The translations under genes and the position numbers were made by a program. DNA of 64,000 bases from Opitutia bacterium (GTDB taxonomy: Bacteria; Verrucomicrobiota; Verrucomicrobiia; Opitutales; UBA953). Shown one piece after another: positions 1 through 64,000 of this stretch; positions within the stretch are counted from its first letter, which is position 1, and every line of letters starts with the position of its first letter. Where the stretch lies: contig CANIUQ010000004.1 of assembly GCA_947470855.1 (NCBI GenBank), positions 1 to 64,000 of the forward strand, in the 5' to 3' direction. The notes below the pieces were generated by a model. The model made no database searches. It was not told the origin of the DNA and saw nothing but the letters and a program-made list of their open reading frames with translations.

Positions 1-2523
1 AAAGGCCCAGAGAGAAAGAGCGCAGAGGAAGACCGTGACTGAAGTCAGAATCGTACGAGACAAAGTACGATTAATCGCGAAATGAATCACCTCGCGCAAT
101 GAACGCGACGGGTTGTTGTTCAGCTCTTCTCGAATTCGGTCAAAAACAACAATCGTGTCATTCACCGAGTAACCGATGATAAGCAGGATTGCCGCAATGA
201 GAGCAGCGTTGAATTGACCACCGAAGAAGATGAAGAGCGAAACCGTCATTAAGACGTCGTGCAAGGTCGCAACCAAGGCAGCGATACCAAAGCCTGCTTC
301 GAAACGCAGGGCTACGTAGATACCAATACCAACGAGGGCGAGTACCACGGAGAGAATAGCGTTCATACGCAGATCTTCACTGACCGAACCACCGATGGCT
401 TCGCGGGTTAGCATGATTTTATCGATAGAGAGATCCTTATCACGAAGGATTTCAGGATGCTTTTCCTTAATCCCTTCCACGATTTTGGTCACATTCGTGA
501 AGTCAGCCTTCCCTTGAGATTTGGATAATTCCGTTTCGATACGAAGACGTTTTTCTCCACCGCCAATCGGTGCTTGTAGCGTCACCGTGGTGTCGGGGAT
601 ACCCCCTTGTGCGGCGATTTTAACGATATCATTCGTATCAATCTTCGCTTCTGGGTTGATCGCGACCATGGTTGATTCACCTCCACGGAAATCCTTACCG
701 AAAGCGTCTTTACCTTTATAAGCTAATTCAGTGATACCCAGAGCAATGACGACCCACGAGGCGATGAAGGCCACGCGAGCGAAGTTAAGGAATGGAATAT
801 CGAGAGTCGGCTTAAAGACTGGCAGACCAAAGATACGACTGAGAATGCCGCGCGAGAGCGTGAACTCTTGCAGACCACGACAGGTGATGAGTGTGGTGAA
901 AAGCGTGGTGAAGATACCAATGACGAGAGTCACACCAAAACCACGCACTGGACCCGTGCCCATGAAGACAAGAATCATGGCGACGAGTAAGTGCGTTAAG
1001 TTCGCATCAACAATCGTGAGAGTGGCTCGGTTATAACCCTCTCGCAGCGAGACCGCACGGTCTTTACCAAGGCGTGCTTCTTCACGAACACGTTCGAGAA
1101 TCAGAATATTAGCATCGAGCGCCATACCCAGCGTCAGCACCAATGCGGCCACACCTGGTAAGGTGATCGTCGCGTTTAGGTAGGCCATCGCACCTAACAT
1201 CAGGAGCAAATTGAGCACCATACCGAAAACTGAGATCAGTCCGCCCCAAACGTAGAAGGCGAGCATGAAGACAATGATGAGGACGACCGCCACAATGGAG
1301 GCCACGACGGACTTCGACTGTGCGTCCTTCGCGAGTGAAGGACCCACGGCGGTGACGTCTTGAGTAATCAAGGGGAACTCCAAGGGGTTGTTCAGCACAT
1401 TGGAGAGATTGATCGCTTCTTCGCGGGTGAATGAACCCGTGATGGTCGCTCCCGAACTACGAATCGCTTCTTTAACTGTCGGAGCTGATTGGAGAACTCC
1501 ATCAAGAACGACGGCGAGTTGTCCGAGTGAGTTCGAACGATTATTTCCTTCTGCAATTTTCGCCGTGAGGTCGCCAAACTTTTTGGCACCGTCATCGGTG
1601 AACTTCATATCGACATAGAAAGAAATCCCATCATCAGAACGAGCTGAGGAGGCTTTGATAATCGCTCCTGTGGCTTCGGCACGTTTTTTGACGTAATAAC
1701 GGTCCATGGTGACTTCTCCAGTGCGACGATCCACATTGCGTTCCGTGAGAACTTCATAGGTCGCAATCGCTCCATTGTCATCCTGCAAGGCTTTGGTTGA
1801 GCGCTCACGCTCTTCTGCCGTTGGACGGATGCCACGATAGACCTGACGGAACTCGAGTTTCGCAGGTTTCTTTAAAGCATCAATGACATCGGGATTATTG
1901 GCTGCATCTTCACCCGGTAATTGAATTTCGAGAGCTAATTCTCCCACTGGACGAATCACTGGTTCGGCGACACCAAATTGATTTACCCGTTGCTCCATCA
2001 CATGGATGGCTTGATTGACCATTTCCGAGGCAGGCAGATTGGCTTTCTCTTTATTACCCGCTGCACCTGATTCGGCGCCCGAAGGATCGACCTTGAGCGT
2101 AAAGGAAACGCCGCCTTGTAGATCCAGACCTAGTTTTAATTTTCCTTGAGAACGACGGAGCAGCTCCTTGAGCACAATCACATTGCGTTTGGACTGATCG
2201 GGTTCACGAACAAATTCCTTTTCCGTGAAGAAGAAAGGACGGAGGTCGACGGTTGAGGCACGACCTTTACCTTCGCCGATGTCACGCAGTGCTTGATAAT
2301 AGGAAACCGATTTCTGGTCTGCTGCGGTATTGGCTGTTTTCGCGTTTTCAACACGCGTCAGAGCCTCTTGATGAATTTTCGCAAATTCATCGGATTGATT
2401 AATGACTTGGGTCGGAACAAAGTCCGCCAAAGGAGTTGGAGCGATTGGGTGGAACTCGTAGTAAGCGACCGCTAGGGCAACGAGTGAGACCGCAACCTTC
2501 CAGAACCATGTCCTGGATTTCAT
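1..2523 (-). CDS. secDF: SecDF fused protein-export membrane protein (3' end cut off by window)
   Basis: Single reading frame from ATG at 2523 to the window edge, 841 codons visible, so the C-terminus is missing. SecD and SecF are fused. The SecD half has an N-terminal membrane segment (about residues 6-23), a long periplasmic region with GLDLQGG at 132-138, and a membrane domain with the conserved GMALDANILILER (466-478). The SecF half starts near 580 and carries DFRGGE (611-616) and, close to the edge, GYSVNDTIVVFDR. SecDF assists SecYEG by pulling exported proteins across the inner membrane using proton motive force. yajC lies 27 bases upstream on the same strand, the usual SecD-SecF-YajC arrangement. 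Fusion of the two subunits is known in several phyla, so it is not by itself unusual. Confidence 0.96.
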   Translation of the reverse strand, partial: MKSRTWFWKVAVSLVALAVAYYEFHPIAPTPLADFVPTQVINQSDEFAKIHQEALTRVENAKTANTAADQKSVSYYQALRDIGEGKGRASTVDLRPFFFTEKEFVREPDQSKRNVIVLKELLRRSQGKLKLGLDLQGGVSFTLKVDPSGAESGAAGNKEKANLPASEMVNQAIHVMEQRVNQFGVAEPVIRPVGELALEIQLPGEDAANNPDVIDALKKPAKLEFRQVYRGIRPTAEERERSTKALQDDNGAIATYEVLTERNVDRRTGEVTMDRYYVKKRAEATGAIIKASSARSDDGISFYVDMKFTDDGAKKFGDLTAKIAEGNNRSNSLGQLAVVLDGVLQSAPTVKEAIRSSGATITGSFTREEAINLSNVLNNPLEFPLITQDVTAVGPSLAKDAQSKSVVASIVAVVLIIVFMLAFYVWGGLISVFGMVLNLLLMLGAMAYLNATITLPGVAALVLTLGMALDANILILERVREEARLGKDRAVSLREGYNRATLTIVDANLTHLLVAMILVFMGTGPVRGFGVTLVIGIFTTLFTTLITCRGLQEFTLSRGILSRIFGLPVFKPTLDIPFLNFARVAFIASWVVIALGITELAYKGKDAFGKDFRGGESTMVAINPEAKIDTNDIVKIAAQGGIPDTTVTLQAPIGGGEKRLRIETELSKSQGKADFTNVTKIVEGIKEKHPEILRDKDLSIDKIMLTREAIGGSVSEDLRMNAILSVVLALVGIGIYVALRFEAGFGIAALVATLHDVLMTVSLFIFFGGQFNAALIAAILLIIGYSVNDTIVVFDRIREELNNNPSRSLREVIHFAINRTLSRTILTSVTVFLCALSLWAF

Positions 2524-2550
2524 TTCGGTAAGATAAGTGCGAAGTGAGGC

Positions 2551-2898
2551 TTAGTTGAGTGACGCAGGTTTTTCTGCACTCTCAGCTTTTTTCTCGATTA
2601 CGGATTTATGAACCGTCATGCGACCATCATCGAGAGCGATCGTGATACGATCATCCTTGATGCTGACTACACGGCCATAAATACCTGTACCCGTAAGGAC
2701 TTCATCACCGACCGCTAAACTGTTTTGCACCTTTTCACGTTGTTTCTGGGCTTTGCGTTGTGGAGCAATCAAAAGGAAGTAAAAGGCAGCCAACATTAGC
2801 ACCATCATGATGAGTGAGGTCCAAGGGCTGGCTTGTTCAGGAGCAGCGCCTGTCGCCTGAGCTAGGGGGAGATTTACAATAGTTTGGATGATGTTCAT
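2551..2898 (-). CDS. yajC: Preprotein translocase subunit YajC
   Basis: 115 residues from ATG at 2898. A longer frame opens at a TTG (2934), but the ATG start places one hydrophobic segment (about residues 28-50, ending FYFLLIAPQRK) where YajC has its single membrane anchor. The cytoplasmic part has the family pattern of a short beta domain (VGDEVLTGTGIYGRV) and an acidic/Ala tail. YajC binds SecD-SecF at the inner membrane. It probably shares a transcript with secDF just downstream. No strong Shine-Dalgarno sequence precedes the start. Confidence 0.93.
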   Translation of the reverse strand: MNIIQTIVNLPLAQATGAAPEQASPWTSLIMMVLMLAAFYFLLIAPQRKAQKQREKVQNSLAVGDEVLTGTGIYGRVVSIKDDRITIALDDGRMTVHKSVIEKKAESAEKPASLN

Positions 2899-2948
2899 GT
2901 GTGTTTTGTTTGGAAATTGGCTTAAAACCGTCAATTAACCCTCTGAAA

Positions 2949-2971
2949 TGCCTTTGTGGGACAAAAAGGCA
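2949..2971. promoter_or_regulatory. 7-bp inverted repeat between yajC and kup
   Basis: TGCCTTT (2949-2955) and AAAGGCA (2965-2971) form a perfect dyad with a 9-base spacer inside the divergent yajC/kup intergenic region. It could be an operator serving either gene or a 5'-leader hairpin. No known regulator site is matched. Confidence 0.3.
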
Positions 2972-3020
2972 AGCCCCAGCTCGCTGGAATGGTTTTGATT
3001 AAACCAAAAAGAGTCCTCAG

Positions 3021-3030
3021 TGTGAATAAC
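3021..3030 (+). promoter_or_regulatory. TGTGAATAAC motif upstream of kup
   Basis: The 10-base sequence TGTGAATAAC ends 8 bases before the kup ATG. The identical decamer occurs 11 bases before the lpxC/fabZ ATG (18586-18595). It could be part of an extended -10 promoter giving a short leader, or a DnaA-box-like site (its reverse complement contains TTATTCACA). Inference from two occurrences only. Confidence 0.25.
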
Positions 3031-3038
3031 TCACTTTC

Positions 3039-5120
3039 ATGAAAGAAGCTTCTCCGGCGGCTAACCTCAGCCCCTCGTCTTCACTGGCCCAGCCTTTAAC
3101 TCTTGGAGCCACGATAGCGGCTTTGGGGGTAGTCTTCGGGGATATTGGGACGAGTCCTTTATACGCTTTTCGCGAGTGTATTCGCTATGGAATGGCGGCT
3201 GGAGCGTCTCCGATGCAAATAGTGACTCCGGCTCTTTCGATGATTATCTGGTCATTGATCGCGGTGGTGACCATCAAGTATGTCATCTTTTTGATGGAAG
3301 CCAATGATGACGGCGAAGGGGGCATCATGACCCTCGTCTCTCTGGCCTCAAAAGAAAACCACAGTGATGAGATTAAAAGTCCCGCACCCCGCAAACATCG
3401 TAACGCCTTCGTGCTTCTCGGTGTCTTTGGGACCGCTTTGCTTTTTGGCGATGGAGTTATCACGCCTGCGATTTCGGTTCTCTCCGCACTCGAAGGTATC
3501 AAAGAGGCAGGTGCACATGCAACCAATCCGGCGGAGTTAAATGTTTTCCTGCGAACAATTTCTGATCCGAAGTTTGTCCACTACTTCATTCCTAGTGCTG
3601 CCGTGCTGATTTTATTCGGTATTTTCTATTTACAAAAAAGAGGTTCAGGAAAAGTAGGCATGTATTTTGGTCCCGTTACCTTGATTTGGTTTATCTGTAT
3701 GGCGACGACAGGTATTTGGTCGATTATCCAACACAGCGAGCATATCCCTGCCCTGCTGACGACCTTCAATCCTTTAACGGCGATTGGCTTCTTCTTGGAG
3801 CATCCAGGTTTAGGGTTGGTTATCTCGGGTGCTGTTTTCTTGGCCGTTACGGGTGCGGAAGCTCTTTATGCCGATATGGGTCACTTTGGACAAAAACCCA
3901 TTCGTGCTGGCTGGTATTTTATCGTCTTCCCTGCTTTGATTTTAAATTACCTCGGACAAGGGGCTTGGGCGCTCGCTTCCGAAGCTCGTTTATTACAAGG
4001 CGGATTCAACCCCTTCTTTAATATGGCACCTGCTTGGGCACAGATTCCTTTAACGGTGATGGCAACCCTCGCAGCGATTATCGCCTCACAAGCACTTATC
4101 TCGGGAGCTTTCTCCACCACGATGCAGGCAATTCAGTTAAACTTCCTGCCTCGCATGCGCATTGAGCGAACCTCAGATAAAGAATACGGACAAATCTATG
4201 TGCCGATTGTGAATTGGATGCTGATGATCGGCTCCATCTATCTCGTTCTTCAATATCGAACCTCCGAAAATCTGGTCAGCGCTTATGGTATTGCGGTCAG
4301 TTTGACGATGTTTGTGACCACGATTCTATTTGGACAGTACCTGCGCCGAAAACTTAATATTCCTGTTTTCACTGGGTTCATCTTAGTCGCTCCTCTCCTA
4401 CTTCTCGAATCCTTCTTCGTCCTCGGGAATTTGCCGAAAATTTTTGAAGCTGGATGGCTTCCCTTAGCCGCTGGCTTTTTACTCTATTACATCATGTCGG
4501 TCTGGAACAAGGGTCGCATTGCGATGCGTAATAAACTGATTGAAACAGGAACAGGTGATGATTTTGCCATTTTCCTCGATAGCGTGGAAGATCGTTTTTG
4601 TTCGGGTAAACTGAGTCGGGTTAAAGGTACTGCGATTTACTTAGCTGGAACCTCGAATGCGGTGCCGATGGCTCTAGCCCACAACCTAAAGCATAATCGT
4701 GTTCTGCATGATCACATCATCATTGTAACGATGACTGTCGATGAAGACCGGGCTTATGTGAATCGCGATGAGCGTGTGACATTCACTTCGCGCGGATCCA
4801 AATTCTGTAGCGTTAATAAAAAGGAAGACTTCCCGCTTGTTCTACGTGTGGTCGGTAAATTCGGTTTCCGTGAAAAACAGGACATCTTCCCCATTCTCGA
4901 AGCGGCTTATAAAGAGCTCGGTATTTCACCCAACCCCTTAGAAGTCACCTACTTCCTCAGTCGCGAAACGATTGTCCGCGACACATCGAAAAACTTCTCC
5001 CTCAACACTGTTCAGGAAAAACTTTTCGAAGTGCTGAATCGCAATGCACTCTCGGCAACCGCCTACTTCAACCTACCTCCAGGTCGAGTGGTCGAACTGG
5101 GAATGCAGGTCGAACTCTAA
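3039..5120 (+). CDS. kup: KUP-family potassium uptake protein
   Basis: 693 residues, ATG start. The family signature GVVFGDIGTSPLYAFRE sits at residues 30-46, followed by an acidic loop EANDDGEGG and about twelve hydrophobic membrane segments to roughly residue 500. A hydrophilic cytoplasmic domain follows to the end. KUP proteins take up K+ by proton symport at the inner membrane. Length fits the family (about 620-700). The gene is divergent from yajC-secDF and convergent with carA (13 bases between stops), so it is probably transcribed alone. No ktr or trk genes are nearby. Confidence 0.95.
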   Translation: MKEASPAANLSPSSSLAQPLTLGATIAALGVVFGDIGTSPLYAFRECIRYGMAAGASPMQIVTPALSMIIWSLIAVVTIKYVIFLMEANDDGEGGIMTLVSLASKENHSDEIKSPAPRKHRNAFVLLGVFGTALLFGDGVITPAISVLSALEGIKEAGAHATNPAELNVFLRTISDPKFVHYFIPSAAVLILFGIFYLQKRGSGKVGMYFGPVTLIWFICMATTGIWSIIQHSEHIPALLTTFNPLTAIGFFLEHPGLGLVISGAVFLAVTGAEALYADMGHFGQKPIRAGWYFIVFPALILNYLGQGAWALASEARLLQGGFNPFFNMAPAWAQIPLTVMATLAAIIASQALISGAFSTTMQAIQLNFLPRMRIERTSDKEYGQIYVPIVNWMLMIGSIYLVLQYRTSENLVSAYGIAVSLTMFVTTILFGQYLRRKLNIPVFTGFILVAPLLLLESFFVLGNLPKIFEAGWLPLAAGFLLYYIMSVWNKGRIAMRNKLIETGTGDDFAIFLDSVEDRFCSGKLSRVKGTAIYLAGTSNAVPMALAHNLKHNRVLHDHIIIVTMTVDEDRAYVNRDERVTFTSRGSKFCSVNKKEDFPLVLRVVGKFGFREKQDIFPILEAAYKELGISPNPLEVTYFLSRETIVRDTSKNFSLNTVQEKLFEVLNRNALSATAYFNLPPGRVVELGMQVEL

Positions 5121-5133
5121 GAATCGGCCGACT

Positions 5134-6291
5134 TTACTTAGCCTTTTTACTCTTAGCGACCATTTCATAGAAACGGTCAAAGAGAACATCGGCGTCGTTT
5201 GGACCTGGCCCGGCTTCGGGGTGATACTGCACCGAGAAGACCGGCTTATCTTTGAGTCGAAGTCCCGAAACGGTATTATCGTTTAAATTGATTTCGGTGA
5301 CGACAGCACCACAACGCTCAAGCTCTTCGGGCTTCGAGGCAAATCCGTGATTTTGTGCCGTGATAGCGACGCGACCTTCTTCCGTATTCTTTACGGGCTG
5401 ATTTCCTCCACGGTGACCGAACTTTAATTTATAAGTCGATGCACCAATCGCGTGCGTAATAATTTGGTGACCCAAACATATTCCAAAAACAGGATACGAC
5501 TGGATTAAATCGCGCACCGCTTCGTGGGCGTATTTCAGTGCAGCAGGGTCGCCTGGGCCGTTGGACAGGAATACCCCGTCAGGATTATAGGCACGAATCA
5601 CTGAGGAAGGAGTTGTCGCGGGGAAAACTTGAACATCGAAACCCGAATCAACTAATCGACGGAAAATCGAAGTCTTGGCACCAAAGTCATAAGCGGCGAT
5701 TCGATAACGGACCGCACGATTCTTGGGCTTGTTAAGATTTGTGCCAGTAACGGTAAAAGGGGCGCAGTCTCCGACGGTTTGGTTATAGTTATAAGGCGCG
5801 GAACAGGTTACCTCTTTAACGAAATCAGCCCCCACCGTACCCGACCATGCGCGAGCGCGCTTCAAGGCTTCTTCATCGGAAATATCTTCCGTTGAAAGAC
5901 AGGCTTTCATTACTCCGCCCGAGCGAAGTTTCTTCGTCAAGGCACGCGTATCAATTCCAGTAATACCTGGGATGCCGTATTTTTTTAACCAAGTACTGAG
6001 ATCCGTCGTTGCACGCCAATTGGAGACAACGGGAGAGAGATCGCGTACGACAAATCCAGCCACGTGTGGACGCTGCGACTCAAGATCGTCTTCATTGACG
6101 CCGTAGTTGCCAATTTGTGGCGTGGTCATCGTAACGATTTGTCCGAAGTAGGAAGGGTCTGTGAGAATTTCTTGATACCCAGTCATGCTGGTATTGAACA
6201 CCACTTCGCCGCAGAGGGTCTTCTCCGCCCCAAATGCTTTGCCCTTCAGAATCGTTCCATCTTCAAGAGCAAGAACAGCGTGGCGTGTCAT
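5134..6291 (-). CDS. carA: Carbamoyl-phosphate synthase small (glutaminase) subunit
   Basis: 385 residues, ATG start. The N-terminal CarA domain contains [14 protein letters not shown] (39-51). The C-terminal class I glutamine amidotransferase domain has the nucleophile in GICLGHQ (Cys272) and the His/Glu of YHPEAGPGP (His357, Glu359). It hydrolyses glutamine and passes ammonia to CarB to make carbamoyl phosphate for pyrimidines and arginine. carB is not adjacent in this window. A possible promoter (TATAAG within 6341-6360, minus strand) lies about 55 bases upstream. Confidence 0.96.
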
Positions 6292-6340
6292 GAGGTCGTT
6301 TTGAATGACGGTTCGCCCTCGGAGTGAAGCAAAAAAGAAA

Positions 6341-6360
6341 ACAATCTTATAAACACCCTA
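6341..6360 (-). promoter_or_regulatory. Candidate carA promoter region
   Basis: Minus strand reads TAGGGTGTTTATAAGATTGT. TATAAG resembles a -10 box about 55 bases upstream of the carA ATG. No convincing -35 box is seen. The TAGGGT portion recurs upstream of queD and groES. Confidence 0.3.
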
Positions 6361-6370
6361 CCCAGGGAGG

Positions 6371-7063
6371 CTAGAAACCCTTCATCGCATCCCCACCTAA
6401 AGGGGCTGGCGGACGGGATCCAGTATCAAGGGAATCAGCAAAATAGGGCTTATGTACCTGCCAGCCTGCACGATAAGGGGCACCGTGAGACTTTACCCAT
6501 TCGGTAATCGAGTTTAAGACCGTGGATTCGGACCGTTGTGACCACTCTGGGTGGAGCCACACATTGGGCGCATGCCAATGCCCGCCGACAGCCGAGGTCC
6601 ATTTTTTCATCGAATCGGGCGATTCCACGATGAGTTTTATCTCATTCGCCCGAATTAGGGAGTCTGGTAAAGGGGGTTTTGCCCATTTGGGGCTTACAGT
6701 CACCCAGGCAAAGCCATCGGCAATGGGATAAGCTCCGCAGGTTTCAAGGTGGACGGGTAAACCGACAGCACTGCAGGCCTTCAACAAGGAAGTTAGGTCG
6801 TACACGCAAGGCTCGCCACCCGTAATCACCACAAATTCAGGTTGGTTTGCCTTGGCTTCTCGAGCCAACTCCTCGGCACTCGCCTTACGAATGTCCTTAG
6901 GAATATACTGAGGATGCCAAGTGGAAGCAGAGTCACACCATGGACACTTTACTGGGCAACCTTGCAGGCGAATGAAGAAAGCTTTGCGCCCAAGGTGAAC
7001 ACCCTCCCCTTGCCAACTGAGAAACGTTTCATTGACCGGATAGAGTTCAGCCATCTTAGACAT
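6371..7063 (-). CDS. queE: 7-carboxy-7-deazaguanine synthase (radical SAM)
   Basis: 231 residues from ATG at 7063. A second ATG at 7054 (MAELYP) is equally possible. The radical-SAM cluster motif is C36-x3-C40-x2-C43 (GCPVKCPWCD), the usual CX3CX2C, and ITGGEP follows further on. QueE converts 6-carboxytetrahydropterin to 7-carboxy-7-deazaguanine in the preQ0/queuosine pathway. The start overlaps the queD stop by a few bases, so the two are co-translated. queC lies 2.7 kb away on the same strand behind two unrelated-looking envelope genes. queF and the tgt/queA genes are not in the window. Confidence 0.93.
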   Translation of the reverse strand: MSKMAELYPVNETFLSWQGEGVHLGRKAFFIRLQGCPVKCPWCDSASTWHPQYIPKDIRKASAEELAREAKANQPEFVVITGGEPCVYDLTSLLKACSAVGLPVHLETCGAYPIADGFAWVTVSPKWAKPPLPDSLIRANEIKLIVESPDSMKKWTSAVGGHWHAPNVWLHPEWSQRSESTVLNSITEWVKSHGAPYRAGWQVHKPYFADSLDTGSRPPAPLGGDAMKGF

Positions 7064-7490
7064 CGGGCTGATAGCGCGCCGAATTTTTAGAATCTTCGTG
7101 GAGAATGATTTGCTGCACCCAAGCTCGGTCACCGAATTCTTTTCTTACCATCGGATCAAAGGTTTCGAAAAGAAACTGCGCGATACCTTCGGTTGAAACG
7201 GACTCAATGACCAAGGCTTTGAAAAGTTGTGGGTGATTTTTCAAAAGGGCTTCACGCTGAGGATCCGCTTTGGCGAAAAGACAGGCGTGATCCAAATTCT
7301 CATCAATCCATGTTTTTAAAAAACCGAGACCGCCGAAATCGACGACAAAGCCTCGTTGGTCGATTTGTTTACAAGCAAACTCGATTTCAATCGACCAGTT
7401 ATGTCCATGAATAAAAGCACAACGCCCCTCGTGCCTAAACTGACGATGAGCGAAAGGGATATCGGCAAAGACTTTACGACACGTAAACAT
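7056..7490 (-). CDS. queD: 6-carboxytetrahydropterin synthase
   Basis: 144 residues from ATG at 7490. The open frame extends to a TTG at 7529, but homologous proteins begin at MFTCRKVFADIPFAHRQ. The zinc-binding histidines are H15 (FAHRQ), H28 and H30 (IHGHNW), and C24 is in the position of the catalytic cysteine. A second conserved stretch is LDHACLF. QueD makes 6-carboxy-5,6,7,8-tetrahydropterin from dihydroneopterin triphosphate, the step before QueE. A perfect 7-bp hairpin (7505-7521) sits 15 bases before the start. Confidence 0.93.
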   Translation of the reverse strand: MFTCRKVFADIPFAHRQFRHEGRCAFIHGHNWSIEIEFACKQIDQRGFVVDFGGLGFLKTWIDENLDHACLFAKADPQREALLKNHPQLFKALVIESVSTEGIAQFLFETFDPMVRKEFGDRAWVQQIILHEDSKNSARYQPDV

Positions 7491-7504
7491 GAACACAGGG
7501 AAAT

Positions 7505-7521
7505 AGACGAGGCGCTCGTCT
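7505..7521 (-). promoter_or_regulatory. Hairpin in the queD leader
   Basis: AGACGAG and CTCGTCT separated by three bases form a perfect 7-bp stem whose end is 14 bases before the queD ATG, where a ribosome would bind. It may modulate translation. It does not resemble the preQ1 riboswitch consensus. Confidence 0.35.
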
Positions 7522-7561
7522 CCTCGCAAGGCACATTCTTGATAAACCCTAAGAATTAGAC

Positions 7562-7599
7562 AAAAAAGAGGCCTACCCTCGATTTCTTAGGTAGGCCTC
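7562..7599 (-). terminator. Rho-independent terminator of the barrel gene
   Basis: On the minus strand a perfect 10-bp stem (GAGGCCTACC paired with GGTAGGCCTC, 12-base loop) is followed by six T residues. It lies 26 bases after the stop of the 7626-8549 gene and separates it from queD. Confidence 0.9.
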
Positions 7600-7625
7600 G
7601 GTACGGCTATGAAACGGTGATTGTC

Positions 7626-8549
7626 TTAGAACGAATGGATAACGCCAATGGACCAAATACCTGTTGCGTGTACCGGATTCACCAATCCACTTGTTTTAGG
7701 CACCTTGCTTTCGACTTTCACAGGTTCGCTGTAAAAAACATAGGCTGAGGTTGATTGATTCATCTTATAACTAAGCCCTGCCGCGAGGATGGTTTCGAAT
7801 CCTCCACTCTCAAGGTCTTCGCTATAAGTCGCATCAACGGTGCGCTGAATATTTTTATCGCGATATTGACGAAGGTAAGTCGCCTGCAGTGAAGCCGACA
7901 ACTCAGGAGTCAATTCATAGCGCAAACCACCGCTCACCGAGACAATACTTCCAGGACGGAAATAGGTATCGGAAAGCAATGAACCTTGAGCTTGTACCTG
8001 CAGAAATTGCGTAAACACATCGGTGGATAATCCGAAGTCTTTACGCAATCCCAGTAAGAGGTCGGTTGAACCCGTGCCTGGCTGCAAATAACGACGTGGC
8101 ACAGTGAGAACCAAGTCGTCTTTACCCGTGGGCAGTTTAAGTCCTGCGATAACCGTATAACCCTGCCAAGGGAAACGCGTAGACACAGTGATATCACCTA
8201 AGCCTACGACTTTACCAGAAGACGAACTGGTTTTGAGCGTACGATCAATACGAGGCACGGTAATCGCTACCGTCTGGCCAAAGAGTTGCGTTTCGAGAGT
8301 CGCAATCAAATTACGGTGTAAGGCCGTAAAATGCGCATGCGCTCCGTTGTTACGCTCATCTTGATTGATGTAGTCGTATCGCAGGTCGAGCGTGTACTCT
8401 CCCGCTTGTGCAGCAGGACGTTCACTGAGATTATCGACTGTAACTTTAACGCAACCGCAAGGACAGGCCTGTGCAGTGGTGAAGACTCCTAAAGCAAGGA
8501 ATCCGAGTAGGGCCGCTGGCGTTGAGCGAGCGAAGGAAGAAGTATTCAT
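7626..8549 (-). CDS. Putative outer-membrane beta-barrel protein with CPCGC motif
   Basis: 307 residues, ATG start. Residues 1-28 form a signal peptide (basic start, hydrophobic core AALLGFLALGVF, AQA before the cleavage site). The mature protein opens with CPCGC, a Cys cluster that could bind a metal or be disulfide-bonded. The rest alternates short amphipathic strands (LDLRYDYI, VSGGLRYEL, LSASLQATYL) and ends in phenylalanine (GVIHSF), the recognition signature of outer-membrane barrels. It resembles MetA-pathway/transporter-type barrel proteins in general pattern only. Function unknown. A strong terminator follows it, and an operator-like dyad lies 22-49 bases upstream. The gene before it encodes a small exported CPLC protein, so the two may serve one metal-related task; that is inference. 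Confidence 0.75.
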   Translation of the reverse strand: MNTSSFARSTPAALLGFLALGVFTTAQACPCGCVKVTVDNLSERPAAQAGEYTLDLRYDYINQDERNNGAHAHFTALHRNLIATLETQLFGQTVAITVPRIDRTLKTSSSSGKVVGLGDITVSTRFPWQGYTVIAGLKLPTGKDDLVLTVPRRYLQPGTGSTDLLLGLRKDFGLSTDVFTQFLQVQAQGSLLSDTYFRPGSIVSVSGGLRYELTPELSASLQATYLRQYRDKNIQRTVDATYSEDLESGGFETILAAGLSYKMNQSTSAYVFYSEPVKVESKVPKTSGLVNPVHATGIWSIGVIHSF

Positions 8550-8570
8550 GATTATTAGGTTTTTGGTTTA

Positions 8571-8598
8571 CGTGTAAGGTGTGGCCAAATCTTACACG
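8571..8598. promoter_or_regulatory. Operator-like dyad upstream of the barrel gene
   Basis: CGTGTAAG (8571-8578) and CTTACACG (8591-8598) form a perfect 8-bp inverted repeat with a 12-base spacer, 22 bases upstream of the barrel gene start and between two tandem Cys-motif genes. Arm length and spacing suit a dimeric regulator or a leader hairpin. No U-run follows on either strand, which argues against a terminator. It matches no regulator site I recognise. Confidence 0.4.
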
Positions 8599-8679
8599 CA
8601 AACAGGCGCGCACCCATTGGGGAGCGACTTGTTAAAAAGTGAAGCCACGATGGACCGAAGTCCAAACGAGAAGAAATCG

Positions 8680-9075
8680 TTAAACTTTCGGGGGTGGCAC
8701 AGGTACTTCTTGATTTAAGGTTTTCGGCTTAGCTCCTGCTTCAGCAGAAAAAGTAAAAGGTGTCGATGTTGGTAATTCTAAAACCAAAACAACGTCTGGT
8801 GCATAATCGGTCGCGGTTTTCGCTTTCAGCATTTCTGGCTTAGAGGCAGGCGACTGTTCGGTTGAATCGCGACCTTTCTTCGAAGCGGCGCAAAGCGGAC
8901 AAGGGGCGTCTTGAAGTGTTTTCGCAATCGCTGCGCCCACTGGCATCGAAGCGGCATTGGCTTTGGACATATTCACCCAAGCTACCACTTGCAAAAGATC
9001 CCAACAAATTCCTGAAGATGCCAACCAAGCCATGAGAGCGGCCCACGCCATCGACTGTTTCAGGAAGCGAAACAC
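8680..9075 (-). CDS. Small exported or membrane-anchored CxxC protein
   Basis: 131 residues from a GTG at 9075; an ATG eight codons in (9051) is an alternative. The N-terminus is hydrophobic (MAWAALMAWLASSGICWDLLQVVAWV), either a signal peptide or a membrane anchor. A CPLC motif (PCPLCAA) follows near residue 60, and the tail is low-complexity and Pro-rich, ending PVPPPKV. I do not recognise the family; CPLC resembles motifs in small envelope proteins linked to metal handling. It lies between queC (90 bases upstream) and the CPCGC barrel gene (130 bases downstream), all on one strand. It may be expressed with the barrel protein. Confidence 0.6.
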   Translation of the reverse strand: MFRFLKQSMAWAALMAWLASSGICWDLLQVVAWVNMSKANAASMPVGAAIAKTLQDAPCPLCAASKKGRDSTEQSPASKPEMLKAKTATDYAPDVVLVLELPTSTPFTFSAEAGAKPKTLNQEVPVPPPKV

Positions 9076-9165
9076 CTTAGCACTTTTAGGACAGATTTTT
9101 CGGAAAACAAGCCTACGAAAAGTGGTCTGCGAACTAATTAACTATCTAATAGCAGAGATAAGACG

Positions 9166-9825
9166 CTAAGCCAGATACTCCGTTGGATCAGCAACGCCTG
9201 CTTTGATAAAAGCCTCTTTGCGCTCAACACACGTACCGCATTTACCGCAGTGTTTGGCACCACCGACGTAGCAAGACCAAGTGAGGTGCAAGGGAACTTG
9301 GAGGCTGGCTCCGAGTTTTACGATTGCCGCTTTATCCATGCCAACAAAGGGCCGTTCTAGAGAAATCTCATGCCAATCCGCTAGGCGCATCGCCTGATCG
9401 AGAGCCTCGGCAAAAGCGGGACGACAGTCGGGGTAAATCGCATGATCACCGCCATGGGCACCGTAAGCCACCGACGAAGCACGTAAGGAAATTGCCCAAG
9501 CCGTTGCCACGGAAATCAGCAGCATATTGCGATTGGGGACCACCGTAGCCTTCATCGAAATTTCTTCGTAGTGTCCTTCGGGCACAGCCACTTTCGCATC
9601 AGTCAAAGCATTAGCACCAAACAAGGGAGACAGTGCACGCAAGTCGGCGACTTGGTGTTTAATTTTATAGAAATCAGCAATCTGTTTGGCGGCCTCAATT
9701 TCACGTCGGTGGCGCTGTCCATAATCAACACTTAGCGCAAAAACTTCGCGTCCCTCGGCTAAGAGTTTGCCGAGCAAAACCGTGGAGTCGATTCCTCCTG
9801 AATGAATAAGCACCGTGCGCTGCAT
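9166..9825 (-). CDS. queC: 7-cyano-7-deazaguanine synthase
   Basis: 219 residues from ATG at 9825; the frame also has a TTG one codon earlier. The PP-loop SGGIDS (9-14) binds ATP. The C-terminal zinc site is the four-Cys cluster in CYVGGAKHCGKCGTC. QueC adenylates the 7-carboxy group of CDG and converts it to the nitrile preQ0. It completes the queD-queE-queC set in this window but is the last gene of galE-HIT-ybeY-queC (41 bases after ybeY) rather than being next to queDE. Confidence 0.95.
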   Translation of the reverse strand: MQRTVLIHSGGIDSTVLLGKLLAEGREVFALSVDYGQRHRREIEAAKQIADFYKIKHQVADLRALSPLFGANALTDAKVAVPEGHYEEISMKATVVPNRNMLLISVATAWAISLRASSVAYGAHGGDHAIYPDCRPAFAEALDQAMRLADWHEISLERPFVGMDKAAIVKLGASLQVPLHLTWSCYVGGAKHCGKCGTCVERKEAFIKAGVADPTEYLA

Positions 9826-9866
9826 CAAACAGAGATAAAGTTGGAAACCGAAAAAGAGCGAGAAAG

Positions 9867-10343
9867 TTAATCCAGGACTTTAACTTTTTGCCGATGGCAG
9901 TCGAGATGGGCTAAGGCTTCCGCCTCGGCCTGACGCATCTGTTTCGACTGCGCCACAGTGTGATCACGCAAACCAGACAAGTGTAGCCAACCGTGAACTA
10001 AATAAAGTGTCACTTCCCTCTCCAAGGTTAGTTTATGTTCACGAGCTGCTCTCTTGGCTTGATCAAGATTAATACAAATCTCTCCGGCAAAAGGCTCTAA
10101 GGGATGATCCTCCCCGACAAAGGTAATCACATCCGTCACCGAAGCATCATCCATAAACTCGCGATGCAATCGTTTGATTTCGCGATCATCAACGAAGACG
10201 ATGGAAAGATTACCCAACGGACAACGGAAGGTGGATAAACCCTCTAAACAGGCGATGGATTTTTGTACACTCGCCGTGGAAATACGATAACGCGGATGAT
10301 GAACCGCCACCTCCACAACTCGAGCTTTTCGCGAACTCATCAT
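9867..10343 (-). CDS. ybeY: Endoribonuclease YbeY (rRNA maturation factor)
   Basis: 158 residues. The start is ATG at 10343, directly abutting the HIT gene stop (a second ATG follows at 10340). The zinc motif HGWLHLSGLRDH (117-128) is the family HGxLHLxGxDH with one extra residue before the last histidine. Upstream DVITFV and GEICIN are also family hallmarks. YbeY is a single-strand endoribonuclease needed for 16S rRNA 3'-end processing and ribosome quality control. Neighbouring genes overlap or abut, indicating one transcript with galE, HIT and queC. Confidence 0.93.
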   Translation of the reverse strand: MMSSRKARVVEVAVHHPRYRISTASVQKSIACLEGLSTFRCPLGNLSIVFVDDREIKRLHREFMDDASVTDVITFVGEDHPLEPFAGEICINLDQAKRAAREHKLTLEREVTLYLVHGWLHLSGLRDHTVAQSKQMRQAEAEALAHLDCHRQKVKVLD

Positions 10344-10850
10344 CTAGGATTTGCTCGAAAGTGCGGCAAACTCTGGTTGCAAACGTTCCCAAATATCCGT
10401 CAGGGCTTGAGGCAGAATATGTGTGTCGGCGATGACAGGCATAAAGTTATGATCCCCCTCCCACCGAGGAACGATATGAAAATGAAGGTGGGCAGGTATG
10501 CCAGCTCCAGCGGGGCGACCGATATTGAGCCCCATGTTGAATCCCGCTGGTTTCATTACTTTCGTTAAAACGCTCTGACAGAGAATAATCGTATCCATCA
10601 GCTCTGCGCGTTCGGCAGCATCGCACTCCGCTAATTGTGCCACCTGCCGATTGGGTAAAATCATCAGGTGTCCTGGATTGTAAGGAGAGTTGTTTAAAAT
10701 CACAAAACAACGCGGCCCGCGGTAAACAATGAGCGAGGCCCGATCATCGTTGGCTGCGAGTAAATCGGCAAAGGGCGTATCACTGAGAGGCTTATCTTTT
10801 CGAGAAAGAATGTATTGTATACGCCAATAGGGATGAAGGTGTTCGGCCAT
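10344..10850 (-). CDS. HIT-domain protein (AP4A phosphorylase-like)
   Basis: 168 residues, ATG start. The histidine-triad motif HLHFHIVPRW is in the C-terminal half, preceded by NNSPYNPGHLMILP, the substrate-pocket region of HIT hydrolases. Length and the longer C-terminal tail resemble the Ap4A phosphorylase-like branch rather than short HinT. It likely hydrolyses or phosphorolyses dinucleotide polyphosphates or AMP derivatives; substrate unproven. It starts two bases after galE ends and abuts ybeY. A second, HinT-like protein is encoded at 16356-16703. Confidence 0.9.
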   Translation of the reverse strand: MAEHLHPYWRIQYILSRKDKPLSDTPFADLLAANDDRASLIVYRGPRCFVILNNSPYNPGHLMILPNRQVAQLAECDAAERAELMDTIILCQSVLTKVMKPAGFNMGLNIGRPAGAGIPAHLHFHIVPRWEGDHNFMPVIADTHILPQALTDIWERLQPEFAALSSKS

Positions 10851-10852
10851 CG

Positions 10853-11845
10853 TTACTTGGTGGCAAAGCCACGGGGGTGAGTAGTATGCCAGCGCAGAGC
10901 AGTGGCAATAATACTATCGAGAGTTTCGTATTTTGGCTTCCAACCCAACTCCGCACGCGCCTTGGATGCATCAGCGTAGAGTGCAGGAGGGTCGCCTTCA
11001 CGACGCTCGACATACTCCCGTGGAACGTGACGACCAGTCAGTCTTTCAATGCTATGAATGACCTCATCGACTGAGTAAGGCTTGCCTACGCCGAGATTAT
11101 AAAAAAGTGCCGTACCAGGTTTATCCAATCGAGAGAAAACAGCGATATGCGCAGCCGATAAGTCATCCACGTGAATATAATCTCTAAGGCAAGTACCATC
11201 GGGAGTTGGATAATCTTTACCGAAAACTTTTAAGGGGGGACGTCGACCGAGAGCGGCGGCAATCGCCAGAGGGATTAAGTGGGTTTCGGGAGAATGATCT
11301 TCTCCAATGGCTCCATCGAGCGAAGCTCCCGCGGCATTAAAATAGCGAAAGGCGGCAAAGGCGATTTTACCAGCAGCCGCGAGCTCTTTTAATTTATTTT
11401 CTACCTCCAATTTATTCTCGCCGTAGGGATTGATGGGCTTCTTGGGTAAATCTTCGGTCATCGGCATTTTTTCCGGTAGACCAAAAATGGCGCAGGTGCT
11501 GGAAAAAACAAAACGCTTAACCCCTTCGGCCTGCATCGCATCGAGCAGAGCGAATGCTCGAATCACATTATTATCACGATAACGCTCAGGTTGATGCACC
11601 GATTCACCCACATTGATGAGAGCGGCAAAATGCATCACACAGTCAATTTTGTGTTCACGTAGCGCTTGGCGCACCCGAGGTGTGTCGGCCATATCTGCCT
11701 CTACCAAAGTCACACTTGGTGGAATAGTCTCACGATGACCATAAGAAAGGTTATCGAGAACGACAACTTGGTGTCCGGCGGCTAAAACCTGCCTCACACA
11801 ATGACTCCCGATATAACCAGCTCCGCCGACGACCAAAATGTTCAT
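10853..11845 (-). CDS. galE: UDP-glucose 4-epimerase
   Basis: 330 residues from ATG at 11845; a TTG at 11863 is in frame but the ATG gives the standard MNILVVGGAGYIGSH start. The Rossmann glycine motif is GGAGYIGSH (7-15). The catalytic Ser/Thr region is SSTCAIFG (116-122), and Tyr141 and Lys145 form YxxxK in PYGENK. GalE interconverts UDP-glucose and UDP-galactose for cell-envelope sugars. First gene of galE-HIT-ybeY-queC and divergent from leuS, sharing a 107-base intergenic region. Confidence 0.94.
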   Translation of the reverse strand: MNILVVGGAGYIGSHCVRQVLAAGHQVVVLDNLSYGHRETIPPSVTLVEADMADTPRVRQALREHKIDCVMHFAALINVGESVHQPERYRDNNVIRAFALLDAMQAEGVKRFVFSSTCAIFGLPEKMPMTEDLPKKPINPYGENKLEVENKLKELAAAGKIAFAAFRYFNAAGASLDGAIGEDHSPETHLIPLAIAAALGRRPPLKVFGKDYPTPDGTCLRDYIHVDDLSAAHIAVFSRLDKPGTALFYNLGVGKPYSVDEVIHSIERLTGRHVPREYVERREGDPPALYADASKARAELGWKPKYETLDSIIATALRWHTTHPRGFATK

Positions 11846-11952
11846 GATGGCAAATAACCCCAATCACGCCACCAAGGCAAGCGGGATAGGCCTCCTTTAG
11901 CCTCTCCAAATCCTTGCCACCTTGGCCACAACTCTCCTATCTCCAAACATCC

Positions 11953-14550
11953 ATGGAACAACCCTCCGGAACTTATAACTTTACTGCCTTTGAAGAAAAA
12001 TGGCAGGCTGCTTGGAAGCAGCAGGGAACTTTTCGCACTGAACCCATCCAATGCGGTAAGCCAAAATATTATGTTCTCGATATGTTCCCCTACCCTTCGG
12101 GTGCGGGACTGCACATTGGACACCCCGAAGGTTATACCGCCTCCGACATTTTAGGACGTTATAAAAAGGCGAATGGCTTCAATGTTCTTCACCCCATGGG
12201 TTGGGATGCCTTTGGTTTGCCCGCTGAACAGCACGCTATCGCCACAGGCGAACACCCCGCCGTCCAAACCCAACGCAACATCGACAACTTCCGTCGTCAG
12301 TTACAGATGCTAGGCTTTGGTATCGATTGGGATCGTGAAATTTCCACGACCGATGCCGATTACTTCCGCTGGACGCAGTGGATTTTCTTAAAACTTTTCC
12401 AAAATGGTTTAGCTTATGTTTCTGAAAAACCAGTTTGGTTCTGTCCTGAACTCGGTACCGTCCTCGCCAATGAAGAAGTTTTAAACACTGAGGAAGGTCC
12501 TCGTTCTGAACGTGGCAATCACCCTGTAGAACGCCGTCCGATTCGCCAGTGGGTTCTCAAAATCACCGCTTACGCCGATAAATTGATTGATGGACTCGAT
12601 GCTCTGGATTGGCCCGATTCGACCAAGCGTTTGCAAAAAAACTGGATTGGTAAATCCGAGGGAGCTGAAGTTGTTTTCGCGGTTGATGGTCTCAATGAAA
12701 AATTAACGGTTTTCACCACGCGTCCCGACACTCTTTTTGGGGCGACTTACATGGTGATTGCACCTGAACATCCACTCTTAGAAAAAATCACCTCGGCTGA
12801 TCAGAAAGCGAGTGTCGAAGCCTATGTCTCAAAGGTAAAAAATAAGTCGGACCTAGAGCGTACCGATTTAGCTAAAGAAAAATCAGGTGTGTTTACGGGT
12901 GCTTATGCGATTAACCCCGTTAACGGAGTCAAAATCCCGATTTGGACCGCTGATTATGTTCTCATGGGTTATGGAACCGGAGCGATTATGGCGGTGCCTG
13001 CGCATGATACGCGTGACTGGGAATTTGCTAAGCAGTATTCATTGCCGATTATTCAAGTGGTCGACTCCACTGAGCTCATTGATGTCACAACACAGCCCTG
13101 GATTGGGGATGGTCCGATGGTTAATTCGGGCGCCTATAATGGTTTACGTGCCTCTGAAGCGAAAAAACGCATGACGGCGGATTTAGCCGCTAAAAATCAG
13201 GGTAAATTTGCTGTTAACTTTAAACTGCGTGACTGGCTCTTCTCTCGTCAACGCTACTGGGGCGAGCCCTTCCCTATTCTCTGGGTCTCTCGTGAAGATT
13301 ATGCGAAGATTCCGGCCAAAGCAGCCGTACGTGAATTCTTACCGGCCGAGCCAGTCACGTGTCAGATGAATCAAAAAGAATACTGTGCTGTTCCTCTGAC
13401 TGAAAAACAACTTCCCCTCACTTTACCAAAAGTAAAATCCTATAAACCCTCTCCCACGGGTGACTCACCGCTTTCGAAAGAAGTCGAATGGACAGAAGTC
13501 TGGTTGAATTTAGAAACGGGTGAAACGGTTTCACAAACTCAAGCGCAACCTGGAGCTCAATGGGTCAAAGCTTCACGTGAAACCAATACCATGCCACAAT
13601 GGGCTGGCTCATGCTGGTATTACCTGCGTTATTTGGATCCTCACAATGCTCAGGCCATTGCCTCCCCTGAAGCATTAAACTATTGGGGCTGTCCCGATTT
13701 TTATATCGGCGGTGCAGAACATGCGGTGCTCCACTTGCTCTATGCCCGCTTCTGGCATCGTTTCCTCTACGACATCAAAGTTCTGCCTAACCCTGAGCCT
13801 TTCCAAAAACTTTTCCACCAAGGTTTAATCTTAGGTGAAGACGGTGAAAAAATGTCCAAGAGCCGCGGTAACGTGGTTAACCCCGACGCCATCGTCAAAG
13901 ATCACGGAACCGATGCCTTGCGCCTATACCTAATGTTCTTAGGCCCTCTCGAAGCAGCCAAACCGTGGAACACCGATGGTATTGCTGGTATCACGCGTTT
14001 CTTAAGACGACTCTGGCGATTGGCCATCAACGAAGAAAAAGGGACTCTGGCGGCCAAGATTGTTTCAGATGGCAAAGAGCCCGAAGAACTCGTGCGCGAG
14101 TTGCATCGCACCATTCAAAAAGTCAGCAAAGACATCGAGACTTTGCAGTTCAACACCGCTATTTCGCAGTTAATGATTTTAATGAATGCCGCTGAAAAAG
14201 CGCATACTATTCATCGTTCAACGTTGGAAAGTTTTGTAAAATTGGTCGCTCCCTTCGCTCCGCACCTTTGCGAAGAAATCTGGTCCCGCCTAGGTTATAA
14301 AGAAAGCATTTCATTGGCAGGGTGGCCCAGTTTTGACCCCGCTAAACTGGTTGAATCCGTCGTTGAAGTGGTCTTCCAGGTTAATGGCAAAGTGCGATCC
14401 ACCATGAAAGTCGCGAAAGATACTTCTAAAGAAGAGTTACTGGCTTTAGCTAAAGCCGATTTGGCGGTACAAAAATTCATCGATGGAAAACCCATCGTCA
14501 AAGAAATCGTTGTGCCCGGCAAATTGGTGAACCTGGTCGTCGCAGGCTAA
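11953..14550 (+). CDS. leuS: Leucyl-tRNA synthetase
   Basis: 865 residues from ATG at 11953; the frame also extends to a TTG at 11914, but [10 protein letters not shown] aligns with usual starts. Class I signatures are HIGH (54-57, in [10 protein letters not shown]) and KMSKS (633-637, followed by RGN). The CP1 editing domain lies between, with [12 protein letters not shown] and [12 protein letters not shown] for hydrolysis of misacylated tRNA. The C-terminal anticodon-binding and C-terminal domains are complete. It charges tRNA-Leu in the cytoplasm. It converges with alr, with two bases between stop codons. Confidence 0.97.
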
Positions 14551-14552
14551 TC

Positions 14553-15695
14553 CTAAGTGCGGTCAGAAAGGTAGACTCTTTGCACACGTTGTGTCAGTGT
14601 GCAAAGTGCCTCCCAGGGAATGCAATCAGCCCAATGACAGAACTCCGTTACGGTAATGCAGTCATTACCCTGTGCGCCTAGAATCGTGGCTTGGTCACCC
14701 GCAACCACTTCGGGCAAGTCGGTCACATCAACCACCGTTTGATCCATACTAACGCGACCTAAAATCGGACAGCGTTGACCACGAATCAGAAATTGTCCGC
14801 GATTACTCGCAGCGGTCGGAACGCCATCACCATAACCGACGGCCACGACGGCAACACGCGAATCGCGAGTAATGACTTTGGTGCGATTGTAACCAATCGC
14901 CGTTCCAGCAGGAAGTGATTTAACTAACACCACTCGCGAGTGAAAGGAGAGGACTGGATCGGGACGGAGACTTGCCAAAAACGATCCCGTTGAAGGAGGT
15001 AGACCGTATTGCATTAATCCAATGCGAACCGCATTGAAAGGCGAGGCGCTGGAAAAGGTTTCCAGCCCAGCGCTATTATCGGCGTGGATTAACAAGGACT
15101 CGCGTTTCTGTGCAGGAATTTTTTCAACTAATTCTAAAAAGAGATTACGCTGTTGAGCGGTGTAATCGTTATCTTTATCGGCATCGGAGAAATGAGTGTA
15201 AACCCCGCGCCAGTCGAGAGATTTGGCACTCAAAACTTTTGCAAAAAGCTCGGTAGCCTCGGTGTGCCAAACGCCCGATCTCCCCATTCCCGTATCGACC
15301 TTAATATGTACCCGGGCTTGCGTTTTATGAGTCTGAGCAAATTCCGCTACCGCTTCAGCTTCGGCTAAAGAATTCAATGTAATATCTAAACCTAAAGTGA
15401 CGGCTCGCGGAACTTCGCTTGGCAACGTTGGACTGAGTAAAAGAATATCGGCATCGTGACCAATTTCTCGAAGTCGAGTCGCCTCATGCACATTGGCGAC
15501 CGCAAAGGTATGAACCCCAGCTTGCAGAAGGCGTGTGACCACCTCGGGCATACCATGACCATAGGCGTCGGCTTTAACCACCGCTACATACTGAACATGA
15601 GCTGGTAAGGCTTGTTTAATCCGACCGACATTACGATCCAGAGCGGGAAGATCGACTTCCGCCCAGGCACGTGAGAGATGTCCAGAAGGGCTCAT
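14553..15695 (-). CDS. alr: Alanine racemase
   Basis: 380 residues; ATG at 15695 overlaps the tsaB stop by 4 bases (ATGA). The PLP lysine is Lys41 in VVKADAYGHG, and the second catalytic residue is the Tyr of GYNRT. VSMDQTVVDVTD near the C-terminus is the conserved dimer/active-site loop. It provides D-alanine for peptidoglycan. It is the last gene of the pabA-nrdR-unknown-HIT-tsaB-alr operon. The Alr/TsaB pairing also occurs in other bacteria. Confidence 0.95.
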   Translation of the reverse strand: MSPSGHLSRAWAEVDLPALDRNVGRIKQALPAHVQYVAVVKADAYGHGMPEVVTRLLQAGVHTFAVANVHEATRLREIGHDADILLLSPTLPSEVPRAVTLGLDITLNSLAEAEAVAEFAQTHKTQARVHIKVDTGMGRSGVWHTEATELFAKVLSAKSLDWRGVYTHFSDADKDNDYTAQQRNLFLELVEKIPAQKRESLLIHADNSAGLETFSSASPFNAVRIGLMQYGLPPSTGSFLASLRPDPVLSFHSRVVLVKSLPAGTAIGYNRTKVITRDSRVAVVAVGYGDGVPTAASNRGQFLIRGQRCPILGRVSMDQTVVDVTDLPEVVAGDQATILGAQGNDCITVTEFCHWADCIPWEALCTLTQRVQRVYLSDRT

Positions 15696-16354
15696 GAATT
15701 TCTACGATGTCGTTCGCCTGACCACGTTGCATAATCAGTGGCCGCATTCAATGCATCAGGTTTGGGCTCGAGACGCAAAGAATTACCCTGCGCAATAATC
15801 GAAGGTAAATCAGGCCAAACTGGGGCACAGAGTTCGCTTTCGGCAAAGACTGTTTGGGCCGATTCCGAAGTGACAAAGAGAGGCATTTTTTCGGCTTTTA
15901 CTTCTTCGACTGAAAGTTCCTTCTGCCAAACAATCGGTGATTGGCTGAGAGGATTGACGTGAATGGCGTGCCAGCGTTTCATTCGCGATTCGGTCAAAGC
16001 GAGGAATGGCTTAGTACAACCACCTCGTTGAAGGATGACTTGAGCCAAAACGGGCAGCGTTTCCCAAACGTAAATGGGGCGTGTTTCGAGGGCTGACCAG
16101 GTACGTACTGCCAGCGCCGTAATACGAATACCCAGCATCGATCCTGGGCCAACACAGAGAGCAAACGATCGTATATCACTCAAAGACAATCGTGCCTCTT
16201 GTAGTGCCTTTTCTGTTGCCTGCCACAGGCCTTCGAGGGCGCCTTCTTCAGCGCTGGCATGAGATAGCCAACTCTGATTCTTGTAGACACCGACATCGAT
16301 TCCGCGACGAGCGGAACCATCGATGACGAGACAAGGTTCGGGAGGAAGATTCAT
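15692..16354 (-). CDS. tsaB: tRNA t6A37 biosynthesis protein TsaB
   Basis: 220 residues from ATG at 16354. The frame opens further upstream inside the HIT gene, but this start sits one base after the HIT stop. The ASKHA-fold features are the N-terminal CLVIDGSARRG and the signature LCVGPGSMLGIRITALAVRTW (equivalent to GPGSFTGLRIG), though Phe-Thr is replaced by Met-Leu. TsaB partners TsaD and TsaE to transfer the threonylcarbamoyl group to A37 of tRNA. It is less conserved than TsaD, so the assignment rests on this motif, the length and the operon context. Confidence 0.82.
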   Translation of the reverse strand: MNLPPEPCLVIDGSARRGIDVGVYKNQSWLSHASAEEGALEGLWQATEKALQEARLSLSDIRSFALCVGPGSMLGIRITALAVRTWSALETRPIYVWETLPVLAQVILQRGGCTKPFLALTESRMKRWHAIHVNPLSQSPIVWQKELSVEEVKAEKMPLFVTSESAQTVFAESELCAPVWPDLPSIIAQGNSLRLEPKPDALNAATDYATWSGERHRRNS

Positions 16355-16355
16355 C

Positions 16356-16703
16356 TCAACCAGGAGGCCAATGCATCGGACGGCCACCCAAGAGATGGAC
16401 GTGCAAATGAGGCACCGATTCCCCTCCCTCGGGTCCATTGTTAATCACTAACCGATAGCCACGTTGACAGGGCAATTGCTCGGCTAAACGACGTGCGGTA
16501 AGTAAAAGATGACCCAAGAGCGCCTGGTCTTCGATTGCACTTTCAGCGATGCGGGGAACAGGCTTACGGGGAACAATCAGAACATGCACGGGGGCTTGCG
16601 GAGCAATATCGTGAAAAGCGACGCAGAGCTCGTCTTGATGAATCAATTTAGCGGGGATTTCCCCATCGGCTATTTTTTGAAAGATTGTTTTCGCAGTTGT
16701 CAT
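16356..16703 (-). CDS. HinT-type histidine-triad nucleotide-binding protein
   Basis: 115 residues, ATG start. TIFQKIADGEIPA (6-18) is the classic HinT N-terminus, and the triad HLHVHLLGGRPMHWPPG closes the protein, including the Gly-Arg and Trp of HinT tails. HinT enzymes hydrolyse AMP-lysine and aminoacyl-adenylates. Six bases separate it from the preceding gene and one base from tsaB. Confidence 0.93.
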   Translation of the reverse strand: MTTAKTIFQKIADGEIPAKLIHQDELCVAFHDIAPQAPVHVLIVPRKPVPRIAESAIEDQALLGHLLLTARRLAEQLPCQRGYRLVINNGPEGGESVPHLHVHLLGGRPMHWPPG

Positions 16704-16709
16704 AGAAAA

Positions 16710-17186
16710 TCACAAAACCACGACTGTGACTCGCTGGTGATTCGTCAGTTTGGCGGCGAGGGCGTTAATCGCTTCGACGGCTTCATCGTAGGCCGTGCGA
16801 CTTTTTAAAGAACGCGAGCGTTGACCGTGGAGAAATTGATCCTGCAACCCAACCACCCAAAGCAAGACATCCGAAGCGTCTGCCACGGTGGCGAGCGCTG
16901 ACTGCATTCGGTCAGCCGCCCAAAGGGGATCAAAAGGGTCTGTACGATAATCCAAGACCGTAATGGTCGGTAGACTGTGTTCGGTCGCAAGAAGACGCAG
17001 CATTTGCGTAGCGGCTTGAGCTAACCCATGAGCATCTAGACCCGAAGCTGATTGCTCGTCGGCCTCAAACATACGCACCACCGCATCGATATCACGACGA
17101 AGTTGCGGGCCAGAACCCGCAAGACTTGCCAGCATCGCATTGAGCGTGCGCAAACGCGTCGGACGTAGAGGCGTCGCAGCCGTCAC
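16710..17186 (-). CDS. Unknown protein between nrdR and hinT-like gene
   Basis: 158 residues from GTG at 17186, overlapping the nrdR stop by four bases (GTGA), which supports the start. No membrane segment. The N-terminal half is helical (LRTLNAMLASLAG, ATQMLRLLATEH). The C-terminal half looks alpha/beta, with strands TITVLDYRT, DVLLWVVGL and RVTVVVL that could form a small Rossmann-like fold. I do not recognise the family. Translational coupling to nrdR suggests it is a real gene. It sits where nusB often follows nrdR, but it has none of the NusB sequence features. Confidence 0.7.
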   Translation of the reverse strand: MTAATPLRPTRLRTLNAMLASLAGSGPQLRRDIDAVVRMFEADEQSASGLDAHGLAQAATQMLRLLATEHSLPTITVLDYRTDPFDPLWAADRMQSALATVADASDVLLWVVGLQDQFLHGQRSRSLKSRTAYDEAVEAINALAAKLTNHQRVTVVVL

Positions 17187-17647
17187 GAGGATTTACCTCC
17201 CTTACGCAATTGGTCGATGGCTTTCGCTAACTCGTCGATATCGCGGAACTCACGGTAGACACTGGCAAAACGTACGTAGGCAATTTGATCCACCGACTGT
17301 AGGTGTTTCATGATTTCTTCGCCAATCGCACTCGAAGGTACTTCATCTTCGAATTTATTTTGTAAGGCTTCGACGACTTCAGAAATCAGAAGATTAATCC
17401 GCTCCACTTCGACAGGACGTTTGTCAGTAGCTTTACGAATACCCGACGCGATTTTTGAAATATCAAAATCTTCGCGAGCACCGTTGCGTTTAACTACCAC
17501 CAAACCTTCACGAATAATTTCTTCGACTGTACTAAAACGCGTCTCACACGCCAGGCACTGCCGACGACGGCGAATCGAATGGTTTCCCTTCCCGAGACGG
17601 GTTTCGAGAACCTTCGTATCTTCGTGATTACAGCGGGGGCAGAACAT
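17183..17647 (-). CDS. nrdR: Transcriptional repressor NrdR
   Basis: 154 residues, ATG start, the standard length. The N-terminal zinc ribbon uses C3, C6, C31 and C34 (MFCPRC, CLAC), with the signature RRRRQCLACETRFST. An ATP-cone domain spans about residues 49-139 (VVVKRNGAREDFD). NrdR senses ATP/dATP and represses ribonucleotide reductase genes by binding NrdR boxes. Three bases separate it from pabA and it overlaps the next gene. Confidence 0.97.
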   Translation of the reverse strand: MFCPRCNHEDTKVLETRLGKGNHSIRRRRQCLACETRFSTVEEIIREGLVVVKRNGAREDFDISKIASGIRKATDKRPVEVERINLLISEVVEALQNKFEDEVPSSAIGEEIMKHLQSVDQIAYVRFASVYREFRDIDELAKAIDQLRKGGKSS

Positions 17648-17650
17648 TGC

Positions 17651-18214
17651 TTAAAGGCGGAGGAAATTAGCTAATAAATCCAAACCATTCTGCGTTGCAA
17701 ATGACTCCGGGTGAAACTGTACACCCCAAATCGGCAATTCGCGATGGCGTAGGCCCATCACCAAACCGTCCTCGGTCCACGCCGTGATTTCGAGACAGGC
17801 AGGAAAGGTTTCCCGCTCTACCACCAACGAGTGGTAACGCGTCGCATGAAAGGGGTTTGGCAACCCACGAAAAAGGTCTTGGTTGTTATGAAAAACAGGA
17901 GAAGTTTTTCCGTGCATCAAATGAGGGGCGCGAATGACGCGTCCGCCATAGACATGGCCGATGGCTTGATGACCCAAACAAACGCCGAGCAAAGGTTTCT
18001 TTCCGGCAAAAGCTCGAATGATGTCACACGAAATTCCTGCCTCCACTGGCGAACAAGGGCCAGGAGAAATCATCACGCGATCAGGATTGAGCGCGAGTGC
18101 TTGTTCGACCGTGATTTGATCGTTACGAAAAACTTTTTGCTCTACACCCAACTGGCCAAAATATTGGACAAGGTTGTAGGTAAACGAATCGTAATTATCG
18201 ATAACGAGAAGCAC
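17651..18214 (-). CDS. pabA: Glutamine amidotransferase subunit of aminodeoxychorismate/anthranilate synthase
   Basis: 187 residues from GTG at 18214 ([14 protein letters not shown]). Class I amidotransferase: nucleophile Cys79 in GVCLGHQ, His168 and Glu170 in FHPES, and the TrpG/PabA motif PGPCSP. It supplies ammonia for p-aminobenzoate (folate) or anthranilate (tryptophan). The two roles cannot be told apart by sequence here; no pabB or trpE is in the window, and trpD is 30 kb away on its own. First gene of the six-gene operon to alr. Confidence 0.9.
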
Positions 18215-18606
18215 AGGAAACGATTTGCCCGCCTGTGCAAAGTGTCAAGGAGTCGCCGAGGCGTGTGAACAAGTGAGTGCGGGTGAAAGGCGTTTTCATT
18301 TCACCGATGACTCGATGATGTCTATCGAATCATTCACGGAAATTGATAAACTTTTTTTTGAAAAAATAGTAGGTGTGAATGATGGTAAATTACGCCGAGT
18401 TCGCTCCAACGAATGACTCATAAAACCTCGGTAATTTAAGGTTAAAATGGTGCTACCGATTAATCCCGTGTGACCGTAAAAAATTGTTAAAAAATCGCCC
18501 CAAATAACTAACATGGGGTGGATCGACTTCACTGTTAAAAAGGCCTTAAATCGTTAAAAACTATGCCTTTACAGGGGCAAGTCGGTGTGAATAACTATGT
18601 GAAGAC
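18215..18606. other. 392-base intergenic region between pabA and lpxC/fabZ
   Basis: No credible gene. The region is AT-rich and contains four GTTAAAA motifs on the plus strand (18441, 18486, 18534, 18553), a run of eight T at about 18352-18359, a weak CCCCA/TGGGG dyad (18498-18518) and the TGTGAATAAC decamer at 18586-18595. It must hold the promoters of the divergent pabA operon and lpxC/fabZ. A standard -35/-10 pair is not obvious. Confidence 0.5.
18586..18595 (+). promoter_or_regulatory. TGTGAATAAC motif upstream of lpxC/fabZ
   Basis: Identical decamer to that before kup (3021-3030), here ending 11 bases before the ATG. Possible extended -10 element or DnaA-box-like site (TTATTCACA on the other strand). 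Confidence 0.25.
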
Positions 18607-19941
18607 ATGAAACAGCGCACCATCGGCAAAGACGCATCGGTCAAAGGCAAGGCCTTGCACACAGGCCAAGATGTCACCTTGACGATTAAACCCGGGGCAC
18701 CGAACACGGGTATCGTTTTCCGTCGCACTGATGTTTTTGGAAAACCAGAAATTCGTCCTGTGTCTGAAATGGTCACCGAGTTAGAGCGCAAGACAACGGT
18801 TACTTCCGACACGATTAAGCTCCATACTATCGAGCACGTTCTTTCCGCGTTAAGTGGCATGTCGATTGATAATGCCATCGTGGAACTTGATGCCTCGGAG
18901 CCTCCGATTGTCGATGGATCGGCTCGTCCATTTACTACCTTGATTCATCAAGCTGGCATTGTGGAGCAAGACCCAGTGCGTGAGGTTTTCACTCTTACAC
19001 AGCCTATCACCATCAATGAGGGCAGTCGTTCGATTATCGCCCTGCCCTTTGATGGTTTGCGCATCACCTGCACCTCAGCCGATGATCGCGGTATTCACAC
19101 TCAACACTTAACCATTGATGTGGATCCTGAGACCTACGAAGCCCAAATCGCCCCGGCACGTACGTTTACGATTTACGAAGATATCGAAGAACTTTTGAAA
19201 AAAGGGCTTATCCAAGGTGGCTCGCTTGATTCAGCCATTATTCTCAAGGGCGATAAAGTGGTAAGCAAAGAGCCCCTGCGATTCAAAGAGGAACTCGTCC
19301 GTCATAAAATCCTCGATATCATTGGCGATATCGTGCTCGCCGGGGTTCGCTTAAAAGCTCACATCATTGCTGTCCGACCAGGCCACGCGCTTAATTCCCG
19401 TTTAGCAGCGGCGATTCGTAAACAGTGGTTGGAATCGAAAGAAAAAAAGACCAAGCCTCAGACTAAGGTTGAAACTCCAACCGCTCCTTTAGGCAACGCC
19501 TTGGACATTCGCCAAATTCTCAATGCCCTTCCCCATCGCTATCCTTTCGTGATGGTGGATCGCGTCGTAAAAATGGAAAGCGATTCTCTGGTTGCCATTA
19601 AAAATGTCACCATCAACGAACCCTTTTTCCAAGGCCACTTCCCAGGTCAACCTGTGATGCCAGGAGTACTGCAAGTTGAGGCCATGGCACAGGCCGCAGG
19701 GCTGATTATGTTAGGCAGAGTCGCCAATGATGAAGCACCTAAAGTCGTCTTCTTTATGAGTGCGGACAAAGTGAAGTTCCGCAAAGCCGTGACCCCGGGA
19801 GACACTTTAGAAATTCGCGCCAAACTCACCAAGGTACGTGGTCGTATTGCTGCGGCTGAATGTGAGTGCTTGGTTAATAATGAAACGGTTTCTTCGGCTG
19901 AGTTGCTTTTCACTATCGCCGACTCACCCGCACAAAGTTAA
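18607..19941 (+). CDS. lpxC/fabZ: Bifunctional UDP-3-O-acyl-GlcNAc deacetylase / hydroxyacyl-ACP dehydratase
   Basis: 444 residues, ATG start. Residues 1 to about 280 are LpxC: zinc region [13 protein letters not shown] (His77), PIVDGSA (100-106), GGSLDSAI, and a later zinc site around [12 protein letters not shown] Lys/Thr-rich linker (about 278-295) leads to FabZ, from about residue 298 to 440, with HRYPFVMVD and the catalytic His/Glu of [11 protein letters not shown] and VEAMAQ. LpxC is the committed zinc deacetylase of lipid A synthesis; FabZ dehydrates 3-hydroxyacyl-ACP, competing for the same acyl donors. Such fusions are known in Bacteroidetes and relatives. lpxA follows six bases later. 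Confidence 0.96.
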
Positions 19942-19947
19942 TTAGCT

Positions 19948-20724
19948 ATGGCTCCTCTCATTCACCCCACCGCCGTTGTGGAGAGCGGTGCTAAACTTGG
20001 TAAAGACGTTGCGATTGGCGCCTACGCTTTTATCGGTGCGGATGTTACCCTGGGCGATGGTTGCGTTGTACATCACCATGCTACTGTCGAAGGATTAACC
20101 CAATTAGGAACCCAGTGTGAAGTTTATCCCTATGCCTTGATTGGCGGTCGCACCCAAGACCTGAAAGCACGTCCCGGTAAACCCGGTTTACGTATTGGTG
20201 CGCGAAATGTTTTTCGCGAGTACGTTAGCGTCCACGCTGGTACGCAAGAAGGTGAATGGACGATACTGGGCGATGACAATGTTCTCCTCGCCTACTCACA
20301 CATCGCGCACGATTGCACCATCGGAAACCATGTTGTTATCTCCAGTCACTCCGCTGTTGCTGGTCACGCCCAAGTCGGCAATCACGTCAACATTGCGTGG
20401 AATGCGGGGGTGCATCAATTCTGTCGTATCGGCGATTACGCTATGCTCGCTGCTTGCTCCAAATGCGTGCAAGATGTGCCACCTTATATGATTGCGGATG
20501 GCAATCCCGCTGAGACCAAAATGGTCAATGTGGTAGGAATCACCCGCGCCGGTTTTTCTGCAGAAGAAATAACAGCGGCCAAGACGATGCATCGACTGTT
20601 TTATCGCGAAGGACTCAATTCCTCTCAAGCCATTGAAAAAGCACAGGCGTTGATAGAGTCCCAGAATCGGGTTGTGCAAAACTTCGTCGCTTTTGCACAA
20701 AGTACTAAACGCGGTTTAGCTTAA
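19948..20724 (+). CDS. lpxA: UDP-N-acetylglucosamine O-acyltransferase
   Basis: 258 residues, ATG start. The left-handed beta-helix is built of hexapeptide repeats (IHPTAVV, LGKDVAIG and so on) to about residue 190, with a helical C-terminal part. The catalytic His is in YSHIAHDC (His121, equivalent to E. coli His125). LpxA acylates UDP-GlcNAc with 3-hydroxyacyl-ACP, the first lipid A step, just before LpxC. Co-transcribed with lpxC/fabZ and followed by a strong terminator. Confidence 0.96.
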   Translation: MAPLIHPTAVVESGAKLGKDVAIGAYAFIGADVTLGDGCVVHHHATVEGLTQLGTQCEVYPYALIGGRTQDLKARPGKPGLRIGARNVFREYVSVHAGTQEGEWTILGDDNVLLAYSHIAHDCTIGNHVVISSHSAVAGHAQVGNHVNIAWNAGVHQFCRIGDYAMLAACSKCVQDVPPYMIADGNPAETKMVNVVGITRAGFSAEEITAAKTMHRLFYREGLNSSQAIEKAQALIESQNRVVQNFVAFAQSTKRGLA

Positions 20725-20738
20725 AAATATCCGCTGAC

Positions 20739-20766
20739 AAAAAAGGCCGTCTTGCGACGGCCTTTT
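20739..20766. terminator. Bidirectional terminator between lpxA and deoA
   Basis: GGCCGTC (20745-20751) pairs with GACGGCC (20756-20762) around a TTGC loop, flanked by A-rich and T-rich tracts so that it works in both directions. It serves the convergent lpxA and deoA genes. Confidence 0.9.
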
Positions 20767-20769
20767 GCT

Positions 20770-22104
20770 TTAAGCAACACGCTCGACGACGAGCGGAGGT
20801 ATATTGGGGCGCTTAGGTGCCAAGCGGTAAGCATCGCGGAAGTATGGCAAGGCCAGATCCACTTTCGCTTCATCATTATAATGAATCATGATAAGTGGCT
20901 CGCCCTGTTTAACCTGGGTACCGACCTTGCGAATTTCGGTTACGCCGACCGAAGGATCCAATGTGCCATCTTTTTGTGTAGCGAGAATGCGAACACCTTG
21001 AGCAATCTTTCCAGCGTCGATGGTATGAACATAACCGCGCTTAGGCGCAGGTAATTTGCGAATGAACTTCGCGTGCGGGAATTTCGAAGGATCATCAATC
21101 CAATCCGTCTTACCTCCTTGAGCACGCACCATCGCTTTGAATTTCTCCAGGGCTGAACCATCTTTGAGATGCTTCTCGATGGTTTGTTTAGCTGAAAGTG
21201 TTGAACCAGCGACGCCAGCCAAGCGCACGACTTCCATACCCAGTTTAAGAACCAAGTCCTGCAAGTCTTCGGGACCTTCCCCTTTGAGCAATCGAACCGC
21301 TTCGAGGACTTCCAGTCCAGTACCAACGGAATCGCCGAGGGGTTGATTAATGTCCGTAACTAAGGCGACGCATTTACGATTTAAAGAGCGAGCGACACGA
21401 GTGATGATACGGGCGAGTTGCTTTGCTTGCTCGAGGTCACGAATAAACGAGCCATTACCCCATTTCACATCGACGACCAAGCCTTCACATCCCTCGGCAA
21501 GTTTCTTAGAAAGAATGCTGCCAGTGATTAGAGGAAGAGAAGGAACCGTGCCTGTCTTTTGTCGCAAAGAATAGAGCAAGTCATCGGCAGGAGCGACCTC
21601 GGAGCATTGATCAGCGATGGCACAGCCGACGCGTTCGAGTTGTTGACGGTATTGGTCGAGCGAAAGCTTACCTTTGAAGCCTGCGATAGCGGTTAACTTT
21701 TCTACGGTAGAAATGCAGAACTCTTCGTCTTTACCATTCATGCCAGGCATGATGACACCCGCCGCGGCACCGAGAGGTCCTAAGACCATCGAAGTTTTAT
21801 CGCCGACTCCACCCGTGGAAACTTTCGCAATCTTGGGTTGAGTTAAACGATCCAAGTCAATCACTTCACCAGAGAGACGAAGCTCTTCCGCCAACATGGC
21901 AGTCTCTTGCGCTGACATTTGTCGGAAGAAAATGGCCATAGCCAAAGCCGCTTGTTGCGCTTCAGGCATTTCCGCATCCATGATTGCATCAACGATTTGA
22001 CGAATCTCGACGTCGGTAAACTCCCCGCCATCCCGCTTTTTTTCAATTAAGGCCGTGAATGAGGGCTTTTCTTTGCGGAGAGAGGCTAATGTTTTTTCTG
22101 CCAT
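20770..22104 (-). CDS. deoA: Pyrimidine-nucleoside (thymidine) phosphorylase
   Basis: 444 residues, ATG start. Family landmarks are the phosphate-binding STGGVGDKTS, the pyrimidine-site region around KLTAIAG and VDVKWGNGSFI, and a C-terminal domain with QGVRILATQKDG. It splits thymidine, deoxyuridine or uridine with phosphate to base and (deoxy)ribose 1-phosphate for salvage. The usual VDVKxGxGAFM stretch reads VDVKWGNGSFI here, a mild variation. The 209-base leader upstream contains structured elements, including a T-box-like stretch. No deoC, deoD or cdd is nearby. Confidence 0.93.
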   Translation of the reverse strand: MAEKTLASLRKEKPSFTALIEKKRDGGEFTDVEIRQIVDAIMDAEMPEAQQAALAMAIFFRQMSAQETAMLAEELRLSGEVIDLDRLTQPKIAKVSTGGVGDKTSMVLGPLGAAAGVIMPGMNGKDEEFCISTVEKLTAIAGFKGKLSLDQYRQQLERVGCAIADQCSEVAPADDLLYSLRQKTGTVPSLPLITGSILSKKLAEGCEGLVVDVKWGNGSFIRDLEQAKQLARIITRVARSLNRKCVALVTDINQPLGDSVGTGLEVLEAVRLLKGEGPEDLQDLVLKLGMEVVRLAGVAGSTLSAKQTIEKHLKDGSALEKFKAMVRAQGGKTDWIDDPSKFPHAKFIRKLPAPKRGYVHTIDAGKIAQGVRILATQKDGTLDPSVGVTEIRKVGTQVKQGEPLIMIHYNDEAKVDLALPYFRDAYRLAPKRPNIPPLVVERVA

Positions 22105-22195
22105 AAGTGTTTCGGGTTAAAGTGTTTAGGAGGGGGAACCTGAAAATCAGGGGAACGGACTGCCGTTAATGAAAGTTTTTCTTGAAAAGTCGAGC

Positions 22196-22221
22196 CAAAA
22201 AGGGCAAGCGGGACCACCCTT
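22196..22221 (-). terminator. Weak ribD terminator or T-box-like element
   Basis: On the minus strand AAGGGTGGTCCCGCT (22221-22207) is followed by TGCCCTTTTT. It can fold as a 5-bp GC-containing stem, extended by wobble pairs, with a short T-run, so it may be a modest terminator for ribD. The first part matches the T-box consensus AAGGGTGGTACCGCG at 13 of 15 positions, with TGGT in the tRNA-acceptor-pairing position. Confidence 0.4.
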
Positions 22222-22228
22222 CTATCAT

Positions 22229-22289
22229 CTAGGTCGAATTGAGAGCCAATAAGGGCTTAAAAGGCAGTTAAAGGGGCTCTCTATCCTAG
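22229..22289 (-). promoter_or_regulatory. Nested inverted repeat in the deoA leader
   Basis: CTAGG (22229-22233) pairs with CCTAG (22285-22289), and GAGAGCC (22241-22247) pairs with GGCTCTC (22275-22281). They enclose a 27-base loop with an asymmetric internal loop (three and seven bases). It lies just downstream of ribD and directly before the T-box-like stretch on the minus strand. It may be a structured leader RNA or an mRNA 3'-end hairpin. Confidence 0.45.
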
Positions 22290-22313
22290 CCTAAAAAATG
22301 TGACATAGGTCTT

Positions 22314-23405
22314 TTATTGAGCCAGGAATCCCCGAAAAAGTACATCCTGACCAAATGCCTGTGTTCGCCCCATGGAGAGTTGTGGCAGACTTCCCTCGGT
22401 CCATGCAGGAGAATTTGGATTCCCTGAAATCATCGGCGAATAGTAAGCAAAGAAATAATCCGCACAGTGATGATTTAGAAAAACGGAAGCGAGACGCGGA
22501 CCAGCTTCGACATAAACGCCGACAATCGACTGTGCGGCGCAGGTATCGAGCCAGTGAAAAAGGAATTCATCGGCAGTACCCTCAAGACACCAGACTTTGA
22601 TACCTTCTGCTTCATACCAGTGAAGGTCGGCGGATTTCGCTGAACTCTTCAATCCAACCACAATCGTGCGATCGCGATAAACATCTTGGAATAAGTTTAG
22701 GCCCTTCTTGCCAACCGAACGAAAGTGGCGATCGAGAACGAAACGGATTGGACATGATTCATTACCCGGTAGGCGTGCGGTCAGTCGTGGGTTATCCTTA
22801 AGAAGCGTGTCTACGCTGACGGCAATGGCAGGAAAAAGTTTGCGCCAGTTTTGTACATCTGCCCGTGCCAACTCACCCGTGATATAGGGTCCCGCTCCTT
22901 CCATCGCGACTAACCTACCATCTAAAGTGGAAGCAACTTTAACGGCAACAAACGGACGTTGAGTTTTGATCCAGTGATTAAAAATCAGGTTTAAGTCGGT
23001 ACAAGCATCGGCCAATACACCTCTAAAAACCTTGATGCCGTGATTGCGTAAGTGCGTTAACCCCTTCCCGGCATGAAGCGGATTGGGGTCTTCTGCCCCA
23101 ACGACGACGGTTTTGATTCCTGAGACGACAATCGCATCCACGCAAGGCGGTGTTCGCCCATGGGTGGAGCAAGGCTCAAGAGTAACGTAAAGAACGGCGT
23201 TAGGTTTTGGCGGACGTCCGAGAGCTCTCAGAGCTTGAACTTCGGCATGAGGTTCGCCGGCTTTGGCGTGAAACCCCTCGGCAACGATGACATCGCCCTC
23301 GGTGATTACCGCGCCAACCATCGGGTTGGGGTGAGTTTCTCCCCAGGCTTTGCGGGCGAGCTCCAAAGCTCGACGCATCGGTACTTCGCTCGGTTTCCAC
23401 TCCAT
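22314..23405 (-). CDS. ribD: Riboflavin biosynthesis deaminase/reductase
   Basis: 363 residues from ATG at 23405, five bases after the helicase stop. An in-frame GTG at 23450 would overlap the helicase. The N-terminal deaminase has the zinc ligands in HAE (His53, Glu55) and PCSTHGRTPPC (Cys79, Cys88). The C-terminal half is the NADPH-dependent reductase (VAVKVASTLDGRL, DNPRLTAR). RibD performs the second and third steps of riboflavin synthesis in the cytoplasm. ribE/ribA/ribH are absent here, so the gene stands alone behind a helicase gene. Confidence 0.94.
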   Translation of the reverse strand: MEWKPSEVPMRRALELARKAWGETHPNPMVGAVITEGDVIVAEGFHAKAGEPHAEVQALRALGRPPKPNAVLYVTLEPCSTHGRTPPCVDAIVVSGIKTVVVGAEDPNPLHAGKGLTHLRNHGIKVFRGVLADACTDLNLIFNHWIKTQRPFVAVKVASTLDGRLVAMEGAGPYITGELARADVQNWRKLFPAIAVSVDTLLKDNPRLTARLPGNESCPIRFVLDRHFRSVGKKGLNLFQDVYRDRTIVVGLKSSAKSADLHWYEAEGIKVWCLEGTADEFLFHWLDTCAAQSIVGVYVEAGPRLASVFLNHHCADYFFAYYSPMISGNPNSPAWTEGSLPQLSMGRTQAFGQDVLFRGFLAQ

Positions 23406-23409
23406 AGAT

Positions 23410-24594
23410 TTATCGATTTCTTTTTCGAGGCGCTGATGTTTTTGCACCACCGAGCGTTAAGTTGGGTTCGGAGAAATAACGGAACCCTTCGCATTTTCTT
23501 CGTTCGATAGGACGACCCAGAAGCTGCTCGATTTGTTGTAGGTGATGCAATTCATCGGGCGAGAAAAGTGTAAATGCCTCTCCTTCGGTAGCCGCACGAC
23601 CTGTTCTGCCAATGCGGTGAACGTAGTCCTCAGGATGTTCGGGGACATTATAGTTAATGACATGCGTAACACCCGAAATATCTAAACCGCGCGAGGCGAT
23701 GTCTGTCGCAACCAAGATAGAATACTTGCCTTGTTTAAAACCTTGTAAGGCTTGGGTGCGCTCGGATTGCGAGCGATCGGCATGCAGAGTCGCAACCGGT
23801 GTACCATGTCCCTCAATCCATTCTGCAATGCGATCCGCATCCCGTTTGGTCCGAGTAAAGACGATGACTGATTTATAATCGCTACGACGCAGGAGTTCGA
23901 GCAACAGATCGTACTTCTGGAAGACATCGACGGGGAAAATAGCGTGGTCCACCGTTTCCGCGGCGGTTTTTCCTGTTCGCACATCGACCGTAATCGGGTC
24001 ACGCAAAGCCCAGTTGGCGATTTTACCGATTCTTTCATCCACCGTGGCGGAGAATAAAAGCGTCTGCCTTTCCTTGGGACATAAGCGAATGATGCGGCTA
24101 ACATCTTCGATGAAACCCATGTCGAGCATACGGTCCACTTCATCGAGAATCGTGATTTGGATAGACTGTAAGTCTAAAATTCTCTGCTCGTGCAAATCGA
24201 GCAATCGACCAGGAGTGGCAATCACGACATCGACTCCGTCTTGCAGTGCCTTGGTTTGATTACCGTAACCGACTCCTCCGTAGAGCAATGCCGTCTTCGT
24301 ACCGAGGTATTTTCCGTACTTTTGGAAATTCTCATCAACCTGTACGGCGAGTTCACGCGTGGGCACGAGAACGAGGCAACGAGGTTTGCCGGCGGCAGGA
24401 CCGAGACGAGCCAGGGCAGGAAGAGCGAAAGCCGCCGTCTTACCGGTGCCCGTCTGGGCAGCGCCGATTAAATCGCGACCCGAAAGAATTACAGGAATCG
24501 CTTTTTCTTGGATTGGTGTGGGGTTCACGTAGCCCGCTTCAGCGAGCGAGCGTAAAACTGGCTCAGGAAGTCCGATTTCGCTAAAGTTGGGCAT
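23410..24594 (-). CDS. DEAD-box RNA helicase (RhlE-like) with DEVD motif II
   Basis: 394 residues, ATG start, a minimal two-RecA-domain helicase. Q motif region PTPIQ (26-30), motif I AQTGTGKT (46-53), motif Ib TPGR (127-130), motif II DEVD (151-154) instead of DEAD, motif III SAT, and motif VI HRIGRTGRA. The short basic C-terminus (APRKRNR) resembles RhlE/SrmB-type helicases. Likely roles are ribosome assembly or mRNA turnover. The Ala-to-Val change is conservative and the other ATPase residues are intact, so activity is expected. Confidence 0.93.
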   Translation of the reverse strand: MPNFSEIGLPEPVLRSLAEAGYVNPTPIQEKAIPVILSGRDLIGAAQTGTGKTAAFALPALARLGPAAGKPRCLVLVPTRELAVQVDENFQKYGKYLGTKTALLYGGVGYGNQTKALQDGVDVVIATPGRLLDLHEQRILDLQSIQITILDEVDRMLDMGFIEDVSRIIRLCPKERQTLLFSATVDERIGKIANWALRDPITVDVRTGKTAAETVDHAIFPVDVFQKYDLLLELLRRSDYKSVIVFTRTKRDADRIAEWIEGHGTPVATLHADRSQSERTQALQGFKQGKYSILVATDIASRGLDISGVTHVINYNVPEHPEDYVHRIGRTGRAATEGEAFTLFSPDELHHLQQIEQLLGRPIERRKCEGFRYFSEPNLTLGGAKTSAPRKRNR

Positions 24595-24693
24595 GGATAA
24601 TGTAGATAAGGGTCAGAGGAGGTAAAAGGGGAAGAACAAACGACAGAAACTTATAGGCTGAGGGCAAGGATAGAGAAACGTGTGGCTCAGAGA

Positions 24694-24728
24694 TTGACAG
24701 ACGATGAGCTTTTAACTGCATTTATACC
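24694..24728 (+). promoter_or_regulatory. Candidate tRNA-His promoter
   Basis: A perfect TTGACA (24694-24699) lies upstream of tRNA-His. The best -10 candidates (GCATTT at 18 bases spacing, TTTATA at 21) are poor, so the -10 is uncertain. Confidence 0.3.
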
Positions 24729-24748
24729 CTTCCCTATCGGGATTTATG

Positions 24749-24825
24749 GTGGATGTAGCTCAGTTGGTTAGAGCATCGGTTTGTGGTACCGAGGGTCGGG
24801 GGTTCAAGTCCCCTCATTCACCCCA
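24749..24825 (+). tRNA. tRNA-His (anticodon GTG), CCA encoded
   Basis: Cloverleaf read by eye. Acceptor GTGGATG (24749-24755) pairs with CATTCAC (24815-24821). The anticodon loop TTGTGGT has GTG at 24783-24785. The T-loop TTCAAGT is closed by a G-rich/C-rich stem. The discriminator is C73 (24822) and CCA is encoded (24823-24825). A G precedes position 1 (24748), giving the G-1:C73 pair that identifies tRNA-His. A terminator hairpin follows. Confidence 0.97.
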
Positions 24826-24833
24826 CTTTAACA

Positions 24834-24869
24834 AAGAACCCCAGTTTTAACTGGGGTTCTTAAGGTTTT
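24834..24869. terminator. Bidirectional terminator after tRNA-His
   Basis: A 12-13-bp perfect inverted repeat (AAGAACCCCAGT paired with ACTGGGGTTCTT) is followed on the plus strand by AAGGTTTTATTT. It ends the tRNA-His transcript and probably also the convergent minus-strand gene at 24868. Confidence 0.85.
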
Positions 24870-25365
24870 ATTTAGCACCTTTGGAGCGGAAATAGTACTC
24901 CAAAGAATCGCGAATCGTTTTTTCGATCTCGTCGTCGAGTTTTTTAACCTGTGCATCTAACTGAGGATCACCGACCTGAATCCCCCGTTGGAAAATAGGG
25001 CCTTCGCCAAATAAAGAAAACCTTTGGGCGTAGTAAGTGACAAAACGGACTTGGTAACGGTAGCCCGATGAGTAATTTTCAATTTTCACCGATACTCGGT
25101 CAGTGGGATAATCTTTGCGCAAAGTGGAGAGAGCGGCACGGACGACAGATTCGGCTTCTTCCGAGGTACACTTAATTTTGTTATCCATGAAGTAAGCATC
25201 TTCGACGCCTGATTCCATGTCGAAATAGACGCCCGACTGAACGCCATTAAATGCCGTACCTGGGATGCCGAAATAGAGTGCTAAAAAGATTAGCACCGTG
25301 ATACTGGAGGTAATCGACAACTTCATCCAGGTGGGAGTTTCTTTTTGTAGTTTGACGGATGCCAT
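24868..25365 (-). CDS. Membrane-anchored protein of unknown function
   Basis: 165 residues from ATG at 25365 (MASVKLQKETPTW). The frame opens further upstream, but that part crosses the groEL terminator hairpin. One hydrophobic segment (about residues 15-35) anchors a hydrophilic periplasmic domain with YSSGYRYQVRFVTYYAQ and a helical C-terminal end (KKLDDEIEKTIRDSLEYYF). No catalytic motif is seen. It follows groEL but is separated by a strong terminator, so it has its own promoter or depends on read-through. I do not recognise the family. Confidence 0.65.
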   Translation of the reverse strand: MASVKLQKETPTWMKLSITSSITVLIFLALYFGIPGTAFNGVQSGVYFDMESGVEDAYFMDNKIKCTSEEAESVVRAALSTLRKDYPTDRVSVKIENYSSGYRYQVRFVTYYAQRFSLFGEGPIFQRGIQVGDPQLDAQVKKLDDEIEKTIRDSLEYYFRSKGAK

Positions 25366-25420
25366 AGACTTAAAGGGGTAATTTGAAAAAAGACTGAGGC
25401 AATCCCATATCGTTCGCACC

Positions 25421-25449
25421 AAAAAGAAACGGCGCCCATCGGGCGCCGT
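25421..25449 (-). terminator. groEL terminator
   Basis: ACGGCGCCC (25429-25437) and GGGCGCCGT (25441-25449) form a perfect 9-bp GC-rich stem with a three-base loop, followed on the minus strand by TTTCTTTTT. It lies about 25 bases after the groEL stop. Confidence 0.93.
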
Positions 25450-25472
25450 GTTCACGAGACTTTAGAGGAATC

Positions 25473-27098
25473 TCAGTGGTCCATATGATCACCGCCAGCC
25501 GCAGGCTTTGATTCCTCAGGCAGATCGGTGATGATGCACTCCGTGGTAAGCAAGAGACCTGCAACCGACGAGGCATTGATGATGGCCATACGGGTTACCT
25601 TAGTTGGGTCAACGACTCCACCTGCCACGAGGTCTTCGTATTCAGCGGTAGCAACGTTGTAACCATGGGCACCCTTATGTTTGAGCAAGACTTCTTGTAC
25701 GATGTGTGAACCTTCGACGCCGGCGTTAGCACAGAGAGTACGAAGAGGCTCTTCAATCGATTTGCGCACGATTTGTGCACCAATCTTTTCATCGCCCGAG
25801 AGACTGTTGATAACGGAATCAATGGCTTTCACCGTACGGAGCAAGGCAACACCGCCACCGGGGACGATGCCCTCTTCAACCGCAGCACGTGTAGCATGCA
25901 AAGCATCATCCACTCGGTCTTTCTTTTCTTTCAACTCAGCTTCGGTAGCAGCACCGACATGGATCACGGCCACACCGCCAGCCAATTTCGCTAAGCGTTC
26001 TTGGAGTTTTTCCTTATCGTAATCGGAAGTGGTTTCTTCGATTTGACGACGGATAAGCTTCACGCGACCTTGGATGTCAGCCGACTTACCAGCACCTTGA
26101 ACGATGGTGGTGTTTTCCTTGTCCACCACAACGCGCTTGGCGCGACCGAGGTCAGCGAGTTTAACCGATTCTAATTTAATACCGAGATCTTCGGTGATGA
26201 ATCGTCCGCCAGTGAGAACGGCGATATCTTCCATCATCGCTTTACGGCGATCACCAAATCCAGGGGCTTTAACCGCACAGACGTTGATGGTACCACGGAG
26301 ACGGTTGACCACGAGAGTCGCGAGGGCTTCACCTTCGACTTCTTCGGAGATGATTAAGAGAGGCTTACCTGTCTTGGCCACTTCTTGAAGGAGTGGTAAC
26401 AAGTCCTTCATCGCGCTCACCTTTTTCTCATAGAGCAGAATGTAGGCATCTTCAATAATCGCTTCGAGAGTCTCTGCATTGGTAGCGAAATAAGGAGAAA
26501 GATATCCCTTATCGAACTGCATACCTTCAACAACATCGAGGGTGGTTTCGATGGTCTTGGCTTCTTCAACCGTGATGGTTCCATCTTTACCAACGCGATC
26601 CATCGCCTCGGCGATGATATCACCGATGGAGGCATCCCAGTTAGCCGAGACGGTAGCGACTTGTTTAATTTCTTCGCGGGTCTTGATCTTCTTTGAAATA
26701 TTAGCGAGTTCCTTCACCACCGCTTCCGTCGCCTTATCGATACCACGCTTGACGAAGATAGGATTAGCTCCTGCAGCCACGAAACGAAGACCTTCTTTGT
26801 AAATCGCTTCGCCGAGAACCGTGGCGGTGGTCGTACCATCACCTGCTTTATCAGCGGTCTTGGAGGCGATTTCACGAACCATTTGTGCGCCCATGTTTTC
26901 AAAGGGATCGCTCAATTCGATTTCCTTCGCTACCGTGACGCCGTCTTTGGTGACCTTGGGAGCACCAAACTTTTTATCAATCATCACATTACGGCCTTTA
27001 GGACCGAGGGTGACTTTCACCGCCCGGGCGAGAGTCGAAACACCGTTCAGCACTTTGCGGCGAGCGGCTTCATCAAACAGGATTTGTTTTTTTGACAT
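25473..27098 (-). CDS. groEL: Chaperonin GroEL (60 kDa)
   Basis: 541 residues, ATG start. Equatorial-domain nucleotide motifs [10 protein letters not shown] and DGTTTATVL, and apical-domain RPLLII-like [21 protein letters not shown], are typical. The protein is full-length and collinear with GroEL. The C-terminal tail is AAGGDHMDH rather than a GGM repeat, a known kind of variation. It folds proteins together with GroES, encoded 28 bases upstream. Followed by a strong terminator. Confidence 0.98.
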
Positions 27099-27126
27099 AG
27101 TAGTAAGTGGAGAGGTTGAATTTTAG

Positions 27127-27432
27127 TTATTCGACAACAGCGAGGATTTCTTCTTCGCGAAGAAGTAAGTAAATTTCGTCGTTCAATTTCACTTCCGTTC
27201 CAGCGTATTTGCCGATGAGGACCTTATCTCCGACTTTCACGGAGAAAGGAATTTTCTTACCATCCTTATCAACCGCTCCAGTGCCGAGAGCGATGACTTT
27301 AGCCTCTTGGGGCTTTTCCTTGGCGGAATCAGGGATGATAATGCCGCCCTTGATTTCTTCGCCTTCCTCGATGCGCTCTACGAGAACGCGATCGGCGAGG
27401 GGCTTAACGGTTTGTTTAGTGTTTTTAGCCAT
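27127..27432 (-). CDS. groES: Co-chaperonin GroES (10 kDa)
   Basis: 101 residues from ATG at 27432 ([17 protein letters not shown]). The frame runs further upstream from a non-ATG codon, but homologues start near here. The mobile loop is around [22 protein letters not shown], and the beta-hairpin region [17 protein letters not shown] is present. It caps GroEL. The upstream region has no CIRCE element but holds a nested inverted repeat at 27532-27565. Confidence 0.97.
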
Positions 27433-27531
27433 AGGTATGTAGGTAGAAAGAGTGCCCGTAAGGGCAAAAGCGACTTGCAGAACAAATGCCAAAACGGTTT
27501 TACGCGGGTTTAGCAATCGTTTACGGGGTTT

Positions 27532-27565
27532 TTATTCGTTATCCTAGGGTTTACCCTAAGAATAA
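27532..27565. promoter_or_regulatory. Nested inverted repeat upstream of groES
   Basis: Inner arms TAGGGT (27545-27550) and ACCCTA (27553-27558), two bases apart, sit within outer arms TTATTC (27532-27537) and GAATAA (27560-27565). It lies 100-130 bases upstream of groES, where a heat-shock operator would be expected. CIRCE (TTAGCACTC-N9-GAGTGCTAA) is absent. On the minus strand ATTCTTAGGGT is shared with the region upstream of queD. Confidence 0.4.
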
Positions 27566-27589
27566 GGACGAAACAGCCCCCCGTTGGAC

Positions 27590-27625
27590 GTGACAGCCTG
27601 TCCCACAGGTTTGTGGAGCTGTCAC
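27590..27625 (-). other. Hairpin after the TPR gene
   Basis: GTGACAGC (27590-27597) and GCTGTCAC (27618-27625) form a perfect 8-bp stem, with an inner CCACA/TGTGG stem. It begins five bases after the TPR-gene stop on the minus strand. No T-run follows, so it is either an mRNA 3'-end protector or part of the groES upstream region. Confidence 0.5.
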
Positions 27626-27629
27626 AGAA

Positions 27630-28007
27630 CTAGGCGAGTTCTCCCGGCTGTTTACCCTCAGGAGATTTCAGTTGGTCTCCCCAGCCTAGAATACGGGCCT
27701 GGGCACCATGATGCTCGGCTTTAGCTTTATCCCCTCGCTCCATCCAAATACGCGACAATGAAGTGTGTATATGGATATCTTTTGGCTGAAGTGATAAAGC
27801 GGTTTCTCCTGCGGCAAGGGCTTGGTCGAGTTCGCGCAAGGCAAAGTGCACCTCGGCTTTGGCCAGCCAAGACTCAAAAGCCGTTGGATTCAATTTCACA
27901 GCTTCCTCGAGTTTCAAAAGAGCAGCTCGTTCATCCCCGAGGGCAAAATCAAAGGCCGCCTCATCGGTAAGAATCTTGGCGCGCTGAGTGGGATTATCGG
28001 AAGACAT
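27630..28007 (-). CDS. Small TPR-repeat protein
   Basis: 125 residues from ATG at 28007. Three tandem helical repeats of TPR type can be read: AAFDFALGDERAALLKLEEAVKLNP, ESWLAKAEVHFALRELDQALAAGE and the stretch from IHTSLSRIWMERGDKAKAE. There is no signal peptide or membrane segment, so it is a cytoplasmic protein-protein interaction module; the partner is unknown. Upstream of groES on the same strand and divergent from the M29 aminopeptidase (83-base gap). Confidence 0.78.
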   Translation of the reverse strand: MSSDNPTQRAKILTDEAAFDFALGDERAALLKLEEAVKLNPTAFESWLAKAEVHFALRELDQALAAGETALSLQPKDIHIHTSLSRIWMERGDKAKAEHHGAQARILGWGDQLKSPEGKQPGELA

Positions 28008-28090
28008 ACGTCTACCTTGAGTAGACTCACGAAACTCGCAAGCGTACCTTTCGCGCTTGGAAAGATACCAAGGGCGGGCAAGTGTGATGC

Positions 28091-29209
28091 ATGGATTCAC
28101 GTTACGCACAACTCGCCGAAGCACTTTGTGGCTTCTCCACCAGTCTGAAAAAAGGAGAGAAAGTTTTAATCGACGCCGCCGAAGTTCCTGAAGAATTCGT
28201 TTTAGCCCTCATCCGAGCGGCGCGAAAACATCAAGCCATACCGATGGTCAACTTACAACGCGCCCGGATCAATCGCGAACTCGTGAAAGAAGGAACTCTC
28301 GAACAATTTAAAGCCGTTAATGAGCACGAACTCGCCCGCATGAAAAAGATGCAGGCTTACATTGCTGTGCGGGGTGCAGAAAATATTTTTGAGTCGAGCG
28401 ATGTGCCTGCAACGATGGCCAAACAATTCGGTATGGCTTTGCAGCCCACCCTTGATTGGCGTGTAAACAAAACCAAGTGGGTGGTCTTGCGTTGGCCAAC
28501 GCCATCGATGGCTCAACAAGCCAAAATGAGCACCGAGGCCTTTGCTGACTTCTTCTTCAGGGTTTGCACATTGGATTACGCTCGCATGGTTCCTGGCATG
28601 GAGGCCTTGCGTGAAACCATGATGAAAACAGACGAGGTTCATATCACTGGCCCTGGGACCGATTTACGTTTTTCGATTAAGGGCATTGCAGCCATTCCTT
28701 GCGGCGGAAAACACAATATTCCCGATGGCGAAGTCTTTACAGCCCCTGTGCGCGATTCGGTCGAAGGCGTCATTCAATACAATGCCCCCACCGTTTACCA
28801 AGGTGTTTCCTTTGATGCGATTCGCTTAGTTTTCCGAAAAGGAAAAATTGTTGAAGCGACCGCCAACAACACCAAGCGCTTGAATGAGATTTTAGATACG
28901 GACAAAGGTGGACGCTACATTGGCGAATTCGCCCTTGGGTTTAATCCCCATATTTTACATCCCATGCAGGATATTTTATTTGATGAAAAGATTGCGGGCT
29001 CGTTCCATTTCACTCCTGGCAAATGCTACGAAAGTACTGACAATGGCAACCACTCGGCTATCCACTGGGATATGGTATGCATTCAACGACCTGAGTATGG
29101 CGGTGGAGAGATTCGTTTTGACGGAAAACTCATTCGTCAAAATGGGCTTTTCGTCCCCAATCATCTGCAAAAATTAAACCCATCGTATTTACTCGGAAAA
29201 AAACGTTAA
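28091..29209 (+). CDS. M29-family aminopeptidase
   Basis: 372 residues, ATG start. The M29 metal ligands can be placed: Glu in [10 protein letters not shown], Glu in [11 protein letters not shown], and the His/Asp cluster of [12 protein letters not shown] near the C-terminus. The N-terminal domain ([10 protein letters not shown]) is the usual substrate-cap domain. AmpS/T-type enzymes remove N-terminal residues from peptides using two divalent metals in the cytoplasm. Its TAA overlaps the ATG of the next gene by one base, so it is translationally coupled to the pseudouridine synthase. Confidence 0.93.
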
Positions 29210-30309
29210 TGGCTCCTTCCTCAAAACCGACCCACAAGCCTTCACCTGGAGCCGATCGTTCCAAACGTGCCCAGCGTAAAAAAAGCGCTAAGCGTGCTGT
29301 CGTTAAAAAGAAACTCGCACCGCCTATTCTTAAAGCAGTCGCTAAAGAACTAGAGACTCACAAAGTCACAGTGGAAGCAGGAACGCCTGCTGCTCGAGCG
29401 GATAAAATTTTGTCGAATTTAATCGAAGGCGTGAGTCGCTCGCGCGTCCAGCGTGCTCTCAATCAACAATTGGTAAAAAGACAGGGAATAGTCATCGACT
29501 CTCGCACCGTCTTACAACCTGGCGATGAGGTCGTGGTTCAATTACCCGACCCCGTTGAACCAACGGCGTCTGCCGTGAAAATGAAACTCGAAATCCTTTT
29601 TGAAGATGAGCATCTGATTGCAGTGAATAAACCCGCTGGATTACTCACTCACCCGGTTTCGGGATCCAATGAAAAATCTTTAGTACAAGGGCTCTTATAT
29701 CACACCCAAGGAAAACTTGCCCCGGCTGGGGGCGCGCCTCGTCCTGGAGTCGTCCATCGTCTCGACCGCGAAACCTCAGGCGTCATTGTCTTAGCCAAAA
29801 CTGACAAAGCCTACCACTCTCTTGTCGAGCAGTTCACCCATCGAAATGCACAAAAGGAATATTTGGCATTGGTTGATAAAAGCCCGCGACTACTCAGTGG
29901 AAGCATTGACGCGAACATCAATCGCCATCGCACCATTAGGGTACGTATGGCCGTCAGGGAAGATGGTCGCGAGGCTTCGACCGATTGGCGAGTCGAGGAA
30001 AAGTATGGTCCACAGGCCGCTTTAATTCGGGCTTTTCCACACACGGGTCGCACCCATCAAATCCGGGTACACCTTGCCCATATTGGACATCCTATTCTCG
30101 GCGATCGTACTTACGGAAAATTTGATACGCCCGCCTTCGCCCATTGGCCAATACAGCGGGTAATGTTACATGCTCATCGTCTTACCCTGAATCACCCACA
30201 GACGGGTAAGCCATTGACCATCGCCGTTGATCCTCCAGCTGATTTTCAAAAACTTCGCGAGTGGCTAAAATCTCGCTTCGGATTTAAGTCCTTCAATTTA
30301 GCCGTATAA
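29209..30309 (+). CDS. rluD: RluD-type 23S rRNA pseudouridine synthase
   Basis: 366 residues. After a very basic N-terminal extension (about 50 residues, Lys/Arg/Pro-rich), an S4 RNA-binding domain covers about 52-110 (ADKILSNLIEGVSRSRVQ). The catalytic domain carries HRLDRETSG with the active-site Asp, then AFPHTGRTHQIRVHLAHIGHPILGD. It isomerises uridines in 23S rRNA (helix 69 sites for RluD). The S4 domain and length point to the RluC/RluD group rather than RluA. It ends directly against the convergent CDF gene. Confidence 0.92.
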   Translation: MAPSSKPTHKPSPGADRSKRAQRKKSAKRAVVKKKLAPPILKAVAKELETHKVTVEAGTPAARADKILSNLIEGVSRSRVQRALNQQLVKRQGIVIDSRTVLQPGDEVVVQLPDPVEPTASAVKMKLEILFEDEHLIAVNKPAGLLTHPVSGSNEKSLVQGLLYHTQGKLAPAGGAPRPGVVHRLDRETSGVIVLAKTDKAYHSLVEQFTHRNAQKEYLALVDKSPRLLSGSIDANINRHRTIRVRMAVREDGREASTDWRVEEKYGPQAALIRAFPHTGRTHQIRVHLAHIGHPILGDRTYGKFDTPAFAHWPIQRVMLHAHRLTLNHPQTGKPLTIAVDPPADFQKLREWLKSRFGFKSFNLAV

Positions 30310-31227
30310 TTAATCAGCCATTCCGTGATGACCGTCGCGCTTGCGATGTTGCGGGACATCGGGTTCAACATGGACTAGGACGGAAATTACTTCGGGGTGT
30401 TGGCTAAGAATATCGTACTTAATTTTACCAGCGATGGCGTGGCCCTCAGCCACCGTGGCGGTTTCATCGACTTGTAAATGAAAGTCGACCTCGAAGCGGT
30501 CACCTAATCGTCGAGCACGAAAAGCATGAAACCCTTTCGCACCAGGCACCGCTAAAATATGTTCACTCAAATCCTTCAAGACCGTTTCGGCGGGTGCTGT
30601 ATCAATTAAATCGGCACAGGAATTTTTAAAGAGGCGAATACCTTCTGCCCCCAACCAACCAGCCAGAATTAAACCGACCACTTTATCGAGGATAGCCCAC
30701 TCGGGTTTGGTATGTGCGATAACGACGGCTAACAAAGCCATGAAAGAGGCTATCGCATCGGCTCGATGATCCGCTGCATTGGCCATGAGCAGACGAGAGC
30801 CTAGGCGCTCAGCTTGACGTCGAGCATACTGGTAAAATCCCTCTTTTAAAACCAACGCGACTCCGGCAACCCACGCAGCCGCTAAACCAGGAATTTCTTG
30901 TTTCGTTCCTGCGACGAGGGCGTTGAGCGAATGCCAGGCTAAACCGAAACAGAAGGCGAGAACGAGACCAGAGATCAAGAGCGTAGCCAATGTCGAAAAA
31001 CGATGATGTCCATAGGGATGATCCTCGTCTTTAGGCAAATGCGACCATCGCAAACCAATCAATGCGGCAATATCACTCGCGATATCAACTAAAGAATGAA
31101 TACCATCGGCAATGAGGGCATGGGAATTGCAAATGAAACCCACCGTTAACTTCACCCCAGCCAACACCACGTTGACGACAAAGCTTAGCGCACAAGTTAA
31201 CGTGCCTTCTTGCTGGAGATTGCTCAT
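30310..31227 (-). CDS. Cation diffusion facilitator (divalent metal exporter)
   Basis: 305 residues, ATG start, about six membrane segments in the first 205 residues. Metal-site motifs are ADGIHSLVDIASD in the second segment and ANAADHRADAIAS in the fifth (HxxxD type). The C-terminal cytoplasmic domain (GFHAFRARRLGDRFEVDFHLQVD, ending His-rich QHRKRDGHHGMAD) is the ferredoxin-like metal-sensing part. It exports Zn2+, Fe2+, Mn2+ or similar by proton antiport; specificity is not decidable by eye. One base separates it from the upstream anchored unknown. Confidence 0.93.
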   Translation of the reverse strand: MSNLQQEGTLTCALSFVVNVVLAGVKLTVGFICNSHALIADGIHSLVDIASDIAALIGLRWSHLPKDEDHPYGHHRFSTLATLLISGLVLAFCFGLAWHSLNALVAGTKQEIPGLAAAWVAGVALVLKEGFYQYARRQAERLGSRLLMANAADHRADAIASFMALLAVVIAHTKPEWAILDKVVGLILAGWLGAEGIRLFKNSCADLIDTAPAETVLKDLSEHILAVPGAKGFHAFRARRLGDRFEVDFHLQVDETATVAEGHAIAGKIKYDILSQHPEVISVLVHVEPDVPQHRKRDGHHGMAD

Positions 31228-31228
31228 T

Positions 31229-31876
31229 TTATTTTGCCGTATTAGCCTTAATCAAATCGGCCTCGGCTTGCCAATGGATTTTCACTAATTCAGCAGAGTG
31301 CACCGCCGGGTTAGCTTGCAGTATTTTTAAAATCTCAGGAATTGAAGCCCAGTTCATTGTTTTCTGATTTTTTCGCCAGGCTCGCAAAGTAAGGACGGCT
31401 TCTTGCGGTTTACCCGACACCGTTTCAGCCACATCTCCCGAAAGGAGTGAAACTTCGGAAGCGAGGTGTCCAGGCTTGAGTTGTATTGCAATACGTTCGG
31501 CGTAACGAAAATCGTAACTTAAAACTGGACCCGCTTCGGCCAATGCCGTTTGCGGAGCATAAGTTTCCGTAATCCACAAATACTCTTCTGGTAACTCGCG
31601 TCTATCAGCGTCGTAACGACGGCGACCTCCAGTAACAATCGAACGTTGGCGTGTGCCATCAGGCTGAGTCGATAGCGCCTCATACAAGACAAAGTGTCCG
31701 TAAAAACCTTTTTGCGATACCGCGTAATCGTACATCATGCCAGGTAAACTGAGTGATTCGCGGACCCGGGTCCGTTCATCGCGGGCGGGCTGACTGTGGG
31801 TTTTAAAAAAATAGAGCAAAAGAGCACCCATGATGGTACCTAAAATAAAAATCATAAAGCGCTGTTTCTGCTCCAT
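31229..31876 (-). CDS. Membrane-anchored protein of unknown function upstream of the CDF exporter
   Basis: 215 residues, ATG start. A single hydrophobic segment (FMIFILGTIMGALLLYFF, about residues 7-24) would place the rest in the periplasm. The remainder is soluble, with GGRRRYDADRRELPEEYLWITETYAP and a helical C-terminal third (SIPEILKILQANPAVHSAELVKIHWQ). I recognise no domain. It is one base from the CDF metal transporter and surely co-transcribed, so an accessory role is possible. Confidence 0.65.
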   Translation of the reverse strand: MEQKQRFMIFILGTIMGALLLYFFKTHSQPARDERTRVRESLSLPGMMYDYAVSQKGFYGHFVLYEALSTQPDGTRQRSIVTGGRRRYDADRRELPEEYLWITETYAPQTALAEAGPVLSYDFRYAERIAIQLKPGHLASEVSLLSGDVAETVSGKPQEAVLTLRAWRKNQKTMNWASIPEILKILQANPAVHSAELVKIHWQAEADLIKANTAK

Positions 31877-31978
31877 AAGTGTATCTTCACCCTACCCGCC
31901 AAGCCTGCAAGAAGAAGCTTTTCCCAAATGTCGCTCCTTTCTCATTGGAAAAACAAGGTTCTTACGTAACTTAAACAC

Positions 31979-32380
31979 ATGCTGCAATCTACGGTCGAGA
32001 CCCGCGTTCGATTTGCCGAAACAGATGCCATGGGCGTAACCTACCATGGAAATTACCTGCCGTGGTTTGAAATGGCTCGCGTATCATTGCTCGATCAAAT
32101 CGGCTGCCCTTATCGCGAACTAGAAAAATCAGGTTTTCTTTTGCCCGTTTTAGAAACTGGCCTCACCTATCATCAACCCTCGCACTTTGATGATCGGCTG
32201 ACTATCACCGTGCAATTACTGGAAAAGCCCATGGCGCGTTTGCGTTTAAATTATACAGTGAAGCGGGGTCAGGACATATTGGTCGAAGGTTTTACGGTGC
32301 ATGCTTTTGTGAATCGCGAATTTAAACCCGTGCGTCCACCTGCGGTATTTGCCGAAGCCATGCAGCGGGCATTTAAATAA
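31979..32380 (+). CDS. ybgC: YbgC-like acyl-CoA thioesterase (hotdog fold)
   Basis: 133 residues, ATG start. The hotdog-fold 4HBT signature is RVRFAETDAMGVTYHGNYLPWFEMAR (about 9-34), with the catalytic Asp of TDAMG. Length and motif fit YbgC/FadM-type thioesterases that hydrolyse short or medium acyl-CoA or acyl-ACP. It is not with tol-pal genes here. It heads a plus-strand trio with a metallo-hydrolase (7 bases on) and an unknown protein. Confidence 0.88.
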   Translation: MLQSTVETRVRFAETDAMGVTYHGNYLPWFEMARVSLLDQIGCPYRELEKSGFLLPVLETGLTYHQPSHFDDRLTITVQLLEKPMARLRLNYTVKRGQDILVEGFTVHAFVNREFKPVRPPAVFAEAMQRAFK

Positions 32381-32387
32381 AGAATTT

Positions 32388-33038
32388 ATGAAAATTGAAG
32401 TCTGGTCCCTTGGACCGTTTGAAACCAATGCTTATTTGCTCACGTCAGAAGATGATAAGTCGTGTCTCTTGGTCGATGCACCGAAAGATGCAGCTAAGAA
32501 AATTTTGCCGATTATTCAAAGTCGAGGACTCACCCTAACCCATGTACTCATAACCCACGGGCATTGGGATCACATGTGCGATGCTCACGCCTTTGTCAAA
32601 GCGGGCGTTGAAGTTTTTGCACATCATGATGATCAACAACTCATCGAAAACATTGAAGCCTATCGCGATCGCTACACTGCGATGATGCCTTTTTTAACTG
32701 ATAATGATTTTCGTTCAACGCACGTAACCCAGTGGCTCAAGCACGGTGACACCTTTAGTGCCTTGGGCAGAACTTTTGAAGCCCGCCATGTTCCCGGCCA
32801 CTGCCCGGGTAGTTTGCTATTTTACAGTGCCACGGATCAGCTCGCATTCTCGGGTGACGCCATCTTTGCTGGTTCAGTGGGTCGAACCGATTTGCCGAAT
32901 GGGAACTGGAATCAGCTTTTGCAATCGATTCGGAATCATATCTACAGCCTCCCTGATGCCACAGTGCTTTTGCCAGGACATGGTGGAAGTACGACCGTGG
33001 GACGAGAAAAGCAGACCAATCCCTACGCGAAACCTTAA
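32388..33038 (+). CDS. MBL-fold metallo-hydrolase (glyoxalase II-like)
   Basis: 216 residues from ATG at 32388; an upstream TTG in the same frame would overlap ybgC. Zinc ligands: THGHWDHMCD (HxHxDH), the His of GHCPGS, the bridging Asp in FSGDAIFAGSVGRTDLPNG, and the His of LPGHGGSTT. The pattern GSVGRTDLPNG is that of YcbL/glyoxalase II-type single-domain hydrolases, which may act on S-lactoylglutathione or other thioesters. Substrate unproven. Confidence 0.92.
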   Translation: MKIEVWSLGPFETNAYLLTSEDDKSCLLVDAPKDAAKKILPIIQSRGLTLTHVLITHGHWDHMCDAHAFVKAGVEVFAHHDDQQLIENIEAYRDRYTAMMPFLTDNDFRSTHVTQWLKHGDTFSALGRTFEARHVPGHCPGSLLFYSATDQLAFSGDAIFAGSVGRTDLPNGNWNQLLQSIRNHIYSLPDATVLLPGHGGSTTVGREKQTNPYAKP

Positions 33039-33041
33039 ATC

Positions 33042-33551
33042 GTGGCGACACCTTGTCCGTTTCTACCCTCTTCCGCTCGAAGGTATTCGTGGCGCGATTT
33101 GGCTAAGTTTCGGGAAAATCAAGGTGCCGAACTTTACCAACGCTGCTTAGAATACGGGCAACAACTTTGGCTCGATCATTTACCAGCCAGAGCTCTCTTG
33201 GCGGTGGATCGTGCTCTCTACTGTGATATTCCTGCCGAAGCGGCTATCTTGAAAAAATGGCCTTTACCTTATCAGGCAATTGCATGGCTAGTCAGTCAGC
33301 CGACGGAGCACTTTACTGGAAATGCTCGCGTGCACTATCAACACCTTGCGGATCGTGTGAGGGGCGAACGTGCCGACATCAAGAAATGGCGGGCATGGGC
33401 AGCGTGGGCCGTCGTTCGAAAAACGAGACCCGACTTAAGTTCTGACCCTCGTCATAAAGTCATTGAGCCAACCCATCGTGAAATCCTTCAAGGCCTAAAG
33501 TCCTTTGGATTACCCGAAGAGCCCACCTGGTGGGAGAAATCGATTGGCTGA
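33042..33551 (+). CDS. Unknown protein downstream of the metallo-hydrolase
   Basis: 169 residues from GTG at 33042, three bases after the metallo-hydrolase stop. Soluble and largely helical, rich in Trp and Arg (RYSWRDLAKFRENQGAELYQ, ALLAVDRALYCD, WRAWAAWAVVRKTRP). No signal peptide or known motif. The tight spacing and lack of overlap with fabF on the other strand (one base between stops) support a real gene. A DNA- or RNA-associated role is possible from the basic helices, but this is speculation. Confidence 0.68.
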   Translation: MATPCPFLPSSARRYSWRDLAKFRENQGAELYQRCLEYGQQLWLDHLPARALLAVDRALYCDIPAEAAILKKWPLPYQAIAWLVSQPTEHFTGNARVHYQHLADRVRGERADIKKWRAWAAWAVVRKTRPDLSSDPRHKVIEPTHREILQGLKSFGLPEEPTWWEKSIG

Positions 33552-33552
33552 T

Positions 33553-34806
33553 TTACAGACGCTTAAAGACCAAGGAGGCGTTGTGCCCGCCGAAGCCGAG
33601 GTTATTAGAAATCGCAACATCGACTTTCATTTCACGAGCCTTATTCGGTACGTAATCTAAATCGCAATCGGGATCTGGGTTCTCGTAATTAATCGTCGGC
33701 GGAACTTTATTATGGAAAATGGATAAAGCACAAACCGCGGCTTCCACTCCGCCGGCAGCACCGAGCAGGTGACCCGTCATCGATTTCGTGGAGGAGATTG
33801 CAATCTTGTAAGCTTGTTCCCCAAACGTGCGTTTAATAGCCAACGATTCACAACGGTCATTAATCGGCGTCGAAGTGCCGTGAGCGTTGATGTAATGAAC
33901 TTGTTCTTTGGTTACACCCGCATCGTCTAAGGCGCGATTTAAACAAAGAGCGAGACCCTTACCCTCTTGGTCTTGGCCCGTAATATGGTAAGCATCGCAG
34001 GTCGCGCCATAACCAGCGAGTTCGCAATAAATGCGAGCTCCTCGAGCTTGAGCGTGTTCGAGGGATTCGATAACTAAAACGGCTGCACCTTCACCCATCA
34101 CGAAACCATCGCGAAGCTTATCAAAAGGACGCGAGGCCTTCTCGGGCGTATCATTAAAATCGGAAGACATGGCCTTCATATTACAGAAGCCTGCATAGCC
34201 TAAACGAGTGATGGCAGCTTCCGAGCCACCAGAGAGCATCACGTCAGCGTGACCATCACGAATGTGGCGCATCGCTTCACCGAGTGAGTGCGAGCCTGAG
34301 GCACAGGCAGAAACAACGCCAAAGTTTACGGACTTGGCTTTGAACTCAATGGCCACGACGCCTGAGGCGATGTTGGCGATGAGCGAGGGAATCGTGAAAG
34401 GTGAAACCCGAGAAGGTCCGCGTTCAAAAAGCACGCGTGACTGAGCCTCGATGGTTTCCATACCACCAATTCCAGAGCCGATAATGACTCCAAATTTTTC
34501 CGAATCGATTTTGTTAACATCGAGTTTCGCGTCCTCGACTGCCATACGCGAGGCGGCTACTGCATACTGAGTGTAGCGATCATTCCGCTTTGCCTCCTTG
34601 GGATCCATGTATTTACCAGGATCAAATTCCTTGATTTCGGCACCGACCTTCGACGGGAAATCAGTCGGATCAAAACGAGTCAGACGGGAAATACCTGAAC
34701 GGCCTTTCATCAGGGAATCCCAGAAAGAAGCCGTATCGGGTCCAAGTGCCGACAGGCAACCAATGCCTGTGACGACAACTCGACGAGGTTTGGTTGGTGT
34801 GCTCAC
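33553..34806 (-). CDS. fabF: 3-oxoacyl-ACP synthase II
   Basis: 417 residues from GTG at 34806. Catalytic triad: Cys168 in VSACASGSH, His in NAHGTSTPIND, and His in KSMTGHLLGAAG. The C-terminal NNLGFGGHNASLVFKRL is typical. FabF elongates acyl-ACP with malonyl-ACP in type II fatty-acid synthesis. Third gene of fabG-acpP-fabF, 31 bases after acpP. Confidence 0.96.
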   Translation of the reverse strand: MSTPTKPRRVVVTGIGCLSALGPDTASFWDSLMKGRSGISRLTRFDPTDFPSKVGAEIKEFDPGKYMDPKEAKRNDRYTQYAVAASRMAVEDAKLDVNKIDSEKFGVIIGSGIGGMETIEAQSRVLFERGPSRVSPFTIPSLIANIASGVVAIEFKAKSVNFGVVSACASGSHSLGEAMRHIRDGHADVMLSGGSEAAITRLGYAGFCNMKAMSSDFNDTPEKASRPFDKLRDGFVMGEGAAVLVIESLEHAQARGARIYCELAGYGATCDAYHITGQDQEGKGLALCLNRALDDAGVTKEQVHYINAHGTSTPINDRCESLAIKRTFGEQAYKIAISSTKSMTGHLLGAAGGVEAAVCALSIFHNKVPPTINYENPDPDCDLDYVPNKAREMKVDVAISNNLGFGGHNASLVFKRL

Positions 34807-34837
34807 GTTGACGGGCTAAATCGCAAGCCCGTGGCGG

Positions 34838-35083
34838 TTATTTAGTGGCGTTAGCCTTAATGAACTCGATGGCATCACCCACGGTCTTCATGGATGCTGC
34901 TTTGTCCTCAGGAATGGAGGAAATGCCGAACTCGTCTTCGAAGGCCATAATGATCTCAACCAGGTCGAGAGAATCGGCCTTGAGGTCAGTTTGGAAGCCA
35001 GCCGAGGCAGTGACCTGCTCAGGGTTGACGCTCAACTGCTTTACGATGATGTCTGTTACGCGTTTTTCAATGTTTTCAGTCAT
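34838..35083 (-). CDS. acpP: Acyl carrier protein
   Basis: 81 residues, ATG start, acidic. The phosphopantetheine attachment serine is Ser38 in the DSLDLVE motif (DSL). Four-helix pattern and length match AcpP. It carries acyl chains for fatty-acid, lipid A and phospholipid synthesis; LpxA and FabZ in this window use its derivatives. Flanked by fabG and fabF in one operon. Confidence 0.97.
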   Translation of the reverse strand: MTENIEKRVTDIIVKQLSVNPEQVTASAGFQTDLKADSLDLVEIIMAFEDEFGISSIPEDKAASMKTVGDAIEFIKANATK

Positions 35084-35115
35084 GGTAAAAGGTATTTGGG
35101 AGTGATTTCTGGGTG

Positions 35116-35865
35116 TCAGATAGCCATCCCACCGTCAACCGAAAAGACCTGACCTGTGATATACCCCCCCTCTTCGGAGGCCAGAAAATCGACCATTGCG
35201 GCGATATCGGTGGTGGTTCCAAAGCGACCGAGCGGGATTACACCCAAAATCTTCTGTTTAATCTCTTCGGATAATTCACCTGTCATATCGGTGGTGATAA
35301 AACCAGGAGCAACGGCATTGGCCGTAATGCTACGACCTGCGAGCTCTCGGGCAAGTGTCATCGTCAAACCATGAAGACCGGCTTTGGCGGCGGCGTAGTT
35401 GGCTTGCCCAGCATTGCCTTGGACGCCTGTCACCGAGGAGATACTGATGATACGACCCCAGCGTTTTTTGGTCATCGGGCGAACAAGACCTTTAACCCAG
35501 AAGAAAGCGGAAGAAAGATTGGTAGAAATGACATCGTTCCAGTCCTGCTCACTCATCGCCATGACAAGTTTATCGCGAGTGATACCTGCGTTGTTCACTA
35601 AAATTTCCACGGCACCAAACTCAGCATTGATCTGCTCGCAAGCCTTAGCCACAGCCGTGGCGTCAGAAACGTCCACCTGAATAGCCTTAGCTTTGAGACC
35701 TTTGGCCAAAATATCGTTGGCGACGGAAACACAGGTTTCGGATTTAGAAACACAGATAACCGTATGGCCATGCGAGGCGAGCCGTTCAGCGATAGCTTTT
35801 CCAATGCCACGACCGGCACCAGTAACAAGGGCTACGCGGGGATGATGCGTCAGTTGCATTGCCAT
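35116..35865 (-). CDS. fabG: 3-oxoacyl-ACP reductase
   Basis: 249 residues from ATG at 35865; a second ATG lies two codons later. The long upstream open frame runs through a hairpin and into the neighbouring reductase gene and is not coding. SDR features: TGAGRGIG (15-22), NNAGITRD, the catalytic Ser in ISSVTGVQGN and YxxxK in NYAAAKAG, and the C-terminal SVDGGMAI. It reduces 3-oxoacyl-ACP with NADPH. First gene of fabG-acpP-fabF. Confidence 0.95.
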   Translation of the reverse strand: MAMQLTHHPRVALVTGAGRGIGKAIAERLASHGHTVICVSKSETCVSVANDILAKGLKAKAIQVDVSDATAVAKACEQINAEFGAVEILVNNAGITRDKLVMAMSEQDWNDVISTNLSSAFFWVKGLVRPMTKKRWGRIISISSVTGVQGNAGQANYAAAKAGLHGLTMTLARELAGRSITANAVAPGFITTDMTGELSEEIKQKILGVIPLGRFGTTTDIAAMVDFLASEEGGYITGQVFSVDGGMAI

Positions 35866-35874
35866 GGATGTGGA

Positions 35875-35899
35875 GAAAAAATGCCTCTTAGGCAAGAGG
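35875..35899 (-). terminator. Hairpin with T-run just before fabG
   Basis: On the minus strand CCTCTT-GCCT-AAGAGG is followed by C, A and six T. It lies 25 bases after the stop of the CysJ-like gene and only 9 bases before the fabG ATG. It reads as a terminator for the former, but its position also suits attenuation of fabG. Confidence 0.55.
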
Positions 35900-35924
35900 T
35901 GAAATAACCCTCTGCAAAGACAAA

Positions 35925-37100
35925 TCAGTAAACGTCGCGCTGATAGCGGCCGTCTTTTTTGAACTGTTTGACCCACTCAACCGCTGCTTCGGGTGTCATC
36001 TTTCCTTGTTCAGCGACAATAGCGTGCAAGGTGGCATCGACATCTTTGGCCATTCTTTTGGCATCACCGCAGACATAGAAATAAGCCCCCTCCTGAATCC
36101 ATCGCCAAAGCTCGGCAGCCTTTTCCTTCATACGATCTTGCACATAAATCTTTTGTGCCTGATCGCGTGAAAACGCACAATCGAGTTTGGTTAGGACACC
36201 CGATTTTAAATAATCGGCCCATTCATCGGCATAGAGGAAATCGTGCTCGCGACGCTGATCGCCAAAAAACAGCCAATTCTTTCCTTTGGCACCACGCGTA
36301 GCTCGATCCATCACAAAACTACGGAAAGGGGCTACACCCGTTCCTGGTCCAACCATGATAATGGGGGCATCGTCATTAGCTGGTAAACCAAAGTGTGAGT
36401 CGGCCACAAAGATAGGTAAATCAGCTTCGTTCATTCTAGCACGATCAGCTAAATAAGTGGAGCACACCCCTTCTCTTGCTCGACCATTCGTTTCGTAGCG
36501 AACGACCGCGACTGTGAGATGAATTTCTTGGGGATACTTTGAAGGTGCTGAAGAAATCGAATACAAACGTGGCATTAATTTGCGCTGCAGTTCCACGAGT
36601 TCTTGCGCGCTGATTTTGGCCGAGGGGTATTCAGTAAAAAGATCAACAAACTCTCGTTGCTCGATCCATGACTTCTTTTTCTCGGCGTCTGCTTCAGCGA
36701 GTTTAGAAGCTAAATCACTTTTCTGTCCTGCGTCCGTCGCATGATCATGTAAGCACTGCACAAATTTGTATGTCGGTGCATTCAAAGAGAGTCGTTTGGA
36801 TAACGCTTCTCGCAAAGACATCGGTGACGTATCTTTAGGAATCGTAATCGATTCGTTTCCTGAAAATCCTGCGGCAGTCAGCAAGGCATCAACGGCTTTA
36901 GGGTTATTGACCGGATAAACCCCGAGAGAATCGCCACATTTATAAGTCAGTCCACTGCCAGATAAAGACACGGAGAAATGCTGAGTGTCTTTTTGACTGG
37001 CGGGGGAACTTAAACGCCGACGATCGACCAGTTTCGCGTGAAAGGGGTTATTCTTATCAAAGGGTGCACTCATGTCTGTAGCCGCAGAATGATGAGCCAT
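35925..37100 (-). CDS. CysJ-like flavoprotein reductase lacking the flavodoxin domain
   Basis: 391 residues from ATG at 37100; ATG at 37073 (MSAPFDKN) and a GTG at 37115 are alternatives. The protein holds only the FAD/NADP-reductase part of CysJ/P450-reductase proteins: FAD site RLYSISSAPS, GVCSTYLADR, NADP site GPGTGVAPFRSFV, WLFFGDQRREHDFLY, YVCGDAKRMAKDV and a C-terminal aromatic end (RDVY). The FMN-binding flavodoxin domain is absent. It may pass electrons from NADPH to a sulfite reductase or another acceptor; no cysI lies nearby. It is followed by a hairpin terminator. Confidence 0.9.
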   Translation of the reverse strand: MAHHSAATDMSAPFDKNNPFHAKLVDRRRLSSPASQKDTQHFSVSLSGSGLTYKCGDSLGVYPVNNPKAVDALLTAAGFSGNESITIPKDTSPMSLREALSKRLSLNAPTYKFVQCLHDHATDAGQKSDLASKLAEADAEKKKSWIEQREFVDLFTEYPSAKISAQELVELQRKLMPRLYSISSAPSKYPQEIHLTVAVVRYETNGRAREGVCSTYLADRARMNEADLPIFVADSHFGLPANDDAPIIMVGPGTGVAPFRSFVMDRATRGAKGKNWLFFGDQRREHDFLYADEWADYLKSGVLTKLDCAFSRDQAQKIYVQDRMKEKAAELWRWIQEGAYFYVCGDAKRMAKDVDATLHAIVAEQGKMTPEAAVEWVKQFKKDGRYQRDVY

Positions 37101-37143
37101 GGAAGATGGCAACACCCTTTTACAATGGAGAGATTTTTAGCTC

Positions 37144-37869
37144 TTATTTATAGACCCGAACGTAATCGACCTCGAAATCGTCGCCCACGAAATCAGCGGT
37201 CGGATTAGCCTTTTCCAATTGTTGCTCACTCACCCAGTGGCCGAGACTGATTTCCATACCCACAGAAGGTGTGGGTCGAGCAATCGATCGTATCTTTTTA
37301 CCGTTCATATAGATTTCGTATGCAGTGTCGGTGAGAAGGAAACCGTAAGCATGAAAAGCCGTAGGAATCTCGGTAGCCTTAACCGGCAGGACCGACCTAC
37401 CTTTAGGAGCTTCGTTATAGTTTTTAACTCCGGATGTATCACCAATTTTTCCGCCAAAATTCAGAGCACCTCCATCTTTATTGGATGGGTCTGCGTAGTA
37501 CTCGATGAATAAATTTGCTTGGGGCATTTTGGGAGATTTTTCGTTGATGATGGAGAAAGCCCCCCGGTGATTAGGACGTGCCGTGTACTTAGCGGATGCT
37601 TCAAAGTAGCCACGGACTTGCTTAAATTTACCTTTGGTTGTGATTCCACTACCTTGCCAGCCATAACCCTTACCTCCGTCGGTGATAGCAATCTTAAGAA
37701 TGCCACCGCTCACAGTAACACGAGAAGAATTTCCAACATAATCCCATTTATTTAAATCCAAGTTGGAACCATCAAACTCATCCGACCACGTAAGTTTTAG
37801 ACCGTCCGTTGGGCCAGCGGCCCAAAGTTGAACTGAAAACAGAGCAAGAATCAGGCTTGTAAATCTCAT
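37144..37869 (-). CDS. Exported GH16-like protein with degenerate active site
   Basis: 241 residues, ATG start. Residues 1-18 are a signal peptide (LILALFSVQLWA). The mature part follows the GH16 jelly-roll pattern: LTWSDEFDGSNLDLNKWDY (26-44), YFEASAKYTARPNHRGAF, and C-terminal FEVDYVRVYK. In GH16 the catalytic core is ExDxxE; here the aligned stretch is ANLFIE (118-123), so the nucleophile Glu is Ala and the Asp is Leu, while the acid/base Glu123 remains. It may bind glucans without cleaving them. It stands alone, with no polysaccharide locus nearby. Confidence 0.8.
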   Translation of the reverse strand: MRFTSLILALFSVQLWAAGPTDGLKLTWSDEFDGSNLDLNKWDYVGNSSRVTVSGGILKIAITDGGKGYGWQGSGITTKGKFKQVRGYFEASAKYTARPNHRGAFSIINEKSPKMPQANLFIEYYADPSNKDGGALNFGGKIGDTSGVKNYNEAPKGRSVLPVKATEIPTAFHAYGFLLTDTAYEIYMNGKKIRSIARPTPSVGMEISLGHWVSEQQLEKANPTADFVGDDFEVDYVRVYK

Positions 37870-37937
37870 AGGATTTTTGATGCGACTTTCAATTTAATCC
37901 TTTTTTACAAACAATGCAAGTCGGACTGGAAGCCTTG

Positions 37938-38642
37938 TTAATTCTCGAAAATTAGGTCAATTTCCTTGCGGGAAAGGGGGCGACAATCGCCTAGAGGCAT
38001 TTTACGTAGAACCAGGCTACCAATTTGGTATCGCTTCAGTACCTTTACATGGAAACCAAAGATTTCAAATAAGCGACGGATTTCACGTTTTCGGCCTTGA
38101 TCGAGGTGAACCTCGAGTTGCTTAGGGTCATCGGGCGAACGAATCACCTTTTTGAATCTTAAAAGTTCTCCTTCCTCCATCGCTCCTTTAAGTAACTTGG
38201 GCGTGAGTTTCGAATCATAGTCACGATTCAAATGAACTTCGTACTTTTTAATCACTCCGCCAGAGGGGTGCATGACCTTGTTTGCAAGAGCGCCATCGTT
38301 GGTTAAAAGTAAAAGCCCCTCGGAATCTTTATCCAGGCGCCCCACACAAAATAAACGCAAAGCCTTGTATTCTGGAGGGACCATTTCAAAAACCGTGTGC
38401 CCTCCGTGGGCATCGACATTGGTGCAGAGAAATCCTCGAGGCTTGTTCATCATCAATACCACATTTCTCGAAACGCTTTTAACCTCTCGACCTCGATAAC
38501 GCACCACATCAACAGCGGGATCCACTGGCTGACCCGTTCCAGCGACTTTGCCATTAATGGTGACCAACCCCTCGGAAACCAGTCGTTCGGCTTCCCTTCG
38601 GGAACAAATTCCCGCCTGAGCAAGGAATTTATGAATTCGCAT
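37938..38642 (-). CDS. rluB: RluB/RsuA-family pseudouridine synthase
   Basis: 234 residues from ATG at 38642; a GTG five codons upstream (38657) is possible. The S4 domain occupies the first 60 residues (RIHKFLAQAGICSRREAERLV). The catalytic domain has the Asp in GRLDKDSEGLLLLTNDG and the C-terminal RKREIRRLFE. RluB modifies U2605 of 23S rRNA; the RsuA branch modifies 16S rRNA. Length favours RluB-like, but this cannot be settled by eye. Divergent from folD. Confidence 0.88.
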   Translation of the reverse strand: MRIHKFLAQAGICSRREAERLVSEGLVTINGKVAGTGQPVDPAVDVVRYRGREVKSVSRNVVLMMNKPRGFLCTNVDAHGGHTVFEMVPPEYKALRLFCVGRLDKDSEGLLLLTNDGALANKVMHPSGGVIKKYEVHLNRDYDSKLTPKLLKGAMEEGELLRFKKVIRSPDDPKQLEVHLDQGRKREIRRLFEIFGFHVKVLKRYQIGSLVLRKMPLGDCRPLSRKEIDLIFEN

Positions 38643-38760
38643 CGTATTTTCGGTCACGCCCTATGTCTAAAGGAACAATTCCGCTCAGGGCGAGATAATC
38701 AGTCATATTCCTGAATAACTTTTCTCGCCCTCCCTACCCCGTTTGTCCTACTTAAAGACC

Positions 38761-39633
38761 ATGAAGCTTATTGATGGTAATGCGATAGCCCAAGAAGTGC
38801 TTGCCGAAGTTAAAAATCGGGTAGCCAAATTGAGTCCGGTGATTCCTCACGTCGCTTTCGTCCGCGTCGGAGAAGACCCTGCCTCGGTATCTTACGTAAC
38901 TAAAAAACAAAAAACGGCGGCAGAAGTCGGTATGAAGGCCAGCCTCAAAGTTTTCCCCGAAAGCGTGAGCAAGGAAGAACTCTTTGCTCACCTCGATGCC
39001 CTCAACGCCGACTCAACCGTTCACGGTATCCTGATTCAGGCACCCTTACCCAAACATTTACCGGAGACCGAGGTCTTTAATCGAGTATCAGCGAATAAAG
39101 ATGTGGATGGTTTTGGCACGCAGAGCATTGGCCGGCTTGTACAAGAACTGCCCGGAGCCTTTGCTGCTTGCACGCCTGCAGGTGTCATCGAATTGCTTCG
39201 TCGTTCAGGTGTTGAGACTGCGGGCAAGCATGCCGTTGTGGTTGGACGCTCTTTGATTGTTGGTAAGCCTGCTGCGGTTCTTTTATTGGCCAAGGGATGT
39301 GATTGTACGGTTACGATTGCTCACTCGCGTACACGTGATCTTCCCACCATCGTTCGTCAGGCGGACATTGTTGTGGCTGCGATTGGCAAACCTAAATTCA
39401 TCACTGCGGATATGATTAAGCCGGGAGCCGTCGTCATCGATGTGGGTATCAATCGTGTCCCCGATTCGACTAAAAAAACGGGTTATCGCATTGTTGGGGA
39501 TGTAGACTTTGAGGGCGTTTCACCGAAGTGTGCGGCGATTACGCCTGTACCAGGTGGAGTTGGACCAATGACCGTAGCGATGCTGATGCAGAACACCTTG
39601 AACGCTTGCGAGCGAGCCCAGTCCCGTGGCTGA
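38761..39633 (+). CDS. folD: Methylenetetrahydrofolate dehydrogenase/cyclohydrolase
   Basis: 290 residues from ATG at 38761; the open frame extends six codons further but [10 protein letters not shown] is the normal start. Family motifs: [13 protein letters not shown] with catalytic Tyr and Lys, [32 protein letters not shown], and [18 protein letters not shown]. It interconverts methylene-, methenyl- and formyl-THF with NADP, feeding purine and formyl-Met synthesis (fmt is also in this window). Overlaps the next gene by 8 bases. Confidence 0.96.
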
Positions 39634-40231
39634 AGTGAAACCACCTCCCCTGCCCTTGCCTCCCGCTGGCTTTGGCTGGCGCACTCTCGCCTGCCTTGCG
39701 GACATCATTCCTCTCATTATTTTGGGTGTTTTCCTCGGAGGTTATTTTGCAAATACAGAACAGTTGGAGGCAAAACAGAGGGTCGACGATTTTCAGAAGC
39801 GACTCGAACAACAATACATCAAGACGCTTTCCAACCCCAGCGAACGGGAACAAACCGCATTACGGAAAATGATTATGCAGCCCGACACTCAAGACGTAAC
39901 GGCCGTGCAGACATGGTACACCCACCAGGGTGTTGTTTGTTTTTTCGTTCTCTTAGTCGGACTTGCCTTGCAGGAAATTGTCGCTTCTGGACAGACCATC
40001 GGTAAACGCATTTTTAATCTACGCACGGTCGATTTTTATACTCAGCAATCTCCAGGAATGATGTCCTGTTTCCTTCGCTCAGCCTGGAAAGCTGCCTTTC
40101 TTGCTTTGGTAAATCCCCTCATTCTCATTTTAGGGATAATCAATTTTCACATTCCTTTATTTCGTCGAGACCGTCGGGCGTGGCATGATATGCTCACCCG
40201 AACTTATGTCGTGGACGACAAAAAGAAGTAA
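39626..40231 (+). CDS. RDD-family membrane protein
   Basis: 201 residues from GTG at 39626, overlapping the folD stop. After a Pro-rich start it has a first membrane segment preceded by Arg and containing Asp ([20 protein letters not shown]), a hydrophilic loop with coiled-coil character ([16 protein letters not shown]), a second segment ([14 protein letters not shown]) and a third ([15 protein letters not shown]), ending [17 protein letters not shown]. The RAWHDM end is typical of RDD proteins. Function unknown; some RDD proteins are transporters or antiporters. Coupled to folD, which may be accidental. Confidence 0.83.
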
Positions 40232-40251
40232 GCTCGCAAAAGCTAAAGGCA

Positions 40252-40278
40252 TAAAAAAGCCTCAGTTTCCTGAGGCTT
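40252..40278 (-). terminator. pnp terminator
   Basis: AAGCCTCAG-TTTC-CTGAGGCTT forms a perfect 9-bp stem; on the minus strand it continues into a run of T. It lies about 23 bases after the pnp stop. Confidence 0.92.
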
Positions 40279-40300
40279 GAGGGATGGTTCGCTGGGCGAA

Positions 40301-42535
40301 TTATCCTTGATTACTTTCGCCTTCGTTAGCGCGCTCGCGGAAAGGACGACGGGCTGGTCGGTCTTCACGCGGACGATCAAAACTAGGCTTAGGAGCAGGC
40401 ACGTATTCGCGACCTTCCTTCTCGGCGATGGCTGCACGACGAGAGAGACGTACACGTCCTTTATCGTCGATACCCACACACTTAACGATGATTTCATCGC
40501 CAAGTTTAACGATGTCTTCGACCCGATTAACGCGGAAGTCGGCAAGCTCGGAAATGTGGACGAGTCCTTCTTGACCAGGGAGACATTCCACAAAGGCACC
40601 AAATTCTTTCACCGAGCGAACGATACCTTTGTAGGTTTTATCCAACTCGATTTGTGCAGAGATAAGGTTCACTTCGTTAACGGCACGAGCGAGTTTTTCA
40701 CCATCGGTAGCGAAAATCGTAATCCAACCCGAATCATCTTGGTCGATATCGATTTGGCAACCGGTGTACTCGGTGATGCGTTTGATGTTCTTACCACCAG
40801 GACCGATGAGAGCACCGATTTTCTCGGCGGGAATCTTCATGCGGTGTGTACGTGGAGCATGCGATTTAAGCTCAGCACGAGGAGCAGCAATCGAAGCTTC
40901 CATGTAACCAAGAATCTGGTCACGGGTTACTTTGTTTTGCATGATTGCTTCCTTCGCGATTTCAATCGGCAAGCCGTGGATTTTCAGGTCCAACTGGAAG
41001 CCCGTGATACCTTCGCGGGTACCGCAAATCTTGAAGTCCATGTCACCATAGTGATCTTCGGCGCCGATGATATCGGTAAGCACGCGGTGCTTCACCACTT
41101 TGCCGTCTTTTTCTTCGGTCACGAGACCGCAAGAAATGCCAGCAACAGGAGCCTTAATCGGCACACCCGCATCCATCAAAGCCAAGGTACCACCGCAAAC
41201 TGAGGCCATCGAGGTCGAACCATTGGATTCCATGATTTCAGAAACCAAACGAATGGAATACGGAAAATCTTGCTCTGAAGGCAGAACGGAAAGCAAGGAA
41301 CGCTCAGCGAGATTACCGTGACCGGTTTCACGACGGCTAGTTACACCGAAACGACCCGTCTCACCGACTGAGAATGGAGGGAAGTTGTAGTGTAAGAGGA
41401 ATGACTTCGATTTCGGTCCGCCCGTAATGGAGTCCAATTCCTGAACATCCTTGGAGGTACCGAGCGTTGCTAAAACAAGACCTTGTGTTTCACCACGCTG
41501 GAAAATAGCTGAACCGTGAACACGCGGAAGCACATCGACTTGGCAAGAAATCGCACGCAAATCTTTAGTACCACGTCCATCGGCACGCTGACCTTTTTCG
41601 ATAATCGCCGAACGATAGACTTTCTCTTGGAGTTTTTCGAAAGCCATCTTGATATGACGAGCGTCGAAGCCATCGCCTAATTCAGCTTGGCAAGCCGCTT
41701 TCGCTTTTTCGATGACAGCCTTCACCGCATCACCACGCTCTTTTTTCGAGGCTAAGAAGATAGCCTTTTGCAATTGGTCGCCTTCGGCGGCAACGCGTTC
41801 GCAAATCGCCAAAGCTTTCGGTTCGCACACTACGAGAGGGAAAACTTTTTTCTTCTTCGCACAAAGAGCGGCCAATTTACGTTGAGCAGCAATAATGGGC
41901 TGAATCGCACGATGAGCAAAATCCAACGCTGCAATGAAATCAGCTTCAGGGATTTGATCCGCTGAACCTTCAATCATCATCATGTCATTTTCATTTCCGA
42001 CATAGATTAAATCTAAGTCTGAAGCGAATTGCTGTTCGTGGGTTGGATTAGCGATGAATTGACCATCGATTCGGGCAACACGCACACATCCGATTGGACC
42101 GTTCCAAGGGATATCGGAGCAAAGTAAAGCGGCGGAAGCACCGTTCACCATGAGCACATCAGGTTCATTAACTTGGTCAGCCGAAAGCAGTAAACCGATA
42201 ACCTGTACTTCGTTTAGAAAACCCTCAGGGAAAAGAGGGCGAAGAGGACGATCGCAAAGACGCGACGTTAAGATTTCCTTGTCCGAAGGTTTTCCTTCGC
42301 GACGGAAGTAACCACCTGGGAAACGTCCCGCGGCGGCAAATTTCTCGCGAAAATCTACCGTTAAAGGGAAGAAATCTTGATCAGGTGAACGCAGCTCCTC
42401 TGCGGCGGTCGCAGAAACGAAGACGATTGTCTCGCCCTTGCGAATCGTTACGGAGCCATTCGCTAAACGTGCTAAGGATCCAGTGCTGATAGTGATACCG
42501 AGTTCCTCGATAGTCACGGAGTGTTGTTGTTTCAT
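40301..42535 (-). CDS. pnp: Polyribonucleotide nucleotidyltransferase (PNPase)
   Basis: 744 residues, ATG start. Two RNase PH-like domains (first with [26 protein letters not shown], second with [15 protein letters not shown] and [27 protein letters not shown]), a KH domain ([14 protein letters not shown]) and an S1 domain ([29 protein letters not shown]). The tail is Arg/Pro-rich ([17 protein letters not shown]). PNPase degrades RNA 3' to 5' with phosphate. Directly downstream of rpsO, the classic rpsO-pnp order, with hairpins in the 121-base gap where processing or autoregulation could act. Confidence 0.97.
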
Positions 42536-42558
42536 GTTTTTGTTTTATCTTGTGCCAG

Positions 42559-42625
42559 GCGGAATTGCCTAGCGGTTTTTATTTTTTTTGGGTGAAAAGG
42601 CAACGTCCCAGCGTGAGCTGGGACG
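42559..42625 (-). terminator. Hairpins in the rpsO-pnp spacer
   Basis: CGTCCCAGC (42604-42612) and GCTGGGACG (42617-42625) form a perfect 9-bp stem followed on the minus strand by TTGCCTTTT, a probable partial terminator after rpsO. A smaller AGGC/GCCT hairpin lies at 42557-42570 in the A-rich pnp leader. In other bacteria this spacer carries a terminator and RNase III site controlling pnp. Confidence 0.6.
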
Positions 42626-42656
42626 CGCGAAGTAATCCTACGCCGAAGCGGACAAA

Positions 42657-42917
42657 TTACTTACGCAAATTGAGCTTAACAATTAAGGCGTTATAGCGGT
42701 CTAAATTACTAGACTTAAGGTAATTGAGCAGCTTTCGACGACGGTTGGTCAGCATGATAAGACCGCGACGCGAGTGAAAATCTTTACGATGATCCCGTAG
42801 GTGCTCAGTGAGGTGATTAATCCGACCAGTGAGAAGAGCGACTTGGACTTCTGGTGAACCTGTGTCCTTGGCGTCTTGCTGGTTGGCTTTGATGATTTCC
42901 GACTTATTGTATGACAT
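42657..42917 (-). CDS. rpsO: 30S ribosomal protein S15
   Basis: 86 residues, ATG start. Typical S15 sequence: [36 protein letters not shown] then [10 protein letters not shown]15 is a primary 16S rRNA-binding protein and in several bacteria represses its own mRNA by binding a structured leader; here a GC-rich multi-hairpin element lies just upstream (42952-43049). Followed by pnp. Confidence 0.98.
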
Positions 42918-42951
42918 ATGTTTTGGTTAGTTTTTTGGGGAGTTTGGCCGA

Positions 42952-43049
42952 CTTGGGAGGAATTCCCGAGGACCCGCCGAATGGCCGGTACCTCCGTCTG
43001 GAGAGAGCTTTCGCTCCCCGGCCAGCGTGAGAAGGGCTCCGCCCCTCTC
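42952..43049 (-). ncRNA. GC-rich structured element upstream of rpsO (candidate S15 leader or small RNA)
   Basis: Three consecutive stems: CTTGGGA/TCCCGAG (42952-42970, one G-T pair), GGCCGG/CCGGCC (42983-42988 with 43018-43023, with an inner GAGC/GCTC stem), and GAGAAGGGC/GCCCCTCTC (43029-43049, one mismatch). GC content is visibly far above the flanking AT-rich sequence. The element ends 35 bases before rpsO on the minus strand, so an autoregulatory leader is the first reading. The strand is not proven. Confidence 0.5.
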
Positions 43050-43224
43050 CCTAACGAAGTTGAACCCAATACGTGACAGGTAGAACTACCCTAGGCAAGC
43101 CGGAATATAAGTGAAATTTATCGAGATTTTTAGGGTGATAAATCGTCAAACTAGGGAAGTTTAGACAAAGCGGCTTTGGATTAGCCCGTTGACTCTCTCC
43201 CTGCTGGCTTTGGAATAAAAAGTC
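43050..43224. other. Remainder of the rpsO/yhbY divergent intergenic region
   Basis: AT-rich sequence without a gene. It should hold the promoters of rpsO (minus) and yhbY-ispA (plus). No clear -35/-10 pair. An imperfect TTTATC/GATAAA repeat lies around 43117-43143. Confidence 0.4.
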
Positions 43225-43521
43225 ATGCACGATGAACATTCCAGTCTGACGGGTGCGGAACGCGGCAAACTACGCGGTCTGGCTCAAACGCTCGACCCCA
43301 AAGTCTTTGTCGGCAAAGCAGGCATCAATCCTGGCATCGCTAAACTCTTAAACGATGCATTCAAAAATGCCGATTTAGTTAAAGTGCGTTTTACAGCGGA
43401 AAGAGATCTAATGGAGCAACAAGCTCAAGAACTGGCCAAACTGACGCAGAGCGAAGTAATTGGTAGCGTTGGTCGAACAGCGACCTTCTTTCGATTAGGA
43501 TCATCCGCTTCGGCTGAATAA
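43225..43521 (+). CDS. yhbY: YhbY-family RNA-binding protein
   Basis: 98 residues, ATG start. A single CRM/YhbY domain: LTGAERGKLRGLAQTLDPKVFVGKAGINPG (8-37), then LVKVRF, and IGSVGRTATFFRLG near the end. YhbY associates with pre-50S ribosomes. Two bases separate it from the isoprenoid synthase gene. Divergent from rpsO. Confidence 0.93.
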   Translation: MHDEHSSLTGAERGKLRGLAQTLDPKVFVGKAGINPGIAKLLNDAFKNADLVKVRFTAERDLMEQQAQELAKLTQSEVIGSVGRTATFFRLGSSASAE

Positions 43522-43523
43522 AA

Positions 43524-44411
43524 ATGGAGGCAACGGATTTTCAAAAACTCCATGAGGCTTTTATTCTAAAAGCCGAAAGAGCTATTGATTCCCTTCTCCC
43601 TCCGGCCGACACGCATCCAGCACGACTCCATACCGCGATGCGCTATTCGATGCAGGCGGGAGGTAAGCGACTTCGTCCCACCCTTTGTCTAGCCGCAGCC
43701 GAGGCTTTCTCGAGTCAGGCCGACGCACGCTGTGCGGCAACGGCAGTCGAGTGCATCCACACCTACTCTCTCATCCATGATGATTTGCCCTGCATGGATA
43801 ATTCTGACCTTCGCCGCGGACGACTTTCCTGTCACAAGGCTTTCGATGAGGCCACCGCCCTTCTCGCAGGAGATGCACTCCTACCTCTATCCTTCCAACT
43901 TTTAGCTCAAGGGTATGCAGCGAATGCTGAACTGGCACGACAGCTGATTGTCGAACTTTCTGTCGCCGCAGGTTCTTCGCTTTTGGTCGGGGGACAGGTA
44001 GAAGATATGCAAACATCCAGCGCGGAAAACGAAGAGCACCGTTTAGAGTATATTTTACAGGGGAAAACAGCTGCGATGATTGCCGCTCCTCTTGCGATGG
44101 GAGCCATGATTGGCGGAGGATCCAAATCTGATATCGAACACTGTCGCCGTGCTGGCCGTGCGGCAGGAATAGCCTTTCAGTTAGTGGATGATCTCTTGGA
44201 CCAAAGCAGTAATGCTGAAAAAATGGGAAAGCCGGTCGGTGCTGATACACACAATGGAAAATTTACCTTTGTCCGCTTGATGGGAGTGAAGGCAACAGAG
44301 CAACGAATCCAAACCCTCACCGAAGAGGCTCTAAAACACTTACAAACATGTCAGGGGAAAATGGATTTTCTTTGTGCCTTAGTGGCACGCATGGCCACAC
44401 GCGACCGCTAA
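43524..44411 (+). CDS. ispA: Polyprenyl (farnesyl/geranylgeranyl) diphosphate synthase
   Basis: 295 residues, ATG start. First Asp-rich motif DDLPCMDNSDLRRG and second DDLLD (LVDDLLDQSS) chelate magnesium-diphosphate. GGKRLRPTLC is the IPP-binding region. It condenses IPP with allylic diphosphates to C15/C20 precursors for quinones and undecaprenol. The length is that of IspA-type short-chain synthases. The final C-terminal arginine motif seems shortened (ARMATRDR). Convergent with the DUF983-like gene. Confidence 0.93.
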   Translation: MEATDFQKLHEAFILKAERAIDSLLPPADTHPARLHTAMRYSMQAGGKRLRPTLCLAAAEAFSSQADARCAATAVECIHTYSLIHDDLPCMDNSDLRRGRLSCHKAFDEATALLAGDALLPLSFQLLAQGYAANAELARQLIVELSVAAGSSLLVGGQVEDMQTSSAENEEHRLEYILQGKTAAMIAAPLAMGAMIGGGSKSDIEHCRRAGRAAGIAFQLVDDLLDQSSNAEKMGKPVGADTHNGKFTFVRLMGVKATEQRIQTLTEEALKHLQTCQGKMDFLCALVARMATRDR

Positions 44412-44412
44412 T

Positions 44413-44814
44413 CTAGTCATCCACCCGACGACCTTGCGAGGGAAGTTGATCGGGTAAAAAACCATAATAGGTACCCAACCAAAAACGCCAAGCGAGTGCG
44501 TGAATAAAGGGAGGTAATAGCAAAACAACGCCAACGGCTATCTTCACCGTCGAACCGATGGTTAGCCATTCTTTGCTCAGACACAGAAGCAGCACTGGTA
44601 AAATGCCAAAAGCAATCAGCCCGTAATTCCAAACCATCGCCCCAAGGAAAAAACCTTCTTTGCGCCGTAAGACCAACCCGCAACTCGAGCAGCTGGATGG
44701 AACATTACTCAGCCGCTCGAACAATGAAGCATCATACGAAAAGCGGAGAGGCTTTCCGCAATCGGGACACTGTCCGCATGCACTTCGCCAGAAAATATCG
44801 AAACGAAATGACAT
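44413..44814 (-). CDS. DUF983-like zinc-ribbon membrane protein
   Basis: 133 residues, ATG start. A four-Cys zinc-ribbon-like head (CGQCPDCGKPL, later CSSCGLVLRRKEGFFLG) is followed by two membrane segments (YGLIAFGILPVLLLCL, IAVGVVLLLPPFIHALAW). The RKEGFFLGA stretch between them is characteristic of DUF983. Function unknown; often found near respiratory or envelope genes. Stops two bases from ispA on the opposite strand. Confidence 0.85.
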   Translation of the reverse strand: MSFRFDIFWRSACGQCPDCGKPLRFSYDASLFERLSNVPSSCSSCGLVLRRKEGFFLGAMVWNYGLIAFGILPVLLLCLSKEWLTIGSTVKIAVGVVLLLPPFIHALAWRFWLGTYYGFLPDQLPSQGRRVDD

Positions 44815-44860
44815 AAAGTGAGACTGGTCTAACCCCGCCCACTGTCAAATCGGATGGGCC

Positions 44861-44897
44861 AAAAAAAGGCCGATTTTCATCAAGAAAATCAGCCTTT
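44861..44897 (-). terminator. tsf terminator
   Basis: AAAGGC-GATTTTC pairs with GAAAATC-GCCTTT (one C/A mismatch) around ATCAA; on the minus strand TTTTTTT follows. It lies about 22 bases after the tsf stop. Confidence 0.9.
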
Positions 44898-44918
44898 CAA
44901 GGGAGTGGATTTGGGTAA

Positions 44919-45959
44919 TTATTCCCCAGCCGTTTCGCCTACTTGATAGCGAGTGAAGCGAACGATTGATACCTCTTCGCCGACTTTCTTAGAAAGTTCA
45001 GACAAGAGTTGAACAATCTTTTTATCGGCATCGCGGAAGAAGGTTTGCTCAAGCAAACAGACTTCAGCGAAGTATTTATCCACACGTCCAGAAATAATCT
45101 TTTCGATATTGGAGAGTTGTGACTTCTTGCGACCTTCCGCAGCGATGAGTTGCTTATCAGCCACAGCCAAACGCTTGTTCAATTCGGCAATCGCTTCTGC
45201 ATTATTGGCTGCAGTTTGTTCAACCAATTGACCCTTATAGTCCTCGATAATGCGTTTTACTTCCTCAATCGCTTTATCGGCTTCGGATTTGGTAAACTCG
45301 AGAGCGATTTCGCGCTCCTTAGCGACGGTTTCGGCCGATACGTCTTCACGACGAACAAAGCGTGCATTATTTGCGACAACTTGCATCGCCATCTGACGGG
45401 CAAATTCTGCAACCTCGGCGTGAGAAGCACCAGCAGGTGACTTTGTCGAAAGTTCGAGCAAGACAGCAATCTTAGCTCCCGTATGAACGTAGGCAGAGAC
45501 TCGGCCATTACCCGATGCCTCGAACTTCAGGACACGTGAAACCTTTAAGTTCTCACCAATTTTTGTAACCTGATCGTTCAAGTAATCGTTAACCTTGCGG
45601 GATTTGTCCGCATGGTAAGGCTTATCGAGTAATTGATCGACACCCACCAGAGCGGCTTGACCAACTAAATCTTTAGCCAATGCCACAAAGGCTTCGTTCT
45701 TTGCCACGAAGTCGGTTTCGCAATTTAACTCAAGCAAAGTAGCAGACTTGCCAGAATCGTCGACCTTCACGGCGATGATACCTTCGCTGGCCTTGCGATC
45801 GGCTTTCTTATTGCGAGTTGCAATACCCTTAATGCGGAGAATTTCCACGGCTTTTTCCATATCGCCCTGGGCTTCCGTAAGAGCTTTCTTACAATCCATC
45901 AGGCCAGCACCTGTGCGCTGGCGCAGATCGTTTACGGTCTGTGCAGTAATGGCTGACAT
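44919..45959 (-). CDS. tsf: Elongation factor Ts, with a helical insertion
   Basis: 346 residues from ATG at 45959 (MSAITAQTVNDLRQRTGAGLMDCKKAL). The EF-Tu-contacting TDFV motif is in CETDFVAKNEAF (80-91). The standard C-terminal elements KEREIAL (214-220) and ISGRVDKYFAEVCLLEQ (289-305) are separated by about 60 residues of predicted coiled-coil (roughly 222-283), making the protein about 60 residues longer than E. coli EF-Ts. It exchanges GDP for GTP on EF-Tu. Seven bases after rpsB; a terminator follows. Confidence 0.96.
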   Translation of the reverse strand: MSAITAQTVNDLRQRTGAGLMDCKKALTEAQGDMEKAVEILRIKGIATRNKKADRKASEGIIAVKVDDSGKSATLLELNCETDFVAKNEAFVALAKDLVGQAALVGVDQLLDKPYHADKSRKVNDYLNDQVTKIGENLKVSRVLKFEASGNGRVSAYVHTGAKIAVLLELSTKSPAGASHAEVAEFARQMAMQVVANNARFVRREDVSAETVAKEREIALEFTKSEADKAIEEVKRIIEDYKGQLVEQTAANNAEAIAELNKRLAVADKQLIAAEGRKKSQLSNIEKIISGRVDKYFAEVCLLEQTFFRDADKKIVQLLSELSKKVGEEVSIVRFTRYQVGETAGE

Positions 45960-45966
45960 AGATAAA

Positions 45967-46827
45967 TTACTTGGAGGACTTACGTGCGCGAGGAGCTTTT
46001 GCACCCTTTGCTGAAGCTTCATCCGCATCAGCACCATCGCTCGCTGCTAAAAGTTCAGAAGAAATGGTTACCTCAGGTTGGACGGTTTCGCCAGATTCTA
46101 CACGAGCAACTGGGGTCACAGTCTTACGTGGATCGCGTTCAACCTTACGGCGTGCAATACCGTTTTGTACGGCTTGGGTAAGGACTTCAACAACGAGACG
46201 AATAGACTTAGCTGCGTCGTCGTTTCCAGGGATAGGATACTGCAGAACCGAAGGATCGGAATTGGTATCGCAAAGACCAATCACAGGAATCTTTAGGCGA
46301 TTGGCTTCATTGACCGCGATTGCCTCATGCTTGGTGTCGACGACAATCATCGCGGCAGGTAGATCACGATATTCGAGCAGACCTTCAAAGTTACGTTGCA
46401 TACGAGCCATCTCACGACGAACCGCAGCACCTTCTTTTTTATGCATCTTTGCCAAGGAACCATCTTGTTCCATGCGCAAATAGTTTCGGTAAGAATCGAG
46501 CGACTTCTTAATCGTCGAAAAATTGGTCAACGTACCACCGAGCCAGCGGTTAACCGCGAAGGGCATGCCTGTTGCTTTGGCAGCCTGACGGACAACTTCT
46601 TGGGCTTGGGGTTTGGTGGCAACGAAGAGAACTTCTTTGCCTTTCGCTGATACTTCCTCGAGGAAGGCAGCGGCGGCCACGAGGCACGCGTGGGATTTTT
46701 CCAAATCAATAATCGAAACACCATTGCGGTGATCGAAAATGAAAGGACGGGATTTTGGATTCCAGCGACGGGTTTGGTGACCGAAGTGGACACCGGCATC
46801 GAGGAGGTCTTTGACTGTTACGTTCAT
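45967..46827 (-). CDS. rpsB: 30S ribosomal protein S2
   Basis: 286 residues from ATG at 46827. The open frame runs much further upstream, but MNVTVKDLLDAGVHFGHQTRRWNPK is the standard S2 start. LVFATKPQAQ-like KEVLFVATKPQAQ and DLPAAMIVVDTKHEAIAVNEA are typical. It has an extra C-terminal tail of about 45 residues, Ala/Lys-rich (ASAKGAKAPRARKSSK). First gene of rpsB-tsf. Confidence 0.97.
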   Translation of the reverse strand: MNVTVKDLLDAGVHFGHQTRRWNPKSRPFIFDHRNGVSIIDLEKSHACLVAAAAFLEEVSAKGKEVLFVATKPQAQEVVRQAAKATGMPFAVNRWLGGTLTNFSTIKKSLDSYRNYLRMEQDGSLAKMHKKEGAAVRREMARMQRNFEGLLEYRDLPAAMIVVDTKHEAIAVNEANRLKIPVIGLCDTNSDPSVLQYPIPGNDDAAKSIRLVVEVLTQAVQNGIARRKVERDPRKTVTPVARVESGETVQPEVTISSELLAASDGADADEASAKGAKAPRARKSSK

Positions 46828-47028
46828 AGGTATTTTTAGCTCCGTATCCCGCATCTTGCCGAAGGAGGGGAATATTGGATCAGGTAGTTTTGGTGTTTTG
46901 GGTTTAATGTTTAAAGCAATCGGCAGTCGCTTCAAACGAGGGAAAGTGGGTTCAAACACCCTCAACCCCCTCTGGCAAGGGAAAAAGGGTGTGACTTTCT
47001 GCGTAAGTGTCTCACTTTAAGGTCATTC

Positions 47029-48315
47029 ATGAAGTGGCTTTATCGGATAATCTTTATACCAGCCCTGCTCATCGCTTCCCCTTACTATCTTTGGCGGATG
47101 ATTAAACGAGGGGGATACCGGAAGGATTTTAGCCAGCGCTTAGGTTTTTTCCCTTTGTTACCCCCCAAAGATTCATCGCGACGCCGACTTTGGATTCAGG
47201 CGGTTTCTGTGGGTGAGATTCAGGCAATCGGTCCGCTGCTTCGAGGCCTGAAAAACTCAGGAAAAACCGAAGTTGTACTCACGACCACGACAAGCACCGG
47301 CTATCGCCTCGCCCGCGAACTCTACGCTGAACTCTGTCTCAAAATCGGACTTTTCCCCATCGATTTTTGGCCCTGCAGCCACATTGCCTGGGGACGTATT
47401 CAACCGGATGCCGTTGTTTTAACGGAAGGCGAACTTTGGCCAGAACACCTCGGCCATGCAGAGCGTCGTCACGTCCCTGCCCTACTGATCAATGCTCGTT
47501 TATCCGATAAGTCATTTCGGCGTCACCAAAAGTTTAATTGGTTTACTAAAAGTCTGGTGCAAAAATTCAGTTGGATTGGAGCTGGTAGCGAAGAAGACGC
47601 GAATCGTTTAGAAAATGTCGGCGCATCCGCTAATCGAATCGAAGTTACGGGAAACTTGAAATTTGATGTGCCATCGACTAGTCCTTTATCCCACGCAGAA
47701 AAAAGCAAACTGAGAGAATCATTGGGTTTTGGCCAAGCATCATCCACGGTCGTTATTTTGGGATCCTCGACCTGGGAAGGTGAGGAAACCCTTTTATTGG
47801 AAACCGTAAAACAGTTACGAAACTCGGGAATTGATACCCGCTTGCTCTTAGTTCCACGACATGCCGAAAGACGCGAAGCCTTAATGAAGGAAATTCGTCT
47901 CTCTGGACTTTCTTATCACCAAAGATCCGTCGGTGGCACCATAGCACCCGCCAATACCATTTTCCATTTGGCGGACACGACAGGCGAACTACGTACATTA
48001 ACTCCTGCCGCCGATTTAGCTTTTTGCGGAAAAAGTTTATCACCGCATGAAGGAGGACAAACTCCCATTGACTGTGCCGCCTCTGGAGTACCACTCGTCT
48101 ATGGTCCTGGCATGAGTAACTTTCGCGAAATTTGTCGTGGTCTCGAAGCTGTTGGTGCTGCAACCAAGGCACTCGATGCAACCTCTGCCAAAGAGTCCTT
48201 AATGGCACTGGCAAAGGATGAAAAAAAGCGGCTTCAGCAGAGCCAAGCTGCCGTCACATGGCATCAAAAAAATCGCGGAGCCACTGAGAGGACGCTACAA
48301 AAGCTTTTATCTTAA
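47029..48315 (+). CDS. waaA: 3-deoxy-D-manno-octulosonic acid transferase
   Basis: 428 residues, ATG start. One N-terminal membrane segment (IIFIPALLIASPYYL), then the GT30 domain: WIQAVSVGEIQAIGPL, TEGELWPE (catalytic Glu region), the second Rossmann domain with GSSTWEGEE, RHAERR, and GKSLSPHEGGQTPIDCAASGVP for CMP-Kdo binding. It adds Kdo to lipid IVA at the inner membrane, complementing lpxA and lpxC here. Its stop overlaps that of trpD by three bases on the other strand. Confidence 0.95.
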   Translation: MKWLYRIIFIPALLIASPYYLWRMIKRGGYRKDFSQRLGFFPLLPPKDSSRRRLWIQAVSVGEIQAIGPLLRGLKNSGKTEVVLTTTTSTGYRLARELYAELCLKIGLFPIDFWPCSHIAWGRIQPDAVVLTEGELWPEHLGHAERRHVPALLINARLSDKSFRRHQKFNWFTKSLVQKFSWIGAGSEEDANRLENVGASANRIEVTGNLKFDVPSTSPLSHAEKSKLRESLGFGQASSTVVILGSSTWEGEETLLLETVKQLRNSGIDTRLLLVPRHAERREALMKEIRLSGLSYHQRSVGGTIAPANTIFHLADTTGELRTLTPAADLAFCGKSLSPHEGGQTPIDCAASGVPLVYGPGMSNFREICRGLEAVGAATKALDATSAKESLMALAKDEKKRLQQSQAAVTWHQKNRGATERTLQKLLS

Positions 48316-49349
48316 TCGCGGTAGACGTCGCGAACTCGTCGCACCTCTTCTCGTAATGCCCCTTGTAGAATAATCTCACGGGCAAGTTTAACTCCGTCCA
48401 AGGGATGGGGTACTTTATTGGCCACCCAGAGTGCCGTGCCCGCACTCAAACAAAGTGTATCCATCAAGCCCTCAGAAACCGCCCCCACGAGACAGTCACT
48501 GAACATTGATAAATTTTCCTCGGGGCTTCCTCCGCGGAGGTCTTCGAGGGTGCATTGGCGGAAACCAAAATCACCAGGTAGCCAAGTTGCATTAATCTTA
48601 GCCAACTCACCACAACCTCGTACACGGACTGGACCTGCAGTCGTCACTTCATCCATTCCACCCCCTGCCTGAGTATGCGTTACTAAACCTCGACGCACAC
48701 CAAGTTCGCCTAGCGCTAAAGCAATGGGATCAACCCAACGCTCATCATAAACGCCGACCATCATGTAAGCGGGCTGTGCTGGATTAATCAGCGGACCGAG
48801 GATATTGAAAATCGTTTTTTGTCCTTTTTCAGCGATGCTTTTGCGAACTCCAGCAATCACCTTAAATGCTGGATGAAATGCAGGAGCAAAAAGATAACAG
48901 AAATTGGTTTGGTGAAGCGCTTGCCGAATTTTATCATCGGTGGCTTCAAGATTAACCCCTAATCCCGCTAAGAAATCGGCACTGCCTGATTTCGATGTGA
49001 TGGAACGATTTCCATGTTTGATAACAGGAACTCCAACTGCTGCGACAATCAGAGCACTCGTGGAGGAAATATTAAAGCTCCCCGACTTATCTCCACCCGT
49101 TCCTACAATATCAATTCCCGTTGATGGCTTATCACCGAGATCAATCTTTCGAGCCAAGGCTCGATAAGTTTGGGCAAACCCAGTCACCTCATCGGCGGTC
49201 TCCCCTTTTTTGGCTAAGGCCAAAAGAAAGACTTTTTTCTGCTCATCAGGCAAATGGGGGTCGGCGAGAGCTTGTGCAGCAAAAGACGCTTCTTGGCGGG
49301 ATAGATTTTGCCCGGCGGATAAGGCCATGGTTAATGCTTCAAGCTGCAT
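48312..49349 (-). CDS. trpD: Anthranilate phosphoribosyltransferase
   Basis: 345 residues from ATG at 49349; the open frame is longer upstream but MQLEALTMALS is the normal start. PRPP/anthranilate motifs: IVGTGGDKSGSFNISS, KHGNRSITSKSGSADFL, and NILGPLINPA. It joins anthranilate to PRPP in tryptophan synthesis. No other trp gene is adjacent (pabA/trpG-like at 17.7 kb, DAHP synthase at 58.3 kb). Divergent from the unknown gene at 49443. Confidence 0.95.
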   Translation of the reverse strand: MQLEALTMALSAGQNLSRQEASFAAQALADPHLPDEQKKVFLLALAKKGETADEVTGFAQTYRALARKIDLGDKPSTGIDIVGTGGDKSGSFNISSTSALIVAAVGVPVIKHGNRSITSKSGSADFLAGLGVNLEATDDKIRQALHQTNFCYLFAPAFHPAFKVIAGVRKSIAEKGQKTIFNILGPLINPAQPAYMMVGVYDERWVDPIALALGELGVRRGLVTHTQAGGGMDEVTTAGPVRVRGCGELAKINATWLPGDFGFRQCTLEDLRGGSPEENLSMFSDCLVGAVSEGLMDTLCLSAGTALWVANKVPHPLDGVKLAREIILQGALREEVRRVRDVYRD

Positions 49350-49442
49350 ATCCCTATTAGCCACGGACAGCCCCCTAGGGACAAGGGGATTTTCTGTGAC
49401 AAGGGGTTTGCAAATAAGGGAAATTGTGCAAAGATAAGACTT

Positions 49443-50090
49443 ATGCACGATGGCGACCATTCTTCGGGCGATTTTGATGGTTCAGGTAATGCCTCATGGG
49501 GCGAGAACGACTGGGCGAATTATTTGCGCCGTAACGACCGTGAAATTACCCGCTTTCTTTCCTATTATCGCGAAATAAAAACCCTCCCCGATCGCCTCGA
49601 CATCAGTGCGCGGCGTATGGGATGGGAAAATGCAGACTGGGGTCCAGGCGATCCTCCCGATGAAGTTCGCGATGAAGAAGGTGAGTCTTTCGACCTACCC
49701 TACTGCATACATCAACACCCCGTGTATGTGGTAGCACGGGCACTTGGACAACAACTCACCTCCTCTCTTAACGTTCTTAACAAAAACGCTGGTGACACCA
49801 TTACTGCCAGTGCCTCTGGCGACCTGATGCATTCTTTTTGGGATGTGCAACACGAGATGATTATGGCCATCAATGCGACCGATACAGGTGACATGTCGCT
49901 CGCCCTTGTACACATGAAGCGAGCTCTTTCCGCCATCAATCAGGCCATCGGTTTAACCGCTCATTTACCCATCGAAGCCAAACTCAGCTCAGCCGAAGCA
50001 ACGAGCGACATCGAAAACGCCCTTTTCGATTTGCGCGAAATTTGTTTACGAGTGATGGCCGATTGTCGTTGGGACGGCTCTCGTAACTAA
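49443..50090 (+). CDS. Unknown soluble helical protein
   Basis: 215 residues, ATG start. The N-terminus is Gly/Asp/Ser-rich and acidic (HDGDHSSGDFDGSGN), then NDWANYLRRNDREITRFLSYYREIK, an acidic loop (GPGDPPDEVRDEEGE) and a helical C-terminal domain with VYVVARALGQQLTSSLNVL and DMSLALVHMKRALSAINQAIGL. No signal, membrane segment or catalytic motif. I do not recognise it. It lies between trpD (divergent, 93 bases) and hprK (convergent, two bases). Codon use looks like its neighbours, so it is likely a lineage-specific core gene. Confidence 0.7.
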   Translation: MHDGDHSSGDFDGSGNASWGENDWANYLRRNDREITRFLSYYREIKTLPDRLDISARRMGWENADWGPGDPPDEVRDEEGESFDLPYCIHQHPVYVVARALGQQLTSSLNVLNKNAGDTITASASGDLMHSFWDVQHEMIMAINATDTGDMSLALVHMKRALSAINQAIGLTAHLPIEAKLSSAEATSDIENALFDLREICLRVMADCRWDGSRN

Positions 50091-50092
50091 GA

Positions 50093-51067
50093 TTACTCGC
50101 GATCCTTATCGCCTCGATTCATGAATTGAATGAGGCGATCGCTGAATTCCTTCGCGGAGTCGTGACCCATGCCACGCAGGGCTTGGACCATGGCTGCCAC
50201 TTCGACAAGGCGAGCCATGTCTCGACCAGGTCGGACTGGTAAAGTCATATGAGGAACTTTTCTTCCCAAAATTTCGACCGTCTCAACATCCAAACCCGAT
50301 CGCTCTTCTTCCATGCCTGGCTGCCAAAGGACAAAAGTAATCACTAAATCGATCCGCTTATCGCGACGAACCGAGCGCACGCCAAAGATTGAGGCGATAT
50401 TAATAATACCAATACCCCGACATTCCATATACCCGCGATTTAACTCCTTGGAAGTACCTTGCAGTTCGCGATCGGCAATCAAAGTCACCAACACAAAATC
50501 GTCAGCTACGAGGGAGTGACCACGCTCAATCAAAGCCAAAGCACATTCGCTTTTTCCAACCCCAGAAGCTCCCCGTAAAAGAACCCCCACGCCTTTAATG
50601 TCGACCATCGTGGCATGCAGATTGGTCCGCGGAGCAAACTTTTCCTCTAATAAAACCGTCGCCTCCGCCGAAAAGTCTTTCGATTTCAACTGTGTGCGAA
50701 TGACGGGCACGCGGTGTTTATCCGCCAATTGCTTCATCGATTCATCCACTTGAAGCCCGCGTGAAATCACAATGGCCGGAATTTGTTTGGTAAAAACATC
50801 CTCCATCAGACGCTGACGAACGTCTGGAGCCTGATCCATTAAGTAGGCCATTTCGCCGGCGCCCAGTAATTGCAAACGTCGATTAGCAAATTCCTTAAAG
50901 TAACCCGTTACCGCTAAAGCAGGACGGTTAATGGATTTTTCTGAAATGACATTTTCCAATCCTTCAGCTCCTGCCAGTAATTCCATTTGTAGCATGTCGC
51001 GGTAGGAGTGAAAGAACTCACTCACGGAGACAGATTCGGGTCGGGTTTCGGGAGCGGAATCGGGCAT
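50093..51067 (-). CDS. hprK: HPr kinase/phosphorylase
   Basis: 324 residues, ATG start. The N-terminal regulatory domain (about 1-140) precedes the kinase domain with Walker [10 protein letters not shown], the VADDFV loop and the family signature region around [20 protein letters not shown] in [18 protein letters not shown] is near the end. It phosphorylates/dephosphorylates a Ser on HPr-type proteins. No ptsH, ptsI or ptsN is in the window. It is five bases downstream of lptB, echoing the lpt-hprK neighbourhood of proteobacteria. Last gene of the long minus-strand operon. Confidence 0.94.
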
Positions 51068-51072
51068 TGAAT

Positions 51073-51813
51073 TTAAAGTTTGAAACTTTCGCCAAGGTAG
51101 TGACGTCGGCTTTCTGGATTATTGACTATATCGTGGGGAGTGCCGGAGACAAGCACGCGTCCGTGGTGAATCAGGTAGGCCCGGTCGACAATAGAAAGGG
51201 TTTCCCGAACATTATGGTCGGTAATTAATACCCCGATACCCCTTTCCTTCAGCCGACGAACAATCGTCTGAACTTCCGCCACCGAAATTGGATCCACGCC
51301 ACTAAAGGGCTCGTCTAAAAGAAGAAATCGGGGGTTGGTAGCCAAGGCGCGAGCAATCTCGAGACGGCGACGCTCACCACCGGAAAGGGTAAAGGCAGGC
51401 TGACGAGCTAATCTCTCTAAACCAAGGTCAGCAAGCTGCTGCGCAGTTCGGGTTTGGGCATCACGCGGAGACAGTCCCAAAGTTTCGACAACGGCCATAA
51501 CATTTTGCCAAACCGTTAGCTTACGAAAGATGGAAGCTTCTTGAGGAAGATAGCCGATTCCCTTTTTAGCTCTTTGCCACATCGGCATCGCTGTAATATC
51601 TTTTCCATCAAGATAAACTTTGCCGGAAGAAACAGGAATCAATCCGACCACCATGTAAAAAGTCGTGGTCTTCCCTGCCCCATTAGGTCCGAGCAATCCA
51701 ACAATCTCGCCAGCTCTCAACTGCATGCTAACCTCTTTAACGGCGGCGTTTTGACCATAAACTTTCCCCAGCGAATCAACGCGAATTAATCCATTTTCGC
51801 TTTTGTCAGACAT
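51073..51813 (-). CDS. lptB: Lipopolysaccharide export ATPase
   Basis: 246 residues, ATG start. ABC ATPase: Walker [11 protein letters not shown]-loop [14 protein letters not shown] (LptB-specific), signature LSGGERRR, Walker [13 protein letters not shown], and the H-loop ITDHNVRET. Length and [10 protein letters not shown] identify LptB over amino-acid ABC ATPases. With LptFG it powers extraction of LPS from the inner membrane. 24 bases after the LptA-like gene, directly before hprK. Confidence 0.95.
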
Positions 51814-51837
51814 AAGACAATGAGGATGTGGTTCAGG

Positions 51838-53910
51838 TCAGTTGTCGAGGTTTTTGACTTTCGGGAGCGTAAACTCTGGTCCGAGGTAAATCTTAGGACG
51901 GACAACTTGATTCGGGTTATTGGGGTTCTTCGATTGTTCCATACGCCAAACACGCTTAGTCATATCATAGACAATCTCTTTAGCGGGAACTGCCTCACGT
52001 CCTTCTTTGTCTCGATAATAAGCATCGCCAAAAAGTCGGGCCTCGCCGCTTTCCGGGTTAATCTCGAGCGTCTTGCCATAGGCCTTAGAATTCTCGGTCA
52101 CGATATCAACCCCTCCACGCCCCACAATCAAACGAGCGGTTTGACGACCCTCTGCGTTCGCCTTGGCCAAGCCCTCCAGTAAATCGCACTTCGCATCGAG
52201 ACCGTCGCCATGCATGATGACATCTCCACGCAAGAAGAACTTCGTCATCTCGGCCGTCTTCAGCACCTCGTGCTTATCGGCGATGTATTCGGAAGTTTTT
52301 CCAGATTCTGAATCGATAAACAATCGTGGTCGATTCTCGTCGGATCCCCCACTGAGAACCAGCCATTGGGGAGTTCCTGTGAGATTATCGGCAGGAAGAA
52401 TTTCCTCCACCTTAACCGTAGGCTGATAATCGATACGTTCAGCCTGACAGCGCAATCCCGGCTGCCTAAACTTCACTGCTCCCGTCAGGAAAACTTTTTG
52501 TAAATTAAACTCTCTCCTCGTTTCATTCTTCGCACGAGGTAGCGAGTAAGCCACCAATCGATTCGAGTCACTTTGCGTACCTCCCATCGTGAACTTCACC
52601 GCTCCGTTCATATCAATTTCAATAGCGCTCGATTCATTATTCACAAAAATTGTCTCGGCTTCAGCCAAAGCATCGGCGGGTAAATTACCGACACGAGGAA
52701 TTTTAATCTTAGCTCGATAGCCTGGAGTCGATAACACTACGATTTCTTCGGTTAAAGTATTCGAACGAATGACAGTTCCTGATACCTCGATTCCCCGAGG
52801 ATCTCGTAAACTGGCACCACCTAACAACTCAATCGTTCCTTTCGTCTGATTCCACTGTGCAGCCTGTGCTGCAAAATCTCCCTCGGATAACTCCCCTTTC
52901 ACGGAACCATCGGCCACCACTAAAGTTTCACCTTTTTCGATTTCACTAACCACAATCTTCTTCGAAGTAACTTTACCTCTTTCCGAGATAAACTCCGCCA
53001 TTCCCTCCATGGTTAGAACTTGTAATCCCGTATCCAAATTACGCTCTAACTTTCCTAAAGTACCAAAAAGTTCACCCGTTGCATAACCGGCACGAGTGGA
53101 CTTAATGCTAACACGGTCTTTTTCAAAAGACTTAACCAACATCACCTGAGTCTTCGGATTATAGTTAAGCGATTGTGCCGTGACTTTTAAATCGGGTTCC
53201 TGAAATTGCACATGCCCCGCAAGGTTAATTTGCCCCGAAGATTGCTCGAAAACAGCCACGTCGCTTTCCACTCTCTGGCCATTCATTTCGCGAACGACCT
53301 GACCTTCGGCTTTAATACTCCGCAAAGTCTTATCTCCACCCGACACATCGTTCAAGAGACAGGTAGCCATTTGGCAGGTCAGTTTTTCCCCAGCACGATT
53401 CATGGTCACCTCTCCTTTAAAAACGAGCAGCGTTCCTTGTGGAGATGGCATAACATCCAAGCGGGTTGCTTTGACCTTAAACTGTTGTGGCTCGGCTTTC
53501 GCTAAATCAAGATTAGCGACAACTTCAGCCAAGACTGAAAAAGAATCTCCCTGCGGACCACCTCGCCAATTCCAGCCAATACCCTGCAGTTTAAAGCTAT
53601 CCGACTGAGCATTAAATTGAGCCACTCCTTCTGCGGTCCTTTGTGCGGGCGTCATGACACCTGAAGGACTGGAAAAAGTGAGAGCGACTTCTCCATCACG
53701 AAAAGTTTGACCCTCCAAATTAGTTAAATTCCATTTACCCAGTTGGCCAGCAGGCTTCATCAAAGCCGAACGTACCTCCCAAGCTTTCTCCGCTTTTTCA
53801 TCCTCGGTGTAACCTGCTAATGAACCACCACCAACATTTTCAAAAGTGATTTCTTTTTGTTGAGCCAAAAGCCCTATTGCTAGGAAGAAGGTCAGAGCAA
53901 TGGCACGCAT
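51838..53910 (-). CDS. lptA: Large LptA/OstA-type periplasmic protein (possible LptC-LptA fusion)
   Basis: 690 residues from ATG at 53910 (MRAIALTFFLAIGLLAQQ, a signal peptide or anchor); an in-frame TTG upstream is not needed. The body is a long beta-rich protein with many OstA-like repeat units, for example TLLVFKGEVTMNRAGEKLTCQ, INLAGHVQFQEPDLKVTAQSL, VVADGSVKGELSEGDF, VFLTGAVKFRQPGLRCQAE and FFLRGDVIMHGDGLDAKCD. Typical LptA has about 180 residues and LptC 190, so this is nearly fourfold larger. It probably bridges the periplasm for LPS transport with LptB next door, but could include LptC function. Confidence 0.85.
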   Translation of the reverse strand: MRAIALTFFLAIGLLAQQKEITFENVGGGSLAGYTEDEKAEKAWEVRSALMKPAGQLGKWNLTNLEGQTFRDGEVALTFSSPSGVMTPAQRTAEGVAQFNAQSDSFKLQGIGWNWRGGPQGDSFSVLAEVVANLDLAKAEPQQFKVKATRLDVMPSPQGTLLVFKGEVTMNRAGEKLTCQMATCLLNDVSGGDKTLRSIKAEGQVVREMNGQRVESDVAVFEQSSGQINLAGHVQFQEPDLKVTAQSLNYNPKTQVMLVKSFEKDRVSIKSTRAGYATGELFGTLGKLERNLDTGLQVLTMEGMAEFISERGKVTSKKIVVSEIEKGETLVVADGSVKGELSEGDFAAQAAQWNQTKGTIELLGGASLRDPRGIEVSGTVIRSNTLTEEIVVLSTPGYRAKIKIPRVGNLPADALAEAETIFVNNESSAIEIDMNGAVKFTMGGTQSDSNRLVAYSLPRAKNETRREFNLQKVFLTGAVKFRQPGLRCQAERIDYQPTVKVEEILPADNLTGTPQWLVLSGGSDENRPRLFIDSESGKTSEYIADKHEVLKTAEMTKFFLRGDVIMHGDGLDAKCDLLEGLAKANAEGRQTARLIVGRGGVDIVTENSKAYGKTLEINPESGEARLFGDAYYRDKEGREAVPAKEIVYDMTKRVWRMEQSKNPNNPNQVVRPKIYLGPEFTLPKVKNLDN

Positions 53911-53949
53911 AGGACTATGACACCTTAGGGGTGCTGGCAAATCAAGCGC

Positions 53950-54954
53950 TTATGCTTTGGACACCCTCGGAAAAGGATGAGGACTGACTAAAACTGGCAT
54001 CGGTCTCGATGGCAGAACTTCACCCTCCTTCATCGGATGACCGGCTAAAAATTCACGGATGGGTAACATTTTGCCGCCTGGTTTTTGCAAAGACTTAATC
54101 ACCAGTAAGCCCGATTGACAGGCTATCCGCAAACCTTTGTCATCCGCCGATAAAATGGTTCCTGGCGAAGCCTGTGCGGTCGCTACTTCAGCTTCAGCAC
54201 TACCGATTTTAAGCAAAGCATCGCGATAGGGAAAGGTTGAGCCTGGCCAGCCCTCCAAAGCGGCGATGCGCTGAGCGCATTCGCTAGCCGATGTATTGAA
54301 ATCAAGATTAGCATCCTCCCGCGTTAATCTTCGAGTATAAGTCACTCGACTTTCATCCTGTATAATAGATTGAGACTGACCTAGTAAAATGGAGGGTAGT
54401 TTTTCGTGTGCTAAGTCAACGGCCCTCTCTCCCAGTCGATGGCGAAGCGAAGCACGACCCTCCGTCGAGTTAATCGTCATCTCGGCATAACCATGGAGTG
54501 GTCCAGCGTCTAATCGACGCACAACTTGCTGCAAGGAGACCCCCGTAGTCTTTAAACCCAAAGCCAATGCACCTTCAACTGGAGTGGCACCACGCAAAGC
54601 GGGCAAGAGAGAGCCGTGAAAGTTAATGAAGCCCAAACGGGTCGATTGCAAAAAACCCTCTTGTAAAATTTGCCCGTAGGCCATCACCACGCCCAAATCG
54701 ACTTGGAGATTTTTTAAAGCCAAAGCATCATTTTCCGTCAGACGTTCAGGTTGTAACAAAACCAAACCGTTCTGCTTAGCCCAAGCCGCGATGGGATTGG
54801 ATCTTATTTCTTGCCCCCGTCCTGCAGGGCGGTCGGGTTGCGAGTATACCGCAACAATTTCAACCATAGGCATTTTGCCAATCGCTTCAAAAACGGACAA
54901 AGCGATTTCATCTGACCCCATTAAGACCAAACGATGTCGGCGAGGTTCAGCCAT
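53950..54954 (-). CDS. fmt: Methionyl-tRNA formyltransferase
   Basis: 334 residues from ATG at 54954, ten bases after der. Catalytic region: VVMAYGQILQEGFL, FINFHGSLLPALRGATP (Asn/His), LQQVVRRLDAGPL (Asp). The C-terminal OB-like domain has RIAALEGWPGSTF. It formylates initiator Met-tRNA using 10-formyl-THF. def, its common partner, is not adjacent. In the der-fmt-lptA-lptB-hprK run. Confidence 0.95.
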   Translation of the reverse strand: MAEPRRHRLVLMGSDEIALSVFEAIGKMPMVEIVAVYSQPDRPAGRGQEIRSNPIAAWAKQNGLVLLQPERLTENDALALKNLQVDLGVVMAYGQILQEGFLQSTRLGFINFHGSLLPALRGATPVEGALALGLKTTGVSLQQVVRRLDAGPLHGYAEMTINSTEGRASLRHRLGERAVDLAHEKLPSILLGQSQSIIQDESRVTYTRRLTREDANLDFNTSASECAQRIAALEGWPGSTFPYRDALLKIGSAEAEVATAQASPGTILSADDKGLRIACQSGLLVIKSLQKPGGKMLPIREFLAGHPMKEGEVLPSRPMPVLVSPHPFPRVSKA

Positions 54955-54964
54955 AGCCGGAAAA

Positions 54965-56578
54965 TTATTTACGTGCCTGGCGAGCCGCACGGCCCTTCAA
55001 GGAACGTGGTTTATCCCAACGAGAAAATGAGGTGCGGGAGGGTTTAGCGTTTTTCTTTCCTACCTTACTCTTACCGACTCGAGGTTGGCTTGAGGTATTT
55101 TTTGTCACCCGAGGTTTAACACCTTCCAAATGTGCATTGGTACCATCCGGACGAGTGCCTGGAGGTGCAAAATACTTTCTGCCCTCTTGTTTCGGCTTGC
55201 CGACGATATCAAGAAAAACGGGCACACCTGAAAGGTCAAAATTCTCGTGCACGCCTTTGACTAAGTAACGCTGATAAGCCTCTTCTAATCGCTCCTCTGA
55301 ATTACAGAAAAGTCGAAAACGAACAGGGCGCTGCGAGGTCTGAGTGACATAGTAACATTTAAAACGTCTACCCGAAACCATGCGTGGAGGGCGTTTAATC
55401 ATGAGATCTTGAATAACCCGATTAATCTTTCCCGTGGAAATCGTCGCCCCTGCCCGTTGATAAACGCCTTCCGCTGCATCGAGTAAGTCTTCCGTACGTA
55501 AACCCGTTTTAGCCGAAACAAAGCAAAGGGGAGGTTCAGGTAAGAAAAAGAGTTCACGGCGAACCGCGTTACGGAATTTCGATCGAAACTCCTCTTCATC
55601 TTCATAACCCGATAAGGCCTCTTGGCGAAAAGCATCTTTAGCCAAGTCCCATTTATTAATCACTAAAACAATACCGCAGCCGATGAGAGCGAGTTCACCC
55701 GCTAGTTGCTTATCCACACGCGTGACACCTTGCTGGGCATCGAGAACTAAAAAAACGACATCGGTGTCGGCCAAAATTTCCTCCGCACGAATCTGAGAAA
55801 AGAAATCGAGCGTATCGCGTTTATTCGCGGTGCGCCGTCCAGCCGTATCGACTAAAGCAAATTCAGTTTTGGATCCGTCGGATTTTTTTCGTATTAAACG
55901 CGAGCGAACTGGATCACGGGTTGTACCAGCGACTTCGCTGACAATTAAGCGAGAACCCCCCAGTAGACGATTACCGAGAGAACTCTTACCCACATTGGGC
56001 CGACCCGCCAAGGCCAGTCGAATCGGATGGGAGCCCGCTGGAGCTTCATTCTGTGGAGCTGGTCCAATCTTTTGGAGAATCAATTTTTTTAACTCTGAAA
56101 TACCACGGCCATGTTCGGCGGAGATTAATAACGGGTCGCCAAATCCCAAATCATAGAACTCACCGACTCGACCATCTCTGTCTTCGGTGTCGGCTTTATT
56201 AGCCACCACGACTACTTTTTTCCCGGCCTGTCGGAGTTTTGATGCCACATCTAAATCCAATGGAGTACACCCTTCGTGCGCATCGACGACCAGTAAAACG
56301 AGGCTAGCTGCGGCCAAAGCAAAATCCACCTGCTCTTCGACGGCTGTTGCCACGACTTGAGGAGTCAGCTCAGCTTTATATAAACCGATACCACCCGTAT
56401 CCATCAGAGTGTATCGACCCTCGGTAACCTCTGCGGTAATTAAGTCACGCGTGACTCCTGGTTGATCGTGTACAATCGAGATACGACGACCGACCAGTCG
56501 ATTAAAGAGACGACTCTTTCCTACATTCGGACGGCCCACAATGGCAACTGAGCGAGAGATTTCGGTGTTCCGTTCCAT
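54965..56578 (-). CDS. der: Ribosome-assembly GTPase Der (EngA)
   Basis: 537 residues from ATG at 56578; the frame extends a little upstream. Two G domains in tandem: GRPNVGKSRLFNRL with DTGG and NKAD, and GRPNVGKSSLGNRL with DTAGRR and NKWD. The KH-like domain includes YYVTQTSQRPVRFRLFCNS. A basic C-terminal extension of about 70 residues (KPRVTKNTSSQPRVGKSK, ending RAARQARK) exceeds the typical length and may bind rRNA. Required for 50S assembly. Confidence 0.95.
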   Translation of the reverse strand: MERNTEISRSVAIVGRPNVGKSRLFNRLVGRRISIVHDQPGVTRDLITAEVTEGRYTLMDTGGIGLYKAELTPQVVATAVEEQVDFALAAASLVLLVVDAHEGCTPLDLDVASKLRQAGKKVVVVANKADTEDRDGRVGEFYDLGFGDPLLISAEHGRGISELKKLILQKIGPAPQNEAPAGSHPIRLALAGRPNVGKSSLGNRLLGGSRLIVSEVAGTTRDPVRSRLIRKKSDGSKTEFALVDTAGRRTANKRDTLDFFSQIRAEEILADTDVVFLVLDAQQGVTRVDKQLAGELALIGCGIVLVINKWDLAKDAFRQEALSGYEDEEEFRSKFRNAVRRELFFLPEPPLCFVSAKTGLRTEDLLDAAEGVYQRAGATISTGKINRVIQDLMIKRPPRMVSGRRFKCYYVTQTSQRPVRFRLFCNSEERLEEAYQRYLVKGVHENFDLSGVPVFLDIVGKPKQEGRKYFAPPGTRPDGTNAHLEGVKPRVTKNTSSQPRVGKSKVGKKNAKPSRTSFSRWDKPRSLKGRAARQARK

Positions 56579-56623
56579 GAGTGTAGTGTGCTGGGCGAGA
56601 TGCCCCAAGAGCAAGCCAAGAGC

Positions 56624-57802
56624 CTAGGGGCGATGAGGCAAACGATCGAGGAAACGAGCAATACGCTCACAAGCTTCGTGAATCCGCTCGTAACTCGTCG
56701 AAAATGAAGCACGACAGAATCCTGCACCCGCTTCGCCAAAAGCGGTACCTGGAACCATCGCAACTTTTTGTGCCTCGAGTAATTTTGAGGCAAAAGTCAT
56801 CGAATCGAAACCTGCGCTCGTAATATTAGGAAAGGCATAAAACGCTCCGCGTGGTGAATGACATTTTAGCCCCAGTTCATTAAAACGACGGACGATAAAA
56901 TCACGACGCTCGCGGTATTTATCACGCATTTGCAACATGGAGTCGCGACCATTTCGCAAAGCTTCTACGGCGGCTTCTTGGCTGATAATCGAGGCACACA
57001 TAATGCCATACTGGTGCACCTTAAGCATACCATCAATGACGGCAGCTGGCCCACAAGCATAGCCAATACGAAAACCGGTCATGGCAAAGGCTTTGGAAAA
57101 ACCATGAAGAAAAACCGTACGTTCACGCATTCCAGGCAAAGAAGCGATGGACACATGGCTCCCTTCGAAAGTAAGTTCCGAATAAATTTCATCGGAGGCT
57201 ACGAGCAGATCTTTCTCGATAGCAAATTTCGCAATCTCCTCGAGTTTCTGGCGATCCGCTGTTCCGCCCGTTGGATTGGTGGGGAAGTTTAAAATCAAGA
57301 CCTTACAACCAGGCTGCCAAGCTGCACGCAAAGCAGCAGGATCAAGCGCAAACTGATCTTGGGAAGTGGTGCGAACTGGAACTGGAATAGCGTGGCACAG
57401 CTTCACGCTCGGTGCATAGGAAACATAGCAAGGCTCATGGTAGAGAACCTTATCTCCGGGGTTAAGCGTCGCGCGCAGTAAAGCATCAAGACCTTCAGAA
57501 ACGCCCACGGTGACTAAAATCTCATCTTCGGGATTATACTCAGGCCCGTAATTTTGGGCCACATAACGTGAAATCTCTTCGCGTAGTTGCAGAGTACCGC
57601 GATTATCGGTGTAGGAGGTACGACCTTTTTCCAAAGCTGCCATGGCTGCTTCGCGAATAGAGAACGGCGTGACAAAATCGGGTTCGCCAATACCCAGCGA
57701 CACCGCGTCCTTCATCTTGGAAACGATTGCAAAAAAGTCCCGAATTCCTGACTTAGGAAGCGACGCCACGTGGTGCGCCACGAATCGACCAGAATCATCC
57801 AT
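56624..57802 (-). CDS. PLP-dependent class I aminotransferase
   Basis: 392 residues, ATG start. SLGIGEPDFVTP, YTDNRGTLQLREEIS, NFPTNPTGG, SDEIYSELTF and the PLP-lysine motif FSKAFAMTGFRIGY are class I (AspC/PatA-type) features. The substrate could be aspartate, aromatic amino acids or N-acetyl-diaminopimelate pathway intermediates. Position between an Lrp/AsnC regulator (17 bases) and der, and co-directional with DAHP synthase, makes an aromatic or branched substrate plausible but unproven. Confidence 0.92.
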   Translation of the reverse strand: MDDSGRFVAHHVASLPKSGIRDFFAIVSKMKDAVSLGIGEPDFVTPFSIREAAMAALEKGRTSYTDNRGTLQLREEISRYVAQNYGPEYNPEDEILVTVGVSEGLDALLRATLNPGDKVLYHEPCYVSYAPSVKLCHAIPVPVRTTSQDQFALDPAALRAAWQPGCKVLILNFPTNPTGGTADRQKLEEIAKFAIEKDLLVASDEIYSELTFEGSHVSIASLPGMRERTVFLHGFSKAFAMTGFRIGYACGPAAVIDGMLKVHQYGIMCASIISQEAAVEALRNGRDSMLQMRDKYRERRDFIVRRFNELGLKCHSPRGAFYAFPNITSAGFDSMTFASKLLEAQKVAMVPGTAFGEAGAGFCRASFSTSYERIHEACERIARFLDRLPHRP

Positions 57803-57819
57803 AGTTTAAAGAGTGCGCT

Positions 57820-58302
57820 TTAGGGGCTGACGGATGGACGATCGCGACGAGAGGCTTCATCCGTAATGACGAAACCATCCTTCTTGTAGGCTCGAAGAAA
57901 GAAATGGGTAGAAGTGCCTTGGACTCCTTCGATACGAGCCAACCGTTCGTGAACGAAACCTGCGACCTTGTAGAGGTTATCAGCCGTGACAACAACGAGA
58001 AGATCATAGCCACCCGACATTAGATAGCAGCTCTCTACTTGTTCGAATTGGCTGATACGCTCAGCAATCACGTCAAAACCACCCGTACCTTCGGTGCGAA
58101 TTTTAATTTCAATCACCGCACGGACGCGACGCTCCGCTTCAAAACTCGGATTCAAAACGGCGCGCCAACCCAACAGAATTCCCTGCTGACGGAGTTCCGC
58201 CAACTGACTTTCCACGGCCGCTTGGCCCATATTTAAAATCTTTCCTATTTGGGCGGTATCGAGAGGCTCACCCTCGAGTAATAATTTCAGGACGGAGTTC
58301 AT
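57820..58302 (-). CDS. Lrp/AsnC-family transcriptional regulator
   Basis: 160 residues, ATG start. N-terminal helix-turn-helix (LDTAQIGKILNMGQAAVESQLAELRQQGIL) and the C-terminal RAM domain (AVIEIKIRTEG, VESCYLMSGGYDLLVVVTADN, VQGTSTHFFLRAYKKDGF) for amino-acid binding and octamer assembly. The usual N-terminal DxxDxxIL opening is replaced by SVLKLLLEG. Sandwiched between DAHP synthase and an aminotransferase, it may regulate this amino-acid cluster. Confidence 0.92.
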   Translation of the reverse strand: MNSVLKLLLEGEPLDTAQIGKILNMGQAAVESQLAELRQQGILLGWRAVLNPSFEAERRVRAVIEIKIRTEGTGGFDVIAERISQFEQVESCYLMSGGYDLLVVVTADNLYKVAGFVHERLARIEGVQGTSTHFFLRAYKKDGFVITDEASRRDRPSVSP

Positions 58303-58314
58303 GGGGAAGAGAAA

Positions 58315-59385
58315 TTAGGCTTTGACGAGAGCGCGGCGTTGGTGGACCGACTCTGCGAGTTGTTGGAGGATGGGAATAGTTTGCTCGAAGGAGATACAAG
58401 CATCGGTAATGCTACATCCATAGGTAGAAGCGTCGCGACCTTTCCAGTCTTGTCGACCCTCAACCAGATGGCTCTCAATCATAACCCCACCGATTATCTT
58501 AGACCCACGCGAAACCTGTTCGGCGATATCGGCGGCAACCAAAGACTGGCGACGATGATCCTTCGAACTATTACCGTGAGAACAGTCAATCATCAGACGT
58601 GTGGAAATGCCCGCTTTTTCTAAGCGTGCTTCCGCATCGGCTACGAAATCGGCACCGTAATTGGGACCCGTGCGCGACCCCCCGCGGAGAATGACGTGAG
58701 CATCGGGATTGCCTGAGGTTTGGAAAATCGCAACGGCACCATCCTTGGTCACCGAGGGGAACCAGTGCGAAGAGCGAGCCGACAAACAGGCATCGACTGC
58801 CACTTGGATTGATCCATCCGTGCCATTCTTGAAACCTACTGGCATCGAGAGTCCTGAAGCGAGTTCACGGTGAATTTGACTTTCGGTCGTACGAGCACCG
58901 ATAGCGCCATAAGCGACAAGGTCGGCGATATACTGTGGCGTAATGGGATCAAGGAATTCACTCGCGGAGGGAAGACCCAAATCAGCAATATCAGCCAGAA
59001 GACGGCGACCAATACGGAGCCCATCGTTAATTTTAAACGAACCATCAACTTCAGGATCATTAATTAGCCCCTTCCAGCCAACAGTCGTGCGTGGTTTTTC
59101 GAAATAGACACGCATGACGATGAGTAAATCGGCGGCATGTTTTTTTGCTTCTGGAAGGAGAAGTTTTGCGTAGTCGAGAGCCGCCTTAGGATCATGAACG
59201 GAGCATGGTCCAACCACCACTAAGAGACGATCATCCTTGCCCGCGAGAATGGCTGAAGCATCGCGTCTTGCGAGAGCGACTACCTCAGTGGCACGTTCGG
59301 TCGGGCGCAATTCCTGGAGCAGAAGAGCGGGGGGCAACAAGGGGAGCCGGCTGCGGATGCGTAAATCGTCCGTATGGTAGAACAT
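58315..59385 (-). CDS. aroF: 3-deoxy-7-phosphoheptulonate (DAHP) synthase, AroF/G/H type
   Basis: 356 residues, ATG start. Class I alpha DAHP synthase motifs: VGPCSVHDPKAALDYA, MRVYFEKPRTTVGWKGLINDP, GARTTESQIHRELASGLS, VGFKNGTDG, and DCSHGNSSKDH near the metal site. It condenses PEP with erythrose 4-phosphate, the first shikimate step. Whether it is Phe-, Tyr- or Trp-inhibited cannot be told. First gene of the operon reaching to hprK, divergent from the Fur-family gene. Confidence 0.96.
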   Translation of the reverse strand: MFYHTDDLRIRSRLPLLPPALLLQELRPTERATEVVALARRDASAILAGKDDRLLVVVGPCSVHDPKAALDYAKLLLPEAKKHAADLLIVMRVYFEKPRTTVGWKGLINDPEVDGSFKINDGLRIGRRLLADIADLGLPSASEFLDPITPQYIADLVAYGAIGARTTESQIHRELASGLSMPVGFKNGTDGSIQVAVDACLSARSSHWFPSVTKDGAVAIFQTSGNPDAHVILRGGSRTGPNYGADFVADAEARLEKAGISTRLMIDCSHGNSSKDHRRQSLVAADIAEQVSRGSKIIGGVMIESHLVEGRQDWKGRDASTYGCSITDACISFEQTIPILQQLAESVHQRRALVKA

Positions 59386-59502
59386 TAGAAAGGGCCTTTC
59401 TTAAGGAAAAGGGGTCAAATGAAGGGTGCAACGGGAGCTATGTCAATGACTCGTCCCGTATTGACGAGGAGTAATCCTTGTATCAAAACTGTCTCAAAAA
59501 GA

Positions 59503-59958
59503 ATGCCAAAGTCAACCGCCAACGATTCAAGCGACCAATCCAGTGCGTTTCGTGCTTTCATCGCCGACAAAGGCTTAAGGGGCACGCGACAAAGAATGGC
59601 CGTTTTTGAAGCAGCTCGAAGCTCTGCTGGACACTACACGGCTGAAGAGTTGCTAAAAAAATCTCGAGCTCTGGATCGCTCGGTCTCTCGTGCGACTGTT
59701 TATCGTGCCCTTCCCTTGCTTATCGAATGTAATGTTGTTCGCGAAGTCGATGTTGGTCGCGATCATAAATATTATTTAACGGAAACCGGTTCGACGCCAT
59801 TTCGGGCTCAATTAATTTGTGGCCACTGCGACACTATTCTTGAGGTTGATGCGCCTTTCATGGAGTGGTACGGCAAGGCCGTCGCGGCTAAACATGGTAT
59901 GAAACCTATTTCGCAAAAACTTCAAGTGACAGCTCTCTGTCTTAAATGCCAAAAATAA
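59503..59958 (+). CDS. Fur-family metal/redox regulator with altered sensing site
   Basis: 151 residues from ATG at 59503; an upstream ATG at 59419 would add 28 Ser/Thr/Arg-rich residues. Winged-helix part with GHYTAEELLKKSR and SRATVYRALPLLIE. The structural zinc pairs CGHC (LICGHCD) and CLKC are intact. The His-rich HHDH element that normally precedes LIC is missing: TGSTPFRAQLIC. It may sense iron, zinc or peroxide differently from canonical Fur, or be a Zur/PerR variant. 12 bases before nadA, so co-transcribed. Confidence 0.9.
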   Translation: MPKSTANDSSDQSSAFRAFIADKGLRGTRQRMAVFEAARSSAGHYTAEELLKKSRALDRSVSRATVYRALPLLIECNVVREVDVGRDHKYYLTETGSTPFRAQLICGHCDTILEVDAPFMEWYGKAVAAKHGMKPISQKLQVTALCLKCQK

Positions 59959-59970
59959 ATTTTCTTTTTT

Positions 59971-60951
59971 ATGAAAGCTTTTCCAGTTCCCGCCGTCTTC
60001 CCTCCTCTACCCGCAGGTGGAATTCCGCTAACCGATTTACAGCGCGAAGTTCTGGCTTTGAAAAAAGCGAAAGATGCCATCATTCTAGCACACAATTATC
60101 AATGCGAGGATATCCAAGCTGTCGCTGATTACGTCGGTGATTCTTTAGGATTAGCCTACAAAGCGGCCGAGACAAAAAATCAAACGATTGTTTTTTGCGG
60201 GGTGCATTTTATGGCGGAAACCGCCAAAATTGTTAATCCTACACGACGTGTCTTACTGCCTGATATGAATGCAGGGTGTTCTTTAGCCGACTCCTGCCCG
60301 GCGGAAAAACTTGCCCAAGTCAAAGCCACAAACCCTGAACTTTATGTCGTCGCTTATATCAATTGCAGTGCGGCCGTAAAGGCTTTGAGCGATGTCATCG
60401 TGACCAGTGGTAATGCTACGAAAATTGTCCAAAAGGTTCCGGCCAATCGTCCAATTCTTTTTATCCCCGATCAAAATTTAGGCAGTTGGGTTTCGTCTAA
60501 AACAGGTCGAGCCATGCAATTGTGGCCAGGCAACTGTTACGCTCACGTGCAATTCACTCCCGCAGCTTTGCTTCGTGCCAAAGCACAATACCCTAATGCT
60601 CCTATCGTCGCTCACCCCGAGTGCACGGAGGCAGTACGCGAGTTAGCCGATACGGTTTGCTCGACCGAAAAGATGGTCGAATGGAGTAAAGCACAGAAAG
60701 CAGAGACGCTTATTATCACGACAGAGTCAGGCATGATACATCGACTGCGTCGCGAGGTTCCCCACAAGACCTTCATTGCGGCGCCCACGGATCGTTGCTC
60801 CTGCAACGAATGTCGTTTCATGAAAATGAATACCTTGGAAAAGGTCCGTGATTGCTTGGTCCATGGTAAGCCAGAAATCGAACTCGAGGAGTCCATCCGT
60901 TCAGCCGCCGAAATTCCTTTGCGACGCATGCTGGAATGGAGCCGTATTTAA
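59971..60951 (+). CDS. nadA: Quinolinate synthase
   Basis: 326 residues, ATG start. HNYQCEDIQAVADYVGDSLGLA, GVHFMAETAKI, MNAGCSLADSC, YINCSAAVKA, VAHPECTEAV and RCSCNECRFMKMNTLEK include the Cys residues for the [4Fe-4S] cluster. NadA condenses iminoaspartate with DHAP to quinolinate for NAD. nadB and nadC are not nearby. Downstream of the Fur-family gene, so expression may follow metal status. Confidence 0.96.
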   Translation: MKAFPVPAVFPPLPAGGIPLTDLQREVLALKKAKDAIILAHNYQCEDIQAVADYVGDSLGLAYKAAETKNQTIVFCGVHFMAETAKIVNPTRRVLLPDMNAGCSLADSCPAEKLAQVKATNPELYVVAYINCSAAVKALSDVIVTSGNATKIVQKVPANRPILFIPDQNLGSWVSSKTGRAMQLWPGNCYAHVQFTPAALLRAKAQYPNAPIVAHPECTEAVRELADTVCSTEKMVEWSKAQKAETLIITTESGMIHRLRREVPHKTFIAAPTDRCSCNECRFMKMNTLEKVRDCLVHGKPEIELEESIRSAAEIPLRRMLEWSRI

Positions 60952-61153
60952 ATGATTTTTGTTAAATTTTTTACCTTAAAATGAACTTAAACTATACCAA
61001 TCAATTTCGTTAAGCGCTTGGCTAAATGATTTTTTCTCGTAAATAAACTTCAAGATTTCTTGCGAACTGTTTGACATTCCTAACTTTATTATAAAGTTGA
61101 AACCAGTGTCCGCTCTTAAACAGAGTTAGTTTTATAAAATAAATTTAAACAAA
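60952..61153. other. AT-rich intergenic region before the HTH gene
   Basis: About 200 bases markedly AT-rich compared with the neighbourhood. TTGACA occurs at 61071-61076, with TATAAA at 61090-61095 (13-base spacing, short for sigma-70). No hairpin terminator follows nadA. Confidence 0.4.
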
Positions 61154-61489
61154 ATGAAATTAGAATTAGATCCCTCCACTTTCCCAACTAAAGATGCTTT
61201 TATCCGTGCTTCGATTGCTCGCGCTCGTGATCTCGCTGTTCAGGCTTGGGACGAAGAATACTCCAACCGACAAGAATTTATTGCACGAGAAGTTTCCAGT
61301 CTTTCCAAAACCGAACTTGCCCGTCGTCTTATCAAATTAATGTCACGACCCAGTCGTGCTCGGGCGAAGATTAACGACTCGATGCGCACCAAGGCAAAAT
61401 CGATGCGCAACAAAGGGTTTAATGTTCGTGAAATTTCGGCAGAAATCGGAATCTCAATTCCTTCGGTTTACAACATTACCAAGGACTAA
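61154..61489 (+). CDS. Small protein with C-terminal recombinase-type helix-turn-helix
   Basis: 111 residues, ATG start. The N-terminal two thirds are helical and charged (DAFIRASIARARDLAVQAWDEEY, LSKTELARRLIKLMSRP). The last 30 residues (SMRNKGFNVREISAEIGISIPSVYNIT) match the HTH of Hin/resolvase-type or LuxR-like small DNA-binding proteins. No catalytic recombinase domain is present. It is a candidate regulator whose targets may include the inverted repeat just downstream at the aat start. AT-rich upstream DNA hints at lineage-specific acquisition. Confidence 0.72.
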   Translation: MKLELDPSTFPTKDAFIRASIARARDLAVQAWDEEYSNRQEFIAREVSSLSKTELARRLIKLMSRPSRARAKINDSMRTKAKSMRNKGFNVREISAEIGISIPSVYNITKD

Positions 61490-61509
61490 TCTTGCCGTAC
61501 CTTGCCCGA

Positions 61510-61530
61510 CATTGTTGAATCTCAACAATG
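61510..61530. promoter_or_regulatory. 9-bp inverted repeat containing the aat start codon
   Basis: CATTGTTGA and TCAACAATG, three bases apart, form a perfect dyad. The second arm ends in the ATG of aat (61528-61530), so in mRNA the start codon would be base-paired. It lies 20 bases after the stop of the HTH gene. Confidence 0.55.
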
Positions 61531-62229
61531 CACCATTGGCCTTACGCTGACCCTGCTTTAGCTCCAGGCAATGCCCCCGTTCATATCGGTGGAAGTTGGG
61601 ATATTTCGACCCTTTTAGGTGCTTACCAAAAAGGGATTTTTCCTTGGCCGATTCCAGGTCTGCCTATTCGTTGGTGGAGCCCCGATCCACGGTTTGTTCT
61701 GCCGCCAAGTGAGTTGCGCTGCACTCCCAGTTTACGCAAGGTAATGCGCAAAAAAGGCTGGAAAGTAACCATCGACCAAGATTTTGCGTCCGTTATTCGA
61801 CACTGTGCCAAGGTTCCACGTGCAGGCCAAGCGAGCACTTGGATTACACCCGAAGTAATCCAAGCTTACACCGAGTTACATCGTCTCGGTTTTGCGCATA
61901 GCGTAGAAACCTATTGGGAAGGTGAACTAGTGGGAGGTCTCTATGGAATTACCATGGGCCAAATCTTTCATGGGGAATCCATGTTCCACTTAAAAACAGA
62001 CGCTTCCAAGGTTGCCTTCGTCGCCTTAGTAGAGCGTTTACATGCCTGTGGCTACCGCTTGATTGACTGCCAAATACCCACTCCACACTTGGCGAGTTTC
62101 GGGGCTTTTGCCGCGCCACGCTCTGATTTCTTGGCCTTCCTTGAGATTTATCGGAAAGTTAACCCCACGGGCAATCCCTGGGCTAATCCGCTTTGGCCCA
62201 AAGTTCAGGGTGAGCCTGCACAAAGGTAG
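61528..62229 (+). CDS. aat: Leucyl/phenylalanyl-tRNA--protein transferase
   Basis: 233 residues, ATG start within a hairpin. Family motifs: YQKGIFPWPIPGLPIRWWSPDPRFVLPP (33-60), STWITPEVIQAYTELHRLGFAHSVE, GGLYGITMGQIFHGESMFH, and LIDCQIPTPHLASFGA. It adds Leu or Phe to N-terminal Lys/Arg for the ClpS/ClpAP N-end rule. Its last 47 bases overlap the end of aroK on the other strand. Confidence 0.95.
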   Translation: MHHWPYADPALAPGNAPVHIGGSWDISTLLGAYQKGIFPWPIPGLPIRWWSPDPRFVLPPSELRCTPSLRKVMRKKGWKVTIDQDFASVIRHCAKVPRAGQASTWITPEVIQAYTELHRLGFAHSVETYWEGELVGGLYGITMGQIFHGESMFHLKTDASKVAFVALVERLHACGYRLIDCQIPTPHLASFGAFAAPRSDFLAFLEIYRKVNPTGNPWANPLWPKVQGEPAQR

Positions 62230-62779
62230 GAATCTCGCGTTCATACACTCTTTCCACAATCAGGCAAAGTTGCTGAAGGGATCTTCCGTCCGTATAAACG
62301 GCAATGCCCGCATTCAAATAAGCTTGTTCGCGCTGTTGCATTAAGTCGCGAATCTTTTTTTCGGTATCTTCCCCGACAAGAAGTGGCCGATGTGTTTTAT
62401 TAGCGGTACGACGAACAATTGTCTCCACCGAAGCAAAAAGTGTGATCACAATTCCTTTACGACGAACAAGCTCAGCCATTCCTGGCGGCATGACTAAACC
62501 GCCCCCGCAAGCCACAATCGCTCCTTTCGCTGGTATTTTCTCTTCCATTAATTTTCTCTCACATTGACGGAAGTAAGCCTCACCGTGTTTGGCAAAAATC
62601 TCTGCCACACTCATCCCTTCTGCTTTTTCAATCAAATCATCGGTATCCAAAAATGGACGTTGCCAACGATGAGCTAACTGACGACCCAGAGCAGACTTAC
62701 CCGTGCCCATCATTCCCGCAAGAATGAGGTTGGGTTGAAGTTGCGGTTTAAGGTCCTGCACCATGAGTTCATCACACAT
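62183..62779 (-). CDS. aroK: Shikimate kinase
   Basis: 198 residues from ATG at 62779; ATG at 62764 (MVQDLK) and TTG at 62806 are alternatives. P-loop GMMGTGKSALGRQL, shikimate site DTDDLIE and ACGGGLVM, and the LID arginine region RRTANKTHRPLL identify AroK. It phosphorylates shikimate on the way to chorismate, downstream of the DAHP synthase in this window. The C-terminal tail (VQAHPELWAKAD) overlaps the aat 3' end by 47 bases in convergent orientation. Confidence 0.93.
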   Translation of the reverse strand: MCDELMVQDLKPQLQPNLILAGMMGTGKSALGRQLAHRWQRPFLDTDDLIEKAEGMSVAEIFAKHGEAYFRQCERKLMEEKIPAKGAIVACGGGLVMPPGMAELVRRKGIVITLFASVETIVRRTANKTHRPLLVGEDTEKKIRDLMQQREQAYLNAGIAVYTDGRSLQQLCLIVERVYEREIPTFVQAHPELWAKAD

Positions 62780-62892
62780 CGGCCACCGGTTTTCCGCAAG
62801 CGACAATCTCTAATTAAACCAGCGAAAATTAACCTAAAGGCAGACTGGACCGCTTGCTTTCAAGGACTTCCCTCGTTACTTCAAAAATATCC

Positions 62893-64000
62893 ATGACCTG
62901 CGTTGCACAATCAACCCCTGAGACAAATCAGCACGATTTGAAAGAGGTGCTAAAACAAACTCAAGGGGTTCCGTTTTATCAGCGCACGGAATGGGCCCAA
63001 GCACTTGCCCTACCCCACCCTACATTGGCGAATTTACCACAGTTAACCAAAGAGGATTTTCGTCAAAATTCTCCCGCAGGATTTTTACCCGACCGTTTTA
63101 ATTTAGCCACTCTCGCCCAGTCTGGTGCCATTGAAGAAGAAAGCACCTCTGGAACTTCTGGTACGAGTGTACGAGTTATCTTTGGTTCAACTTGGTGGGC
63201 TGAACAGGAAGCACGTGCACTCCGTCAGCATCGCTTGATACGCCAAGTTTTACAGGAAAATCCTCTGGCCCGTCGGGCGGTCTTTACTACCCCCGGTTGC
63301 AGTGGTGTCAGTTGCTACGCACGATGGCTTAACTACGACCAGCGCATCTTGGGCCAAACCCTCTTCGTCAATCAATCGCGCATTCCTTTTACGATTCCCG
63401 AGGAAAAGTATGCACAAATGGCAGAAGAAACCTTACGGTGGAATCCCACTTTTCTGGACGTTGATCCCGTACATGGGATGGCTTTTGCACTCTACTGCGA
63501 GCGTCACCAAATTCGCTTTCCTGATTTACGCTTTATCCTCACCAGTTACGAATACACCAGCGTAGTGCATCGGCGTATCATGAATCGAGTTTTTGGAGTA
63601 CCCATCATCAATCTCTATGGCTCGAGTGAAACGGGACACCTCTTGATTGAAAAAGAGGATGGCTACATGATACCTAGCGAAGAAACGGCCCTTCTGGAAA
63701 TCGACTCGCCTCAATCCTCGGGAATCGGACAACTTTTGGTCACCACCCTAACCAATCCATACTTGCCCTTAATTCGCTATGAAATTGGGGATTATGTGGA
63801 AAAAGAGTCCCGTGGCTATCAGGTACACGGACGCATGAGAGATGCCCTGCTTGACCAAAGCGGGATGATTGTGACCACACGACAAATTGATGAGTTATTC
63901 GGCGACTTGAAAAAGGTAGCTCATTACCAGTTACGTCAAAATTCTGACGGAGACTGCGAACTCCTTTTACTTCCCGAGAAATCTGGGGATTCGCTCACCG
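62893..64000 (+). CDS. PaaK-like adenylate-forming enzyme (3' end beyond window)
   Basis: 369 codons visible from ATG at 62893; the C-terminus is cut off. ANL-superfamily features: ATP loop STSGTSGTSVRV, YGSSETGHL (A5 motif), and IRYEIGDYVEKE with the conserved Asp; GRMRDALLDQSG follows near the edge. The pattern suits phenylacetate-CoA ligase or coenzyme F390 synthetase-like proteins, which activate a carboxylate as acyl-AMP. Substrate unknown, and no partner gene is visible. Divergent from aroK with a 113-base gap. Confidence 0.85.
   Translation, partial: MTCVAQSTPETNQHDLKEVLKQTQGVPFYQRTEWAQALALPHPTLANLPQLTKEDFRQNSPAGFLPDRFNLATLAQSGAIEEESTSGTSGTSVRVIFGSTWWAEQEARALRQHRLIRQVLQENPLARRAVFTTPGCSGVSCYARWLNYDQRILGQTLFVNQSRIPFTIPEEKYAQMAEETLRWNPTFLDVDPVHGMAFALYCERHQIRFPDLRFILTSYEYTSVVHRRIMNRVFGVPIINLYGSSETGHLLIEKEDGYMIPSEETALLEIDSPQSSGIGQLLVTTLTNPYLPLIRYEIGDYVEKESRGYQVHGRMRDALLDQSGMIVTTRQIDELFGDLKKVAHYQLRQNSDGDCELLLLPEKSGDSLT

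What the first reader, a model, noticed from the sequence alone, without database searches (positions are those of the whole stretch)
7626..9075. Paired envelope proteins with Cys clusters between queuosine genes
A small exported protein with CPLC and a barrel candidate whose mature N-terminus starts CPCGC are tandem, lie between queC and queD, and are separated by an operator-like dyad. Two Cys motifs facing the periplasm suggest a metal acquisition/efflux or redox pair that I cannot assign to a known family.
Basis: inference. Interest (0 to 1): 0.5.

Follow-up and report, generated by a model that had tools for sequence, protein, structure and literature searches.

The report
Copper-sensing leader before outer-membrane channel
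The small protein beside this outer-membrane channel is probably not a working envelope protein but a built-in metal sensor that, while being made and together with a folded RNA behind it, decides whether the channel gene is expressed.

Summary
The two genes and their Cys motifs are real and co-occur in relatives, but the pair reads better as regulator plus target than as two envelope partners. The 131-aa small protein has CPLC and ends EVPVPPPKV. Its family (52 of 288 sampled genomes of the phylum) keeps CxxC and a terminal PP motif about 63 residues apart, in front of exchangeable genes: TonB copper receptors (12 of 14 have it directly upstream), SCO1, NosL, or a CxCGC barrel. That is the architecture of the copper-responsive leader peptides CruR and CutF. 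It is, however, not detectably DUF2946, lacks RAPP and has a longer ruler. The barrel models as a COG4313/FapF-type channel. Related ACSxCGC barrels in Proteobacteria often follow RGPP/RAPP-type CxxC leaders, but acidobacterial ones do not. Best reading: a copper-gated attenuator of a non-TonB outer-membrane channel, perhaps for copper entry. Sensing, arrest, sign of control and substrate are untested. The queuosine genes look like conserved bystanders.

The parts
8680..9075 (-).
   Evidence: ORF; family alignment; 52 of 288 genomes; spacing
8890..8901 (-). CPLC codons (residues 59-62), putative metal site
   Evidence: both Cys invariant in 23 rows
8683..8709 (-). C-terminal EVPVPPPKV, putative arrest tail, directly before the stop codon 8680-8682
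   Evidence: VPVPPP invariant in 23 rows; PP within the last 16 residues in 40 of 40 phylum leaders
8552..8679 (-). Structured intergenic RNA element (model R1): P1, GUGGC, P2, P3
   Evidence: fold and covariation; 33 matches in 30 of 79 genomes; no Rfam match
8651..8664 (-). Hairpin P1 (GGACC-UUCG-type loop in the window)
   Evidence: helix 1
8644..8648 (-). Pseudoknot 5' strand GUGGC
   Evidence: helix 2; variants
8606..8628 (-). Hairpin P2
   Evidence: helix 3
8566..8603 (-).
8581..8585 (-). Pseudoknot 3' strand GCCAC in the P3 loop
   Evidence: helix 2; GCGGC/GCCGC in L028, L029
7626..8549 (-). Target gene: outer-membrane channel, predicted about 12 strands, mature N-terminus CPCGC (codons 8451-8465)
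7562..7599 (-). Terminator-like hairpin (11 bp) followed by six T, between barrel and queD
   Evidence: fold z -4.6; not listed by the pattern scan, whose loop limit is 8

Best explanation
A metal-responsive leader-peptide / RNA attenuator module controlling an outer-membrane channel. The 131-aa product acts as a nascent chain with an N-terminal hydrophobic segment. When its PPP tail reaches the ribosome's catalytic centre, the CxxC lies about 64 residues back. Metal (most likely copper) binding to CxxC changes how long the ribosome stays at the tail, and this changes expression of the gene downstream through the pseudoknotted RNA that starts at the leader's stop codon. Shown by computation: leader family, motifs and spacing, exchangeable and often copper-related targets, covarying RNA, leader-RNA association, channel fold. 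Inferred: metal sensing, arrest, copper as the signal here. Most likely sign (about 0.6), by analogy with CruR and because the same leader precedes OprC-type importers in the sister genus: low copper, channel made; high copper, channel off. The barrel would then admit copper or a copper complex without TonB.
For: Leader family before TonB receptors in 22 of 38 loci read, 10 of them over the TIGR01778 copper cut-off, plus 2 SCO1 and 1 NosL. Of 14 over-cut-off copper receptors in 288 genomes, 12 have the leader directly upstream. In one GTDB family the leader heads OprC in G001 and G004 (genus g2) and the barrel in genus g1; no g1 genome of the 79 has an over-cut-off OprC. CxxC-to-last-PP spacing 64.0 +/- 0.8 (23 of 23 genus rows) and 63.3 +/- 3.2 (40 of 40 phylum leaders) although the linker is the least conserved part (39% identity against 65% before it and 88% in the tail). 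RNA: 82% of cells paired, 20 of 32 pairs with two-sided change on the unfitted alignment. 30 of 33 RNA copies lie within 20 nt of a leader hit. Three genomes with queC-barrel-queD but no leader also lack the RNA. ACSxCGC barrels: 35 of 80 named-genome loci have a CxxC...PP ORF just upstream against 20 of 1415 control windows, with RGPP/RAPP tails in 12 proteobacterial loci. The genome has two COX1-family (haem-copper oxidase) genes.
Against: No experiment on this family. No R[AG]PP motif; PPP[KR] arrest is unproven. 25 of 38 loci read have targets without an unambiguous copper family, including siderophore-type receptors and PEP-CTERM proteins. Two variant leaders with this RNA precede receptors whose best model is ZnuD, though far under its cut-off, so zinc is possible. 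None of 13 acidobacterial/Holophagaceae barrel loci shows a convincing leader. The RNA is found only in this genus: no convincing match at the leaders of other genera. C>G content, the Rho sign in CruR, is present in the intergenic RNA of all 23 sequences but not in the leader's 3' half on average. A promoter-like site at 8551-8578 just before the barrel (1 found, 0.5 expected) could give it leader-free transcription. Seven genomes carry the barrel without a leader hit, some at contig ends. In one search the count of further pair types was reached by 45 of 500 shuffles.
Confidence: 0.65

Rival explanations
1. One reading: the two proteins are envelope partners, the small exported CxxC protein delivering or receiving metal or electrons for the barrel.
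For: Tandem conservation; hydrophobic N-terminus; conserved CxxC.
Against: The same small family precedes TonB receptors, SCO1, NosL and others; fixed linker length without sequence conservation; motif at the stop codon; co-absence of leader and RNA while the barrel stays in G028, G032 and G059, the G032 barrel itself being decayed.
Confidence: 0.1
2. Same leader mechanism, but the sign is CutF-like: metal prolongs the pause and turns the barrel on, and the barrel serves efflux or detoxification.
For: CutF precedent with an RNA stem-loop (PMC9973294); hand-picked downstream neighbours of ACSxCGC barrels include a heavy-metal P-type ATPase and CusF.
Against: OprC-type importers behind the same leader family; no Shine-Dalgarno before the barrel and only 5 of 50 window ORFs (first-ATG starts, some spurious) with an SD-like 4-mer, so the CutF way of shielding an SD does not fit.
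Confidence: 0.25
3. The leader senses another metal or redox state (zinc, nickel, disulfide formation) rather than copper.
For: ZnuD as best, sub-cut-off model for receptors behind two variant HCG[PA]C leaders; thioredoxin-fold AhpC/TSA proteins behind four proteobacterial barrels (hand-picked); His-only CutF-like leaders head HupE genes (PMC9973294, section 11).
Against: The window's leader is CPLC like those before OprC; the unambiguous targets of the 38 loci are copper ones (10 OprC, 2 SCO1, 1 NosL).
Confidence: 0.2
4. The intergenic RNA is itself a riboswitch, for a metal or for a queuosine precursor, with the barrel as a transporter of that compound.
For: Covarying pseudoknotted RNA inside a queC-queD-queE neighbourhood conserved in the genus.
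Against: The RNA also lies away from que genes, behind leaders before ACSTCGC barrels (L034, L035, L139) and ZnuD-like receptors (L304, L305); it follows the leader; no Rfam riboswitch match.
Confidence: 0.1

Closest known systems
CruR (bp2923) of Bordetella pertussis, DUF2946 leader (PMC9426467)
   Same: Small first ORF with export segment, CxxC and a C-terminal Pro-Pro motif at a fixed distance, a long intergenic gap (162 against 130 nt), heading outer-membrane copper genes including OprC type.
   Different: Here PPP[KR] instead of RAPP, about 64 instead of 45 residues, no detectable DUF2946 homology, C>G bias only in the intergenic RNA across the genus, a covarying pseudoknot, and a barrel target without TonB features.
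CutF of Rhodobacter capsulatus (PMC9973294)
   Same: Exported nascent sensor with Pro-rich tail followed by RNA structure before the regulated gene.
   Different: CutF uses CxxxC, 45 residues, and a stem-loop over the Shine-Dalgarno of a multicopper oxidase gene; here no Shine-Dalgarno is seen and the target is an outer-membrane channel. Whether this family is among the 29 CutF-like clusters of that paper could not be read.
COG4313 channel Pput2725 (PDB 4rl8) and FapF (PDB 5o65)
   Same: Barrel fold: Z 23.5 (rmsd 2.9, 244 residues) and Z 22.5.
   Different: 12-17% identity; the CPCGC N-terminus and metal-linked leaders are not part of what I saw for those proteins (titles and an abstract start only).
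OprC / TonB-dependent copper receptor (TIGR01778)
   Same: Outer-membrane protein placed behind the same leader family in other genera.
   Different: TonB receptor with plug domain; the window's barrel shows neither in Pfam nor in the model.

Membership tests
DUF2946 (PF11162) | Match to the Pfam model over its cut-off | tested here: not met
   No match for the window protein; best of 23 relatives E 0.063
DUF2946 (PF11162) | Profile-level homology | tested here: not met
   hhalign probability 0.7%, 9 columns, with 9 verrucomicrobial DUF2946 hits, one of them under the cut-off; the same method links the genus and phylum leader sets at 99.9%, both containing the window protein
DUF2946 (PF11162) | CXXC and C-terminal RAPP about 45 residues apart (PMC9426467) | tested here: not met
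   CxxC present; tail is PPP[KR], spacing about 64
CruR-type copper leader | First gene before copper genes, same strand, long gap | tested here: met
   In relatives:
CruR-type copper leader | C>G region from the uORF's second half (Rho use) | tested here: inconclusive
   Seen in the window and in the intergenic RNA of 23 of 23, not in the leader's 3' half on average
CruR-type copper leader | Copper-dependent relief of translation arrest | not testable with these tools
   needs reporter and toeprint
CutF-type leader | RNA stem-loop covering the target's Shine-Dalgarno | tested here: not met
   Structured RNA present but no Shine-Dalgarno; P3 ends 16 nt before the ATG
CutF-type leader | Cleavable Sec signal and co-translational export | not tested
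   hydrophobic N-terminus by eye only
COG4313 / PF13557 channel | Sequence match over the Pfam cut-off | tested here: inconclusive
   none for the window protein; 9 of 24 relatives at E up to 1, best 3e-6
COG4313 / PF13557 channel | 12-stranded barrel of this fold | tested here: met
   model mean pLDDT 75, 13 strand segments read as 12 strands; Z 23.5 to 4rl8
TonB-dependent receptor | Plug domain and TonB-receptor barrel | tested here: not met
   no PF00593 or PF07715 match for the window barrel
Known Rfam RNA | Match of the intergenic RNA to a family | tested here: not met
   no match to the element at E up to 5 (window) or 2 (seven relatives; one unrelated weak hit overlaps it on the other strand in L014)

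The most novel reading that the evidence does not exclude
A second, independently evolved class of copper-sensing nascent-chain regulators: a verrucomicrobial leader family not detectably related to DUF2946, with a PPP[KR] arrest tail and a ruler about 17 residues longer than CruR/CutF that would place CxxC outside the membrane, acting in this genus through its own pseudoknotted RNA. It controls a new kind of outer-membrane copper channel that needs no TonB and takes the place of OprC within one bacterial family, while proteobacterial leaders of the RAPP/RGPP class stand in front of the same broad barrel family.
Probability: 0.4. Interest if true: 0.8.

Novelty: new variant of a known kind. 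Interest (0 to 1): 0.62.

Why it matters
Copper entry across the outer membrane is poorly understood, and the copper-specific transporters named in the passages I saw are TonB receptors (PMC12914433). If true, this gives a testable TonB-free candidate channel in several phyla, suggests that metal-sensing leader peptides arose more than once with different rulers and tails, and adds a structured RNA whose role in arrest-based control can be dissected. It also warns that small 'exported CxxC' ORFs should not be read as periplasmic proteins without looking at their last residues.

Tried and rejected
Queuosine link: queC, queD and queE flank the pair in the genus (tblastn matches in 25, 28 and 26 of 30 loci, the window's own included), but a terminator-like hairpin separates barrel and queD, the pair in genus g5 (L031) shows no que match, and leaders occur elsewhere; treated as bystanders. 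DUF2946 membership: rejected. TonB identity of the barrel: rejected. Transcriptional operator: the dyad covaries as RNA; no repressor was tested. Shine-Dalgarno shielding: does not fit. Plasmids: two weak 'transporter' hits on Ca. Manganitrophus; no CxxC...PP leader recognised upstream. Literal CSVCGC paper search: none of the ten listed papers holds it. Rfam: nothing.

Limits and dropped rows. Of 40 regions fetched, L140 holds no leader and L104 was dropped because I found no clear downstream gene; 38 loci (40 proteins, A3) remain, and the assignment of the non-receptor loci is mine. In one search part of the output was cut; one search gave the table used. The scan kept the best 80 of 106 relatives. 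L213 is probably a chance hit. CPFAQSA...RGPP variants (L214, L215, L245) were seen but not counted; the list was cut on screen. The ten proteins were hand-picked. L031 was left out of A6. Sequences used to build R1 match it by construction; L011, L015, L027, L037, L304 and L305 were not used in building. A7 is fitted to the model and leans towards the structure, so A6 is the fairer count. One search used stricter filters and missed the L304/L305 copies found. The SD count uses first-ATG ORFs, some spurious. Signal peptides and metal binding were not predicted. I saw no paper on this verrucomicrobial family in searches; 'Verrucomicrob' occurs 0 times in the main texts of PMC9973294, PMC10987492 and PMC12914433 and once (phylum list in a legend) in PMC12992588; supplements, including the 29 CutF-like clusters, could not be read.

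Full report
What is there. On the minus strand the order is queC (9166-9828), a 131-aa ORF (8680-9075), a 130-nt gap, a 307-aa barrel (7626-8549), then queD- and queE-like genes. The genome is a 1.36-Mb draft. Contigs of the same length as those of genus-mates G050, G061 and G077 are titled uncultured Opitutae, so it is probably an opitutal verrucomicrobium.

Co-occurrence. In 79 genomes of its GTDB family the barrel is found in 38 and the small gene in 35. By my hand count from those tables 31 have both, 7 the barrel only and 4 the small gene only (some at contig ends). Two of these four (G001, G004; genus g2) carry the small gene just before an over-cut-off TonB copper receptor. None of the genus-g1 genomes has such a receptor. 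Within one family the same small gene heads either OprC or the CxCGC barrel.

The small gene is a leader. A profile of it finds relatives in 52 of 288 genomes across the phylum, against 7 of 288 for the barrel. I read 38 loci downstream. 22 are followed by TonB receptors, 2 by cytochrome c plus SCO1, 1 by NosL, 4 by ACSxCGC barrels, 2 by other barrels, 3 by PEP-CTERM proteins, 2 by cytochrome/beta-propeller proteins and 2 by other genes (families, assignment of the smaller classes mine). Ten receptors exceed the TIGR01778 copper cut-off; the others are siderophore-like or unplaced. Turned round, of 14 over-cut-off copper receptors in 288 genomes, 12 have the leader directly upstream; G349 and G166 do not. 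All 40 leader homologues in these regions have CxxC and a PP motif within their last 16 residues. The spacing is tight (64.0 +/- 0.8 in 23 genus rows, 63.3 +/- 3.2 in the 40) although the linker is the least conserved part (39% identity, against 65% before it and 88% in the tail). Fixed length without fixed sequence, and a motif pressed against the stop codon, is what a nascent-chain ruler predicts.

Known counterparts. CruR is a DUF2946 leader whose CXXC and C-terminal RAPP, 45 residues apart, mediate copper control of a TonB transporter through Rho (PMC9426467; abstract, Results and Discussion read). CutF is an exported nascent sensor whose Pro-rich tail and an RNA stem-loop control a multicopper oxidase (PMC9973294; abstract, sections 10-12 and part 1 of the Discussion read). 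RAPP-dependent arrest of CruR in vitro is reported in PMC12992588 (passages). The present family works like these but is not detectably DUF2946: no PF11162 match, and profile comparison with nine verrucomicrobial DUF2946 hits aligns only the CxLC (probability 0.7%). Its tail is VPVPPP[KR] or similar and its ruler is about 17 residues longer. With the CutF authors' figures (about 30 residues in the ribosome, 17 to cross the membrane) 64 residues would put CxxC beyond the membrane. That is inference.

The RNA. The gap is 130 nt in the window and 127-141 nt in 22 relatives, and folds recurrently as P1, single-stranded GUGGC, P2, and P3 with GCCAC in its loop. On the unfitted alignment A6, 82% of cells pair, 20 of 32 pairs show two-sided changes, no shuffle of 500 reaches the covariation score (45 of 500 reach the count of further pair types), and sliding the partners drops pairing to 33-50%. 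On the model-fitted A7 it is 89% and 24 of 32, slides 31-56%. RNAalifold, not told of it, found the GUGGC/GCCAC helix; it is GCGGC/GCCGC in L028 and L029, and exact in 30 of 34 rows, the last two rows holding GCCAC a few columns away. Rfam has no match. The covariance model finds 33 copies in 30 of 79 genomes, all in the genus: 30 lie within 20 nt of a leader hit, 2 at contig starts, 1 behind a partial leader hit. Weaker copies (26.3 and 23.2 bits) lie between variant leaders (HCGPC, HCGAC) and ZnuD-like receptors in L304 and L305. Three genomes with queC-barrel-queD but no leader (G028, G032, G059) have no RNA match either. So leader and RNA seem to move as a unit, independent of the target; but leaders of other genera show no convincing match to this model.

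The barrel. It has no Pfam match above cut-off by itself; relatives reach PF13557 at 3e-6. The genus also holds ACSTCGC paralogues with their own leaders. The model (mean pLDDT 75) has about 12 strands and matches the COG4313 channel 4rl8 (Z 23.5, rmsd 2.9, 244 residues) and FapF (Z 22.5); the CPCGC stretch is modelled with low confidence. A scan of named genomes with the ACSxCGC barrels gave 106 relatives, the best 80 kept. 39 of 80 have a CxxC...PP ORF ending within 700 nt upstream (one, L213, probably chance); by a strict rule 35 of 80, against 20 of 1415 control windows (loose: 50 of 1415). The 26 verrucomicrobial leaders keep the long ruler (62.6 +/- 1.5); the 12 proteobacterial ones (Dyella, Rhodanobacter, Frateuria, Pelomonas, Janthinobacterium and others) end RGPP or RAPP with the short ruler (46.7 +/- 1.0). 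Two leader types in front of one barrel family supports the barrel being metal-regulated. Against it, 13 acidobacterial or Holophagaceae loci show no convincing leader. Hand-picked downstream neighbours include a heavy-metal P-type ATPase, CusF and four AhpC/TSA-type thioredoxin-fold proteins. The own genome has two COX1-family genes, so it probably needs copper.

How it most likely works. Shown by computation: the module and its anatomy. Inferred: copper binds the nascent CxxC; this changes the ribosome's dwell at PPP; the ribosome's position at the edge of P1 decides whether the barrel is expressed. Cu-off control is favoured (about 0.6) because of the OprC partners; Cu-on is the main alternative. 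Shielding of a Shine-Dalgarno is unlikely, since none is seen and only 5 of 50 window ORFs show one. Rho is open: C exceeds G in the intergenic RNA of all 23 sequences, not in the leader's 3' half on average. A weak promoter-like match (8551-8578) before the barrel is at chance level.

Verdict. Observation confirmed, interpretation partly supported, filed as a new variant of a known kind. The leader as regulator is likely, copper as its signal here is probable, and the channel's copper role is a prediction.

Noticed in passing
L304:794-3285 and L305:1335-3821 (genus-mates G053, G061): Variant leaders with HCGPC or HCGAC precede a TonB receptor whose best NCBIfam model is ZnuD (266-271 bits, cut-off 950), followed by a TonB-like gene; the R1 RNA lies between. 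Possibly a zinc-tuned version.
   Followed up: partly
L240:5065-5496, L241:3359-3988: An ACSxCGC barrel that has a leader upstream is followed by a second leader-like ORF (CPLC), so two leader units stand in series.
   Followed up: no
L143, L144, L145, L147, L149, L150: True DUF2946/RAPP-type ORFs in other verrucomicrobia sit beside a His-rich exported protein family (...FNPAVSAIVDMYYY...EGLSHMKEEMPGF...); target unknown.
   Followed up: no
L301 (G032:C6): Barrel without leader between queC and queD matches only residues 99-307 and contains a stop codon: it seems to be decaying where the leader and RNA are absent.
   Followed up: partly
L062:7488-8918 (Ca. Manganitrophus plasmid CP114554.1): A distant barrel relative annotated 'transporter' lies among nikR, chromate-resistance and TlpA genes, directly after a small exported-looking ORF with His and Cys but no PP tail at its end.
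   Followed up: partly
window 6371-9828: queC, queD and queE keep their order around the leader-barrel pair through the genus, an unusual lasting insertion into a biosynthetic neighbourhood.
   Followed up: partly
window, whole: Only 5 of 50 ORFs of 150 aa or more (first-ATG starts) have a Shine-Dalgarno-like 4-mer upstream.
   Followed up: no

Follow-up and report, generated by a model that had tools for sequence, protein, structure and literature searches.

In Escherichia coli, the leader of rpsO, the gene for ribosomal protein S15, forms a pseudoknot over the Shine-Dalgarno (SD) sequence and the start, and traps the 30S subunit. The site that S15 binds on the 16S rRNA consists of a three-way junction and, about one turn from it, a GU/GC motif (PMC4684408). 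The Geobacillus/Bacillus (Gk) leader carries a GU/GC motif about one helical turn from its junction and has been proposed to mimic both S15 determinants of the rRNA, while the Thermus thermophilus leader is recognised through its junction and has a G-G mismatch in place of the GU/GC motif (PMC4684408). Three further leaders have been described from Alphaproteobacteria, Actinobacteria and Chlamydiae. The ribosome binding site lies in the 3' helix in the first two, a hairpin covers the start codon in the chlamydial one, and only the alphaproteobacterial leader was validated in that study (PMC4137082). Flavobacterial and archaeal candidates have been predicted by covariation in a survey that does not mention Verrucomicrobia or Opitutae (PMC7247131).

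We analysed an element upstream of rpsO in a 64,000-nucleotide stretch of DNA (the window) from a bacterium of the order Opitutales. Like the Gk leader it is a multi-helix junction in the rpsO 5' UTR, but it shows no likeness by eye to Firmicutes rpsO upstream sequences (L050, L055), and it has a 5' pseudoknot, a helix (P2) enclosing three hairpins and no SD. It resembles the E. coli leader (RF00114) in having a pseudoknot and, putatively, GU/GC-type recognition, but its pseudoknot closes upstream, an SD is absent and Rfam gives no match. Its helix P4 mostly has a G.G pair, as in the Thermus leader, which belongs to a distant phylum and was compared by description only. The alphaproteobacterial, actinobacterial and chlamydial leaders are likewise clade-restricted and found by comparative genomics, but differ in architecture by their descriptions; the flavobacterial and archaeal candidates are also rpsO leaders predicted by covariation, but in other phyla.

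At the gathering score, Rfam 15 has no match in the window or in 12 loci of the order; this includes RF00114, which does not match the leader at E<=10 either. The sub-threshold matches SMAD5-AS1_3, Ref55 and sn2343 are all on the plus strand, far below the gathering score, and were rejected as chance. A literature search of journals other than subscription ones found no verrucomicrobial or Opitutales rpsO leader. Judged from sequence comparison, the element is very probably a switch, absent from the catalogues, through which S15 regulates how much of it is made.

Architecture of the rpsO leader

The features of the locus are as follows.

40301-42535, minus strand: pnp (PNPase, by its Pfam domains), downstream of rpsO on the same strand
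42603-42626, minus strand: terminator-like hairpin between rpsO and pnp
42657-42917, minus strand: rpsO (ribosomal protein S15, 86 aa; PF00312, 119 bits)
42917, minus strand: start codon ATG of rpsO
42918-42944, minus strand: A/C-rich unstructured tail up to the start codon, without SD
42945-43059, minus strand: whole conserved leader element (CUUCGUUAG ... GUCGGCCA), as matched by model R1 in its own genome
42945-42950, minus strand: P2 3' strand CGGCCA, pairing with 43019-43024; genus and order covariation
42955-42967, minus strand: P5 hairpin GGGA..UCCC (strands 42964-42967 with 42955-42958); A-U to G-C in the genus, 6 of 7 pairs covary in the order
42968-42994, minus strand: P4 hairpin (strands 42983-42994 with 42968-42978); 7 of 10 pairs change on both sides in the order
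G42986.G42975 stacked on G42985-C42976, minus strand: non-canonical pair in P4, candidate S15 determinant of the GU/GC type
42995-42998, minus strand: pseudoknot 3' strand GACG, adjoining P4; covaries with 43053-43056
43003-43018, minus strand: P3 hairpin with a GNAA-type loop; both-side changes in 4 of 6 pairs in the genus and 6 of 6 in the order
43019-43024, minus strand: P2 5' strand UGGCCG, of the long-range helix closing the junction; genus and order covariation
43022-43027 with 42995-43001, minus strand: alternative helix CGCUGG with CCAGACG, seen in the genus only; excludes P2 and the pseudoknot
43029-43049, minus strand: P1 hairpin (GAGAGGGG..CCCUUCUC; strands 43042-43049 with 43029-43036), found by folding; both-side changes in 10 of 11 pairs of alignment A4
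43053-43056, minus strand: pseudoknot 5' strand CGUU; covaries with 42995-42998 across lineages
43070-43099, minus strand: CTTGC...GTCA, a conserved sequence resembling a promoter, directly upstream of the element in nearly all genus leaders holding this region

From 5' to 3' the RNA reads CGUUAG, P1, the 5' strand of P2, P3, NACGG, P4, P5, the 3' strand of P2 and the A/C-rich tail. P2 encloses P3, P4 and P5, and besides the five helices there is a 4-bp pseudoknot between the 5' CGUN and the NACG before P4. The initial annotation had noticed a GC-rich island in AT-rich intergenic DNA, and this observation is borne out: the G+C content is 0.60-0.67 over 42940-43079 against 0.35-0.45 on either side, and the region folds better than shuffled sequences. 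The three stems it described correspond to P1, P4 and P5, while P3, the closing helix P2 and the pseudoknot had been missed. Its extent of 42952-43049 lies within the conserved element, which is larger, and its distance of 35 bases to rpsO is 34 nt from that boundary and 27 nt from the end of P2 to the ATG, with both rpsO and the RNA placed on the minus strand.

The 143-nt leader on the rpsO strand folds at -61.4 kcal/mol, where dinucleotide shuffles give -48.7 +/- 4.1 (z -3.1) and one in 200 folds as well, and the whole 325-nt intergenic region has a fold z of -3.4 (0 of 100 shuffles as good). The plus strand folds less well (z -2.3). A search of the whole genome with R1 found the element in a single copy.

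The gene yhbY lies divergent from rpsO at 43225. The gene upstream of the leader differs between the window's genus and other families, and the leader is kept. The hairpin between rpsO and pnp is strong, and the E. coli rpsO-pnp boundary has one likewise. The conserved CTTGC...GTCA is presumably a promoter; it has an unusual -10 sequence, and a sigma-70 scan found no promoter at 43070-43099 of the minus strand. Its presence and the position of the element suggest that the element is transcribed together with rpsO.

Covariation and distribution in Opitutales

Upstream sequence was readable for 43 leaders of the genus, and in each of them the element stands immediately before rpsO. In the genus alignment A1 (37 distinct sequences), 97.3% of the helix cells are paired, 68 cells show double changes where shuffles would give 21, and covariation scores 0.211 compared with at most 0.078 for slid partners. 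Most of this covariation sits in P3 and P4, and one P2 pair occurs as C-G, U-G and U-A; the pseudoknot is invariant and P1 varies on one side only, so that these two carry little information within the genus.

Leaders of four other genera of the family and of the Opitutaceae follow the same plan, and the genus model R1 matches Opitutaceae and sister-genus leaders (L123 at 51.5 bits, L041 at 43.6 and L127 at 38.5). In the Opitutaceae alignment A2 (14 sequences), 20 of 46 pairs change on both sides, which none of 500 shuffles equalled. The covariance model R2, made from A2, matches leaders in other families, and the 38-sequence order alignment A4 resulted from this. In A4, both partners vary in 37 of 46 pairs, and the score is 0.625, while slid controls reach 0.155 at most. 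The fitting of A4 to the model favours the model helices; the pseudoknot is in no model and its count is therefore independent.

The pseudoknot partners were listed for 42 lineages, curated by eye, in place of a regular-expression survey that was partly mis-registered. They are CGUU:AACG (21), CGCU:AGCG (6), CGUU:AGCG (4), CGUC:GACG (3), CGUU:GACG (2) and CGUG:CACG (1), and five of the 42 have one mismatch. At the variable positions 79 of 84 cells are paired (72 Watson-Crick) against 70 (56) in shuffles, with 0 of 20,000 shuffles as good, related lineages not being independent of each other. The strength of this evidence lies in the distinct double changes, from U-A to C-G at two positions and from U-A to G-C. 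Read in the rpsO sense, the helix cells hold 176 G-U against 4 A-C in the genus, and 160 against 45 in the order. The functional RNA is thus on the rpsO strand, since an RNA of the opposite strand would show the reverse.

R2, built from Opitutaceae only, did not find the window, and we therefore built R3 from 25 R2 matches with the window's genus left out (alignment A3, which includes one spurious 10-bit row, L040 1741-1796). R3 matches the window at 42947-43059 with 39.9 bits (E 2e-6), and it matches 43 of the 52 Opitutales leaders left out of its building, among which the Opitutaceae are relatives of the R2 seed and less independent than the others. The nine misses are L133, L135, L136, L145, L149, L152, L153, L154 and L183; several show parts of the plan by eye, and the element may be absent from L149, L154 and L183, as possible losses. 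The genomes of family f24 gave no S15 match with the query used.

Over whole genomes, R3 matches in 120 of 226 Opitutales genomes and 55 of 81 genera, with filters strict enough to miss the window's own genus. Among 97 genome matches checked against the rpsO positions, 95 lie 15-102 nt upstream of S15 homology on the same strand and one lies at 123 nt. The remaining one (G252 C127, L241:193-324; 59.7 bits) is a stray, degenerate copy of the leader. It precedes an ATG and a very short ORF rather than rpsO, with a mismatched pseudoknot (CGUA:AACG), in a genome whose contamination is 7% or less by its own estimate. A second match in G078 lies at the end of a contig and again corresponds to rpsO. 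The association of the element with rpsO is order-wide. Neither R2 nor R3 gave a match in the 40 rpsO leaders that represent other orders in the class, and R2 found nothing convincing outside Opitutales over 288 genomes of the phylum. In the data searched, the element is kept across the order Opitutales and is not seen beyond it. The covariance search across Opitutae that the initial annotation had proposed as a check was passed decisively, and the distribution found is that of the order Opitutales and not of Verrucomicrobiota as a whole.

Start region and possible S15 recognition

An SD-like 4-mer occurs in one of 85 distinct Opitutales rpsO tails, and the tails are 81% A+C. The window's genes are similar: one of 49 long ORFs (at least 150 aa, crude ORF calls) has such a 4-mer, compared with 12% of control stretches, and G is depleted at -12 to -2, SD usage being estimated from the window's ORFs only. 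No 16S rRNA was found in the window's genome assembly. Those of two other Opitutales families (L233 and L234) end in ...GGATCACCTCCTTTC and keep the CCUCC anti-SD. An SD-scarce group with conserved CCUCC, some Verrucomicrobia included, has been published (PMC10783764), and the SD scarcity and kept anti-SD of Opitutales fit it.

Hiding of an SD is unlikely because the window's genes are without one, and a leader that sequesters the SD is disfavoured by the lack of an SD in the tail. Transcription attenuation is disfavoured as well, since no intrinsic terminator was found between the element and the ATG (42918-43059, minus strand). Control of 30S access would be the remaining standard route.

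The alternative helix CGCUGG with CCAGACG is kept in the window's genus and was not seen in other genera. Its CCAGACG strand contains the pseudoknot strand, and its CGCUGG can pair with the 3' strand of P2 instead. The two folds are isoenergetic (-61.4 kcal/mol for the alternative, -61.0 for P2, with the pseudoknot uncounted), and the minimum-energy fold of the window's leader is the alternative one by 0.4 kcal/mol. The RNAalifold structure of the genus, which put this helix over P2, was rejected as it stood, since the helix is nearly invariant and absent elsewhere, and P2 covaries. Being genus-specific and nearly invariant, the helix is only suggestive of a two-state switch in this genus.

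P4 has a conserved G.G or G.U pair within 5'-CGGC/5'-GC(G/U)G, which in the aligned consensus is 8 pairs away from the junction. Of the 37 order leaders that have a letter at the position facing the first G of this pair, 26 show G and 10 show U; in the genus it is always one of the two. About a quarter of the order leaders have the GU/GC form 5'-GG/5'-CU, and most have G.G on G-C. The GU/GC motif is also present in the 16S rRNA of the order, as read by eye. The P4 pair on G-C is probably a partial mimic of the S15 determinant of the rRNA; the mimicry of helix 22 is imperfect, G.G being commoner in P4 than G.U.

Probable ligand and proposed mode of action

We read the element as a cis-acting leader of the rpsO(-pnp) mRNA. 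Most likely it serves S15 autoregulation and represents a structural class that is new and restricted to Opitutales. The initial annotation had raised such a class as a possibility, and it gains support from the covariation, the tracking of rpsO in the sense strand only and the lack of an Rfam match. We infer that S15 binds the element and represses rpsO.

The strongest competitor, though an unlikely one, is that this is a cis-regulatory leader of rpsO-pnp that answers to something other than S15, such as a small molecule, a different ribosomal protein, or processing by PNPase or an RNase. In E. coli, PNPase regulates the mRNA that encodes it, and each of the 38 loci checked has pnp after rpsO on the rpsO strand, so that PNPase is not separable from S15 as a ligand by genomic association alone. 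However, the element lies directly before rpsO, which adjoins it in all families, a terminator-like hairpin stands between rpsO and pnp in the window, and P4 resembles an S15 determinant. S15 leaders have been reinvented repeatedly (PMC4137082, PMC4684408) and recur in many phyla (PMC4137082, PMC7247131), and the known ligands of ribosomal protein leaders are all encoded by a regulated gene (PMC7247131). The position of the leader next to rpsO and the wide recurrence of S15 leaders make S15 a far likelier ligand than PNPase.

GC-rich 5' hairpins can stabilise mRNAs, and rpsO, like other genes of the window, starts in an unstructured region without an SD, which would suit a constitutive, ligand-free part of the rpsO 5' UTR serving as a transcript stabiliser or ribosome standby site. 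This reading is improbable, as a stabiliser needs no five covarying helices across an order, nor a pseudoknot and conserved junction nucleotides. It is more improbable still that the element is an independent small RNA on either strand that stands before rpsO by coincidence, as the initial annotation had allowed. That the GC island is compact and has a conserved promoter-like sequence to itself would agree with this, but 96 of the 97 genome matches compared stand before rpsO in its own orientation, at 15-123 nt, no terminator-like site separates the element from the ATG, and the excess of G-U over A-C in the rpsO sense speaks against an antisense RNA. Chance GC-rich stems in an AT-rich spacer, to which the modest fold z of about -3 might by itself have pointed, are refuted by the order-wide covariation and the detection by a held-out model.

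For the S15 leader, we tentatively propose a mode of action without an SD. Surplus S15 would bind the pseudoknotted junction and P4, whose G.G/G.U-on-G-C pair lies roughly one helical turn off and is similar to the GU/GC determinant in helix 22 of the 16S rRNA. In such a complex P2 and the pseudoknot would be locked some 15-30 nt ahead of the AUG, and the locked leader would block or trap the 30S subunit at the unstructured, SD-less start, so that the synthesis of S15, and possibly of PNPase, falls. In the window's genus the isoenergetic alternative helix might be the S15-free (ON) state. A new class in which S15 locks a pseudoknotted four-helix junction and so denies the 30S subunit this start, perhaps with a switch in the genus between P2 plus the pseudoknot and CGCUGG:CCAGACG, is possible, and we hold it with clearly less confidence than the S15 leader itself.

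S15 leaders are a main model for the convergent evolution of RNA regulators, and Opitutales would gain an S15 regulator of its own, apparently unrelated to the described classes. With a multi-helix junction, a pseudoknot and a candidate GU/GC mimic in one RNA, it would offer an independent case for the rules of recognition that other leaders have suggested. The leader alignment could become an Rfam family by submission. Genes without an SD, together with an anti-SD in the related 16S rRNAs, would make Opitutales a system for translational autoregulation without the SD.
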